Shown here: positions 1-64,000 of the stretch, piece after piece | Numbering within the stretch: position 1 is the first letter of the stretch | Layout of the letters: each line of letters begins with the position of its first letter | Assembly: GCA_037447655.1 (NCBI GenBank) | Contig: JBBHKE010001075.1 | Span: forward strand, 62,001 to 126,000 | Length of the DNA: 64,000 bases | Origin: Zygnema cylindricum | Taxonomy: Eukaryota; Streptophyta; Zygnematophyceae; Zygnematales; Zygnemataceae | Direction of reading: 5' to 3' | Translations under genes and position numbers: made by a program | The notes under the pieces: generated by a model | Database searches by the model: none | The model's input: only the letters and a program-made list of their open reading frames with translations | Told to the model about the DNA's origin: nothing

Positions 1-164
1 AAGTTCACAAGCTGTACTGTACTTATTTAAGTACCCAATGTAGTGCTCCATTTATGGTTCAGTTTCACCTTTCTACTTAGAGAATTTTAGTAGAACATGG
101 AGGCATTTTATCAATTACCTAGACATAAAACAAATTTCCATACTCCTTGATGATTGAGCTTTAC

Positions 165-3100
165 CATGTGGGAAGAAACGAGAAATCAGAAAGTCGAAAA
201 ACCCTTCCGATTTGTAAAATCTCATTTCATCTCCGTACTCGAACAAAAGACGACAAAGCTCTCCAACGTTAACATCATTGTCCTTTAGGACTTTAATAAC
301 CTATATCATGTTACAATTTCAAATAGAGATACAACATAAATGTTACTGTTAGTATAATTTTACACGTTATTAGTAAAACACAGCTATTATTTTACGAAGG
401 ACGAGTTTGAAGCTTTTTGTGTCTCACATTCATCCATAATCCGCACAACAACGGAAAAAACCCAGAAGTGAATTACTTTGAATACACTCGACTCCTTTAT
501 TCATACATTGACTCTTTTTTTTCCACTTAAAGGTAGAAAATTGACACAATGATCTGTTGAAAATCTTGCAAAGCATCTAAGTACGACAATCCAGATTGTT
601 TTGATCTTCCTATTGTCATTAATTTTATACTGAAAAGCACTGATATGAAATTCAAAATCAAACAAGGAAGCCAAACAATAAAGTATAGAGAGGTATCACC
701 ATTTCAAGTTTTGCCATTCTCCTATCTTCAGCAGTAAAATACTTCACATATGGCCGTCGAGCCTGCAAAAACCGCAAAAAAAGTCTAAAATGCCTGTTTT
801 ACTTTTTTGCCAATATTCATTCATTTTAGTGATGTATAAAAAAAAAATGTACTACATTTACGAGAATTAAAACGCGTTGCCAAGATGATGTTGCCTCCAT
901 TTGGATGAAAATTGTGGAAGGATTATTTGTTGTAGTTTTACAATTTATCTGAAATCTGTCGCACCACATGTAGTTGTCATAGAAAAAACCACATTTACAA
1001 AGACTCAAAAAAATACGTGACACCTTTTGTCTCTCGCTTGGGTGAAAAATGTGAAAAAAATGTAAAAGGTGTGAAACAAAAGTAAAATAATGTGGAAAAA
1101 ATGTGAAAATGAGATAGTACCACTGAGGCCGCGGCCCATTGAATCATACTCTTTATCTGGGGATCTCCTCCAAAAACACCACATCCCCAATTTCCGGTTG
1201 CAGTTGGGACAAGTTTTTCTTTCTCCTGTTGGGATGATTAAAAAGCAAAAATCTCAAAATTTTAAAATGTAATTTTTTTTCATTTTCATACCATGTTTAT
1301 CAAAGCATTGAATGATAAAAAAAATCCAGCATAATTTCAAAAAGTCGTGAAATGTGAAAGAGATATCTACATCATGTTTACTAAAATAATGTAAGACAAG
1401 ACGGCAAAGTGACAAGTCAGCTAACTGAGATTTTTGTCTTCCTTTTGAGATACAGAAACACAATGAAAAATAAAACTTACACAATTTGCATGTGTTCGAA
1501 AATATGGAGTCTCGGAATGGATAAATCCAGACAACGCTTTGTTCAATTCCCTGATACCAAAAATAAAAAAGGGGGAAAAAAAACAAGTTTATGCATTATT
1601 AGCACTTAAGATTTTCTAATTCTAAAAGTGGGTAAGACCCCAAAGAACAACATTGTTAAGAACAAATGTTAGGAAACAGTCACCACAAGTAAACTGGTAC
1701 TTTCAGGCTTTCCCCATCTCCCTCTCCCTCTCCCTTTTCAGGAAACAGCTACAATCCCCGTTGCCATTAGAGTTGATAACGCTAATTAGAGTGCGTGTTT
1801 TTTTAACCCAAAATCATAAATTACTGTTCATTAACACTATTTGGTTAAGCGGCCCATAATGAGCCACGTGACTAAACACACTTCAGTGTAGTTATAATAA
1901 TTCAGTAACTCTAATAGCGATGTAAGGTATAATTTCAAGTTTCCAATAACTTCTAACAGAATATGAAATCGAGATATTAGTAATACCATGGCAAGCTCCC
2001 ACAACAATCTGACAAATTAAGGTTCCTAAACACTACACCGTGAAACAATTGGTAAGAGGAATGTTTTACTTTTAATGGTTCTTTTTCTGTTCCAAATGAC
2101 ATGGACAACTGTGAACCTCAGAAAAGCTGTTAGCGCTAAGAAAAATACAGCTAGCATTAGTAACGCCATTTTGTGTTCAGGGGGCAAAAGAAACCGGGGC
2201 CAAATAAGTGTTGTTAACACTAAAAGCGATTCATGGTGTAGTACTCAATCGGAGTTAAGACAGTAAATCATAGGGAAAAATAGTTCAGAAATATCTGATT
2301 CTTTGATGCTGATAAATCAATCGGAGTTTACACTGTAAACCATAGGGAAGAATAGTGTAGGAACTGACCTGACAAGGTTCCATAGTTCTAGTTGTTCTTT
2401 CCCTGGATTGTTGAGAGCATCGATTGCAACTATTCTTGTTTCTCTTCTACCCCATGTATCGAACGACGTTTCGTCGAATGCTCCACGAACATATTCGAAG
2501 GTCGAACTAAAACTGTTGTAAAGAGGTGCCAAAGCCCAAAACCACAAAATCGCTGATTATTTTTCTCTTGTAAGTGTACTGGTAAATTGTTCACACCAAG
2601 TAAGCACAGAGTAAACCTTTTACAAGTATACTACCCTGTTGAGGACATTCAAATTAGTCGACTTCAAAATTCAAACGAATTATAAGCAACAACGTTTTTA
2701 ATAAGACAGCATGCATAGCAATAGTTTCATTTGAAATTGTAATCATTCTCTTTACTTTTTCCATGTGATTCTTCATTCTGTTGAAGATAATAACTTAAAA
2801 TCGTTTAAACGACAAGGTTGGTAGTTTAAGCAAATCTGACCCACGGTAAATGCTGGCTCTTTCAGCTCCTACAATTTCAATTGCTTCACTGTCTCCCAAT
2901 TTTGGGCATATCAGCATCCCAACAATAAGCTCTGGACTGGTTATAAAGCGAATCTCCTCCTGAAAAAAAGATTTCCACAAACGTTTATCCAATAAGGATT
3001 TTTATTGCTGCAAAATTGTGCCCAATTCAAGGATTTTCAGCCTTAAGGGAAAAAGAAAAAGTTTAGATTAACGGTCGATCTGGCATATTAACTTAGCAAT

Positions 3101-6092
3101 ATCAATATATAAGTAGATAGAAGTATTATTGGAAGTATATAAGTAAATAGAAGTATTATTGCTTCCAATAATATATTTATCAGAATACTTGCTTAGAATC
3201 GCAGAACTACAATTATTTCTTTTGGAATTGCCTAGAATTCTCATACTTGAGCACATCCTCCTCGTAACACTCCCCCCCCCAAATATTTGTTTGCAAAATC
3301 CACTTGAAGACAGCCTGATCCTCTGTCTTCCATATTGCCGTTCGAAATCGCCTGTATCCATACCAAGACTCCAAGACTCGCGTTAAAAATTATGTTAGAG
3401 TGGGGTTTATTTCAGTGTTTTAAATTCCAATTTAGGTGTGAGCGACGTGGACGATTTTCAATAGCTTACCAAAATTAGCGTTCTAACAAAAAAAACAACT
3501 ATTATTGTCAACACTGTTTTATGTTCGGGGGCCAAAAAACCAGCACTGAATTAGTGTTATTAACACTAATAGCGATTCACGGTAGCTGTCGTTCAACATG
3601 TTATCAAAACAGGGAAAAAAAAATAATAATAATAATAATAATTCGAGGACAGAAATTGACAACAAAAATTAGTCACGCAGAAACATGACCAGCTGGTCTT
3701 CAGCATTTTACCAAAACAGGAAAAAATAAAGAAAATAATTCTTGGACAGAAGTCGGAGACAAGTTCTTGTATCAAAAGAGAAAAGAAACGACCACAGTAA
3801 TAAGTGGACTGAAATCGATGACAAAAATTACTCACAAAGAAATCACAAAGTGATGTTTTCTCTCGTGTCCACTCCCTACAGAGACTTTCATGTTTCAATA
3901 CTTTGCGTTCAAACGAAATATCTCCACGAGCTATCCCTTCCCAGCATTTGTAAAAGTACTGGACAATGCATTTAAGCTTACTCTTATGATGATCCCCTGG
4001 TTCCAGCAATTTCCTGCAAGCAATTTTGCAATTCCGATTGTAATGCTTATGACATGAAGGCCACAAAATGTTTATCATAAGCTCGTTACTGCAACTAAAA
4101 ACGAAAAAAAAATATCACTAGTTTTTTACTGCAATTAAAAACGACAAAATGTCCATAAGTTTTTTACGGCAACTGAAACAAAAAACGGGCTACTATGCCA
4201 CAGATATCAACAAAATGAGACAAATCAGGACAACAATGTATCCAAAAAATAAAAAACCACAACACAGAGTATCTCGGAGCTGACAATTATAAGCTATTGA
4301 TTGCACAATTTGAAAATGTAAGACAATTTAGCCACAAAAGTGGATGTAATTTCTTTCGCTCAAACCAAATCAAAACAGTCAGGAATAGTTGGTATATCAT
4401 CATCAGAGAAAGCTTTCGAGAAGTTCAAAATTGTCTATGGGTACTGGGAATGAACTCACAGAAAAAGACTATCAAAGTTGATGGTGGCTGGAAGATCCAT
4501 TTCTGCCCTTCCCTCTGTTGGAAAGAGACATAAAAACTCAGAAGCCAGAATTGCAGCAGCAAGCTCCTGCATCAACGACAAAGCTTCAAAACAAAGCTTA
4601 AGAACAAAGCTTGGAAACAAAGCAAAACGACAAAAATTAAAAACAAAGCTAAAGAATAAAGCGTGAAAGGAAAGCTTGACAAGAAAGCTTAGAACCAAAG
4701 CTTTAAAGAACAAAACTAAACAGCAGCGCAAAAAAACAAAGCTTAGAAACAAAAATTAACAACAAAGCTTACAAACAAAGCTTAGAAACATACAGTTTAG
4801 CCATCAACAACGCAAACAACTCTCCTTATTCTAAAGAGCAATTTTTGCACAAAAATCCAAACATCACATCAGTTATCTATCTCCTCCGCAAACAAGTCAG
4901 TTTCTTTGTGCAAAAATGATACGCTGCAAACAAATAAGAATCCTGATTCCTGTAGGGAGCAAATTGAGCAGCAAGATATTTCGTGAAACATCTGTACTAT
5001 TGAACTACAGCCATAAAAGAAAATTGACAGTTGACTTTCATCTCCGAACAAGTTACACCTTACATCACCATCGGAGTCAGTGAACTATTAGTGCTAAAAC
5101 GCATTTAGCATGAACTATACTAAATGTTGTTCTGCCACGTGGCTCACTATCAGCGATTCAAATGAACAATGTTACTTAACGTCGATGTACGAATGTTGGT
5201 GAAAAATACACGCACTCGAATTAGAGTGATCGACTCTAACACGGATGGGCAGTGTACCAAAGAATTAAGCTCTCCAGCACAGTTTACCTGAGAAATGATT
5301 ACCATTCCTGGTTCAAACTTGTCCAGAATATGAAGTGACAGAGGACCATATTCTCTGTTCTTGTTCAGAAGGCCTGGAAGACTTAAAGCAAGTTTCGCAA
5401 TAAAAGGCAATACGTTTTCTGTAAAAAAAATGTCGTTGCTTCCCAAAACCTGCAGGCAGAAAAAAGACAGGTTTCATTCAAAATTTGTTTTATCAAAAAG
5501 AAACAGTAATTGTTGAAAGTGCCTCTGCAGAAATATAAATAAGCAAATGAAAACAAATAAATATTAAAAAAAAAAATGCATACATGCATGCACATATATA
5601 AGGAAAACAAATTCTTTCCTGATTGTCGTGATTCTGCCAATGACCTGCCTTGAAGATACACTTTAAATCGCTATTAGAGTTAAAGAATTATCAGTGTTGA
5701 AGCGGATTTTGGTATAAACAACACTAAATTAAGTAGTGATGGTTCACTTAACAATTTAGCGTTATGATTTTGTGTAAAAAAGCCTGCATACGAATTAGAG
5801 TTGCTAACTACAATAACGGTGGGCTCTATACCTCAGAAACAAAAACATCCATAGCTCTTCGAAACTCTCTATAGCCATCCCTTAATTGAAGCTCGCGACC
5901 AAGATTCCCTATCAGATTCGTCAATCTTTTCGCAATATCGGGAATTTGTTCATAGTTGTTTTGTTTATAAACCATTTCCAGCCGTTCTCTCACAGTATCA
6001 GGCCATTGGTACATGTTGTTCACAAAAGCACATGGCTGAAAATCTTGGAATGTCCTTCTTCTCCTGTGTGTGTTGCTTTCGTTTACCAGCAT
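165..6092 (-). CDS. PARG: Poly(ADP-ribose) glycohydrolase, copy A (3' end outside window)
   Basis: PARG cleaves the ribose-ribose bonds of poly(ADP-ribose). Eleven exons can be placed with GT-AG borders and matching phases: 6092-5832, 5449-5288, 4566-4460, 4013-3836, 3351-3247, 2959-2841, 2512-2369, 1550-1481, 1225-1121, 762-700 and 300-165. Together they give about 483 residues with no internal stop; the last exon must lie before base 1. Seen: [11 protein letters not shown] (exon 3), SFERKVL (exon 4), the signature [17 protein letters not shown] / EEIRF split by an intron (exons 5/6), [10 protein letters not shown] (exon 8), [13 protein letters not shown] (exon 9) and [10 protein letters not shown] (exon 10). 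All are PARG family hallmarks. The ATG at 6092 is chosen because copies B and C start at a similar distance before the FQ.FQPC motif; an in-frame ATG at 6257 would add 55 residues. The Tyr in the family's Y-x-G-Y loop is Phe here (YRGF). Gene identity is firm; exact starts and exon ends are predicted. Confidence 0.9.
1740..1930. mobile_element. MITE-like insertion (family 2) in PARG-A intron
   Basis: The segment runs from ATTAGAGTTGATAACGCTAA to CTCTAATAGCGATG, with imperfect inverted ends. It shares internal words (TTAACACTATTTGGTTAAGCGGCCC, ATGAGCC.CGTG) with copies near 5,050-5,240, 5,660-5,830 and 26,650-26,800. It has no coding capacity. The boundaries are approximate. Confidence 0.55.
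2028..2250. mobile_element. MITE-like insertion (CACCGTG/CACGGTG ends) in PARG-A intron
   Basis: It starts near ACTACACCGTGAAAC and ends GTTAACACTAAAAGCGATTC..GGTGTA. The internal text TGTTCAGGGGGCAAAAGAAAC recurs at 3,522-3,590 as TGTTCGGGGGCCAAAAAACC. Immediately downstream, 2,250-2,360 holds two copies of a word of about 45 bp beginning CAATCGGAGTT. Confidence 0.5.
3440..3592. mobile_element. MITE-like insertion, second copy of the 2,028-2,250 type
   Basis: It ends in GTGTTATTAACACTAATAGCGATTCACGGT and carries the TTCGGGGGCC word shared with the 2.1-kb copy. It lies in the PARG-A intron between exons 4 and 5. Confidence 0.5.
5045..5240. mobile_element. MITE-like insertion (family 2)
   Basis: The ends are TTACACC...ATCACCATCGGAGT and CTCTAACACGGATGGGCAGTGTA, an imperfect inverted pair. 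The internal part carries CCACGTGGCTCA, as in the other family members. It lies in the PARG-A intron between exons 2 and 3. Confidence 0.5.
5660..5828. mobile_element. MITE-like insertion abutting PARG-A exon 1 donor
   Basis: It runs from AATCGCTATTAGAGTTAAAG to GAATTAGAGTTGCTAACTACAATAACGGTG, with inverted ATTAGAGTT words at both ends. The right edge is within a few bases of the exon 1 splice donor (plus-strand AC at 5830-5831). Confidence 0.45.
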
Positions 6093-6257
6093 TTTATTCC
6101 AAAATATACAATTAAGTGAAAATTTAGAAGTTAGAGAACGAAAGAATTCCATCGGGAATGGATTGTAGGCTAAAAAAAGGAAGACGGGCAAGCAGATCGG
6201 AAGGAGCCTTTGCACAATTTTTAACATCTCAAATTTTGATATCTTAATTGACTTCAT

Positions 6258-7435
6258 CTCTCTTTACAAATCCTTTTCCAAAAGTCTTTACCTCTATGTA
6301 AGAAGGATTAAGCCATAACAAAATAGTCCAATATTATGTTTCTCCAACATCATGCTATTTCCTAACGCTATGCATCCATGCTACATTCAATGGCTCGAAA
6401 GACTTGAAGGGCTTTTTTTTGGTCTTAGCTGAGAGCAAGAACATTTCTCACATTGGTAACTCACAACCAAAACATTTTCCCCCCATTCCTAAATGTATCG
6501 TGCGGAAATTTTCCGTAGCAAAAATTTCGTGCGGTTATTGTTTTGCGTCCGCGTGAGGCTTCCACTATTGGACATTTTGAAATTTTCGTACCATGTCCGG
6601 TTTCCGCATAAATATTCGCACGATTCGTAGTTTAAAACACAAATATTTATGGATTGGGTCATTTTCCAACGGCATGCATGTGACTGCATGCGACTACATG
6701 CTAATTCGCCGTTCACAAAACGACAAAACCAAACTTAATTGATATGCTGCGCCTGTTTTCCAACTTTTCAGTTTCCAGAGCAAAACATCCAATCGCCAAT
6801 GACCGATTCCCAAAGCCAGTGCCCAATTTTCAACTTTTTTTTCAAATTGCCGATATACCAATTTCTATTGGTCAATAACCATTCCACAATATCTCATTGC
6901 TAATGTCCGATGTCCAGTTTTCAATTTCCACATTCAATCTCCAGTGCGCAACTTATTACTGGTTTCCTATCTCTCTAATGACAAATTTCCAATTTTCAAA
7001 TTTTCAAACTTCCAATACTAACACACACTAACTTTAAATAGTAATGCTAGTACTCAATACAAACATTAATATATGATAGTATAGATTAATAGTACGTCAA
7101 CACAAGTGTGCACTCAATCAAAAGCACTCACAAAAATCACGCCATAGTGAGAGAGAGATTCAGCCGAAAATCAATACATTCAACCGAAATTTTTTCCAAA
7201 TACTAATCTCTTAACCTCTCTCTCTCTCCCTCTCTCTCACTCAATGTATATCTCTCAATCTTTATAAGCCAACACTAATATAAAGCCACAAAAACCACAA
7301 CTACAGTACACAATCACAACTGAGGGACCCGGCAGGTGCCAACGCGTACCGGACAAAACATCACTATGAAGTGTGAACTCTTACAAGTCTAAGGGCAAGT
7401 TCCCGTGTAACTGAAACTTTGAAACGCTACTTTGG
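6258..7435. other. Non-coding stretch with CCAATTT minisatellite
   Basis: No gene is recognised. From about 6,760 to 7,010 the sequence is a degenerate array of CCAATTTTCAATTTCCA-like words, similar in composition to the intronic arrays at 55.6-57.7 kb. CT-rich and poly-A-rich simple sequence follows at 7,140-7,260. Confidence 0.4.
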
Positions 7436-7684
7436 ATTTTAGCCATAGTTATTCAAAATGTATTTTACGCACGTTTCGAACGCGCGAACAATACGTAGAA
7501 ACTGGAGAGGTCGATTTAAAAAAAAAATCGTAAAAAACGTTAATGAATTTTTTTCCGTACAAATCCGTACATTTAAAAAAAATTGAATTGAACATGTACT
7601 GCAGTTTGTACGCTTTCCGTTAAATGAGCGGTGAAAAACAATATATAATTAAATTATTATCACACCCCATGTATTTATCGAAAC

Positions 7685-7975
7685 ATCTACATCAACTGGT
7701 TAAGGACGAGTGTACCAGTGTGTATTAGACGACGTACACAGGCGCGGGTTCAAATCCTGCGAAATGCATTTTTATTATAATAAAATTGCCTGTCCTTCAC
7801 AAACACACAAACAGGCAGCCATGGCCTTCTCTCTCTACCTCTCTGAAAGCATGCAACTTCAAAAAAACAAAGTTCAGGCCATATGCAGATTCCATTTTTC
7901 ATCATTCAACATTGCACGACGTAACACATTGATAAAAAAAAAACAAAAACAATCACATTAGAACAAAAATAAAAT
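7685..7975 (+). repeat. tRNA-derived SINE-like repeat, copy 1 (inside the hAT)
   Basis: A-box-like TGGTTAAGGACG and B-box-like GGGTTCAAATCCTGC lie about 45 bp apart, as in a tRNA gene head. They are followed by the shared body AGGCAGCCATGGCCTTCTCTC. An inverted copy is at 35,040-35,300 and a diverged one at 32,730-32,960. No tRNA cloverleaf can be drawn with confidence, so a SINE is preferred. Confidence 0.6.
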
Positions 7976-8049
7976 AAATATATGTCCTTTAACTATTTTT
8001 ACTCTAAATCTTTTTCCCCTACATCGAATTCCATCATGTCTTCATCTTA

Positions 8050-8340
8050 ATCGTCTTCTCTAACCTCCCCTTCCCCTTCTTCCCATTTTATCAGATTTTC
8101 TTCATAGCTGGCATCCCTAGTCTTCTTTAAAAGTCTAAGATTAGTGAAGACCCATACTATATCATTAGCCCCTTTAGCCGTTAGCCTATTTCTTTTCTTT
8201 GAGTGAATATGGTCATATGTCGACCAATTCCGCTCACATGGTCATATGTCGACCAATTTCGCTCACCGGGGCTGGCAGCTGAGCACTGTGCAAGTATTTT
8301 TACTGCCACCTTCTGCAAAATAGGGGTGGCACACCCAAAC
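8050..8340 (-). pseudogene. hAT C-terminal dimerisation segment with a 32-bp tandem duplication
   Basis: The minus strand reads ATPILQKVAVKILAQCSAAS, then ERNWSTYDHIHSKKRNRL, then FTNLRLL. This is the hATC dimerisation motif (S...ERNWS). The text encoding ERNWSTYDH is present twice in a row (plus strand, about 8,212-8,265), which disrupts the protein. Confidence 0.75.
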
Positions 8341-8348
8341 TCTTACCA

Positions 8349-8760
8349 CCTATAAAAGAGGTAACAACACCCCACAATACGTCACAATGCACAGCGGAAA
8401 ATACCAAGGATCTCCCCGTAGCAACAGCAAGAGCACACAGAACTCACAGACAAAGTTGGGCTTTGTTACTTGAAAGAGAGTACAAGGTTGCGCTAGCTGC
8501 GTAAGTCTATTTCAGGTCTACTTCCGGTGTCCTATTCACTAGGTCTACCTGACTATTTAAACTAGCTAACTGCTGGTCAACTTAGTACTATACGGCTGTA
8601 CACGTGGACCTTCGCGGCCAATCCAAGATCTATCCAAACTTCCTTCTAGAACTATACAGTTCAATCTACACAATTGCGGCGTTGCTATGCTGCGCTGCTA
8701 CGCCGCTGCGCCACTAGTTGCCATGCCATTGTGAATATTATCTCCTCCTGCGCAAGCTAA
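8349..8760. mobile_element. Unidentified insertion inside the hAT transposase (solo-LTR-like)
   Basis: About 400 bp without transposase resemblance separates the body (ending FLDNL) from the C-terminal segment at 8,050-8,340. It contains a TATAAAAG word on the plus strand and pyrimidine-rich text resembling an LTR U5 region, but no flanking duplication could be fixed. Its class is unknown, and some transposase sequence is also missing here. Confidence 0.4.
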
Positions 8761-9294
8761 ATTATCCAGAAACTGTCCAATGGCGTAAAAACCGTGATAA
8801 ACCTTCCCCACATTCGGGCCACCTCTATCGCATTCCCTCATCAACCGCACCACAAGTTCCGAAATTGACACGGCCTCTGTCACTCTAACCCAAAACTCCG
8901 TGCTTAGAATGTAGTACCTAATTTTAGCCCCCTCCATCTTGTACATTGGCTTGCCCACCCATTCCTTGAATTTGACATCGAACATCAACCGCTCTAAACT
9001 CTCTTTCACATCTAATATCCTCCGGAGCATAATAAAATTTGTAGCAAACCTAGTCTCTCCAGGTTTCAGAAGCCGAAGTTTTGAAATTTTATTAAACATG
9101 GCTACACTCATGCTATGATTAGTGATGAGTCTCAAAATTTCTTTTGCCTCTCGGACAGGTTTGGAGATAAAGGTCAACGTACTCCAATCTTCCAACATCA
9201 AGTGCAGTACATGTGCAGCGCATGGCGTCCACGTGATAGAAGGGTGCTTTGCCACGAGCAACGTGGGCAGAATCGATAACAATCTGCACCACAT
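8698..9294 (-). pseudogene. hAT transposase body, part 2
   Basis: The frame reads through PCAAHVLHLMLED, GETRFATNFIMLRRIL and VYHGFYAIGQFLDNL, the order found in the RNase H-like fold of hAT transposases (CAAH, then GETRFAT). From about 8,760 downward the family resemblance stops abruptly at foreign sequence, and the dimerisation segment reappears near 8,330. The gene is interrupted by an insertion. Confidence 0.8.
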
Positions 9295-9303
9295 TCTCCA
9301 CCC

Positions 9304-9708
9304 CTATCGCAAGTATTCCCTTTTCCAACACCGCACAAATGTAGTCGCGTCATTCGTTTGTCCACTGGTGTCCTCTGCCGTCAAAAACATCTCTCCTTTC
9401 GGGGTGACAATTAAAATATTGAGCAAATGAATGGCATCTATTTCTGTCCACCCGTCTGATGTGATTGTGGCACCGGTGACTTCAATGATTTTCACATAAC
9501 TTGACAAATTCTTCTTCACATTCGCCCTGGTCTCCAATAGGAGACGACTTCTCATTGCACTACGGATTGGTAACTTGTAATTCACACCTACATCACCAGT
9601 TTTCTTCACCGCAGCCTTGAAATACGGGTCATCTAAAAGTCTGAACGGCAATCCATTGGCATAAAAAGCCATGGCCCAAGCTAAATCTACCTCTTTCTTG
9701 TTTTGCAT
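9304..9708 (-). pseudogene. hAT transposase body, part 1 (DUF659-like)
   Basis: The open frame contains WAMAFYANGLPFRLLDDP, ITSDGWTEIDAIHLLNILIV and SGQTNDATTFV. This is the SDGW catalytic-domain neighbourhood of hAT transposases that carry a DUF659 domain. It continues in a different frame at 9294-8698, so at least one frameshift separates the two. It is non-functional as it stands. Confidence 0.8.
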
Positions 9709-9732
9709 GCTGAATGCACTTTGTATTTTCGT

Positions 9733-10101
9733 CTAAACAACTGTTGCTTTGGTCCTTGGAGTTAGTGGAAAATTGCACGTGAGTTCATCAAGGTCACTCA
9801 GTACACATTTCTTAGAGGAATTAGACAAATTTTTGTTGTCACCTGCGATAAACTCCTCCTTCACCTCAGCTGGACACAATGTGCAAGCTCTTATATCTCC
9901 ACACTTCACATTTCCAGTGAGATGATTTCTGATCCTAGTTGTTTGGGCGATAAATTCGAAATTACAGTAAATACAAACACATAATCTGTTGGCTACTAAG
10001 ATCCCACCGTCTGGAGGCTTCACGTGGTCCCACTCCTCTCCTCGAACTTTGGGCATTGCTGCTTTTTTGGAGGTTTGTGACTTCTTCGTCAACAGCTTCA
10101 A
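9733..10101 (-). pseudogene. hAT transposase N-terminus with BED-type zinc finger (fragment)
   Basis: This 122-codon open frame contains CIYCNFEF...RIRNHLTGNVKC, the Cys2/His/Cys pattern of BED fingers that bind transposon ends in hAT proteins. It stops at 9733, just before the transposase body ORF in another frame, so the protein is split. It is a relic of the 7,444-10,552 element. Confidence 0.75.
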
Positions 10102-10560
10102 CGATAGTTTACTAACTACTGCCGTGGCGTCGGTAATGGCGTTTTTTTCTGTGATTTTTCGAGTTCAGTTATTCAAGTAATAATGGCAGCTTCTTTTCCA
10201 AATTTGAAGAAGACGCCCGTACAAAATTTGAACTCACGGCGCTCAAATAGTGTGACGCTGCAACGTCTTTTATTGGAAATATTTGTAGACGTCACATTAT
10301 TTCCTGTAGAATCCATGTACATTATGTTCGGTTTACTGAACAGCAAGTACAGATACGTGCATCAAATCTTTTTTGTAAACTACCTTAAAGTATCCGTAAA
10401 AAATCTAACAGTTACAGTATTTTGTTTATTAGTGTCCGTAAAATGTCTGTTGCAGTTTACAGTAGACGCTTTTTTGCGTATTTTTGAAAAATTGCGTACA
10501 ATACATAGAAACTGGAAAAAATGAAAAAAAATGCTCGTATTGAACAACTAGGATTTTAGC

Positions 10561-11345
10561 GCAAAGTTTAAGGTGTACTTTTCAAAGTGTTCTTATGTCA
10601 ATCATTACTTGCGCCTTCATTGCTTCAAATATGTGATAAGTGTAGACGTCTACAAAATATGCGACAGCCTACGATAGTATGAAACGAAATGTAGACGACT
10701 ACGAAACTTCTTAAAAGTAGTGACGTCTACATAAACGGCGACGGTTGTAGACGTCGAGTTTTTTGTGACGTTGTAGATGTTTAGGGTTTTGTGACATTGC
10801 GAAGTCATGCTTCCTTGTGACGTCATCAACACGTAAACTTTCCGCCATGGCTTCCCGATTTCTTTTTTTTACCATTTATCATTCGATATGCCATCAAAAT
10901 GAAACCAAACATATTTAAAAAAAAAAGAAAAAATATATCTTTTATTTAATACTATTATTGCTGCATTTCATTTAGAGTTGAGAGAAGGAGGAGCGGTCAA
11001 ATGAAAAAGATGGGGATAGACGAGGACGTTGTAAATTTTTGCAAAGGACACATGAATGAAAGTGCAGGTCTGAGACCCCAACGAATTTATTTCTGTACAT
11101 GCTTGTGACGAGCATGGAAAAAAATTGTGTGTACTCTCTCTCGTTCAAAAAAATTTGAAGACGTTTCACGCGTGCAATACATGCTTTTTATTCGTCGATA
11201 GGGTGTTATTTTGGTTAAAATCAGATCGCGATTTGATTCCATTACAAGTGTGAAGATGAGCTGGAAGTGGGTCGCGATGATAATAACACCAAATTGCCGC
11301 ACCTTCCAAGTTCCTAGATGACGTAAAATGTACTTGTGTTTTTGC
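10561..11345. repeat. Dispersed repeat R1, copy 1 (right flank of the hAT)
   Basis: The text GTTTAGGGTTTTGTGACATTG, CGCCATGGCT.CCGATTTC and GACCCCAACG..TTT recurs in the same order and strand at 35,880-36,600. The left flank of the hAT (7,385-7,443) matches 35,830-35,890, so R1 was one unit that the hAT later entered. No protein is recognised. Confidence 0.6.
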
Positions 11346-11425
11346 CCATTTTTCGTACGGCGTAATATTTTTTGTTAGAAGTCCCATTTTATGTGAAAAC
11401 AACGAAAGACCGGTAGAGTACCCAT

Positions 11426-12023
11426 CAGAGGTCGCAAACGGTAAACCGAAACCGTGACCGACCGTTAATCGACCGCCCGCGCCAGATCCGGAACAAATTC
11501 GGTTGCCAAATTTTGGGGGCCGGGCGGTTGCGGTCGGTTGATTCACCAATTTAAAAATAAAAAGTCGGTTGTGGTCGGTTAACCAAAAAACAAAAATAAA
11601 CAAAAAAATTTACTGTCCATAGAGTCTAACATTATTGTACTTTGTTCTCTTTGGTATTGTAGAAGTACGTGACATCATGATTAGCGTCGCAAATCTGACA
11701 CGGTTGTAACACTATTCAATTCGCAAATATTAGGGAACGCGGCAAATCGTAATTATATGCTTATTATACTTCGTACATTGTTGCAAAGTACATTAACGTT
11801 AATATCAACGAGCATTGCAATTTTGTACTTTTTTGGTTACGGGCGGGGATGGTTAGTCGCGAGAAATCGAGTTTCGGTTAACTTTTATTTTCGTTAACGC
11901 CGGTCGGTTAACGGTTAACAATTTTGGAGCGTGACATAATGCGGTCGGGCGTCGGGTACTCAGATTTTGAAAAAAAAAACGGTCGGTTTGGGTTATGTAA
12001 AATTTTGACTTTTGCGACCTCTG
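11426..12023 (+). mobile_element. Short non-autonomous hAT-like element, left copy
   Basis: The 598-bp element begins CAGAGGTCGCAAACGG and ends TTTTGCGACCTCTG, an inverted terminal pair. It is flanked by the perfect 8-bp repeat GTACCCAT (11418-11425, 12024-12031). The interior is rich in GGTCGGTTAACC-type words. It has no coding capacity. Confidence 0.85.
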
Positions 12024-12110
12024 GTACCCATTCCGCGGACGCCCGATTTCACAATGTACTCAACGATCCCCTTCTCACTGTGAGAATCGTTTCGAACTCA
12101 TGTCTAATGG

Positions 12111-12571
12111 TAGAGGTCGCAAAAGTCAAAATTTTAGTTAACCGAAACCGACCGTTTTTTTTTTTTTCAAAATCTGAGTACCTGACGCCTGACCGGGTTA
12201 TGTCACGCTCCAAAATTGTTAACCGTTACCCGAAACGCGTTTACGAAAAAAAAAGTTAACCGAAACTCGATTTCTCGCGACTACTCGTAGCCGCCCGTAC
12301 CCGAATAAGTACAAAATTAGTGGTGTATCTCCCTTATACCTTCGACGTTACCAAGAGTACAAAGTACAATAATGTAGGATAGTATTGACAGTATAAAACA
12401 TTCAATTTTTCTCGTTTTTTGCTTACCCGACCGTAACCGATTTTTTATTTTTTTAGTGAATCACCCGCCCGACCCCCCAAATTTGGCAACCGAATCCGTT
12501 CCAATCCGGATCCGACGCGGGTGGTCGGTTAACCGTCGGTTGCGGTTTCGGTTAACCGTTTGCGACCTCTG
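12111..12571 (-). mobile_element. Short non-autonomous hAT-like element, right copy (inverted)
   Basis: It begins TAGAGGTCGCAAAAGTC and ends CGTTTGCGACCTCTG. Its flanking octamers TCTAATGG and TCTCATGC match at 6 of 8 positions. Its sequence is the reverse complement of large parts of 11,426-12,023, so together the two could form a long hairpin. It is shorter than the left copy by internal deletion. Confidence 0.75.
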
Positions 12572-12589
12572 TCTCATGCCAACCTTAAT

Positions 12590-13560
12590 TTAGACCGCCT
12601 AGTCGCCTACTCAAACGTACATCGCACACTGCCGCCTTCGTCAACATATCTGCAGTTTCCTCCGATGTCGACACAAACTTAAATTCCAACTCTTTTGCCG
12701 TTACCAAATCTCGCACGAAAAGCCACTGAAAAAGTCAAAAAGGATATGCCACTTAAAAGGCACATCAACAGTAAATTACTCGCTCTTTCGATGCTAAAAT
12801 TTAATATCCAAAGGAGTCGCAACCAACCACGTGTACAGAAAAGATAACCCGATCAAATCCTCCACCGTTAACGTAGACTCCTCAATCTGAAACCGTACGA
12901 GTGAAACCATATTCTTCTCAAACTTTATGGAGACGCGGATACCAAATTCGTGGCCCTGCTTCAATCCGTGAAAGAGAAATCTTCTGGAAGCCGCAATACC
13001 GTACAACCGTGAATCGTAATTACTAATTAGCGTTAACAATTTTTTCGCCACTGAAAACATCTTTTATCCGTACACATTTGTCCAATTTTCAATTTAAGAC
13101 CGCCATTCGTAAGCTGAGAATATTACCTTTCAATCGCGCAACCGTCAGATCCACAATCCGAGATGTGTGTACGGAGAAAAGAAGTTTTAAGAGACGAAAA
13201 AAACATTAACGCTAATTACGATTCACGGTTTTACTTTCTTGTGACGTCACTCTTAGGACTTCCACACGCCTTTTCCCCTATATTGCCGTTCTACAAAACC
13301 AATTTTGGGTCTTTTGGATGGACGTGTTCCATCCGCACCGTAACTATGGCCTCTCTCATCCGTAAAGAATCAAATTTTACTACCGGAGCATAAGTCTCCG
13401 TATAATCAATTCCTTCTTTTTGCTGGAACCCTTTGCGAACAAGTCGTGCTTTTTACTTTACGACCTCACCCGAAGCATAAGTTTTAGTTTTAAACACCCA
13501 CTTGGTATTTATTACCTTTTTCCCTTATGATAATTTCACCTTCCGCAATGTTGTTTTCCA
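12590..13560 (-). mobile_element. Ty1/copia retrotransposon relic (RT start to RNase H end)
   Basis: The minus strand reads KWVFKTK...[31 protein letters not shown] (13,540-13,330; one stop before KAR). Then comes HGLKQ near 12,950, then WLFVRDLVTAKELEFKFVSTSEETADMLTKA (12,725-12,630). These are copia RT and RNase H landmarks in order, with large deletions and stops. A MITE splits the relic at 13,008-13,229. Confidence 0.75.
13008..13229. mobile_element. MITE family 1 copy inside the copia relic
   Basis: It starts ACCGTGAATCGTAATTA and ends TAATTACGATTCACGGT as inverted termini. The interior carries CTTTTATCCGTACACATTTGT and GTGTGTACGGAGAAAAGAAG, matching family 1 copies at 51,550, 52,600 and 61,640. 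Confidence 0.7.
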
Positions 13561-14059
13561 CGGGGATTGAAAATCGACAATTGAAAAATAGGTGACATTG
13601 AAGAAAAAAATGGATTTTCATGAAAAAGAAGAAATAAGATTTTTAAGAACATTGAAGATTTGGATTCGAACGTTGAGCCGGAATCTAATATCTATTCGAA
13701 AAAAGGGAAATTGCAATGTAATTCGGGTTCAAAAAAAGTTGACATTGACATCGATGATATAGTAATGGGACCCAAAATTCTCGAATGTTTTCGAACACTC
13801 GGAAATCTTCGACTTTTAAGGTTAGTCTACTTAGCTTAAGAGAGGCGGAACCGAAAAGTTTGAAAAAGAACCGAAAGAGGAAAATTCTCTGGCTCTTCGA
13901 AAGAATTCCCAAGAGACGATAGGGAAAGAGGCCGATCGACTTTCATATGATAAAAAAAAAAGAAAACATTTCAAATTCGAATTATCAAAGATACGAAATT
14001 TCTCTTATCGTAATTAGTGTTGAGAATTTGGTCGGTGACTTGCAATTTTACACTGAAAC

Positions 14060-14420
14060 AAAAAAGTTTATTTGATTGGGAGGACTACATGGGTGAAAGA
14101 GTACATGTCTATTGTGGACAATCAGACATTTGAATAAGTGAGATTACTGAAGGGAAAAAAAACAATGCATGGCAAGTGGGTTTTTAAACCTAAAATTGGT
14201 GCTTTGCGTGAGGTCGTGAAGTAAAAGGCACGGTTTGCTCACAAAGGGTTCTAACAGAAACAGGGAGTAAATTATACGGAAACTTATGTTTTCATAGTAA
14301 AATTTGATTTTTTGAAGATGAAAAAAGCATGATAGTGGCCATTGCTGCGACGACGGTAGTAAAATTTGATTCTTTAAAAATAGCAGTGGCCGTTGCTGCA
14401 ACGAGATAGAATACATTGCG
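14060..14420 (+). mobile_element. Ty1/copia RT relic, second locus
   Basis: The plus strand reads GKKTMHGKWVFKPK, then (stop) KARFAHKGF (stop) QKQGVNYTETYVFIVKFDFL. This is the copia RT N-terminus with several stops. The VVKFDSLK-coding text is repeated (14,293 and 14,354), an internal duplication. Upstream, 13,561-14,059 shows no recognisable coding. Confidence 0.65.
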
Positions 14421-15780
14421 GAATCGGGCGTCCTCGGAATTGACGTTTTATCGGTTCGACGAGTTGTTTCGGTTCACGTGGAGTTTGGCGATTTTTATTC
14501 ACACCGGGTCAGTACTGTAGATTGTTTTGTATGGGCTATCGCGCGTTGTAGTGTTGATACGTAGTGTTTTGATTAAGTGACAGGTTGTGTAGTACTGCGA
14601 TGTTTTGGCCGGCATGCGTTAGCACTTGCTGGATCCCCTAGTTTTGATTGTGTAGTTGTGGTTTTTGTTTGCTTTTATTAGTTTTCGCTTTTAGAGATTG
14701 AAAGATGTATATGTTTGAGTGAACATCGCAGTTTTTCATTTTTAATGCCTAAAATTTTAGACTTGGATAGCAAGAACATCTACATTTTCACTTGATTAAC
14801 AAAGCAGATCCGTATTTCTTATGCCTAAAGTTTTCAGTTGATTTAAAAAAAAAAACGAATTTTGTACGCCATTACAAGATAATAGAACTGAAACTGTGTT
14901 TCAACTATTACTTGTAAAATGACTATTTCAACTATTACTTGTAAAATGACTATGTACCTGACTATGTCAAGGACTAGGGAAAAGGAGGACTGTGCTTCTA
15001 CTTTTACTTGGTAAAACGACTATGTTAAAAACTATGTACATGGCTATGTAAAAGACTATGTATAAAGACTATGTTAAAGGCTAAGTAATTGAAGATTCTC
15101 GAGCTCTTTTAAGTTCAGGTTCAAATTCAGACGGCCCGGATCGATGTTCGATTTTCCGCTTTGTATTGGTTTTTGCCTTTTTCTGTTGATGGTGAGTTTT
15201 ACGCTTTATTTTGGTTTTCGTCTTGCCAGTAGACACGCGACATTTATCTGCACATACGACGGATTTTTTTTATCATAAACTTCCTTATCTTAGTCTTAGG
15301 CTTTTTTTTTGTTTTTTTTTTTTGGAAAGACTCACGGTATAGTTAAAGAAAAATTTTGTAAAACAGTTGAGGATCAAATGTTAAAGAAATAGGAGTCCAT
15401 GTCAATAATTGACCAATATTGACCTTGGTTCGGAAAGAAAACATATTGAAACCCAATTGCAAAACAAAGTCGGGTGATGATAACACATTTTTGGAACCAA
15501 CTGACAAAAAAAGTCCAGAGATTGAAGAAAATCTTGAAATGAAAAAAAAATATTATCCCTTTTTCCAAAGTGTCTCACCGATATTTTTTTGAAAAAGAAA
15601 ATGAGATTCAATTCAGGAACATACTGTTTTGTTTACAAACTACAAACCTTTCCTCTATGTTTACAATGGAATAGGCATAAAATTTGTACATTGTAACATT
15701 GAAAAGCTTTCCAATTTGTCAAAAATTAAAACATTAAAACCTACAAAAATTTAACCCTATACATGTGTGTCCCTTCACGA
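14421..15780. other. Non-coding stretch
   Basis: No gene is recognised. At 14,890-15,080 there is a degenerate tandem array of ACTTGTAAAATGACTATGT-like words. T-tracts lie at 15,300-15,325. Confidence 0.35.
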
Positions 15781-15789
15781 TTCGAAGGT

Positions 15790-15970
15790 TTACTAGTTTG
15801 CTACTAGAGGTTTCCTATTTCTTTCTTTCTTTCTTATGAAGGTTTCCAGTTTCTTCCCTCTCTTTCTTTTGAAGGTTTCCTATCTCTTTCCTCTGTTTCG
15901 TTTCAAGGTTTCCTATTTCTTTCCCTTCTTTCCCTTCTTTCCCTTGCTTTTTTTGTGTTTCTTTCCTTTT
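15790..15970. repeat. Pyrimidine minisatellite, unit about 37-45 bp
   Basis: Four degenerate copies of AAGGTTTCCTATTTCTTTCC followed by CTTTC-type filler occur in a row. Reverse-strand open frames here give Lys/Gly-rich low-complexity peptides that are probably not genes. Confidence 0.6.
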
Positions 15971-16120
15971 TTTGTATTTTGTTTCTTCTCCATTATGTCG
16001 GCAGATTTTCCACGCGACATTGCTTTTTCGTCATCTTCACATGTATTTTTTGACAAATTTGGACCAATATTTTTTCCATCATCTTTTTCGTTTTCCAGAC
16101 ATTGCGGTTTTTGAGATGAT

Positions 16121-16486
16121 TTATGGGGTGGTATTTTCCTGCGTGCAACCCTCAACATTCATATCATTACCTCGAAAATCATTTGAAAAACTTGCAATCT
16201 CCTCCTCATAATTTGAGGCTCCAATATTAGGACCATATGTTGAGAAATATGCGTTCCTCATGACGATTTTTCCATGTTCTATAAGTCTCCCCTCCAGAAA
16301 ACTAATTTGTTGCAATCCTCCTTTTAAACCGTCAATAGTAGTTAATTCACATCTACCATCGTCACTTTTTGATGATTCCGGAGTTTTACCAACTGTCGTG
16401 TATTCCGCTTCTTTTAGTATTTCTGTTATTTTATGATCATCTTTTATGGTGAAAATGTTCAGCAAATGTTCCCTGTGATTTGACAT
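16121..16486 (-). CDS. Hypothetical open frame, 121 codons
   Basis: The ATG at 16486 opens a frame ending at 16121 with mixed, protein-like composition (includes EAEYTTVGKTPESSKSDDG and YGPNIGASNYEEEIASF). I recognise no family. A TAA lies in frame a few codons upstream. It could be one exon of a spliced gene, a degraded transposon segment, or chance. The neighbouring region 16,500-17,240 shows nothing else supportable. Confidence 0.25.
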   Translation of the reverse strand: MSNHREHLLNIFTIKDDHKITEILKEAEYTTVGKTPESSKSDDGRCELTTIDGLKGGLQQISFLEGRLIEHGKIVMRNAYFSTYGPNIGASNYEEEIASFSNDFRGNDMNVEGCTQENTTP

Positions 16487-17251
16487 GAATGGATCAATTT
16501 CTTTTTACGATATTTGAGGAAAGTATTTTGTTTTATTGCTCAACATTTGAGAACACATAGGCAACCAAGTAAGAAAAGATTTGCCAAGTTATATCTTTCA
16601 ACAATTTAGCAATTTACAATTTGTATATTTAGTAGATCGGATGAGTATGCAAAATACTGTTATGAGAAGCTTTAATCTTCACAATGACATTTACAAAACC
16701 ATGCAAAGAAGTGTTAACGAAATTTTCAAAAAATGTAATCATGCCGAAAGTGCTAAATGAAATTTTCAGAAGATGTATTTAATGAGTCGATCGTCTGATA
16801 AAGTAAAAAGACGAACGGACCTTTGTTCGCGAGGAAAATCATTTTGGTGGTCAAGTTGCTTGGTTTCGGAAAGTCCTCGAGGACGATGAGCTTTACATGC
16901 GAAGAAATAAAGAAAAAAGAAAACGTTCGACTTGGAGGTTAAATTTCATAAGGTTGTTAAGATGACTCAACTGAAATAGAAATGTTGACGACTATAGTAT
17001 TCTACTATAATTTACAACATGCTGTGTAAAAAAGAATTGTTAAATAAATTGAAGATGTCCTAAAAGAACAGTTTTCTAAGAAAACTCCATAATATGGTAT
17101 GCTTTGAAAGTGCAGTTTTAGCTTTGCATTAGCCAATCACTACCTTACAAACACATCAACCGATTCAAACAAGGATAACACCAAATATGAAGATAATCTT
17201 AAAAGGGGAATCTTATAAGACCAAATGTGAAACTAGTCTAAAAGAAGAACC

Positions 17252-20200
17252 TTACGGCCCTTTATCTGAACCCCATCACGAACCCCATTACCTGGTTGAG
17301 TAAATTTTTTTAATATCCACGGGAAAAATCCTTCCGAGCGGTAGAGTTTTTTTGCCCCATAGTCCATCAGAAGATTGTAAAGGTCCCCAATACATTTTTT
17401 TTCCTTTTCCAGAATCTGTACAATCTGCATCGTATAACAATTTCCATGACACAGAAATTAAGATAGTAGACTGAAACAAAGTTGTTAATTTCGTATAATT
17501 TCAAAGACTGGCAAAAATTCACAGTGAAACAATTTTAGGCAAAAATTGATAGATAGAAATATCTTCTTGGATTTGGACCTAGAATGAAGATTTCGAAATT
17601 TCTCATAGACATTTTCATTTTCAATGCAGGAGAGGCGTTCGAAATGTCTCGATAGAATTTGTTAACAATAAATTTTGTCCACATTTGTTCCTCTTTGATA
17701 CTGGAAGCAAATAGTGAAACAAAAAGTTGCGGAAGTGTAATACTTTTTGACACGTAAATTACTGCTAAATTTTCAATCGCGTAGGGAAACATTTTCTTCC
17801 TGTAGCGTTCACTTGGTTTGGTTTGACTAGCTGCATTCTGCTTTTGTTGACGCGAGCGTTTTTTGCCCTGCCGACTTCAATACCCCTGATTGCGCGTACG
17901 CCCGGCGTTAGTGAGTTTGTAAGATTTCGATTTTTTTACCTTGTGAAGACTTTTCATTCTCGTATCTCCAGCTGTATAATACAAAAGTCTAGGTCTCCTA
18001 GCCTGCAAAACAGGTCTCAAAAATTTGAAAGAGCGTAAAATTCCTGCGAGATTTCCTTCAGTTTGTGAGATACACCAAGATACATGTGGAAGCAAGGATA
18101 GTAAATATTTACCGACGATGTACATAATGCTCAATATCTTGATTGTTTATAGGATTTCTTTAATAAAGGTTATCTTGATTGTTTATACAATTTTTTTGAT
18201 AAAGGTGAAAATGTGCATAAGTTAACATTTACCGACGATACAAGTTACACTGAATATCTGAATTGTTTTAAGGATTTTTTTATAAAACGTGCGAATGTGA
18301 TCAGCTATATATCTATCGACAGTATACATAATACTGAAAATCTTGGTCGTTTAAACGTGAGGATATGAAGTTACCTGTGAAGCAGCTATCCATTGTATCA
18401 TACTTTTTATCTGAGGATCTCCTTTAAAAGCACCACATCCCCAGTTTCCAGTCGCAATTGGGACAAGTTTTTCTTCCCCCTGTAAAGATTGCCAGTAAAA
18501 AGAGAAAAAAATGTAAATCCAGATGAGGAGAAATCAAAGCTCAACAAATTTGGTATCAAAATCGAATAGAAAGAATAATCACTGCAGCATTTCTAAATCA
18601 CAAACTTTCAGCAAAGTAACCAACGTTAACTTTTGCATTTTGACGTTCAAAAATTTGTTCTTATAGAAAGACATATCAGGACCGAGAGAATTCTCACAAT
18701 AGCGTGATTTTGTGTCCATTTATTTCTGGTTTGAGTGAATCCACAATATGCTTTATCCAGCTCCCTGGTGCAAAAAAGAGAAGAAAAAATTTGGGTGGAA
18801 GGCACATGCAATTTTACCTTTTTGTGTACCTGACCAAATTAAACAGGAAAAGCTTAATATAGAATTATTTAACACCCTGCAGCGACAGTGAGCCAATTTG
18901 CAAGTTTCCACAAAACTGTCACTCAGTTGTATTCATTTGTAAAATAGAGGTAGAGCCATTAATTGTAAGTCAATGCGTTTAGCGAAAATCGAGGATATGA
19001 ATGAATCAATGCATTTTAATGAAAATTGAAAATGTGAAACAATATATATTTTAAAAATTGGTACCTAACCTGACAATATGGTGGTTGTCAAATTGTTTTT
19101 CTCCAACATCATTGAGGGCATCCATTGCAACTATTTTCGTAACTGTTTCTGTGTGACTACGTCCGTCACATGCGTGGCGGCTGTTGAACTTGAAGGTTTG
19201 GCCATACCTGAATAAAAAAAGGCAATAAGATAACCAAAATTAACAACTTACATTTATTGTTTCTCAGAGAATGTCAATGCAGGCAGCCCCGTTTTGCACG
19301 ATACAAATTACATCTTCAAAATTTTGAAACGACAAACGAGAAGGAAAGCAAGCGTTCATAAAAGCATGTTATATGTATGCAAATTGCGACTAAATGATAA
19401 GCTCAAATTAAGGTCTTTTTTCCTGATTTTAGAGTCAAATCCTATTGAGGGATTCCATAATGCAATTAATAGTGTTGACAGAAAGGCAATCGCAAATTAG
19501 AATGGTTGCATTTTAATTCGGTGAATTCCACATAGTACAATTCTCTTCCACATCTAATTTTATTTCATATGCTTTCATGATCCGGTTATCCTCCTTTATT
19601 TCACCCATGATAAGTGCTGAATTTTTCGGCTCCCACTATCTCGATTGCCTCTCTTTCTCCCATTCGAGGGCAAATAAGCATCCCAACAATGAGTTCTGGA
19701 AAAGTAACGAAGAGTATTTCCTCCTGTAAACAGTTTTGCATGAAGTCAACATAGGTCCAAAAGAAAAAATTAATGGACGTTAACGCCGATTATCTAAACC
19801 TTAAAATGAAATGTAAATAACAAAAATGCGCAACGATTTCAAAATTTTAAAAATTGAATTTAGCTACAGAACTTATATTTTACTGAAACTAGCTTCTCTG
19901 TAAGGAAATTTCACACCTGTGCACACCCTCCTCCCAAAGCTCCTCCTCCCAGAAATTTGTTTGCGAAGTCAACTTTAAGACAATCCGATCCTTCACTTTC
20001 AATATTGCCTTCTGGGATCACCTGTATTCATGTAAATAATGCTTAATTTTAGCTTTGGACCCAAATGTAAACCTTAAAACTTTAAAATCAGCTGAAACTT
20101 CTCACCCGAAAACTACACAGCTGGTTTGAAATCAACTAAACTTTAGCACCCGAAAAGTACACAATCAATTGTTTAAAATCAGCTAAAACTTTTAACCTGA

Positions 20201-21908
20201 AAAGTACACACCTGGTTTGAAATCAACTGAAACTTCTCACCTCAAAAGTACACAAGGGCGTTCGCTGTTTTTTCCAAAAAAAAACCTTCTTCCCCTGATA
20301 ATTACCATCTCGTAAAACTTTGCGTTCGAATGAAATGGTACCATAAGGAGCATTCATTCGGAATTCATGGAAGTAGTTGACAATACACTTCAGCTTATTT
20401 TTATTGTGATCTCCTGGTTCCAGCAATTTGCTGCAAACATAAGTTCAAAATGTTTATGTTATGATCTTTTTTAACCGACAAATTGTCAAAAACTGGATAG
20501 AATAGAAACATTTTAGACATCGTTATAAATTCTATCTAAAAAAAAATCCATTTCCCCCACCCATGTTTCAATGAATTTTCTCAAGAACTATGGATATTTA
20601 GACAAACAAACAGCCAGTCTAAAACAGTTCATAGTAAAAAATATATTTTTTGACACAAGGGGACGATACATTTCCAGAACTCACACAAAAAGAGTGTCAA
20701 AATTGATGATTTCTGGTAGATGTGCTTCACGTCGTCTATTATTTGGAAAGAGACAAAAAAATGCAGAAGCCAATATCGCAGCTGCAAGCTCCTGCAAACA
20801 GATTTGTACAAAACAAAGAACATAAGAAAGAAGACAAAAGGGGAGCTTGCAAAAGGGGAGCAAAAGGGGAGCAGCTTCAAAAGGGGAGTAGTAACAATTT
20901 GGAGGAGCATAACAATATTGGATCATCACAGAAAATTATTTTAGCAATATCCTTGAGGTTTTTGTCAAAAGAAACGCATGTTAAGCAGACAAAAAGGAAT
21001 ATACCAGACAACATAATTTTACAATATATTTCTCCAATCCTTCATTTGATTTTCCTGTCACAATACTTCACTAGTGCAAACCCAGAATTTTAGCTCCCCT
21101 TGGAAGCACGTTAAGCAAGTTCAAGCAACACGTTCAAGCAACATTTCATGTAATCAAGAGAAAGGAGAAAAATAAAACAGGAATGTCAAAGTACATTTGA
21201 AAATGCTACAGAACGGGGACAGTTGAGTTTAACAAAATAAATACCTTCTCGATTTTTACTAAACCTTCCTCTTCTTCATTTAGGATACGAATCGCCGTGT
21301 CCAACATTACAGTTCCATTCTCGTTCAACAGACGAGGGAGACTTAGAGCAAGTTTTGCAATATGAGGTAATCCATTTAGCATAAATTCATTCCTTTGATC
21401 CTCCAAAACCTATTATTATAATGCAAGAATAAACAGAAACATAGAATAAACAGAAACATAGAATAAACAGAAACGTGATAACTGCGTCAGCAATTAAAAA
21501 AAGAAAAACACAACTCATACGATGTTTTACAAACAAAAAAAAAAAAGACAAAACAGCTATTACAATATTTTACCAGCGATAGGCTCTTGTTTATCCTAAT
21601 AAATGTAGTTGGGGGATTGACATTCCCATTTCAAGTTGGAAGTACGTAGCTATTACCTCACATACAAAGACTTCCATGGCTTTTGCAAGTTTTGGATGGC
21701 CATCACTTAAACGGAGGTTGCGCCGGATTCTTATAATCAGATGTGTCAAAGAATTTGCAATTTGATGGATTGTGTTATGAAAAACATGATTATTTTGAGA
21801 CGCCTTATTCAAAATCTCTCTGACACTATCGGGCCAGTGATACACAAGTCTTCCACGTTCATAGTAAAAGTTACATGGCTGAAAAAATCGAAATGTATTT
21901 TTTCTCAT
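17252..21908 (-). CDS. PARG: Poly(ADP-ribose) glycohydrolase, copy B
   Basis: This is the second PARG paralogue, with the same exon scheme as copy A: 21908-21657, 21409-21245, 20791-20685, 20430-20241, 20021-19917, 19723-19605, 19207-19070, 18764-18698, 18479-18375, 18002-17940, 17424-17292 and a tentative 14-nt last exon at 17265-17252 ending in TAA. The total is 485 codons plus stop. Seen: [43 protein letters not shown] / EEILF, TYHGYGQTF (retains the second Tyr of the YxGY loop, unlike A and C), [23 protein letters not shown] and FFPWILKKF. The position between GGG and Q that is Arg in A and C is Gly here. The start ATG at 21908 has an in-frame TGA just upstream. It lies head-to-head with copy C. 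No frameshift or stop is seen, so it is probably functional. The tiny last exon is the weakest part. Confidence 0.9.
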
Positions 21909-23484
21909 TTGTGTTGGTGTTCAGAAAACACTGCTTTTGTTTTATCAAAGAATTTTGTAATGGAGGAAAGAATTGAGAAATTATTCTCTGGTGATGGCTG
22001 GAAAGAAATGAAACTACAGTTCAAATACTTAATTCTTCACAAAATGTAACAATTCTCAAGTTACAACATCATTATCTAACCCTTAGGTTGTAGGTTTTTA
22101 ACTGCCTGCATGAAATTTTACTATCCTCGCAGAAAATCTGATTTTACGGTAGGTCTAATTTACTTAGAAAAAAATTGGATTAGAATCAACCATGCAGAGT
22201 TATTATCCGTACAGTATGAAAGTACAATAGGACTTCGTACTTAAGTGTCGTACAATGTCGGTATATGGGTGAATATTTGCATGTTCTTAATGCTCAACGT
22301 TTTTTGTAAAATTCTTTCTTTGCTGTTTCTTCGTGGCCACAGAAATGTTACAGAACTCTTTAGGATGAAACAGAATCCTACATGATGCAGCAAGATGCTA
22401 AAGAATGGTACTGCAAGATTTCATGATACCGTGTTTTTTTCAGCATCCCTACGGATGCTACTGAATGTTACAGAATGTTACAGGCTATATGTCTACATGA
22501 TGCGACAGAAATGGTGTTCTGAGGGTGTAAACTCTTATGCCTCGTAAAAATTCAAAATTGCATGTGCATGATTTTCTAATTTGCGAGGTTTGAAATCTCA
22601 CATTTCAAGGTTCAATTTCAAATTGGATACCGAAATGACGATCGTTTCCAAAACAATGTAAACATATAACTCGATTTGTGCGAAAATGTATGCCGTATTT
22701 TACGCGTTTTTACGCTAGAATGCGCTTAAAATACGCGTACAGTAAACCCTAAACGAGGTTATCACATTTAGGGTTTCCATATATTTTTACACGTATGACT
22801 TGTTCCCACATAGAGATTGCAAGTCAAACGCCGGCCGAGTGGATGTGGTTTGCATTATCCTTTTAAACAACAAGCTCAACGATATCTAAGCTTTTAGGGT
22901 TTTGTGACAGTTGCTTGCATCAGACTGCAGAAAATGAGTCTTTTTATTGCATAAAAAGAATGTAACGGAACTGTGTTGTAAGCTCGGATGTTTTTGTCTA
23001 TTTCTAAGTTACATTGTTCGGGATTCTCCAATAACAATTTCGGCTTAGCAGATGTCTTAGCAAATATTTTTTCTTTTACAAAAATAATTGCATGCAATCT
23101 GACAGCTTACTAGCAGACAGAATCTCCTGTTTCCGATGACTGGAATTGACAACATGGAAATTCGTTTTTGGAGTGATTGCAGTTAATTCAAATTCCTAAA
23201 ACAGGTCCCTCTATTTGTGCTTAGAAGATGACAGTTGCTAATGCTAAAATTTCGGTTTTGTGATCTTCCAATAAGAAGTAATTGCCAATGAATAGTCAAA
23301 AAAAATTAGAAGACAATTAACAAGGATTATAAACTATGTAACGGCAATTTGTATAATAAATGTGTTGTATTTCTAGCGGTTGTGAATGATTTTTTTCATC
23401 TTTCAACGCTCTTTCATACTATAATCAACTGCCTTCCATATTCCAAATTTCTTGCTGAGGATTTTGTGATTAAAATTTAGAAAT
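21909..23484. promoter_or_regulatory. Shared intergenic region between divergent PARG copies B and C
   Basis: This 1.6-kb segment separates the start codons of two PARG genes transcribed away from each other, so both promoters must lie here or in unseen 5' exons. No clear TATA or initiator element can be assigned. A loose direct repeat of TACAGAATG / GATGCTA-type words lies at about 22,330-22,500. No ORF with family resemblance is seen. Confidence 0.4.
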
Positions 23485-26400
23485 ATGTATTCGTACAACA
23501 TTTCTTCAATAGCAGGTGAAACATCGTCAAAAAAGAAAACATTTCAAAGTTTCCAGCCATGTGATATTGTTTCCAATGAATATCAGTGGCCTGAAAGCGT
23601 TCAAGAGTTGTTAGACTCGGTCGCTGATAGACGAATGATACATTGTTCTCCGGATTTTCTGACAGTCCTAATTTTAGATCTTCGTCGAGAGCTTCGTTTA
23701 GACGATGGCCATCCAAAGCTGAGAAATGCTGTTGAGTGTTTTTTTGAAGAGGTAAATTGTAAAAATTCCTTTGAATTCCGTTGTACTCTGTTTTTTCTTA
23801 CAAACTTTGATTTTTTTAATTTTGGTCAGAAAAACGCTTGTCTTTTTTTAGCATCCTCTCTCTTTGTCCGAGCCTGTCTAAACTTTGCATTGGACTCAAT
23901 TTTATCTCTGTTTGATTTCGTTTTGTTGTGTACTACAAATTTGAACTGATGCTTTTCCTTTTTTTCTTTCTTGTATAACTCACTTGCTTACTTGTAGCAT
24001 ATTTCTGACCATTAGAAATTTTCTTGAAGCTTCTTATTTTGTTTAATTTTTTTTTTAAGATTTTTTTTTTGTTCTTTCTTTGTTTCTTTTACCAATGGCA
24101 TGATTTGGAGAATAAATACCCTTCTATAATAATGTATATAAGGCTGAGTTTGTGTAAAATGTTTATAACTGTAGCTTGTTTCATTTAAGAAATTTTCTTT
24201 AAGCTTTTTTTCTTTTCTTTAGGTTTTGGAGAGTGAACGCTGTTCTTTTATGATGAAGACATTGCCTCAAATCGCAAAACTTGCTCTCCGACTCCCCCGC
24301 CTTTTGAATGAAAATGGAGCCGACAATTTGGCCAGAAAATGTGATAAACCAACTGCACTCAGGATATTAAATGCTGGCCAACAAGGAATGGTTCTTATCA
24401 GCCGGGTAAATCGTTCTTGTACTTCTCGTACTTTTCAGCACTCTTTTTTTATCGCTTTTTTTTCAAAATTTGACGCTTAGTCTGTAAAAACCGTTTTAAG
24501 GCACACATTTTCAGATGAAAGATAAGGAGCATTTTCCACATTATTTCGTGTAAGCTCCAAACAGTCCATGTGGAAACTTCTAGGCAATATTTTCTACATT
24601 GACTACTCTGGTCATAATAATTTATGTGTTGCTCCAAGGGTTTAATAGACGACATTAAATATTTGTGTATGCTGAGTACCAGTCAGAATTTTGAGGTTAA
24701 AATTTTGAAACATCTAATAAACTGAGTGTGAGACGGTCAGAAAGATACTGATTTCATGTTGCAAGGAAACTTCCCTGGTAGAGGTCAAAATTATTATGCA
24801 TCTAATAAACTGAGTGTGAGAAAGATACTGATTCTTTAGTACAAGACGGTAACTTCTCCTGAGATAGAACTCTATGTGGCTAAGACACTTATTTCCACCA
24901 TTATCTCTGAATGTGATCCTATAAGCTGTCAAAATTTTCAGTAATTTTTAGTGTAGAGAACTTTATGACCATCAAAATTTGTTGATGAAATGTGTTAAGA
25001 TTTTCTGTAGTTAGTGTGGAAAACTTTATTGTTATTGAGATGCAGACATGTCTGATTCCATTTGGAGAGCGCCAGTCAGAAAGTAATATCCTTACCTTTC
25101 CATCTCAACCGTCGAATAACAATCCGGCAAGTGTGCATGGAGAAAAGATGCATTAAGTGGTGAAAAAAGAATAGACGCTAACAGCGATTCGCGGTGTATT
25201 GTTAATTATTTATTATTCTTGAAATTTGTTAATGCTATGTGAAAATGCAGGAGCTGGCTGCCGCGATTTTGGCTTCGGCCTTTTTTTGTCTTTTTCCGAC
25301 TGGTGGACGACAAGAGCTTCACCTTCCTGATATCAACTTTGATGGATTTTTTGCGTAAGTTTCCTTTTAAGTTTTTATCCATTTGCCAAACTCGCTTTGC
25401 AACCTTTTTACACCTTCTTTTTCCGTTTGTTTTCTAATTAGTTTTGGCTAGTTTTGAGCTTGTTTATAAACACTTATTCCGCTGTTTATAGACAGTGTAT
25501 TTAAAAGTCATCAATCTTTTACCACCTTTACATCCTAATAAACACTTGTTTGGGTATTTAAACATAATTTATGAAAAAACAATGACAAAAAAAAGGATGA
25601 ATTGTTTTTTGGATCAGTTACTGAAATTGATAATAATAAAATGTTTGCAGACGATTGGACTCTGACGACCACGTAAAAGTAAAAAATAAGTTGAAATGTA
25701 TTATGGAATACTTCAAGAGTTTTCAAAATAGTGTATCTTCAAGTGGTAATATTTCCTTCGAGCGCAAAGTCCTCGAACATGAATATTCGTGGGATAGAGA
25801 AAGGTTTTGGAAACGTCGAAACACACCACTTTGTACACTTTCGGTAAGACAACTGACTATTTTTTTTCAGCTACACGAATCCATTTGTCTAATTTCTTTC
25901 AGATCTTATAAAATCATTTGATACAGAGATCTAAAATATTGTTGTTATTATCTTTGTTTTTGTTTTTTTTACAGGTCGACAAAAGTGGCAGTATTGAGGA
26001 TATCGGAAGAAGGTGTCTTGAGGTTGACTTTGCGAATACGTATTTGGGAGGAGGAACATTACGAGGGGGTTGTGCCCAGGTATAGTTTTTCCAGAGAGGG
26101 AGTGGAGAGGGATGGGGGAGAGAGGGGGAGGGTAGAGGATAGAAAGGTAGGGAGGGAGAATGTTCCAGAGAGGGGGGAGGGGGAGAGGGAGGATGGGGGA
26201 GAAAGACTGAGAGAGGGGGGAAGCAAGGGAGGGTTGAGGATAGACACCTAGAGGGAGAGACAGAGCGGGTAAGAAAGAGGAAGAGGGATAGAGTAGGGAA
26301 ATAGAAGAAGGAAGAGGGAGGAGGGAGAGAGAGAATGTGGGAAGGGAGTTGAAGAAAATTTATATTTTCTCAAATTTCTATAATAATTTTTTTATTCTGT

Positions 26401-29400
26401 CAGGAAAAGTTGATCCATGGATTTTTTTGAAGCCTTGAAACACATGGATATAATTTCCCGATCTGCAATTTCTTCATTTCTTCATTTCTCTGTTTCTTTT
26501 CTTAATTTCTTGATTTTTTTTTATTTTTTTTCATTATTCCTTTATTTTTTTATTTCAGTATTCCTTTATTTTTTTATTTCTTTACTTCTTTACTTCTTTA
26601 CTTCTTTATTTCTTTATTCCTTTTATTTCTTTCACAGATATTGGAACGTCGGTGAGTGTAAAATCATAAATTCTTGTTAATAACACTATTTAAGTGGCCC
26701 GAATTGAGCCGCGTGGCAAAACATAATTTAGTGTAGTTTAAACTAATAAAGTATTAACCCTAATAATTCACTTACTCTAATAGAGATGGGTGCAGTGTAG
26801 TCATTGGTATATAACATGTTTAAAGATGTATATAAAAATATAATATGTGTATAATATAGTATATATATAAAACCGCAAATATAATTTGATGTTTATGTTT
26901 CTTTTTCAATTGTTTTTTCCCAGGAGGAGATACGATTTGTCACTTTTCCGGAACTTATTGTGGGAATGCTTTTTTGTCCCCGAATGGGGAAGAGGGAGAC
27001 AATTGAAATAGTTGGTGCCGAATGTTTTAGCACATATCAGGGGTAAAATATTTTCTTTAAGAATATTATAGGAAAAATAATCTTAAAAAATATTTTATTT
27101 AGAATGTATCATTTAGCAAATTTATCAACATCTGCAGTACTGGAATTTATCTCTTTTCAAAACTGTCAATAAACGTGAGGTATATTCATTTTTTTTCTGC
27201 AGTTTTGAGTTGAAGGCATTTTTTTTACCTTCATTTCGCTTAAATTCGTTTCGGATCTCATATAAAACTTTTACCAATGTTTCTTTTAGAACTTGATTAA
27301 CTGAACAAATTTTCCTAAGAAAAAAATAATTAAACTGTTAAAAAAATAAATTACCTGTACAATATTTCCTACGCAAAAAATGTAATCTCTGATTAGAACA
27401 TGGATGACATTTTTATGTGAATACTCCCGTAAACGACTGATATTTGAGAATCCTAAAAAAAATCCAGAACTTATAAGTTCTAATGGTAATCTTTTGGTCA
27501 AAATTTTTGTATCGTTGACCTTCGAGAATGATCGAAAAAAATCCAAAGTCCGAGTGTCGACTTTTTGTCGTGGCTGTTTTGGACTAACATTCAAGCTGGT
27601 CTTGTTTACCTTTGAAACTGAAGCAATAATACTAAAAGTATTTGCTGAACATCCATTTCAAATATTGTATGACATTCTTCTGGTTCATAAGAGAATGTTA
27701 GAACAATTTGAATGTTTATGAGTTCTGGGAAATTTTGTGACAGTTTTGGACCAACATTCAAATTTTTTAAAACCCGTACTCGACGGGACGAGACCGACAG
27801 GGATGAATGGGGAAGAAGACGCAATAGAATAATTGCAATGGACGCCATTGATTCTGTGAAGGAAGGGCAATCTCAATGCTGGGGAATTAATAGGGAAATT
27901 GTCAGGTTGGTTTTCAAAATTTAGTGTCCCTCAATTCTATTGAAAGATTTCATCTCTTTCACAATGGTTCTTGCTATTTTGTTAGCGAAAAAGAATGTGG
28001 ATTTGTTAATTTTGTTGTAATTGTCATGATCATTTCTATAATCAAGCCTTGTTTAAACGTTCTCGTAATGATTATACATATATTTGTTCGACTAACTGAG
28101 TTCATTTCTAGTGGGAAAACTTTGTTGAAGCTTGATTTTCATATCCTACTCAACGTCGATTGTTTTGTTTACAAAAGTTAAATATGTTTAGCGTTTATAA
28201 CCAATACAAATTTCAATTTTAAATGAAGTGTTGCTAAGTTAAACTTACCAGATTCTTTCAGATCTCCTAGGTTGTCACGTCCTGCATTCCTTTTGTTTGT
28301 ACGTCATCACACCTGTTCATAAAAAATTAAACAAGAAGAAGAGATTTGAAAATGAACCTTTGAATTTCCAAGACATGTCTGTTTGCTTTCTATATAAGTC
28401 AAAGTAGTAACTGAACGAGTAAAAGCAGATTTCGAATCCATTCAACTTGTGTGCTTGTTTTTATTTATAATAGTTTTTAGTACTTTTTGGGTACTTCTTT
28501 TTTACTTTTAGCTAACTATACATCTGGTATTTCTGCACCAGGGAACTGGATAAAGCATTTTGTGGGTTCTGCCAAACCGAGGGAAAAATTCTGGGACTAA
28601 ATAAGGTACTTCCAAACTTTTTTAAGATGGGGAGGGAGGGGGGGGGAGGGAGGGAGGGAGAGGGAGGGAGGGAGGGAGAGGGAGGGGGAGGAGGGAGGGA
28701 GTGGGAGGGGGGAAGAGGGGGAGAGGGAGAGGGGGAGGGAGGGGGAGAGGGAGGGGGAGGGGGAGAGGGGGAGGGAGAGGGAGAGGGAGGGGAAGAAGGA
28801 GAGAGGGAGGGGGAGAGGGAGGGGGGGAGGGAGAGGGGAGGGGGAGGGCGAGGGGGAGGGGGAGGGGGGGAGGGGGGGAGGGGGGGAGGGGGGGGAGGGG
28901 GGGAGGGGTAAAATCATAAAAAACGAAAAAAAAATGAAATAAGCGCATGAATCGAACGAATAAATTGAAAAAAGAAAACAAGGTTAAAAAATATATATAT
29001 ATAAAAAGAATATGAAGATAATGAAGATAAAACAACGAACAATAACAAAAATAAGATAAAAAAAACTAAAAAAAAAAAAAAAAAAAGTGAAAAAAGAAGT
29101 GAAAGGAGTAAATAAAAAAATAAGAAAAAACAAAGAAATAAAATAAATCAAATTAAATTTCAAATTTGCACAAAAAAATGAAAGAAAATAAAAAAAATTG
29201 ACCCAAAGATAAAAAAAAAACAGGAAAAAGAGAAAAGAAAAGAAAAAGAGAGGGAGGGGGAGGGGGAGGGTGAGAGGAAGGGGGAGAGCTAGGGAGAGAG
29301 GGAGGGAGAAAGAGAGGGAGGGGGGGAGAGAGAGAGGGAGGGACGAAGAGGGAGTGGGAGAGGGAGAGAGAGAGAGAGGTTCGTGTTTTGCCAAGCCTTA

Positions 29401-31341
29401 ATTTCTGAAAGTAATTCACCGTTCACCACAATGAGCGGATGGAGAAAAATATACGGATGGTAAAATAAATACGGATGGTATAATATATGGATGACGGCAA
29501 AATTTTACGTAATTTGTGGTCTCCAGTAATTCCCCATTAATTTTCCATTAGTTTATAAGATCGTCCACTCCAATTTTGTGCAAAACCAGGAATAAATTGC
29601 ACTAAAACATCAATATGCCCCAGTCTAATCACAAAGACCTAATCGGAACCTTGAAATTATTTTTTTGTCTTGGGAAGTATTAAAATATTTGTCCTTTGAA
29701 AGCTTTATTTGAAATATTCTGGATTTTCTCTCACGGCTGCAGGAGAAGTTGGTTCCAATTGCAACTGGAAATTGGGGTTGTGGTGTTTTTGGAGGAGACC
29801 CGGAAATCAAAAGTATGATTCAATGGGCAGCTGCCTCAAAGGTGATACTAAATACTCAGACAATTAATAAATTATACTTTACTAATAAACTATAATTCAT
29901 AAAATAAATCTCTATCTGATATAACAACTATCCTAAAGATGGACATCGTTAACAGTAAACGTAATTGCATGTGAAATCGTTATCTAAACACTTTCTTGAA
30001 TAAACCTAGGATAAACTATTTGAAAGAATACTTTGTTAATGCGAGTTACAAAAGGATTCTAAAAGAGAAACAAGAGGGTTTGTTTTGCAGGCAAATCGAC
30101 CGGAGTTAGTGTACTTCACAGATGGAGTGATCAAAATGGACCGTCTTCAACAGGTACAAAAACAGTCTTCATTTCTTTTATTGTACAATCTTTGGCTATC
30201 GTAAGATGCGTACCGTCAGTGTTTCTCATAACATTCTAATAAACATGGTCTCCTAAAATTCTCGCCATTAACTGATTTCTTTCGTACCGCCAACTCTATT
30301 CCCCGTGTAAGAATCTCTTACTTCGTACTCCTTAGTCTTTTTGCTGACATCACAATAAGGGACAGGTTGTGGTATTTGTCAATGAAAGAGGTTTTGATGT
30401 TGGAGAACTTTGTTCGAATCTAATGGAGTATGGAGAACGTCAACGTTCGCAGGGATTCTTTACCTGGTTATTCGAATTGTACTCGTCTGGTGAGTTATAT
30501 AAGCCTAAAAACTGACGCCAATTGACAATAAACTTAAACATAATGAGATATATAGCCCAGAACTAACGCCAATAGACTTCAGTTTCGCAGGAGTTTCTCT
30601 CTAAATGTTCATATTCGGTACCTAATTAGGTGTCACAGATGTTCAATGGTAAAGAATTGAAACTAGTTGTGAAAAACACGGAATCAATGATGTTGTTCCT
30701 TCTTTTGCAACACCAAAGGAACCTACATTTATTTTTAAGTGGTCCCAGGCACAAATTTTTCTTGTCTTCTTAATGGAAAAACCACCACTAAATCTTTTAA
30801 CGGTTTCTTCCTCACAGGACCGCGGCCCTCTGATTACAAATCGAGTGCGAACTATTGGTCTCAATTAGAATCTATATTCTTCAAAGAAGAAAAGCCTTGT
30901 CAGCAAGACACAAGTGTCAGAGGACATGACCATCCACTAGCTGCGAGCGGGAGTGAGAGGGAGAGAGAGGGGGGGAGAGAGGGGGAGGGGGAGAGGGGGA
31001 GAAGGGGAGAGGGGGAGAGGGGGGGGAAGGGGGGAGGGAGAGGAGAGGGAGAGGGGAGAGGGGAGAGGGAGGGGGAGAGGGAGAGAGTGGGAGAGAGGGG
31101 GAGGGAGAGAGTGAGAGAAAGGGAAAGGGAAAGGGGGAAAGAGAGAGCGAGGGAGAGAGGGTTCAATACTGGGAGGGTACTGTATTGTATTGTCCAGTCC
31201 GAATTATGGTTGAGAGGGAGTCATGGAGGAAGAGTCTCAAAAAGTGTGTATGTCTGTCTATATCTGCCCGTACGGCCTGGTACCAGACAGTACAGTGAGA
31301 CGTTAGAGTGGGACGCTGGTAACAGTTTGCGCCTCCGCTGA
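23485..31341 (+). CDS. PARG: Poly(ADP-ribose) glycohydrolase, copy C with low-complexity tail
   Basis: This is the third PARG paralogue, on the plus strand. Exons: 23485-23751, 24223-24405, 25251-25354, 25651-25843, 25975-26079, 26924-27042, 27744-27905, 28542-28605, 29743-29841, 30091-30153, 30366-30489 and 30818-31341. All phases join, giving 668 codons plus stop. Seen: [42 protein letters not shown] / EEIRF, TYQGFGPTF (Phe at the second Tyr of the YxGY loop), [23 protein letters not shown] and [12 protein letters not shown]. Introns are larger than in A or B and contain GA-rich tracts at 26,090-26,340, 28,627-28,912 and 29,240-29,380, and a MITE near 26,650-26,800. The last exon begins GPRPSDYK and then reads in frame through a (GAGAGG)-type repeat, adding an Arg/Glu/Gly-rich tail before the stop at 31339-31341. 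The catalytic core call is firm. Whether the tail is translated or removed by splicing is unknown. Confidence 0.88.
26090..26340. repeat. GA-rich microsatellite in PARG-C intron 5
   Basis: GGGAGAGA-type purine repeats begin within about 15 bases after the exon 5 donor. Long open frames across it are compositional artefacts. Confidence 0.85.
26650..26800. mobile_element. MITE family 2 copy in PARG-C intron 5
   Basis: It shares TAACACTATTTAAGTGGCCCGAATTGAGCCGCGTGGCAAAAC-type text (read in parts) with the 1,740-1,930 copy and ends CTCTAATAGAGATGGGTGCAGTG. The left end is indistinct. Confidence 0.5.
28627..28912. repeat. G-rich purine repeat in PARG-C intron 8
   Basis: Nearly pure (GGGAGG)n-type sequence of about 285 bp starts some 20 bases after the exon 8 donor. 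The strand asymmetry and G-runs suggest G-quadruplex or triplex potential. A related purine tract follows at 29,240-29,380. Confidence 0.85.
30950..31165. repeat. GA-rich repeat within the PARG-C last exon
   Basis: GAGAGGGAGAGAG-type repeats remain open in the PARG frame and would encode an Arg/Glu/Gly-rich tail. Confidence 0.8.
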
Positions 31342-31840
31342 TTGCGGAAGTCCGTTCGATCGTACGGGAATCGTGCGTGAAAGATAGGCTGGCAGTTTTG
31401 TGGTAGTCCGTCAGAGGATTTAGCAGAAAGTGTGTATCGCTTGAGTTGTACGGCTTTATGTACGAAAAAGCAGCCGTGAGTAGGATCTTTCGGGTGATTC
31501 GGGCCGTAATGTCCTGTAGTGCTGTAGAATGTCGGCAGGCGAGCGGGTTGTCTGGGTCGGGATTGGTCGAGACGGTCCTTTAAGTGACGTGTGTCACAAT
31601 GTCCTGTTGTATGTACACTATTGCAAAGAAGCATTAATGCAACTGGTCTGGAATTCTTAAAAATGTTTTAACACTAACCATTACATCTATGAAATCATTG
31701 TTTTATTTTCTCTCTCTCGATCTCTCGTATATGCTTGATGCCTTTGCTTCTCTATTGTATGACGGTAAATGGCTGATGGTACATATATTGTTTAGATTCA
31801 TCTGATTTTTTTTCCAATTGGACCTTGTTTGGCGATTTAA
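31342..31840. other. Downstream of PARG-C, no gene recognised
   Basis: The segment is locally more GC-rich than its surroundings and has an open minus-strand frame at 31,221-31,634 without family resemblance. No poly(A) signal is assigned with confidence. Confidence 0.3.
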
Positions 31841-31848
31841 CAATACAT

Positions 31849-32154
31849 CATAGTTCAAAAGTAGGTGAAAGTAGGCCCATACAATATGCCTATTGTACGC
31901 AAAACATGCAATATAACCTTAAGACCCATATTGTATTCGGACTAATTCGGACCGATTAAAACACTCAGACCAAAAATTAGACCAATTAAAACATTCGGAC
32001 CAACAAATTTTATTTACACCGTCAGACTCGGACGATCGGACGGTCGCTGATCAAAGTAGCGATCTAAGAAGATCACATGAAAAGCCCATAACACAACTTA
32101 CGATAAAGGCGCCGACCAAAGGCCTACAATAAAAACGCCTACTTTTGAACTATG
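31849..32154. mobile_element. 306-bp hAT-like MITE
   Basis: The perfect inverted ends are CATAGTTCAAAAGTAGG and CCTACTTTTGAACTATG. The perfect 8-bp flanking repeat is CAATACAT (31841-31848, 32155-32162). There is no ORF. The terminus resembles that of the 3.1-kb hAT (CATAGTT.TTCAAAA), so that family may have mobilised it. Confidence 0.9.
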
Positions 32155-32499
32155 CAATACATCTTCTTAGAATAGCTTTTGTAAACAAAATCTCAATTGC
32201 GTCATTGCAAGGGACATCTTTCATCTTCCATTCACTTTAAGAGTTACACGATACCAATGTTTGTTTTTACTAGAAGGCCAACTGGGATAATACCCTTTTA
32301 CAACGACCAAACAAATATCTCATATAAAGGAAAGAAAAGAAAGAATAAAGAAAGAAAGAAAAAATTGGTTTACGTCCACAAGATAATCGATGCATGGGAA
32401 CCTTAAACGTGAACGTCACAACGTACTATTTTATAAAAAGCAACATAACTATAATGCACATAACCTCTCTAAAACTGTTGTGTATTGGAGGCCCCTTGT

Positions 32500-32644
32500 C
32501 GATATTCAATATGTACCTAATTTGGGTACCCGATAATCGATAAATCGTTTCGATATATCAAGGAGGTTAATTCCGCGATATTTCGGCCATGCCGATGAAT
32601 TTATATAGTGATATATCGAGACAACGTTGGGTCTCAACAAAAAA
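32500..32644. repeat. TATCGATA-type repeat, truncated at the assembly gap
   Basis: GTACCCGATAATCGATAAATCG and GATATATCGAGAC words match the element at 52,151-52,532. The segment runs into N bases. Confidence 0.5.
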
Positions 32645-32654
32645 NNNNNNNNNN
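32645..32654. other. Assembly gap (10 N)
   Basis: Ten undetermined bases; the true gap size is unknown. Confidence 1.
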
Positions 32655-32729
32655 TGGCGTAAAGAGTTTAAGTTAAATGAATCTAGTACATTACAATAGT
32701 TTAAATAGTAATGAAACCCTATATCTCCT

Positions 32730-32990
32730 AACGGACTTCTACGACAGACTAGTTAGAGCTAACGGCTACGCCGCGCTCTGCCGGTCGGGGGTTCTAGTCC
32801 TGCCGGACTCAACCTTTTGTTGAGAGTGGCTTAAGCCACTCTTTAGTCCTTCCTATGGAGTTGAGGCAGCCATGGCTCCATTGCTCTCTCTCTCTCTCCT
32901 TTAGTGACTACAACAAGTATGGGGGCGAGAGAGAGAGAAGAGATAGAGGCAGGCTGCCTTCATTTTCTTTTCATGTTTTCTAATAAATTT
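32730..32990 (+). repeat. tRNA-derived SINE-like repeat, copy 2
   Basis: TAGTTAGAGCTAACGG (A-box-like) and GGGGGTTCTAGTCCTGCC (B-box-like) are followed by GAGGCAGCCATGGCTCC and CT repeats. It shares the AGGCAGCCATGGC core with the copies at 7.7 and 35.2 kb. It abuts the truncated copia element. Confidence 0.6.
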
Positions 32991-33039
32991 AGACCTAGAA
33001 AATATACTCAAAACTACTTATTTCAACAAAACCTTTGTC

Positions 33040-34135
33040 GCAGCATGAGTTAAAGAAGAATTTAGAGAAATCAGCGCAGATCGTGGGATTTATATTAGAG
33101 GTACAGGTGACCTGTTAATCATCATTATTATTTACATAGATGATTTAATTCTCGCATGTCCTAGTAAATCCTCTATTCATCAAGTCAAAGGCATTCTCTC
33201 ATCCTATTGGCCTATGACCGATTTAGGTTATCTTGAGTATTGCTTAGGCATCATTATTTTACGTCAAAGGTTTGCACGCATTTTGCAAATGAATCAACAG
33301 CAATACATTGTTGATCTTCTTGAGCATTTGGACATTTCCGATTGCAATTCGGTGCCTACTCCCCTTGATCCCAATACCACTCTCACAAAAGTGTCCTCCG
33401 ATGGGAATGCCCAAAGAGATATACGCTCATTCTATCGATCGATTATAGGAAAATTGATGTATGCTATGTTTGGTACACAGCTGGATATATGTATCGTCGT
33501 TTGTCTTTTGTCTCAATTCTCGCATTGTGCCACTCAAACTAATCTCCAAGCCGCCAAGTGTGTCCTTGAAGAACGAAACATCTTCACCTCACCTTTTCCC
33601 ATACTTCTCCTCCCTCGCATTCCCCCTCTTCTTTTTCTCCGGACACTTCCATTGTTGGATTTTGCGATGCGGATTGGGGAAATCAACCCAACGATCGTCG
33701 TTCCATTTCTGGTGTATGTTTTTCTTTAGGTGGTGGCCTCATCTTTTGGTCATCCCGTAAACAAACCACCGTTGCTCTTTCCTCGACGGAGGCGGAATAT
33801 ATGGTCGGCACTACCGCCCAAAATTAGCTATTTGGTTCCGACGCCTTCTTTCCGATCTCTCTTTTCCTCCATCTTCTCCCACCTCTATTTTTTGTGACTC
33901 TCAAGGAGCTTTGGCTTTTACGAAAATCATACCCATCATATATGCACAAAACATATTGACATTCAATTTTATTTTACGCGTGATAAAATTCTTGATGGCA
34001 CCAATTATTTCCCTCATTTTGACTCCGACTCTGAACTTGCCGATTTTCTCACAAAACCTCTTCCACGTCCCTTATTTCATCATCATGTTTAGTATGCCAG
34101 TCTTCATGACTAAACATGCTTTAATCAAGGGGGGG
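33040..34135 (+). mobile_element. Ty1/copia retrotransposon, 3' part (RT end, RNase H)
   Basis: The plus strand reads IIYIDDLILACPS (RT active-site YxDD), MTDLGYLEYCLGI, QQYIVDLLEHL and CNSVPTPLDPN. A shifted frame then gives STEAEYMVGTTAQ (RNase H) and DSQGALAF. The tract AAGGGGGGG at 34,127-34,135 is the polypurine tract, directly followed by TGTTGAAATAC. Gag, integrase and the RT N-terminus are absent, cut off near 33,040. Frame changes after about 33,590 make it non-functional. Confidence 0.88.
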
Positions 34136-34590
34136 TGTTGAAATACACTTAAAGCATTCTACACTACTTGTTGTTCTCTACACTACTTTTAGAGTCCTAT
34201 TTGCTACGCTATAAGTCTAGTACTTTGGTTTAGCGTTCTGTACTCTATTTAGTGGAATGTACATACCTTTATCAAAATTGATGATTCTTGCGTAGGAATT
34301 CTTTTGACTTAGATTCCTTTTACCGTAACTAGTTGTACCTTCCTAAGCTAGGCTCTAGATTAGATTAGATGTACCTTTTAGAGCCTTTTCGGCTACCCTT
34401 TACTTCCTCTTACTATAAGACTCTCGTGTGTCGTCATGTAAATTATCTAATCTAAAAGACACTCAAATGACAAACCTCTCACTTGTTTCCTTGATTGTCG
34501 TTACTCCTTTCCTGTCTTCTCTATCTAGGCCTTTTTTTCATTTTTTGCCTATCTTGATATTTTCGTCATAGTAATCTTTTCGGCCTTTTT
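34136..34590 (+). repeat. 3' LTR of the copia element (right end approximate)
   Basis: It starts TGTTGAAATACAC directly after the polypurine tract. The right end is not fixed: no 5' LTR exists in the window for comparison, and hAT-derived sequence begins at about 34,590. Confidence 0.55.
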
Positions 34591-35532
34591 TATGGCATCA
34601 CAGTCAATACTTTCTGTCTGGTAAACTGAACAGACAATTTACGGTAATTGTACGATTTTTTACGAATAATCTACGGAATTTGATGAAAAGATACGTTGCC
34701 TATACTAGTACTTTCTGTGCGATAAACTGATTAGAAATTTCATGGATAATGTACGAAAGTTTATCTTTCATGTAGGGACAATTTTGAAAAGAGACGTTGT
34801 AGCATCATATTGTTTGGGCGCGAAAAATTTAAAATGTGAACGAACATCTTCTTCTAATTTTTGAAAAAAAGTTGCCATGAAAACTTGAAAGAGAATATTG
34901 AAGGAAGACGCCATTATTAACGCCACGGCAGTAGACAGTGAAATTGTCGTTGAAGCCATTGTTGAAGAAGTTACAGACCTCGAAAGAAGCAGCCATTTAG
35001 TTTAATGTGATTGTTTTTTGTTTATAATATTAACATGTTACGTCGTGCAATGCTAATTCATGAAAAATGTCATGTACATATGGCGTGTACTTTGTTTTTT
35101 GCAATTGCATGCTCTTGGAGAAGTAGAGAGAGAAGGCCATGGCTGCCTGTGAGATAGATTGAGACAGACTCTGACAAAAAGTATATTGAGACAGATTCTG
35201 TGAAAAAGTAGGCCATTTCTAGGATTTGAACTTGGCCCCACAGTTTGTCACATCATCATCGGAGAGCGTTGTCCGTAACCAGTCGATGTAGATATTATGA
35301 TATACATTTGGAGTGTGATAATTTTTTAAATCATTATAATTTTTTACCGCTCATTTAACGGAAAACGTACAAACTGCGGTAAATGTTTGATTCGATTTTT
35401 TTTACACATACGGAATTGTACGAACAGGAATTCATAAACGATTTTTACGATTTTTTCAAATCGACCTCTCCGATTTCTACGTATTATTCGTGCGTTTGAA
35501 TCGTGTATAAAATGCGTTTTGAACAACTATGG
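34590..35532 (-). mobile_element. Internally deleted hAT copy (inverted relative to 7,444-10,552)
   Basis: Read on the minus strand, 35,532-35,040 matches 7,444-7,960 (terminus CCATAGTTGTTCAAAACG, then the SINE body). 34,960-34,600 matches 10,110-10,460 (CTGCCGTGGCGTTAATAATGG). About 2.1 kb containing the transposase is missing between them. The distal end appears truncated beside the copia LTR. Confidence 0.75.
35040..35300 (-). repeat. tRNA-derived SINE-like repeat, copy 3 (inside the deleted hAT)
   Basis: The minus strand carries GACTGGTTACGGAC, AAGTTCAAATCCTAG and CAGGCAGCCATGGCCTTCTC, in the same order as copy 1 and at the equivalent place in the hAT. Confidence 0.6.
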
Positions 35533-35819
35533 TGAAAACCTTTTCATCCCTTTAGTTTACTGTCGCAAATGTGAGAGCTGGCACAATATCTTATGCCACG
35601 AGTCAAAGTGGTTCGATTTGAGTTGATATTTACGTGTACAATTGTGTACGAATTTTAGTAAAGTACAACACTCTACAAAAGGCATTTGTCATATCCTAGA
35701 AAAAACTATGTTACAAACATTTATATTGAAACATCAAAATCTAAGTCCGTGTATGTCCAATTATGTTTCAAGTAATTTTGGACGTTTGTATCTTTAAAGT
35801 TTTTGAATTTATTTGTTTT

Positions 35820-36620
35820 ACTTCATTTTAGGGGGTAAGGGTATGTCCCCATGTAATTGGTGCTTTGATAAAGTATTTTGGACTCTAGTGAGATTATCTT
35901 TACTACTTCGAAAAGCGTCTCAATGTGCGAAAAATGAAATCAGAAATGTGACGGTTTTAGACGTAGGTACAACTTTGTGACGGATGAAGATGACTACGAA
36001 ACTTACGACAATCGATGACGCCAACAAAAACAACGACAATTGTAGACGTCTAGATTTTTGTAATTTTGTGACATTGTAAATGTTTAGGGTTTTGTGACAT
36101 TGTGACGCCATGCTCACGTGTGACAACGTCGACGTCACAAATTGAAGAACTTTTCGCCATGGCTATCCGATTTCGTTTTTTGACTATTCTCACTCGACTT
36201 GGCATAAAAATATACATAAAGGTAGTCAAAAGAATTATTTTTCAAATATCTTTCATTTCAAACCAGTATTGTCGTGCCTCATTCTAAAAGCAAGAGTTAA
36301 AAGCGATAGCGTAAAAGGGAGAGGGCAACGACGGCGCAAAATTATTCCAATGACCCATGAATGAAAGTGGAGGTCCGAGACCTCTGCAGATTTTTTTCCA
36401 TACATGCTCGTTTTTTCCGTACTTGCACGTGACGGGCAGGGAGAAAAAATAGCGAGTGCTCTCCTTCGTCCTAAAATTTTCCCACCCGTGTGGCGCGTGC
36501 GTGGACCGTTTTTCATTCGTTGTTTGGGTGGTACTTTCCCTGAAATCGAGTCGCAAGGCGATTTTTGATAAAGTTTTTTGACGGGCTGGATCCTCTTGCC
36601 AGGGGGTCAAAAAAAGGAAA
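35820..36620. repeat. Dispersed repeat R1, copy 2 (no hAT inserted)
   Basis: The text TAAGGGTATGTCCCCATGTAA...TATTTTGGACTCTAG (35,836-35,895) matches the left flank of the hAT. The following sequence matches the right flank from 10,561, uninterrupted. The shared words TTTAGGGTTTTGTGACATTG and TTCGCCATGGCTATCCGATT continue to about 36,600. From 36,620 to 37,100 no gene is recognised. Confidence 0.6.
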
Positions 36621-37215
36621 ACGCCAAAATGCGTTCAAATGACGACAAACATGAAGTACATTCAAAGTATCGACTTGACATTTGCTGTATTTTTTTTTAT
36701 CTTTTTTTTTACGACTAAAGTTTTTATCGTACGAAACTGCGTTTTGAGTCAAAACGACAAAAAAAGTCAATACTTTAATACATGGGAGCGTACCCTAAAA
36801 CAGTACATTTTCCCATCCAATAAAATATCAAGTCGCACAGATTCTTCCATAACTTCCGCAGCCGGCGATAGTTTGACAGTTTTCACGTTCCAACTGGCAA
36901 CTTTGTCGCAAGGGGCGTTCTATGTTTGCGATTCCGTTGAATGTTTTTATATGATGTATCTTGTACCTTTTTCATTGAAAGGCGGGTTTTCTGCGTTATC
37001 AACTTTATTTCAAAAAATGCGATGGAAAAATCCATCAAAGTACAAAGGGGCTCAAAAAGAAGAAATAGACGCTTGTTGCTAAAGAATAGCCAAAGGAAAA
37101 GAAGGTAAACAAAACATGTGAAGACACCAAATCTATCTAAAAAAAACTGACAAAACTAAGCAAATATACTAAAGATGACACTAAACAAAAGAAAAAACTA
37201 CACAACCCTAACAAG

Positions 37216-38373
37216 CTAAACTCCACACCCCCGAAGATCGAGGATGTGGATTGGATCCCTTATTGGAAGATCTGGGAGGCCCCGCCGGTCATCCGCCACC
37301 GTACTCCGCCGTACAAGGGTCGCGGCCTGCGCTCGTTGAAGAGCCACTGATACTCGTTGACGGTAAAACGCGTCGAGAAGGCTCGGGGGAGGGCTTCCTA
37401 AACCCCGGGTCTCAAATGTTTTCTTCGCACAGTCGCGGAGGAAATCATCAAACGACTTGTCCAAAGTACAAAAAATTTATGCGTCAAATGGCACAAATTG
37501 GTCCGCCGGGTCTCGGTGAGCATAATCTCTTTCCTTAGAAGTTGCTGCGTCCCAAGCCGCCACCCCTGTGTGTACCGCCGCGCAAGAAGAAACGTTGGTC
37601 CCAGTGGGATCCATGAGGACCACATCACCCAAAGTCCTCCCAGCCCCATGAAGGAAAACCAAGTCAACCCGAGGACTTCTAACGCCGTTAGACTGGGAGC
37701 GAGGAGGTAGTATATGAGAAACTTCACGCCTCACGGTGTAGCCTGCATCGTTACCAATTGCAAAATTGAGTCACGAACCAAATCATGCGCAACCGTACGT
37801 TCACCGCCGCTAGAGCAACGGAGAAGATGAATCCCGTCCGAGTCGATAGGTTGATGACAAACACAATGGGGTCGCCCACGAAGTGCAGGGTGGGGCAAAC
37901 CCAAACGAAGACGTAAGGCAGATGTGAACTGGTCGGACGTCAGACGAAGGGTTGAAAAAATTGGCGTAGCTTGCAGCCATGCACCAGCCCTTGGCCCAGA
38001 ACACGAACGCAGTCGAGCACGCCATTGAGCAGAAGAAGCGCGTTTAAAAGGTTATGGAATTCAACAGCTGCCAATTGCTCAGTTATACGTTGTTGGAGAT
38101 GAATAATGTCGTCGGAAATAAAAGTTTGAAAAGGGTGGAACCTGGTTTTTTGCATCAAGTGGGAGGAGCGCACGCACGGAGAGAAGAGTCTTATGGAAAG
38201 GAAAAAGGTTTTCCTCCACCTTAGGGACGACTTGGGCCAGAATTGGAACGTCATCGACGATAAAACGAGAGGTGGTGGTAGGTGCCACCAAAGACCAACT
38301 ACCCAAATATGCCGCCAGAGCAACTCTAGCCACAAGAATCAAACCTAAGCCGCCATTCGAAATAGGGAGACTT
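37216..38373 (-). pseudogene. Retrotransposon C-terminal region (CCHC and endonuclease-like)
   Basis: This resumes after the nested element with SLPISNGGLGLILVARVALAAYLGSW. After frame breaks it continues WRARLRSCSGPRAGAWLQA, LRLRLGLPHPAL, CVCHQPIDSDGIHLLRCSSG and GERTVAHDLVRD (38,020-37,745). It then reads RVDLVF..DVVLMDPTG and KERDYAHRDPADQFVPFD (about 37,690-37,480), and SFDDFLRDCAKK...FYRQRVSVALQRA. The Cys-Cys-His-Cys spacing and the following D...D region match the C-terminus of RLE-type non-LTR proteins. It is distributed over at least three frames. Confidence 0.75.
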
Positions 38374-38562
38374 TGTCGTGCATGAGAAGCAAGCAAGCAA
38401 ACATGCATCACAACCAGAAAAGTCATGCTCACAAACATACACAACAACGGAAATAAATATGAAAAGTCAGAAAAATATATACACTATGACAAGAAACAAT
38501 GGTGAAAATAACCCAAGAAAGAAGGGAAAGAATACTCCCCTAGAGTGAAGTGAACCCAATAA
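38374..38562 (-). repeat. Split direct repeat B2
   Basis: 189 bp, equal in length to B1 with about six substitutions. It forms the outer end of the element next to the host retrotransposon sequence. Confidence 0.9.
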
Positions 38563-39797
38563 ATACTTAGCCACAAGGTAGCCACTAGGCTCTTGGGTCT
38601 TCAACGTATTCTTTACAAGAGTTATCTCGTACGAAAGCAACGAAGCAAAATAAATAATTCCAACCAAAAACAAAGAAAACTCAAAATTCGGCCAAACTTC
38701 ACCCTTCCATTCCCAACCGAAAATACCAACAACACAAAAACAAACACCCAAACCGTTCAGCTGTCCGTGGGAAGGGCAGCCGGATCCGGATGCTTCTCCA
38801 CACGAACTCCAATCCACCACTTCCCAAAAATGACACAAGTTGGAGGGAAACCTTCCGGACTTGGCTTTGAGCCGCGTGGATTAAAAGCGTGGGCAGAATT
38901 ACAAGAGAGAATGTACGTAAACTATCTAGCCTCTACCGCTAGCTAGCAAAAGAAAGGAAGAAACTTGAGCAATCGGTGAGAGAGAGAGCAAGAGAAAAGC
39001 TCCGCCGCCAAGAGAAAATTCTTGTCCGAAAGCTAAATTCTCTAAGTCTGAGAATTAGGCTAAGTAAGAGCTACACTAGGCCTAAGCAAAATTAGCCTAC
39101 GTCTAGTCTACTTTACATGTATGAAACTACTAAGGATGTTGGCCAATAGGCGGCCAACATCGTCTGCCGTACGCCTGACAAAATCCACAATCCGAGGGTA
39201 AAAACCCTCCCTAACTACATGTGCGCGAACCTACATGGGTTCGCGACTTAAATAAATATATGTATCAAAGCGTCCCCCAGAAATCGCGATACGCCTCCAA
39301 AAGATACTTCACGTCGATACTCCCAAAATCGCGTGCATACGCACGAAACGAAACATAACGCACGAAACGAACCATATCGCACGAAATAAAAGGTCTAGCA
39401 CGAAATACTTGAAATCGCGTCACGTCGCCAAAACGATGTTTCGGGTCCAACTTCAAAAATCGTGTACCTACGCACGAAATGAAACATATCGCACGAAATT
39501 AGTACTACTCAATGAAACCTAAAAATATGAATCGGAATTAAATCGCACGTGAGAACGAAACTTATATATGCGTGCGAAAATCTTGCGTGCATGCATTAAA
39601 CCGCGCGTGCATGCATAAAACCGCGCGCGCGTGCCTTAAACTGCGCGTGCATACAAAATACCGCGCGTGCGTACAGAATACCGCGCGTGCGTGAGAAATA
39701 CTGCGCGTGCGTGAGAAATACTGCGCGTGCATGCAAAATACCGCGCGTGCGTGCATGATAACGTGCGCGCGAGCAGCTGACACGATGCGGCATGACA
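38563..39797 (-). repeat. Split direct repeat A2
   Basis: This is the 3' copy of A, followed on the minus strand directly by B2 and preceded by B1 plus a GC dinucleotide. Open frames inside it, in both A copies, are shared by descent and show no known domain. Confidence 0.9.
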
Positions 39798-39799
39798 GC

Positions 39800-39988
39800 T
39801 GTCGTGCATGAGAAGCAAGCAAGCAAACATGCATCACAACCAGAAAAGTCATGCTCACAAACATACAAAACAACGGAAATAAATATGAAAAGTCAGAAAA
39901 ATATATACAATATGAGAAGAAACAAAGGTGAAAATGACCCAAAAAAGAAGGGAAAGAATACTCCCCTAGAGTGAAGTGAACCCAATAA
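39800..39988 (-). repeat. Split direct repeat B1
   Basis: 189 bp, lying between the polypurine tract after ORF2 and A2. Read on minus, it starts TTATTGGGTTCACTTCACTC and ends GCACGACA. Confidence 0.9.
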
Positions 39989-40004
39989 TTCCCCCCCCAG
40001 CTCC
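39989..40004 (-). other. Polypurine tract
   Basis: On the minus strand GGAGCTGGGGGGGGAA follows the TAA stop of ORF2 and directly precedes B1. It is a candidate plus-strand primer site. Confidence 0.65.
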
Positions 40005-41201
40005 TTAGCCTGTGGAGGAGCTGGTCAAAACAGCTGAGGGCCTGGAAGAGATACGGAGGTAGCAATGGTCAGCCGGGTTGAAAGATAATGGAGAAGAAAG
40101 GCACTCCATGTGGAACCCTTGATCACCACCTATACATGCATAAACACTCTGCAAACTGAACATCCCATTAGTATGGCTATCCACCACATTGAGAATTTGT
40201 GGGAAGACCTTGGTGTCGACGTTATGGAGCCTTTCCGAGAAAAACGAGTTGCCATTGTCTTCTTGAAGTTTGATACTCGAAAATGCAGGGAGAGCGGAAG
40301 CCAAATGTGTCATAGTGGGCAACGGCTTGCGAGCAGAGACAAGAGGGAGGCAGATTTTGCGACCTGGAAAATTAGAGGGACGGTAGGAGAAGGTCTGATC
40401 ATGCATATCTACTCCTCCACCGATTCGGAAGATAACATCCTGTCCCACTAAGCATTCGTAGTCGTTTGATTTGGTGACCAATGCTCGGACAGAAACTTTT
40501 ACGGACTCATTCTCGGTTCCGTTGTGAAACCGAAAGACAAGCGGGTCCTTGGTAATTCTAAGCACCGACTCCGTGGTACCGGCTGAAGTAAGAAGCCGAG
40601 TAGACGTGGCTTGGAGCTTGTCTGGTGTCAGACCAAGCTTGAGCGCAAATCCGGATCCAAGGATCACGGGTTTGGCTCTAGTGTCCATGAGAGGGAGAGA
40701 AGGAGAAACACCATTAACAGAGAAGGACATTCGAGAATTGTCCAAGAAACTGATGTGAGGATCAAGGTTACGGCGCTCATCCGCGGTAACCGGCTGAATG
40801 ACTGAAAGACTACGGTTCAGTTGCAACGCCCTCAAAGCGGCGGCTGCAGCGAACTCGTCAACAAGAGGAGAGGCTTTGGGAACCTCATTAGGAAAAGGAG
40901 AGGCCTTGGGGGCCTCATCAATCATGGCAGAAAGGATGCTTAGTCGTTCCTTGACTCGATGTGCATCAAGTATGGTACTATCCAGAATGGTGAGAGCTTC
41001 AGCCACAATGGAGGAAGCTGTGTCCGGTAGAGGAGAGAGAGATTCTTTCTCGAAAGAAAGTGGAATACGGGAATTCTGTAATTTACCGTCCCGATTATGA
41101 TCAGGGGATCCCTTATCGAAAGTGGTTGCCCGTTGTTGGACCGTGGAATCCCGAAGGATTCGACCAACCAACGATGGCGTGTGGACGACTGTCCTTGCCA
41201 T
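40005..41201 (-). CDS. Protease-like ORF downstream of gag
   Basis: 398 codons from the ATG at 41,201 to the TAA at 40,005, in the same frame as gag and separated from it by a single TAG. Residues around 165-190 read LPLMDTRAKPVILGSGFALKLGL, which resembles retropepsin-type aspartic proteases (DTGA..vIl). The catalytic triplet is DTR rather than DTG/DSG. VSVRALV and YECLVGQDVIFRIGGGVD follow, again like the later strands of such domains. No RT follows. The enzyme may be inactive because of the Gly to Arg change, or this domain may have another role. The family call is moderately supported. Confidence 0.65.
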   Translation of the reverse strand: MARTVVHTPSLVGRILRDSTVQQRATTFDKGSPDHNRDGKLQNSRIPLSFEKESLSPLPDTASSIVAEALTILDSTILDAHRVKERLSILSAMIDEAPKASPFPNEVPKASPLVDEFAAAAALRALQLNRSLSVIQPVTADERRNLDPHISFLDNSRMSFSVNGVSPSLPLMDTRAKPVILGSGFALKLGLTPDKLQATSTRLLTSAGTTESVLRITKDPLVFRFHNGTENESVKVSVRALVTKSNDYECLVGQDVIFRIGGGVDMHDQTFSYRPSNFPGRKICLPLVSARKPLPTMTHLASALPAFSSIKLQEDNGNSFFSERLHNVDTKVFPQILNVVDSHTNGMFSLQSVYACIGGDQGFHMECLSSPLSFNPADHCYLRISSRPSAVLTSSSTG

Positions 41202-41210
41202 CCCCGTGAA

Positions 41211-42560
41211 CTAGGGTTTCATTTCGGCCATGAAGGCAGCGAATTGCTCCTTCATCATGGCGGCCATCATGACTTGTAACTCGGCCTTTTCCCTCTCTCT
41301 GCGAGAGGTCTTAGGCGGAGTCGCCTCTTTCTCTGTCTCGGAAGGAGGAGTGACCGGCTTGGTAGAACGGGCAGGAATTCCACCGTTCTGAATCTGATTC
41401 TGATAGGAAAAATTAGGATCGTTAACATGGCAACGGTGGACATAATGTCCCTTTTGGTTGCAATGGGTGCATGTGGCCGACTTATCCGGGCACATGCGGG
41501 CATCATGTCTCGTGTTTCCACATCGGAAACACAATCGGTTTCCGGAATTAAATGGCGGATTTCCCATGGCCGGCGTCTTTGGAGGCCTATTGTTGGGCCA
41601 TGGGCTACTAGGTGGAGAAAGTGGGGAAGCGACTTCCGAACGATCATGAGCTTCCCACCAACATGATTGCATCTCATATTCTACCGCATATTGAGCGGCT
41701 TGATCAAATGTAAATTTCAGACCGTAAGTCTGAGTGAGATGACTTTGTATAAAACGTTTCGATTGATCTGGAAACTGTCCAACAAATTTTTGAACAGCTT
41801 CCGCATCGGACATTAAGTCCGATAAAGCTTCTCGCAGAGTCTCCATGCAAGCACGTAAAGCAGGCGCGGTTTCGCCTGGTTTACGCGTGAAATTCATCAA
41901 TTCTTTCACCTGATCGGGGTTTTGCATCCGATACTCGGCTTCTAAGAAATCGAACATAACAGATAGTGGATCCCGCAACGGAATAATCATTTCTGGTCGT
42001 GCTGGGACAGCAGCACGAGCGGCCACAGCATATTGGCGAGGAATTTCTGGGACTGCGGGAATTAGGACAACACCTTGGGCATCTAAGACCTCGGGAAAAG
42101 CGGCATGGAATAGAATATCCGCTTGACCTATGACCTCGGGTGTACCAGCAAAAGGAGGGGAAAATTCCGTCATCGCAAGTATAACATCATACTTGCGGGA
42201 ATATAATGTAAGGGCCGAACCTCTGAGGTACCAGCCAAGAAGAGAAAATGCCACACGAAGATCAAATCGATCTTGATAGCGAAATGCCAAATCACGCATT
42301 TCGGTATTATAGAGCATACGGAAATGGGATAAAGACATGGTATCCTTCATCCCTGAAAAGCAAAATTGCATTTTCCCCATGCCCCCCTCTGAAAAGGAAG
42401 CCATGTCGTCAAAGGAAGAATGCACTAGTGGTTCCAAATTTGGACCAACCGAAAACGGATATGTGAGAGGATGGGAAAAGATTTCCTCTGAAAAGTCTCC
42501 TTCGATTCTATCTAGGGATGACCTAGAGGAAACTGAGGATAATGATGAGACTGTGGTCAA
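41211..42560 (-). CDS. gag: Gag polyprotein with two zinc knuckles
   Basis: This forms the nucleocapsid-type structural protein of the nested retroelement. The 449-codon stretch is open; its first codon at 42,560 is TTG, and the frame stays open upstream to about 42,695 without ATG. The first in-frame ATG is at 42,404 (MASFSEGGMG), giving 397 residues. The capsid-like part includes FLEAEYRMQNPDQVKELMNF and SDLMSDAEAVQKFVGQFP, as in retrotransposon gag domains. Two CCHC knuckles follow: CFRCGNTRHDARMC and CTHCNQKGHYVHRC. It ends at TAG (41,211-41,213), and the same frame reopens 9 bases later as the protease-like ORF, suggesting stop readthrough or re-initiation. Confidence 0.88.
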   Translation of the reverse strand: MTTVSSLSSVSSRSSLDRIEGDFSEEIFSHPLTYPFSVGPNLEPLVHSSFDDMASFSEGGMGKMQFCFSGMKDTMSLSHFRMLYNTEMRDLAFRYQDRFDLRVAFSLLGWYLRGSALTLYSRKYDVILAMTEFSPPFAGTPEVIGQADILFHAAFPEVLDAQGVVLIPAVPEIPRQYAVAARAAVPARPEMIIPLRDPLSVMFDFLEAEYRMQNPDQVKELMNFTRKPGETAPALRACMETLREALSDLMSDAEAVQKFVGQFPDQSKRFIQSHLTQTYGLKFTFDQAAQYAVEYEMQSCWWEAHDRSEVASPLSPPSSPWPNNRPPKTPAMGNPPFNSGNRLCFRCGNTRHDARMCPDKSATCTHCNQKGHYVHRCHVNDPNFSYQNQIQNGGIPARSTKPVTPPSETEKEATPPKTSRREREKAELQVMMAAMMKEQFAAFMAEMKP

Positions 42561-44363
42561 TACTGACCGAACAAACGGAGATCTAGGGGCCGCAACCGAA
42601 ACACGTGCGTCCGTAGACTCGGAGAAACTAGAAAGATCTAACTGCGGTGGATGGAAAAATGTTCGCCGCGAGTAGATCCGGATTGATAACGTAAGTTATC
42701 CCAATCCGTGGGCATAAACGAAGAGAAAACCCTCGATTATGACTAAAATATCAAAACGAACTAACCGAGGTGCGTCAAGTGACAGGCCAATCTAGACAAA
42801 ATAATTGAACTCACGAAGTCTCTAGCAAGACCCAGTGGTCAGATCTAGCAAAAAGCCGGAATACCAAAACCTCTACCCTGCAAACAATGGGGCAAGGCCG
42901 AAGGGCCAGATCTATAAAAACAAACAGAGAAACTATCCAGGCACCTTTCGGTGCAGATCTACAGTGGCACAGACAGAAAATTGTCTAAACAGTGCCACCA
43001 ACGACAAGATCTATGAAAGGAAATCCAATCCAGATAGTCACAGGGAAACTCAAGGCCACTCACGGCCAGATAGCATGCAAGGAAAACAAGGAAAATGCAA
43101 ATGCTCAAAAAGAAAGGTTCGTAATAGAACCAATCCACACCGAACCCCTACACGAGTGTCCAAATTACAAAGAAACGCTCCTGCACCCGCAAGGCATCGT
43201 GATACTTACAAACACCTTTAATACTCTGGTGAGTACTAAAAGTGAACCGAACTTGGTCGAGGCAAGTTGGATTTTGCAGATCTCCTTGGAATTGAACCCG
43301 CTCCGATTCCGAATAATCGTGTCAAAAACCACCGCTAAACACCAAAGCAATTAGTATCCTGCTAGGGTATGCGTATCAGCGCTATGCCACGCTATACCCA
43401 ACTATTAAGCAATGATAATTTTAGGTTATAATTCGTGCAATTCTAATATATATGAATATATATTTTTATTTTGCTAAGTGTTCTGAATGATTAAGGTTGG
43501 CAAGAGGAAAATAAAGAAAATATCAAATCCAACACAACCCAAACATCAACAAGATAGCAAATTAAGTTGCACCAAAGGAAAGAAAGATAAGAAATATTGA
43601 GAAAAGTTCAAAATAAAACACAAAATACGGTAAGATTGGGCAAAAAGGTTTCCCAAACCCTAATTCCACGCTGAAAAAATCAAAAATTTGCGACCAATGA
43701 ATGGTAATATGCTGACCTAGGGTTAAGAATTTCAAAAAATAAACCCTAAATACGCCCAAACCCTAAATCTGCGGCCGAAACCCTAAATCTGCGGCCAAAC
43801 CCTAATTCCGCAGATTAACCCTAAAAATCTGACACAAAATCAGACCTAAATCTGCAAACCAGAAATAGAGTGGAAGCAAGATAGAAGACAAGAAATGAAA
43901 GCAAGAAAGAAGAAACCAAAAAACCGAAACAAAATGTTTTTATTTTTTTATAAAATAAAATTTATAAATTAAGTTATTTTTATAATATATTTTCCCAATG
44001 CAAAACTGAAAACGAAAGCAAAAATAGAGAGAAAGTAGAATGAAACTTGTAGTAAAATAAAGCTAGATCAAAAGGAAAAAAAAACCAACTCAAATAAAAG
44101 GTGGAAGAAAATCTAGAAATGAAAAAATAGATTATATATTGAAAATAATGTAATTTTTATATTTTTTTTTTCCTTTAGCTTTATTTTATCACACAAAACT
44201 GAGAAGTAAAACTGAAAATGAAAGGTAAATAGGCAGGAAAATGGGAAGAAAAAAACAAGAATAAAAACTGAATTTGAAAAGTAATATTTTTTTTATGAAT
44301 TATTTTTATAAAAATAAACTTTTAGAAAATGTGATTTTTAAAAAGTGGAGCTTTTGGACAAGA
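42561..44363 (-). other. Leader region of the nested retroelement
   Basis: Non-coding between A1 and gag. The part at 43,740-43,830 repeats AAACCCTAAATCTGCGGCC three times in diverged form; 42,830-43,020 is rich in AGATCT words; 43,930-44,350 is AT-rich. No ORF with a known domain is seen. Confidence 0.5.
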
Positions 44364-45598
44364 ATACTAAGCCACAAGGTAGCCACTAGGCTCTTGGGTC
44401 TTCAACGTATTCTTTACAAGAGTTATCTCGTACGAAAGCAACGAAGCAAAATAAATAATTCCAACCAAAAACAAAGAAAACTCAAAATTCGGCCAAAATT
44501 CACCCTTCCATTCCCAACCGAAAATACCAACAACACAAAAACAAACACCCAAACCGTTCAGCTGTCCGTGGGAAGGGCAGCCGGATCCGGATGCTTCTCC
44601 ACACGAACTCCAATCCACCACTTCCCAAAAATGACACAAGTTGGAGGGAAACCTTCCGGACTTGGCTTTGAGCCGCGTGGATTAAAAGCGTGGGCAGAAT
44701 TACAAGAGAGAATGTACGTAAACTATCTAGCCTCTACCGCTAGCTAGCAAAAGAAAGGAAGAAACTTGAGCAATCGGTGAGAGAGAGAGCAAGAGAAAAG
44801 CTCCGCCGCCAAGAGAAAATTCTTGTCCGAAAGCTAAATTCTCTAAGTCAGAGAATTAGGCTAAGTAAGAGCTACACTAGGCCTAAGCAAAATTAGCCTA
44901 CGTCTAGTCTACTTTACATGTATGAAACTACTAAGGATGTTGGCCAATAGGCGGCCAACATCGTCTGCCGTACGCCTGACAAAATCCACAATCCGAGGGT
45001 AAAAACCCTCCCTAACTACATGTGCGCGAACCTACATGGGTTCGCGACTTAAATAAATATATGTATCAAAGCGTCCCCCAGAAATCGCGATACGCCTCCA
45101 AAAGATACTTCACGTCGATACTCCCAAAATCGCGTGCATACGCACGAAACGAAACATACCGCACGAAACGAACCATATCGCACGAAATAAAAGGTCTAGC
45201 ACGAAATACTTGAAATCGCGTCACGTCGCCAAAACGATGTTTCGGGTCCAACTTCAAAAATCGTGTACCTACGCACGAAATGAAACATATCGCACGAAAT
45301 TAGTACTACTCAATGAAACCTAAAAATATGAATCGGAATTAAATCGCACGTGAGAACGAAACTTATATATGCGTGCGAAAATCTTGCGTGCATGCATTAA
45401 ACCGCGCGTGCATGCATAAAACCGCGCGCGCGTGCCTTAAACTGCGCGTGCATACAAAATACCGCGCGTGCGTACAGAATACCGCGCGTGCGTGAGAAAT
45501 ACTGCGCGTGCGTGAGAAATACTGCGCGTGCATGCAAAATACCGCGCGTGCGTGCATGATAACGTGCGCGCGAGCAGCCGACACGATGCGGCATGACA
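44364..45598 (-). repeat. Split direct repeat A1
   Basis: This is the 5' copy (minus strand) of the 1,235-bp repeat, nearly identical to A2. It contains GC-rich alternating purine-pyrimidine units of about 20 bp at 45,380-45,580 and CGCACGAAA-type units at 45,130-45,300. B sequence does not follow it at 44,363; instead the internal region begins with CTTGTCC. No standard tRNA-Met primer site (TGGTATCAGAGC) is seen at the junction. Confidence 0.9.
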
Positions 45599-46513
45599 AC
45601 TTGCTTGTTGGCGCGCAAACGAACTTTCCGGCCGATCAAAAATCCCATGCCCAACAAGGTGGTGGAGTACGCTAAAGAGTTTGTCGTCAAAGTCATTAAG
45701 AGAAGACAAAAATTGAGTCGTTGGTGGGACAGTTCGGGCAAGATAAAGAGGACGTTGCACAAAACAACGGGTGAGGATTGCAAAAGCCACTTGGGAGTCG
45801 GAGAGCTTAGGAAGGTCATTAGATTGCGAGAGGTCCTCCAACAACGCATGTGTAACAACCTGATTCACAAAGGATGGGGTTCCAATAGGGGATCCTAAAG
45901 CTTTAATTCCCTCTGTTGAAGACGCAATTCGAAAACCCATAGGGACAGGGTAGTCGAAAGGTAAGCCTTGGGGGCACCGCGCTAAACACTTAGATGGGTT
46001 AACCGATAAACCGATCTTAGAAAGTTGCTCTGCAAAATTGGCGAAGGCAAACAAAACTTGATCTCGGGGTCTGACAATATGCGTATCATCCGTAATCGAA
46101 GGGAATAAACAACCAGGAAAAGCCAAAGCAGAGTCTCGTAGTGCCTGAAGGTGACCTTATGCAAAAAGGGGTGCCCCTAGAGGATCACCCTGGCGAGTGC
46201 CAGTTGCAGATTCTATTGTGGCAGCATCACCAAAAGGACCACCAAGAGGAAAAATGAGAGGGCTTGGACGAGAATAAAAGGCACGCACAAAAAGAAAAAT
46301 CTGGTTGATCGGCGATGGAGCGTGCCTTAACTCGCGAAAGATAGTATTTCGGCTAACTGTGTTAAATGCGTTGGCAACATCCACCTGAAGGACCACCCAA
46401 TCCGGATGGAGGTCTAGAAGAGCCCGAAGGCCATGAACAACTGCCTCACAACCCCCCGTGGTAGCAACTCCAAACTGGTGCGGTGTAAAGTGGTCATGGA
46501 AAGCCCCTTGAAG
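45599..46513 (-). pseudogene. Retrotransposon RT catalytic region (two stops, then insertion)
   Basis: This continues the 46,514-48,124 ORF in the same frame after its stop. It holds HFTPHQFGVATTGG, VVLQVDVANAFNTVSR (motif A Asp), TGTRQGDPLGAPLFA, then a TAA at 46,154-46,156, then HLQALRDSALAFPG and ITDDTHIVRP (motif C DD retained, usual Ala replaced by Thr). The frame then reads LSKIGLSVNPSKC and FARQQAS up to the insertion point at 45,598/45,599. Only two stop codons separate it from an open frame, so inactivation looks fairly recent. Confidence 0.82.
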
Positions 46514-48124
46514 TTAGATACACATTGCACGAGCCACTAATCGATACAGGAATTCCCCAATAGCAATAGGGCAAATGCCGCCGGCCGGTTTGGAAACAGC
46601 GACAAGACGTGCCGCAGAGAGAAGAGGTATAATATGGTGAGGGACGTTCCCTCGAGCCACCCCAGAAGCCACTTTAAAAAGGATGTCAAAACCTTGAGAG
46701 GGGGTTTCAAGAGGAAATACGTCTCGCAAGAGTTCATAAACCATGCTAGATGGGCCTCTTGCCGAAAGATGAGGAGACCGAATCAAAGCTTTTGTAAATG
46801 CTTCTCGCTCTAAGTCGAAAGACTCGAGTGGATCATGCACCTCGACGAAAGAAAGGAGCTCGTCACGGGCAGGAGGATGGAGCAAACGCAAAGCTTCAAC
46901 TGTTGCCTCTGAAGACGAAGACGGGGTGAAAGGTCGAAGCGCACGAGCAGCTTGAGAAAACTCTCCAGAACAACCAAGATGGACCGCCCGATTTAATCTC
47001 GCGGTGGACGTTCGAAGTGGGGCATGGCGTTTCGGAGGGGACAAAGAAAGACTGATGACCCGATCCGTGTGCTCCTGCTGCAATGACTCCCAATCCCCCC
47101 TCAAAAATTGGTGGCTACGAGCCTTCGTCTCACGAGCCCCGCTCGCACCTCCTTTTGTTGGCAAAACCAAAACCCAAAGAGGAAATAAGAGGAGTAAGTG
47201 CCATGCCGCGTCGTTGGCAATATCCTCAACCAATAAAGCTAAAGGAAACGGAAGAGCAGCTTGGACAGAATCACGAAGATTGCTCGGGATACGAGTATAC
47301 AATCGAGGGCGTATGTAGCCCAAGTGATAACACCTCAGAACGTCGATACGACAAACATATTGCCAATCAGAAGGAGATGGTTGTTGGCGATTAGTTGGTG
47401 GAGAAGGCTCGCCCTTGTTGGGGGGGGAGATACCTTTAGGAGCAAAAGGACAGGTCTTCAAATGCCTCGACAAACCGCCCCCCGCCACATATAGCATTCC
47501 ACACTGAGGACAGAGCACCCTAGTTGGACCAATGCTTGATGGTGGAGGCAAAGTGGGTGGTTGAGAAAGAGGGATAGAATGTAAGGGTGGCGAATGTTCT
47601 TGAAAATGGGGTGGACGGTAGGGGACAACATTGATAGGGGGAGGCTCTTTGCCCAAAGGTGGTGATGAAATAGGGTTTGTATAAGGTTTTGGTGGCGTGC
47701 TCTCGAGGGAATGTTCAACCCCACATGGGTTTGTGCAAGGGTTGGGATTGGTGGAGGGAACCGTGTGTGGGGGTAACTCTACAGTGGGGATGGGGAGAGG
47801 GGTGCTCTGGGAAGTGGGCAACAAAGGGTTAAGGTTCTCATATGAGGAAATCAAACGTGGCCGAGCGTGCTCCGAAGAAAACGGCGACGGGGAGCGTGAC
47901 GCCCGCCTCTTGTGAGAGGCCATAAGAGTGAGAGCTAGTGGATTGCGAGCGCTTGTGCTGTTTTGCGCTTGGTGGTAGTGCAGAATTTGCTTGGAAAGCT
48001 CCCCTCGGTAGATCCGAGTAAGTAAAATAAAAGGTAAAAAAAAGGCCCTTGGGCAACAAAGGAAATAAAATACGAAAAACTTGCGGGTGATTACTTCAGA
48101 GTAAATTCTGGAGAGTGCGAGCAC
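46514..48124 (-). pseudogene. Retrotransposon ORF: zinc finger and RT N-terminal region
   Basis: The open frame spans 536 codons. The first convincing ATG is at 47,923 (MASHKRRASRSPSP), giving about 470 residues; upstream codons may be leader. It contains a Pro-rich segment, the finger CPQCGMLYVAGGGLSRHLKTC, and then the RT N-terminal block with PHLSARGPSSMVYELL and VSKPAGGICPIAIGEFLYRL. It ends at TAA (46,514-46,516) where homologous reading continues as LQGAFHDHFTPHQFGV, so this stop is a mutation within the protein, not its natural end. Confidence 0.8.
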
Positions 48125-48780
48125 GCCAAAGTTTACGCCTGATACACAAAGAGAAGTTCACGAAACCCTAGCAGAAAGCCAAGGCCGAAGGTTTCAGGAT
48201 GTCGCCGACAAAACTTTTCTTGCGTTGTGCAAGAAATCGGCCGTAAGAGGCAGAGCCGATTAGTAAAAAGCGGCACAACTGATGCAGCGGGAATTTCCAC
48301 GTACAGCAAGGTTGTCGAAAATACTTTCTTTAGAGTATCTGTATGCCAAATTTGGTGCCAGATACTCGAAGGAAAGGTCAAAAAACTGTAGGAGTAAACG
48401 ATGGCCGAAGCCCTTGAAACGACGCCGGCTAAAAAGCACTTCTCCACAGTATGAGCTTAGTTCGACGAGAAAATGGAATTACGTGCGAAGATTTTGAGCG
48501 TTGGCTAATGGCACGCCAATTCAGGAGACAAAGATTGCAAGAGATGGCCACAAAAGGAAAATAGAAAAACGGTCGGAATGGAGAACTTTGATTATTAAAA
48601 AACGAAACAGCGGATGGGGTTGATTCGCCCACCAGCAGAAAGGTGTTGTAAAATACTTTCTTTAGAGTGGTAGCACGCCAAATTTGGCGTTGGATACACG
48701 GAGGGAAGGACAGAAAACCCTAGCAGGCAGCCATGGCCGAAGCTTCTGGAAGGCCGCCGGCTAACTCAAAACAGAAAAAT
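48097..48780 (-). repeat. Tandem leader monomers of the non-LTR element
   Basis: Three diverged copies of one segment start near 48,100, 48,325 and 48,650. Each carries GAGT..., GCACGCCAAA or ATGCCAAATTTGG, GATAC.C, then AACCCTAGCAG or similar and GGCCGAAG...CGCCGGCTAA. They lie upstream of the first ORF, where 5' promoter monomers are found in some non-LTR families. Confidence 0.6.
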
Positions 48781-48870
48781 CGCATGGTTGGGGAAAAAAC
48801 GCGATGACCTCGGAAAAGGCGGAGAAAAAGATACAAGAAGTACTGTACCTGCCCTTTGGAAATTTCAGGG

Positions 48871-49650
48871 ATTATTTTTAGTCGTCGCTAGATGGAAATA
48901 GACTCGTCCAATTGGGGAATTGATCCCCAGGAAATATTGTGACGCCGAAAACCATCGGGGAAAAAGTATTTTCGCGTATTTTAGTGTTGTGTATCGGCAG
49001 GCATTTGCTAATAGCCGATATATTTATTTATTTTTACCTACCGGAAGCCGATATATCGCGATGAATTTGAATATGAAAAATATCGGGTCTTATAATTGTC
49101 GATGATAACAGTACGATTAAGTCCGTACACTTTAGCAAAGTTAGACTTTTTTTTTTTTTCTAATCAATATTGAAACTTTAATCTGCCGACGGAAAACGTA
49201 GTGGAGTCCCGATACGTTGCCTTCCACGAAAATTTTAAAGGGGCTCCTAAAATATTTGAACGACGAATAGCGAAGCTTGGATTTGGAGGAAAATTTTTTT
49301 TTGACGAAGTACAAAATGGCGATTAGTCGAACAAGGAAGAAGATGATTTTGGGTCATCTAAAAAGAAACAAATCTAATAAAATGTCAATCTTCGCAAATT
49401 TGATTCCAAATCCATTTTGTGCGATGATAAGTCCGAGAACTTTAAATGTTTGTGAAAACTTAGAATAGTAAAAAAAGTTTGCCATCAATTCTCAAAAAGT
49501 GAGTAAAGAATATTATGGGTGAAGAAGCGATTTTGAGGAGAGAAATAATCAAGAGAAAAAGGCAAATGCACAAGAGAGATTAGATCTTCAAATGATAGTT
49601 AGTGAGGAAACCCGTCAATTTATTCAGAGGTTAAATCGAATGAGTTTTTG
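48871..49650. other. No gene recognised; TATCGATA-type fragment
   Basis: 48,990-49,090 carries GTATCGGC..., GCCGATATATTTA and GCCGATATATCGCGATG, related to the 52.2-kb element. The rest shows nothing supportable. Confidence 0.35.
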
Positions 49651-49659
49651 TTCTATCAG

Positions 49660-50105
49660 TTACTACAAATTTGGGTGATAGGGAATTGATGAAGCGGATT
49701 TTCAAGTTGAGCACAAAATTGGACATTGGCTTGGTTTTTTGGAGTGGAAATGCTTTGAATTGCTTTAGATATTGTGATGCTAATCGAGGTGTTGGTTTCA
49801 ACACGGAAAGCCCATGTCACGTAATGCTTTCTTATTGATTGGAGTGTTAATCTCATAGAGCTCTCGAAATACATCCTACAATGGCTTTCATTTCGACCGA
49901 AACAGATTATATGACTTCTTGTCAAGCGGCAAAAGCCTTAAGTTTGATTAAAGAGATGTTTAAAGAAAAAAAAAACTTTGTTGATTTGATGAAATTTTAT
50001 TCAAACAATATTTGTAGCATAAATTTGGTGAAGAATTCGGTGTTTCATAAGAGGACTAAACATATTCATTCATTAGCATTTTGTGAGGGATTTATTGAAG
50101 GATAA
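49660..50105 (+). mobile_element. Ty1/copia RNase H relic
   Basis: The open frame from 49,881 reads FISTETDYMTSCQAAKALSLIKEMF...KNSVFHKRTKHI, the copia RNase H C-terminus (STEAEY...CQAAKE, then AKNPVFH.RTKHI). Just upstream, frames give GYCDAN, the preceding block. No LTR is identified; 50,110-50,580 shows no gene. Confidence 0.7.
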
Positions 50106-50619
50106 AGAATTGGAATTTGTATTTCTTTTTACTATTGAGCAGACAATTGTAAACTAAGACTGCCGTGCATGATTTCTTTATATAAAAGGATTGCCCTAGT
50201 TTTAATTATTTTATGTCTACTTTAACATTAGTTTGGATTCCCAAATCGAAGGGTGGAATGTTAAGACTTGCAATGTTCATAATCGATGTAAAACTCTATA
50301 TAGCAATGTTGGCCTGCCATTATGTGATTCAATTTGGGCGTGATATTGAGCATTTTGTTTCGTTTAGATTCATTGGTGTTGATTTTACATGACTTGTTTC
50401 GTTCCATTTCGTGCAAGTTTGGTTTTCTTACATAACTTCTAGATGTTTCATTTCGAGTTGTTTCGATTCACGTAGTTCTAGTTTACGCCTAAGTTTAATT
50501 TGCGGATTGATTGCCGAGACTAAGTTAAAGATTCACCTTGTGAGCGAGTGGTGATGTAAAAATGTATGAAAATGGGAATATATGTATTTCGACGAGGTTA
50601 TATGTTGTCTCCTCTCTCT

Positions 50620-51120
50620 CACCCTCTCTTTTGAGGGAGAGCAAGAGAGAGAAATTGGGAGAGAAAGAGGGAGGGAAAGAGGGAGGGAAGAGGGAGAGAA
50701 AGAGGGAGAAAAAGTGGGAGTGAAAGGGAAAGGAGAGAAAAGAAGGGCCAGAAAGAGGGAGAGAAAGATGAGAGAGAGGGAGAGAAAGTTAGAGGAAGAC
50801 AAAGTAAGAGAGGGGAGGAATAGAAAGAGAAAGAGGGAGATAAAAAGGGATAGAGGGAGAGAAAGAGGGAGAGAGAGGAGAGAAAGAGGGGAAGAAAGTG
50901 GGAGAGAAAGAGAGAGAGAGAGAAAGAGAAAGAGAGAAATAGAAGAGAAATAGGGAGAAAAAGGAGAGAGAGAGAGAGAGGGTGAGGGAGAGGGAGGGAA
51001 AGTGGGAGAGGGAGGGAAAGTGGGAGAAGGAGAAGGAGTGACGCCGGAAGAGAGATAGGGAGAGAAAGAGCGAGAGAAAGAGGGAGCGAAAGAGGTAATA
51101 GAGAGGTAGAGAAAAAGTAG
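50620..51120. repeat. GA-rich microsatellite, about 500 bp
   Basis: GAGAGAAAGAGGGA-type purine repeats. Long open frames on both strands here are compositional and are not called as genes. Confidence 0.9.
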
Positions 51121-51549
51121 ATTAGAAAAATATATTTGGGTTAGATTCCGCTTGAGATCTGACAAAAAAGAAAAAAAAGGGAGAGGGTGGAAAACAAAAG
51201 AGGAAAAGTGGATTAGGAGACAAGAAAGCATGGAAAGGGGATTGTGAGTCTTTTTTTATCCTTTTTCAGATTTCAGCGACCTGAGATCTACCACGTCAAA
51301 AAAAACTAACAATAACAATAACAATTTTATCTTTTCCTGTGTTGATTGGTTTCCGTTTATTTTTCATATTATTATTGTTATTATTATTATTATTATTTTT
51401 CCAATCAAAATTTTGAAAAAAAACGGCAAAGAAAAAAATCCACGTGGCAAGTCACAAAGCTTCCTACTGGATGTTCAAAAGTCCAACTCAAAAGTCAAAC
51501 CCTAATTCAAGAAAAGCCGTACGTTACCGTACAACTTGCATCGCTACAG

Positions 51550-51772
51550 TATTACACCGTGTATCGTTATTTAGTGTTAATGTCTTTTTTGCCACTTAAA
51601 ACATATTTCTCCCTACACACATGTCGGATTGTGGATCTGACGGTGGAGATTGAAAATTAAGATTCTCAGCTTCCGATCGGCGGTCTCAAATTGAAAATCG
51701 GACAAGTGTGTACAGAGAAAAGATGTTTTAAGTGGCGAAAAAAATAATAACACTAATAGCGATACAGGGTGT
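51550..51772. mobile_element. MITE family 1 copy
   Basis: It starts TACACCGTGTATCGTTATTTAG and ends ACACTAATAGCGATACAGGGTGTA. The long inverted arms continue inward (CCACTTAAAACATATTTCTCC against GAGAAAAGATGTTTTAAGTGG). The terminal TA could be a Tc1/mariner-type TA duplication. Confidence 0.8.
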
Positions 51773-51829
51773 ACAGAACTAGCGATACACGGTGTACGGT
51801 GTACTTAGAACTTGGTGCTGTCAGTTACG

Positions 51830-52070
51830 GTCTTGTTTGGTTCGGTTCTATTCGGCTTGGCTCCATTCGGCTTTGTTTGGTTCGGCTAGCTTAGGGTCGC
51901 TTTGGGTTTGGTTTGATCTGGTTTTCTCGCTTCGGATTTTCTCGGCTTTGTTTGGTTAGGTTCAGTTTGGTTTTGTTTGGTTTGTTTCACCTCGGCGAGG
52001 TTCGGTTTGATTAGGTATGGTTAACTTCGTACCGGTTCGGTTCTGTTCGGGTAAAGGCCAGACCGGTTCG
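51830..52070. repeat. Degenerate TTCGGTTTGGTT minisatellite
   Basis: Many diverged copies of GGTTCGG / TTTGGTTCGG over about 240 bp. Confidence 0.7.
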
Positions 52071-52150
52071 GCTTGAAAGTTTGAAACCCTAGATGTCTCA
52101 TTCGTATGGATTTTGACAATTTTTGCGCATGAGACACCTATGGTTGAAAC

Positions 52151-52532
52151 TAGTGTTGGGTATCGGGTAAATTCATATCGCGATAATATCGATATTCGAT
52201 ATATCGAATATCGATCGAGCAGATTCCTCGATATATCGTACAGGGACCAACATGGATTATCGCTATATATATCCCCAAAAACTGGGTGTCCGTACAGTCA
52301 TAGCATGGAAAACCGTACGGAAAATCGTACGGATATAACCCCCCGGGGTTTGAAAAAAAAATTGGGAAAAAATATAAAATTTAATGCCTCGATATATCGG
52401 CGATACGATATATCGGCGATATATCGCAATGATTTGGTTTTCGAAATATCGAAGCGATATATCGATTATTGGGTACCTGAAATTCGATATATATATTGAA
52501 TATCGGCAAAAGGTCCTCGATACCCAACACTA
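52151..52532. mobile_element. TATCGATA-rich hAT-like MITE
   Basis: The inverted ends are TAGTGTTGGGTATCG and CGATACCCAACACTA, perfect over 15 bp. The interior is dominated by palindromic GATATATCG words. GTTGAAAC abuts the left end (52143-52150) and recurs 5 bp beyond the right end (52538-52545), suggestive of an 8-bp target duplication with small end damage. Confidence 0.75.
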
Positions 52533-52600
52533 CCGTAGTTGAAACCCTACTGGTAATTAAGATTTGCGAAGCAAACCAAGCCTTGGATCCTGCCGAATGT

Positions 52601-52819
52601 TACACCGTGCATCGCTATTAGGGTTAATGTTTTTTTTTCAAACTTAAGCATTTTTAACCTTGCACAGTCGTCAGATTATTAATCGGACGGTTTTGAATGA
52701 AAGGTGAGGTTCTCACCTTCCGATTGGCGGTCTCCCACCGAAAATAGGACATGTGTGCACTTAAAAAGATGTTTTAAGTGGAGAAAAAAACATTAACACT
52801 AATAGCGATACACGGTGTA
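52601..52819. mobile_element. MITE family 1 copy
   Basis: It runs from TTACACCGTGCATCGCTATTAG to ACACTAATAGCGATACACGGTGTA, with the same interior as the 51.6-kb copy. Further end fragments lie at 52,835-52,870 and 53,340-53,420 (TTAACACTAAT..., ATTCACGGTGTA). Confidence 0.8.
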
Positions 52820-53420
52820 CTGTACAGTGTACACTGTGAATCGTAATTAGCCTTATGTACTCTATATCGGCACCCCCAAATTTTGACCTCGAAACCTGAA
52901 ATAGAATTAACAAATCTAATTTTTCTTTGACATTCATTACGCTTCTTGTAAATTAGCGTTAACGATTATGACGTACGCATTTCTTGAATAGTGTGGTGTA
53001 CGGAAGATGTTTGCTCGTACAACAATGTACTTCATTACGAAAAATCGTACGGAAATTGTAGTTAACTTATGTCGGTTGCATACAGAACTGCGCTTAGAAT
53101 AAACGATTTTGTACTCGTACCTATTTTAGTGTATAAGTATGAACGGCGTATTAATTATTAAACCGGAAACCCAAATTATAATTATGGATTAATTATAGTA
53201 AAAGGACGCGATGCTGTACGGATTGCCAGATTTTGTACTTCTACCTATTTTACTGTATATATAATTACAGCAGATCCGGAGTACCTAAATCAGCGTTATG
53301 GATCAATTACAATTAAACTTTTTTTTTGAAATTTTACAAATCCCAAATTAGCATTAATAACACTAATTAATTATTAACACTAATAATTTATAAACGCTAA
53401 TAACGATTCACGGTGTACTT

Positions 53421-54365
53421 CTAAAACCATATAACAAAATATGATTGTACATTTTGTACACCCGATGTACCAACTTTATGTTTTGCACGTGCGATTCATT
53501 CCGATTTTCGCAAATATCTCGTCCAACATCGGAGCAAAGTCAACCGTACATTGTGCACAATTTCAGCTCATGTGCATTGTACCTCACACTAAAATGTGTC
53601 TTTTGTACTTTTGTACGTTTGTTTCACCATTTTGTGCAATTTTCACACTTTTAGATTATGTTGATTTTCCGTACAGCCCATTGGCCATGCAAAGATCATC
53701 AATATATATTTATATATGCAACATGATTAATTACAGCCGTCAGATTTGTAAGCGGCAAGATTTTTGAAATTTCGACTTTACATCATAAAAGGCATCTTAA
53801 TGCATGCAACCCCCATCCACAGCTGTCAGAATCATATGTGGCCCGATATTTGAAACCTCGTTGTCACATCATAAAAGACCACAAGTCCATTTTTGACGAT
53901 TATTAAATAAAACGTATCGCCTCAAACGATTGAACGTCCAAAAACGTTTTTATGATGATAGTAACAAAACGTTTACATGGTTTAACCATGAGGGGTAACA
54001 TTTAGTTACTATACCGGTATACCCTGGCTTGAATCGTACGCGTATTAAACACCTAATAACAGTCCGAACGAAACAAGTACATGTACGAATGCACTTTTTT
54101 TTGTTAAAATGTGTATGCCAACACCAAAATCAATTGTTTAAAAATTAATTTGTGCAACATAGGTTCTAAAGTTGTTGAAACGTTGAAACATTTCAAATGT
54201 TGACCGTCGTTAGAAAATGATAACTTCTCTCGAGTGAGGTACACAAATCACCACGTGGCACAATCTTACCGTAAAGCTTTACGAACCGAAGCTACCATCA
54301 TCGGGATCAGGAACTGTGATTTTTTGGCGCTAAGCTTTTTGCCCTTAACTTCGACCCTTTGACTT
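53421..54365. other. Non-coding, upstream of the secreted repeat-protein gene
   Basis: No family is recognised in short frames at 53,441-53,767. The 5' control region of the gene at 54,519 must lie here or just downstream; no TATA box is confidently placed. Confidence 0.35.
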
Positions 54366-54518
54366 TTGGCGCGTCTGACTCTCCACCGTCGACTTCTTGC
54401 ATACAAATACTGCCTTATTCTCCTCCTATTTTCAGTATTTTGTGAGAGAAGAGAGACTTTGGGGTTTGGGAGAAACCAACATTTTCTTGACATTGGGTTT
54501 TTGAGATTTTATTTCAAA

Positions 54519-57500
54519 ATGGCGCTCACTTCTTTTTCTCGTGCTTCCGCCATATTTTTTGGAGTTTTGTTTTTAATTTTTGTGACGGCAATTCAATGCT
54601 CGGTCGATTCAAAAGAAAATGAAGGAAATGAAATTATCACAGATCTCGGTAAGGAACACGGATTTGAACAATGTTTTTGTTTTTGATTGTTTGTATTTTA
54701 AGTTCATAACATAATTTTTTTTGCTTTAATTTTTTTATTTTATTCTTTTCAGACCTTTATGAAACAAATTTATTGGTTTTTAGGCTTTTTAACTTTTTTC
54801 TTTGATCCTATTACATTGCGAAATATAGTTTTATAAACACCATTTTCATGTTATAAAGCGATGTTCATGTACTACACATTACTATGCGTTATTGCCTCTA
54901 GAATGTTTTAATTTTAAGGTTATTGAACTTACTTTTTTTTTTTTTTTTTGGTAGGCATTGTCGGCCAAACTGGACGGAAGTTACTTGAAGAAGGACGAGG
55001 TACTTCTATAATCAAATATAAGTTGTTGTTTGCTAGTTTCTTTTTTTATCGACGACTTCTAACATCCTTTCTTTTTCTGTTCTCGCTGAGTATATCACTT
55101 TCTTGTTTACTTCTATCTTTTTTTTTATCTCTTCCTTGAATAGTCACATTGCACTTTTATTTCTGGTTTTGTCGTTCTTTGTTCACTTGTTGTCGTTCTT
55201 TGTTCACTTGTTACTTTGACCTTCTCCCCTCATCTCTATCACTCTCTCTCCCTCTCTCTCTCTCTCCCCTCTCTCTCACTCTCACTCTCTTTCTTGTTTA
55301 ATTTTATTTTCTGGGGTACCAGAGCTCGGACACAAATGGGGTGGGAAAAAGGGATGGAAAATAAAAATCGCTAGGGTAGGGATAACCCGCCGGGGGATAT
55401 TAGCTCATTTTGTTTTTTACTTTTAACAGTTTTTCGTTTTATTTTGTTATCACAGAACTTACAGACAATTCTCCCGAACGAAAGACGCTAGAAGACAAAA
55501 GAGAGATTCTCGAGGATGACAGAGAGGACCTCGAAGACGGAAGAGGTGAAAAGAAAACAAAACAGCAAAATTCGTTGACTTGTTGTCAATTTATCAAATA
55601 CATTAAATGGGCTCCAAATGTTTTTCAGTTTTTGTTAAATTATACCCAATTTTCCAATTTCTATTTTTTCGATTTTCATTTTCCAAATTTCTCACTTTCC
55701 AAATTCTCTAGCTTCCCAATTCGTCAAAATCTCATTTCCCCAATTTCCAAATTCTCCATATCCTGACTTTTGAATTCTCCAATTTACCTATTCCCGATTT
55801 CCTTAAATTTAACTTCCCAATTATCCATTTCATGATTCCCAAGAATTGACCAATTCTCATTTTCCCAGTTCCCAATTTCCCAATTCCTCGATTCCCCAAT
55901 TTCCCTATTCCCCGTTTCCCCATATACCCAATTCTGAAATTCCCAGATACCCCATACCCCAATTTCTCAAGTTCCAATTTCCTTAGAAAGAAAGACACTA
56001 GACGACGAAAGAGAGATTCTCGAGGATGTGAGAGAATGTTTTCAGAAAGGATGAGGTAGAAAATGCAAATGAAGGATATAAAAGAGATAAAACGGTAAAA
56101 ACTATAAGAATCCCTGAAATTACTTGTTTTTTCTTACTTTATTTTGTCAATACATCAAATACACGAGCAAATGTGTCTTGTTCTCACAATCTCTCAATTT
56201 GTTCTATTTACTTTATACTGTTTTCTCGTTAACAGAACTCAAACACAAATGGGGAAAGAGATACGGAAAGGGATACGGATATGGGAAGGGCTACGGACAC
56301 GGGAAGGGCTACGGACAAGGGAAGGGATACGGATATGGGAAGGGATACGGAAAGGGATATTCTCCTGAACGAAAGACACTGGAAGACGAAAGAGAGATTC
56401 TTGAGGATGGGAGAGTGGACCTAGAAGATGAAAGGGAGATTCTCGAGGATGGGAGAGAGGATCTCGAAGACGGAAGAGGTGAAAAGAAAATAAAACAGCA
56501 TTTCTTGTTGACTTGTTGTGACTTCTTCAAGTTCATTAAATGAGCTCCAAAAGTTTTTATTTCGTTGAATAAATACCCAATTTTCATTTTCTCGATTTTC
56601 AGTTTCAGAAATCCCCAATTTCCAAATACCCCAATTTCCCAATTTTTCAGAATCTCATTTCTACAAATTCCCGAACTCTCCATTTCCTGATTTTCCTATT
56701 CCCCATTCCTGATTTCCTTAAATTAAATTTCCCAATTTTCATTTCATGATTTTCAAAATTGCCCAATTCCTAGTTTCCCAGTTCCCGATTTCCCAATTCC
56801 TTGATTCCTCGATTTTCATTTCCCCGATTCCCAGATTACCAAATTCTTAAATACCCCGATTCCCTAGTTTCTCAAGTTCCAACTTCCTTAGAAAGAACGA
56901 AAGAGATTCTCGAGGATGGCAGAAAAGATCTTCAAAATGTTGAGGTAGAAAATGCTAAGGAAGGATATGAAGGAGAGAAACCGTAACAACTATAAGAAAC
57001 CTTAAAATTAATTTATTATTATTTTTTTTTTTTGTTGCTAATATATGAAATACACGGGTAAATATGTTTTGTTATTTCTCACAATCGCTCATTTTTTTTT
57101 ATTTTATACTGTTTTCTCGGTCACAGAACTTACGCACAAACCGGTTGGATGGGAGAAACGCACATGGTATGGAAAGGGATATGGAAAGGGATACGGCAAA
57201 GGATACGGATACGCGAAGGGATACGGATACGAGAAGGGATACGTATACGGGAAGGGAGACGGAAAGAGATACAAAAAGGGATATTCAATCAGCCGAAAAA
57301 CACTAGAAGACGGAAGAGAGATTCTCGAGGATGGGAGAGTGGATCTAGGAGACGAAAGAAAGATTATCGAAGATGAAAGAGAGGATCTCGAAGACGGAAG
57401 AGGTGAAAAGAAGACAAAACATCAAAACTTCCTTGTTGTGACTTTATCAGATACATTTAATGGGCTCCAAATACTTGTAGTTTTCGTTGATTTAATACCC

Positions 57501-58916
57501 AATTCCCAAATACCATTTCGTCACAATCTTATTTCCCCAATTTCCCAACACTCAAGTTCCCAGTTTTGCAATTTCCCCGTTCCCGATTTCCTTAAATTAA
57601 ACTTACCCAATTTTTCATTTCATGATTCCCAAAATTGCCCAATTCCCAATTCCCAATTCCCCAGCTTCCCGATTCCCAAATTACCACTTTCTTAAAATAC
57701 CCGGATTCCCAATTTTTTAAATTCCAATTTCCTTGGAAAGAAAGACACTAAACGACAAATGAGAGATTCTCGAGGATGGGAGAGAAGATCTTCAGAAAGG
57801 ATAGGTAGAAAATGCTAAGGAAGGATATAAAAGAGAGATCGTAAAAAATATAAAAAAATATATAAAAATATAAAAAACTCTGAACTAGGTGTAGTGTTTT
57901 TTTCTTTTCTTTTTGTTATATATCAAACACAAGGGTGAATGTGTTTTGCTCTTGCTCACAATCGCTCATTTTATTCTTTTAATTTTATATTGTTTTTTGG
58001 GCATTCTTTTTATTTTATATTGTTTTTTGTGTCACAGAGCTTACCCACAAATGGGTCGGAAAGAAACCCAAGGGATGGGTGAAAGGCAAATGGTACGGAA
58101 AGGGATACGGAAAGGGATACGGATACGGGAAGGGATACGGGAAAGGATACGGATACGGGAAGGGATACGGAAAGGGATATTCTTCTGAACGAAAGACACT
58201 AGAAGAATGATAGATTCTTGAGGATGGGAGTCTTGAAGACGGAAGAGGTAAAAGCAAATGAAGAAAAATTTACTGGAAAAAGGAACCCCGTTTCTCTGTT
58301 TTGGATATATTAAACACATCAAATGGGCACAAATTTCTCTACACTTTATAACAAGTGTCCTATACTCCCGCTCTCCCTTTCCCCTTCCACTATACCTCTC
58401 TCTCTCTCTCTGTCCCACTTACTAGTTATGGCCTTCCATTACACATCCTGCTCCTCCCTCCCTCTCGATAAAATAATATTTTGATCTCTCATACTATTGT
58501 TCTTCTCTTCCTTATTATCAACCACTCCCTTTCCATATTGTCTTACTCCCTCGATCTCACATCCTCCTCTCCCTCTCATCCTCTCATTTTCCTCTACCAA
58601 TCCTCCTCCTCCGTTCTTTACCTCTTGCTTTTTTTGTTTCTCCTTCTTTCTCTGCTTTCTACTCTTTCTGCTTCTCCTTTCTTTACCTCCTTTTGCTCCA
58701 ACTCCTCCTCCTCCTCCACCTCTGTCTTTTGCTCCAGCCCCTTCTCCTCCTCCCTTCTTTACCACCTCTTGCTTCTTTTGTTTCTTCCTCTACTTCTCTT
58801 TCTCCTACTGCTTTTTCTCCTCCTGATTTTTTTTATTTTTTTTTGTAGAGAATCGGTGGCGTTATCACAAAGGAGGATATTATAAAAAAGGATATCAGAT
58901 GAGAAAATGGTCGTGA
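54519..58916 (+). CDS. Secreted Gly-Lys-Tyr-rich / acidic repeat protein, exon-array gene
   Basis: I do not recognise the family. Exon 1 (54519-54648) encodes a signal peptide: MALTSFSRAS, a hydrophobic stretch, TAIQCS. Further exons: 54955-54999, 55456-55545, 56236-56478, 57127-57402, 58038-58247 and a final exon 58849-58916 ending TGA. All internal exons are phase 1-1. Exon 4 encodes HKWGKRYGKGYGYGKGYG repeats and then RKTLEDEREILEDGR repeats; exons 5 and 6 have the same plan. Exon 3 holds only the acidic part, and exon 2 (RKLLEEGR) resembles a single ancestral unit. The final exon encodes RYHKGGYYKKGY. Exon 6 has in-frame TGA TAG at 58208-58213. If used, the protein ends there at 318 residues; if exon 6 is skipped, the frame reaches the last exon at 283 residues. 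Possible roles are wall or matrix protein, or multipeptide precursor. Confidence 0.7.
55323..55376 (+). pseudogene. Probable relic repeat exon (unit 1)
   Basis: After an AG at 55321-55322 the text encodes ELGHKWGGKKGWK, homologous to the start of exons 4 and 6. The Gly-Lys-Tyr run is missing. The obvious donor at 55,376 would break phase, while a weak donor at 55,341 would keep it. It is probably a truncated exon. Confidence 0.5.
55620..55985. repeat. TTCCCAATTTCC intronic minisatellite, unit 1
   Basis: Degenerate CCCAATTTCCCAATTCC tandem words fill the intron after exon 3. Equivalent arrays are at 56,570-56,885 and 57,480-57,735 in the next two units. Confidence 0.75.
55985..56041 (+). pseudogene. 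Relic acidic exon 1
   Basis: After TTAG the text encodes RKTLDDEREILEDVREC and then stops, followed by a GTAGAAAATGC donor-like word. The same relic recurs at 56,892-56,944 (ERTKEILEDGRKDLQNVE) and about 57,738-57,806, once per tandem unit. Confidence 0.55.
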
Positions 58917-60640
58917 CATACGAGAGAACGGAGCATTAGATAGGAGAAATTTAGGAAAATACATGTTTGATGCATTTTCAAGAAAATCACATTTGTGATT
59001 TTTCAGAGTGTCGGTTTTCATTGATTAGGCTTTCACCTTTTATTTTCTCATCCCTTTTTCGAATTTGAGTGTGACCAGGAGTCACAGGATTCACAATTTT
59101 GGACATAAATTTTCGTTGATAGGGCATTTACCTTTTTTCACCTTTCCTGTTCCGAATTTGAGTGTGACCAGAAGTCACAATTTTGGACATAAAAGTAAAT
59201 AATCTTAGTTTTGGGAATTAGTTTTTTTGTACTTTTAATCTTTGAATCTTTGTGAACGATTTTTGCACTTCCAATCTCTGTAAACATTTTTTTTTACTCC
59301 TAAACTTTGTGAACAAATTTTGCTCATCTACCCCTGTAAACTATGACATTTGTTTTTTTTGGGATGTTTTGTTTCATTTACCTCTGTGAAGGAAGGTGAT
59401 TTTAAGATATACAATGGACACATACACAATGTATATATTTTGTATGCGCACATTCTGTATGTTATTGAAATTCACGATGAAGATGGTAATAAATTTTATT
59501 TACTTACATATCTATAGTACAATACATTGACATATAAACATATACATTTATAAAATTACACACGATTTTATAAATAATATCCACGTTGTATATGGTAACG
59601 AATACTGTTAATTTATTTATCTATTTATAGAGATAACATGCATATATGGTCACATACCTGACTTATTTTTCCCATGGTAAAGATGGAATGTAGTCGTTCT
59701 GTTTATTCATTTATTTCAAAGCAACTTTTGTAAAAAAATATCTAGTTCTAATGATTTGATTAATATCGAAGACTACTAACGAGAGGGAAAAGGAGAGGGA
59801 GAGGGAGCTGGACAGGCAGGGGGAGGTAGAGAGGGGAGGGGGAGGTAGAGGACGAGGGGGAGGTAGAGAGAAGAGGGGGAGCTGGATGGGGAAGGGGAGT
59901 AGGATGGGTAGGGGGATGGAGAGGAGAGAGAGAGAGAAAAGAGAATCAAAAATACGAGTCCCTCTCTCCTTTTATTCTTTGCGTTTTATTGTGTGACATT
60001 TGTCCCGGGACGTTTCTTGTTAAATAAAACTCCATACCTTTCTTGACATTTCTGATTTAGGGAAATATCGGAAATAACAACCATCTTTAATTAAATCGAT
60101 CCCTCTTTTTCTCTCCCTTTTTTGTCGTATCATATCGCTTTCACTTCCGATAATAGGGGAGACACTATTTGTGGTGGGTTTGTGTGTCAGCGCCTCTCAC
60201 GGTGCATTATTGTAGGTGAGTCAGATTAGACACGTGGCATTTAGTCATTGGACAGCCACTTAAAGACTCCTTGTTAGCAGGTAGCTTTAAATGGTTAGTT
60301 TTTGCAAGCGTAGGTAAAGATAAATTCACAGTCAAGAAAGATAAAGACAGGGTTTTATTGAGATAAGGACAAATCTGTCCAGACTTACATTTTGTTTTCT
60401 TCCTAATTTTCTAATGGATAACTAAAAGCCTGTTCCTATCTCGCCTACGCATGTGAATGCCTATTCCTCTCCCCCTCTCCTATCTTTTGCTATTTTCTGC
60501 CAATCTGTAACTTTTCTAAAGGGTGGATCTGAGTTTCTTGTTCCGGATTGGACGTCCGTGGTCCCAAGCTCACTTGGTTACCCGCTATGGCCGATCCCAG
60601 ATTTCAGGTTACGCGTTGTCTTACATTGAATTAGGGTTTT
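58917..60640. other. Intergenic; GA-rich tract at 59,780-59,940
   Basis: Downstream of the repeat-protein gene. A duplicated word of about 70 bp (GAATTTGAGTGTGACCAG.AGTCACA...) occurs at 59,060 and 59,155. No gene is recognised. Confidence 0.35.
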
Positions 60641-60809
60641 TTTAGGGTTTTTTAGGGTATTTTAATAAAAAGATGAATCCTTATTGCTATTAACATTTGG
60701 TAGTGTGGTTGTTTTAAAAAAAAAAAAAAAAAAAAACGAAAAGATCGTGTATATATTTAGTATTGGTGAGTAAGATAAAAACCTATTACCGTTTATTGCT
60801 AAATGTAGT

Positions 60810-60945
60810 GTTGTGAAAGGGGTGGGGGGAGAGGCAGAGGGTGGGGGCGAGGGAAGGGGGAAGTGGGGAGAAGAGGTCCGAGGAGATCGGAGGGGCTGAG
60901 GGATGGAGGGGAGGAGAGGGAGAAGGAGGGAGAGGGGAGGAGTGA
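60810..60945. repeat. G-rich purine tract
   Basis: GGGGAGAGG-type simple sequence. Open frames on the opposite strand are Pro/Ser/Leu-rich artefacts. T-rich sequence follows to 61,290. Confidence 0.8.
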
Positions 60946-61638
60946 GTAAGACTACTGTACAAGTTCTTTGCACATAAAATAGTCAACTTCTTTACAAAAA
61001 ACACTCATTACAAAATATTTTCCTCCTTTTTGTTTTTTTTTTCTTAATTTTTTTTTTTGCGATTGCAAACTTTTAATCGAAAGTCCACACTAAATTCCGA
61101 AGACAAACATTTCACCTTTTTACATTTCTATATCTACAATTTACCGAAGTACGTTTCCTTTTTTTTTTTTTCTACTTTTTCAATCTATATTTTTTAACAT
61201 GTATTTATATTTTGTTTCTCTTTTTTTTCCTACTTTTTTTATATTAATTTTTTAATCTACTTTTTAATCTTTAATTTTTTATATGTATTAAAATCTTTTA
61301 AGGTTTGTCCCCTCCCTCCCCCTCGTCGTTGAAATCCACACTATTTACGATCATTGCTCCTCTCGATTGCATAAAATACAACCCCATGTGGTGGGTCGGA
61401 TACTGCCAAAAAAACAAAAAAGAGGAAAGAAGAAAAATGAATAAACAAAACCAAGAGAAAAAAAAATAGTACAAAAAATTCTTGACCAAACACTTTATTG
61501 GACTTAAAATTCTTTGTACCATACAATACAAATATAAACCCAAACACAATGTCAAACATTTTGGTAAACGGGTTTCTTTTTTTTTCTTTTTTTTTTAATT
61601 CTTTTCTACGGGACATCGGGAACTCATCACGGTACATC

Positions 61639-61855
61639 ACACCGTGTATCGCTTTAAGTGCTGATGTTTTTTTTCCGCCACTTTTTTTAAAACATATTTT
61701 CTCCGTGCACACTTGTCGGATTGTTAATCCAACGGTCACGATTGAAAGATAAGATTCTCATCTTCCATTTGGCGGTCTCTAATCAAAAATTGGACGTGTG
61801 CACGAAGAAAAGATGCTTTTAGTCGAGGAAACACTAATAGAGATATACGGTGTAG
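61639..61855. mobile_element. MITE family 1 copy
   Basis: It runs from TCACACCGTGTATCGCTTTAAG to ACACTAATAGAGATATACGGTGTA, with inward arms and a GGCGGTCTC core as in the 51.6 and 52.6-kb copies. Confidence 0.75.
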
Positions 61856-62066
61856 CATACTGTACTGAACAAAAAATTTCAGCCTTGACAGGTTGAGAAA
61901 AAAACTATGAATTGTACGAAAACAAATTTACACATACTGATGATATCACGATATCGTTATCAATATATCTCAAAAATCGACAACTATCGGCTCGATATAT
62001 CTGTTATTGAGACAGTTCAAAAAAGTACATATCGATTAGGGCAAAACCTGTTCGATATGGATCAAC

Positions 62067-62071
<5 letters not shown>

Positions 62072-62157
<86 letters not shown>
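62072..62157. repeat. (AT)n microsatellite
   Basis: About 85 bp of almost pure TA dinucleotide repeat. It is preceded by TATCGATA-type fragments at 61,940-62,060. Confidence 0.95.
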
Positions 62158-62159
<2 letters not shown>

Positions 62160-62789
62160 AAATACACACATGATACACAAAATAATGTGGAGAGACGATA
62201 TCTTAAAATTTCACCCAAATAAAATTGTCAAATGAACTCCACCCTAATTGTGGTGAGCAGTTTACACAAATCATGTCTGGTAACAAAGATCACAACTCTA
62301 ATAAGGGGAGAACGAGGACGTATTCAGATATTATTCAAATTTTTACTTTTACGTTATATGCTTTACAAACTCGCATTTTGCATGAGTAAAATCCGAATTA
62401 GTAAATAGATGAACAGTAACTTCTGTTCAAACTGTACCAAATCAGTGTTGGGTTTTAACACTATATAAGAAATCATAAACCGTTTAAACATTGAAATCCT
62501 ACCGTTTAATTGCTTCTACCAGTTTTAACCTCACAATTTGACTACCAAAATTCACAGATTATCTCTTACGTCCCGAGTCACTTGTAAACTTTAAATCCCT
62601 TTGCTCAAGAAAAATGTAAAATACCAATTCTGAAGTGTGAAGGAGATGGGAAATGCGAAAGACGGAAAGCGGAACGTCAAATCTCAAATGTCACATGCCA
62701 CATAATAACATATTCCATATCCCCTCGCCTCTCGCCCCTTCCCCTCTCCCCTCTCCCCCTTCCCCTTCCCCCTCCCACATCCCCTATCC

Positions 62790-62965
62790 CATGTCACGTC
62801 ACACTATATGTCACATCACACTGCATGCCACATCACATTACATGCGACATCACATTACATGTCACGTCACACTACGTCACGTCACAATGCATGTCACATC
62901 ACACTTCATGTCACGTTACACTACATGTCACGTCACACTTCATGTTACGTCACAATCCCTGTCTC
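62790..62965. repeat. Minisatellite, CATGTCACATCACACTA unit
   Basis: About ten diverged units of roughly 17 bp alternate CATGTCACGTCACACTA and CATGTCACATCACATTA. Three frames stay open because of the repeat. It is not called as a gene. Confidence 0.8.
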
Positions 62966-63189
62966 GTCACACACGACGGCCACTCACCTGTGGATGAGTG
63001 GCGTATACTCCCAAGCCCTCGTTTTCCGCCACCTGTCGGGGGAGGTCGTATGTGGCGCAGACGTGACTGCAGACGGCCACAGTCTCCAAACTCGTACCGA
63101 AAGTACCGTGGTTCCGGGCAGAGAGGGCCGTAAGGACAAAGTCCATCACACAGATGTCCGTACAGATACCGACTGTCAGGATCTGTCAT

Positions 63190-63700
63190 TCGCCATGTCA
63201 GCATCTTGCCACGTCAGCAGTGTTTGCCATTTTTGGTGCCATGTCAGCATTTGTGCAACGTCAGTAATTGGTGGCACATCAGCATTTGCTACGTCAGTAT
63301 ATCTGGCAGCACGTCAGCACGTGCGCCAGGTCAGCACATTGGTGCCACGTCAGCATGTCTGCCATGTCACCATTTCCTAGGGTTGTGTCAGCATTTTTTT
63401 CCATACCACCCGTTTCACTGCCGCCACGTCAGCGTACCATGGTGCCACGTCAGCATATCTCCACGTCGGCATGCGTATGCTTTGATATCAGCAAAAGAGT
63501 TGCCATGTCAGCACATGGGCTGCCATTTCAGCTTCTGTTTTGCCACGTCAGCATTTTTGTGACATCAGAAGGAAGACTTGCCACGTCATCAGAATGTATT
63601 GTGTCAGCGAATATGATGCCACGTCAGCATATCAGTGTCACGTCATCACTCATATGACCATGTCCACATATACAGCCACGTCAGCATTTTTGCCACATAA
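63190..63700. repeat. Minisatellite, GCCACGTCAGCAT unit
   Basis: Irregularly spaced copies of GCCACGTCAGCAT, about ten with an exact CACGTCA, are spread over 500 bp. The core matches the C/G hybrid box bound by plant and animal bZIP factors (TGACGTGGC on the other strand). The 118-190 codon frames across it are repeat artefacts. Confidence 0.75.
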
Positions 63701-63889
63701 GACGAAAATGAAATTTGAGAAGAAAAGACACCAGGAGAATTTACCATTTTGAGGTCATTTTTTTTTACCCAATCGACCACTTTGTTGGAACCATCTTTTT
63801 GAATCCCCCCCACAAACCCATTTATGCAATCTTTTTGCAGTAAAGTGGTATTCGGGTCCGACTCCAGCCACTTCAGATCTGCCCGGAAA

Positions 63890-64000
63890 AAAAAAAAGAG
63901 AAAAAAAGAGAGAGAAAAAGAAAGAAAAAGAAGAGGAAAGAAGAGAGGGAAAGAGGGAGAAAAGGGGAGAAAGAGGAAGAGGGGGAGAGAGAAAAAAAAG
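63890..64000. repeat. GA-rich microsatellite at window end
   Basis: AAAAAGAGAGAGAAAAAGAA-type purine repeat runs to the last base of the window. Confidence 0.85.

Follow-up and report, generated by a model that had tools for sequence, protein, structure and literature searches.

A gag/protease-only retrotransposon of Zygnema cylindricum with split direct repeats, probably a pol-deleted member of a Ty3/gypsy lineage

Introduction

KnitGypsy-Dnmt3 of Klebsormidium nitens is drawn with a DIRS-like repeat order, and the accessible sections of the article give no mechanism for it (de Mendoza et al. 2018, PMC5890265). It resembles the Zygnema family described below in having a gypsy domain set with a Dnmt3-like methylase in Pol as well as the same repeat order. 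On the other hand, the same sections (PMC5890265) mention neither a target duplication nor a priming site for it, nor variable joints or a derivative with gag alone. The order A1-I-B1-A2-B2 is also given for the split-direct-repeat elements PAT, Ngaro and VIPER in the accessible parts of two further articles (PMC4157794, PMC6681497). As far as those parts go, PAT, Ngaro, Kangaroo and VIPER encode a tyrosine recombinase, whereas the present family has a DDE integrase and 4-bp target duplications. Split direct repeats serve as a mark of tyrosine-recombinase elements.

Tyrosine-recombinase retrotransposons (PAT/Ngaro/DIRS) are not known to make a target site duplication. Ty3/gypsy elements of the Tf1/sushi type are self-primed: their primer site pairs with a motif of their own leader. 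The TR-GAG and LARD elements of plants are LTR elements that are pol-less, gag-bearing, multicopy and non-autonomous. Retroviral 2-LTR circles have joints with one added nucleotide, deletions or PPT-side insertions, and integrase cuts their palindromic junction after CA in vitro; such circles are considered dead-end by-products.

Results

Repeat layout and recurrence

In the window, the stretch of 64,000 nucleotides that was analysed, a repeat A occurs twice at an offset of 5,801 (5 differences in 1,235 bases) and a repeat B occurs twice at an offset of 1,426 (6 differences in 189 bases). On the minus strand the order is A1-internal-B1-A2-B2, in agreement with the preliminary description (Table 1). 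The same order recurs at independent loci of the 353-Mb genome, as expected of a replicating element, and a one-off rearrangement is thereby ruled out. The conventional LTR-internal-LTR order with two complete LTRs, named in the preliminary description as the finding that would speak against a replicating split-repeat element, was found in none of the loci read. Among 30 full-length A.B matches, B was at the outer edge in all 30, with no instance of the mirror order A-B-A-I-B.

Table 1. Features of the window copy, from the left to the right edge of the element
Feature	Position	Strand	Remark
Target site duplication, left copy AAGT	45599..45602	-	exact 4-bp duplication flanking the element
A1, begins TGTC; holds a 20-bp tandem array and the putative self-priming motif	44363..45598	-	
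Motif AGCTTTCGGACAAGAAT in A1	44819..44835	-	can pair with the putative primer-binding site, and does so in the predicted leader fold
Putative primer-binding site ATTCTTGTCCAAAAGCT, spanning the A1/internal border	44349..44365	-	
Internal region between A1 and B1	39991..44362	-	
Gag-like frame, 494 codons open, two CCHC knuckles	41211..42695	-	
Protease-like frame, 401 codons open	40005..41210	-	
Polypurine-tract-like AAGGAGCTGGGGGGGG immediately 5' of B1	39991..40006	-	
B1, GACA at end	39800..39990	-	
Spacer gc, 2 nt, between B1 and A2	39798..39799	-	
Palindrome GACA-gc-TGTC (GACAGCTGTC) at the B1/A2 border	39794..39803	-	putative integrase attachment site inside the LTR
A2, begins TGTC	38563..39797	-	
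Second copy of motif AGCTTTCGGACAAGAAT, in A2	39018..39034	-	
A2/B2 joint	38558..38568	-	putative product of end joining at insertion
B2, GACA at right edge of the element	38374..38562	-	
Target site duplication, right copy AAGT	38370..38373	-	

Coding capacity of the window copy and of its autonomous relative

The window copy is a member of a multicopy family with gag and protease but without the rest of pol. Its Pfam matches did not reach the curated cut-offs (zf-CCHC, 10.8 bits; gag-asp_proteas, 14.6 bits). It has an altered version of the active-site DTG found in other copies, and no homologue of its gag was found at E 0.001 among 7,997 candidates scored. Of the 15 copy pairs counted for the gag-like frame, 14 had a dN/dS below 1, and values for the gag/protease family were mostly below 0.6. 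The family is like TR-GAG and LARD elements in being pol-less and multicopy with a conserved gag frame; it differs from them in that its repeats are split, where they have two complete LTRs, and in keeping the protease frame.

An autonomous relative (L021/L031, C228) has the same repeat order and the target duplication GTGG. Judged by its predicted domains, it is a Ty3/gypsy element that encodes gag, protease, a Dnmt3-like methylase, RT, RNase H and a DDE integrase. Pfam detected DNA_methylase, RVT_1, RNase H (RT_RNaseH), Integrase_H2C2 and rve in L021, with gag and protease just below the cut-offs (zf-CCHC, 20.3 bits; Asp_protease_2, 21.3 bits), and the best solved relatives of its integrase are the Ty3 and PFV integrases, with Ty3 first. 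The gypsy-type Pol order RT-RNase H-integrase is thus present in L021 and absent from the window copy. The preliminary description had proposed a search of relatives for a larger copy with RT and a tyrosine recombinase; the RT is there, but no tyrosine recombinase (Phage_integrase) was detected in the seven frames scanned of this one autonomous copy. A search of viral contigs for relatives of the integrase gave two pattern matches, neither of which was confirmed.

The protease-like frame of the window copy is 70% identical to the protease frame of L021 over 299 aligned positions. Its residues 33-331 match the relative's protease frame, while residues 331-354 match the C-terminal end of the relative's integrase frame (12 of 24 identical). 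The deletion between these two parts took away DNMT, RT, RNase H and the greater part of the integrase, which upholds the earlier reading of a non-autonomous element left with gag and protease only.

Insertion footprint

The element ends in TGTC...GACA and is bounded by a 4-bp target duplication, in line with the TG...CA ends and 4-6 bp duplications of Ty3/gypsy elements. Among 21 loci with both edges, 17 had an exact 4-bp duplication; C2577 (A-I-B), L015 and L024 had none, and C449 matched at 3 of 4 positions. Left out of this count were L012 (5' end of A1 lost) and L023, L025 and L026 (one edge only); the left-edge pieces L053, L054, L056, L082 and L084 had no recognisable A start. When up to 3 mismatches were allowed, the predicted empty site with a single AAGT matched the genome 75 times, including 6 exact matches, counted from the site sequence alone; its reversed control had 0 genome matches. 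Taken together, the ends, the duplication and the empty sites demonstrate, at the level of sequence, insertion of the integrase type.

Priming and the LTR of reverse transcription

In the window copy, the motif in A and the primer site are complementary over 17 nt with one G-U pair, and their helix is present in the predicted leader fold. In 14 of 15 copies this complementarity was greater than in any of 50 shuffles made for each. The searched piece of the remaining copy, L018, did not reach far enough; there the motif was read in the next piece, at an unchanged distance. As in Tf1/sushi elements, the putative primer site is complementary to the element's own RNA. The present motif, however, lies about 455 nt upstream of the end of A. 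Primer sites that pair with a tRNA 3' end begin with TGG, unlike the site after A1, and a tRNA primer was dropped for this reason.

The usual adjacency of a PPT to the 3' LTR and of a primer site to the 5' LTR appears only if the LTR is read as B-A, and not if the integrated ends A...B are taken as its limits. From the PPT-like G-tract adjoining B1 and the primer site at the A1/internal border we infer that the LTR of reverse transcription is B-A.

Conserved borders and a variable joint

We observed no indels at the PPT|B1 edge in 13 of 13 copies (the length of the G-run varies) or at the B1|A2 border in 12 of 12 (in L026 the spacer is at, not gc). With the A1|internal border included, 0 indels were seen in 38 readings. 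The A2|B2 joint was a plain fusion in 5 of 31 cases; the other 26 had deletions, +A, +T, +CG, +AT, filler, or stretches from upstream of the PPT (the last in L016 and L022). Of the filler in L019, 17 nt form an inverse copy of the sequence just behind the primer site. A copy with partly templated filler had A repeats differing at 1 of 1,260 positions, and joints differed within each of two close pairs, L042/L043 (0.5% apart) and L040/L048 (1.4% apart). Two joints were excluded from the count, the second one of L018, where other sequence is inserted, and that of L026, whose A repeats differ at 219 of 1,050 positions and which is a probable chimera of two elements. In its variation among copies, the A2/B2 border resembles an end-joined 2-LTR junction.

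Copies ending after B1 were observed as well. Among 20 integrase matches, a sample that omitted copies already known to carry A.B, B was followed by A2 in 10 and by other DNA (A-I-B) in 5, with 5 unreadable. Such A-I-B copies lack the joint, yet two of them (C207 and C2053) have exact duplications, and so the joint is not obligatory.

Discussion

The window copy is probably a non-autonomous, pol-deleted Ty3/gypsy LTR retrotransposon with an integrase site inside its LTR, self-priming, and an end-joined A2.B2 border. Element RNA would prime itself by pairing of the motif in A with the primer site behind A1, and reverse transcription would then yield linear cDNA in which the LTR reads B-A; its left end would be AATTATTGGG (after the PPT) and its right end ...AGTAT (before the primer site). 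Integrase would not use these true ends; it would cut each strand of the palindrome GACA^gc^TGTC, which lies within the left LTR, after CA and insert the two new ends, TGTC and GACA, into a target staggered by 4 bp. Host end joining would link the two real cDNA ends, either before this step, with a 2-LTR circle as substrate, or after it, in repair of a gapped chromosome. The product would be A1-internal-B1-A2.B2, with the A2.B2 border as a scar. The A-I-B copies, which have no joint, and the loci with a missing or incomplete duplication count against this model. RT and integrase would be supplied in trans by autonomous members. The strict choice of the left LTR could, as a guess, be due to earlier second-strand synthesis at its B/A site or to the short distance (~190 bp) between this site and a cDNA end. 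Joint variety and the proposed cut after CA recall retroviral 2-LTR circles; the differences are that the putative scar is kept in A-I-B-A-B copies and that the palindrome to be cut is internal to the LTR and not formed by the junction. Of the options in the preliminary description, an LTR element integrated in a rearranged two-LTR form comes closest, although in this family such a form is the rule and no accident.

The A2.B2 border might instead be inherited through RNA, with B2 as the ordinary genomic 3' end and its variability due to decay at an unconstrained spot. Some joints do recur (+A in 8 copies, plain fusion in 5, and the window copy equal to L009 except for one base), and these could partly be inherited. 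Moreover, B1 and B2 of the window copy differ more than A1 and A2 (6/189 vs 5/1,235; Fisher p 0.001), which counts against the proposed mechanism because one cycle should make both pairs identical. On the other hand, target DNA lies directly behind B2 and leaves no element sequence for a primer site there, joints differ even between the two closely related pairs, and partly templated filler occurs in the copy with nearly identical A repeats. Of 12 copies compared, 6 had a B2 closer to their own B1 than to any other copy and 2 showed a tie, which also argues against inheritance; in the other 4 (the window copy, L009, L010 and L026) another copy was nearer. On balance, we regard inheritance of the border as unlikely.

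Ordinary linear integration with two ends, the left LTR contributing TGTC and the right LTR GACA, would make A-I-B the primary product and A-I-B-A-B a secondary one that arises, for example, by cDNA recombination or tandem joining. The 5 A-I-B cases among 15 readable copies, and the exact duplications at two such copies, speak for this. Still, B followed by A2 was commoner (10 of 15) even in the integrase-based sample, the borders look end-joined, and A-I-B copies may themselves derive from recombination between B1 and B2. Without a downstream A, an A-I-B copy should not supply the RNA 3' end needed for reverse transcription. This order of events thus seems very unlikely.

Finally, the repeat order is identical to that of PAT, Ngaro and VIPER in the accessible parts of the literature, but membership of the tyrosine-recombinase lineage (PAT/Ngaro/Kangaroo type), one of the two options in the preliminary description, with the window copy as a gag/protease derivative and a circle inserted by site-specific recombination, is hardly credible and was rejected, given the TGTC/GACA ends with exact duplications beside them (17 of 21 loci), the empty sites, the variable A2|B2 joints, and the Ty3-type rve (DDE) integrase of L021 with no tyrosine recombinase in its seven scanned frames. 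The split-repeat order fits PAT, Ngaro and DIRS, and the target duplications depart from them.

More tentatively, and with somewhat more doubt than confidence, we propose that a Ty3/gypsy lineage integrates an end-joined 2-LTR circle via a palindromic site in its LTR, and that split repeats evolved here without a tyrosine recombinase. A putative kinship with KnitGypsy-Dnmt3 is argued from domain layout and repeat order. Set against the accessible sections of its description, the integrase-type insertion, the putative self-priming and end-joined border, and the gag/protease-only derivative appear to be new, and a limited literature search did not find the mechanism in print.

Since split direct repeats occur here in an integrase element, repeat order alone misclassifies. 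As the gag/protease-only family shows, this unusual cycle can also be maintained by a pol-less satellite. If A2.B2 is an end-joining scar, each A-I-B-A-B insertion would record one cDNA end-joining event, and the family would offer a natural test for the integration of 2-LTR circles. If the circle route is true, 2-LTR circles, which are regarded as dead ends elsewhere, would be replicative intermediates in this lineage.

Repeat order and its recurrence

The direct repeats A and B of the preliminary description, and their order A1-internal-B1-A2-B2 on the minus strand, were confirmed by repeat search (table below). A1 and A2 differed at 5 of 1,235 bases and B1 and B2 at 6 of 189, thus the B pair was the more diverged (p 0.001). 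One replication cycle does not explain this excess; templates from two RNAs are possible. The internal part held one gag-like and one protease-like frame, with no further coding domain recognised there. In the six copies where both edges were present, A measured between 1,215 and 1,275 nt.

Features of the split-repeat element and its surroundings in the window
Feature	Position	Strand	Remark
A1	45598-44363	minus	
Internal part	44362-39991	minus	
B1	39990-39800	minus	gc between B1 and A2
A2	39797-38563	minus	
B2	38562-38374	minus	
20-bp tandem array	39585-39756 and 45386-45557		5' part of A, ~8.6 units
Altered protease active-site motif	~40690	minus	frame open
LINE-like ORF	48157-45603 + 38373-37731	minus	host site, split by the insertion
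Reverse transcriptase stretch of this ORF	46160-46513		RVT_1, 4.3e-6, just under cut-off
Inverted repeat	11819-11979 / 12158-12318		161-nt arms, 89% complementary, spacing 178 nt
Purine-rich tandem arrays	28634-31161 and 50633-51114		GGGAGG/GAGAGA-type

A genome probe made of B2 and part of A2 matched the genome (353 Mb) at 41 or more places (40 of 1,022 candidates scored). We compared 20 stretches fetched from 19 other contigs, plus seven extensions. Recurrence of the order at independent loci, the check proposed in the preliminary description, was found in nine copies (L010, L012, L013 and L017 to L022), some of them truncated or carrying later insertions. L009 was a damaged version of the same order, L014, L015, L016 and L028 were solo A.B copies, and L023 to L027 were partial, deleted or chimeric. 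None of the copies read had an internal part flanked by two complete LTRs. An AT-rich stretch, aaactagaaaatacaaaaa...acttatttcaaca, was common to L018 (~6100-6260, element strand), where it lay inside A2, and L012 (~2270-2315), where it lay beside a broken A1; it is perhaps a small unrelated mobile element.

Type of insertion

The elements ended in TGTC and GACA, and an exact 4-bp target duplication was present at 17 of the 21 loci having both edges (window AAGT, L009 GCGA, L010 GTGA, L013 TGCA, L014 AGCA, L016 ACCC, L017 AGAT, L018 ACGA, L019 GCGC, L020 ATGC, L021 GTGG, L022 CACC, L027 AATT, L028 CTTA, and the loci C1063 TTGT, C207 ACAT and C2053 GTGG). Beside the duplication of L018 the first element base was changed. 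At C449 three of four positions matched, and no duplication was found at L015, L024 or C2577; the two edges of C2577 (L066/L081) had none in common. The predicted empty site of the window element had 75 genome matches with up to 3 mismatches (37 and 38 by strand), six of them exact, and its reversed control had none. Insertion by a tyrosine recombinase leaves no such target duplications. The duplications, the empty sites and the integrase of an autonomous relative speak against the tyrosine-recombinase lineage, one of the two options in the preliminary description.

Autonomous relatives and the gag/protease-only family

This relative, L021 with L031 (C228), was ~10.9 kb long, had the repeat order of the window copy, and carried gag, protease, C5 DNA methylase, RT/RNase H and H2C2/rve integrase in separate frames. 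The best solved relatives were DNMT3A for the methylase (PF00145, 2.7e-9) and the Ty3 and PFV integrases for the integrase. In this one copy the Dnmt3-like methylase (L021:3692-4540) kept the catalytic cysteine, while the preceding residue was not the proline of DNMT3A (gwECq vs gsPCn). The integrase query had at least 113 genome matches (112 of 9,287 candidates scored) and the methylase-RT query at least 84 (81 of 2,258). C1344 and C561, which represent two distant subfamilies (69% and 68% identity in the methylase-RT piece), likewise showed a polypurine-tract-like G-tract followed by B1-A2-B2.

The protease frame of the window family continued straight into a match to the C-terminal end of the integrase frame in the autonomous relative, all between the two being absent. 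For 15 pairs counted of the 45 possible among ten copies, dN/dS was 0.21-0.60 in 13 pairs for gag (0.94 and 1.11 in the remaining two) and 0.23-0.56 in 14 for protease (0.70 in the remaining one), a signal that may be partly inherited from autonomous ancestors. A motif scan of eleven sequences found the protease active site DTG in nine other copies, with L025 unmatched; the window protease is probably inactive because this motif is altered there.

Limits of the LTR

In the element, too, a polypurine-tract-like G-tract directly precedes B1. It varied in length between copies, and none of 13 copies had an indel where it meets B1; the A1|internal border was equally free of indels (13 of 13). This border is spanned by ATTCTTGTCCAAAAGCT, a site with 15-22 nt of complementarity to a motif ~455 nt upstream of the end of A in 14 of 15 copies. 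In these 14, the autonomous L031 included, the complementarity exceeded the best of 50 shuffles per copy; for the fifteenth, L018, the searched piece stopped short of the motif, which was present in the adjoining piece. This helix formed part of the fold predicted for the leader of the window copy (z -2.9). As in Tf1, the putative primer site is complementary to the element's own RNA, and such a layout is that of self-primed reverse transcription. The G-tract before B1 and the putative primer site after A1 together place B at the start of the LTR and A at its end.

The A2|B2 joint

If the cDNA is B-A-internal-B-A, then B2 must arise by joining of the two cDNA ends. Among 31 joints (30 full-length A.B matches of the genome probe and L022), the predicted plain fusion AGTAT+AATTAT was seen in 5, while 26 departed from it by an added A (8 joints), other additions, or deletions ranging from a single nucleotide to tens of nt. 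The L019 joint had an 18-nt filler, 17 nt of which repeated, in inverse orientation, a stretch lying behind the primer site, and those of L016 and L022 carried sequence from upstream of the G-tract. In contrast, the remaining three borders had no indels in 38 readings (Fisher p 2e-14, relatedness of copies uncorrected). Joints differed even between L042 and L043, 0.5% apart over 215 bases beside the joint, and between L040 and L048, 1.4% apart over 219 bases. In 6 of 12 copies the closest match to B2 was the B1 of the same copy (e.g., 0.000 vs 0.037 in L019, and 0.045 vs 0.176 in L021). There was a tie in L012 and L013, and another copy was closer in the window copy, L009, L010 and L026.

If a circle were opened at random, half of the insertions should have the mirror order. 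However, B was at the outer edge in all 30 full-length A.B matches (sign test 2e-9), and in none of them did gc-TGTC and a further A come after B. We also read 20 of the 113 integrase matches, taken from the better ones with known A.B carriers left out: B was followed by A2 in 10 and by other DNA in 5, and what follows it was unreadable in 5. One of the five with other DNA after B, C2053 (L062/L083), and the separately read C207 (L059/L060) were A-internal-B copies with exact 4-bp duplications and without A2-B2. Such copies are either direct products, of a one-LTR circle or of two-ended integration that uses a site in each LTR, or outcomes of B1 x B2 recombination; for C207 and C2053 an origin from one-LTR circles is possible. 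In L063 and L066, B was followed by gc and then by non-A DNA.

Proposed mechanism

In our best reading, which assembles the observed parts in an order of steps that we infer, the element RNA would prime itself and be reverse transcribed into B-A-internal-B-A cDNA. The integrase would cut GACA^gc^TGTC on both strands in the left LTR, and the new ends would be inserted into the target with a 4-bp stagger. The host would join the two cDNA ends either before insertion (circle) or after it (gap repair).

The figure legend for KnitGypsy-Dnmt3 of Klebsormidium nitens shows that an integrase element with such a repeat order was drawn earlier, and the section on that element gives no mechanism for it (de Mendoza et al. 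2018, PMC5890265). Novel in the present analysis are the target duplications and element ends, the predicted self-priming, the variability of the A2|B2 joint, the putative attachment palindrome inside the LTR, and a family reduced to gag and protease.
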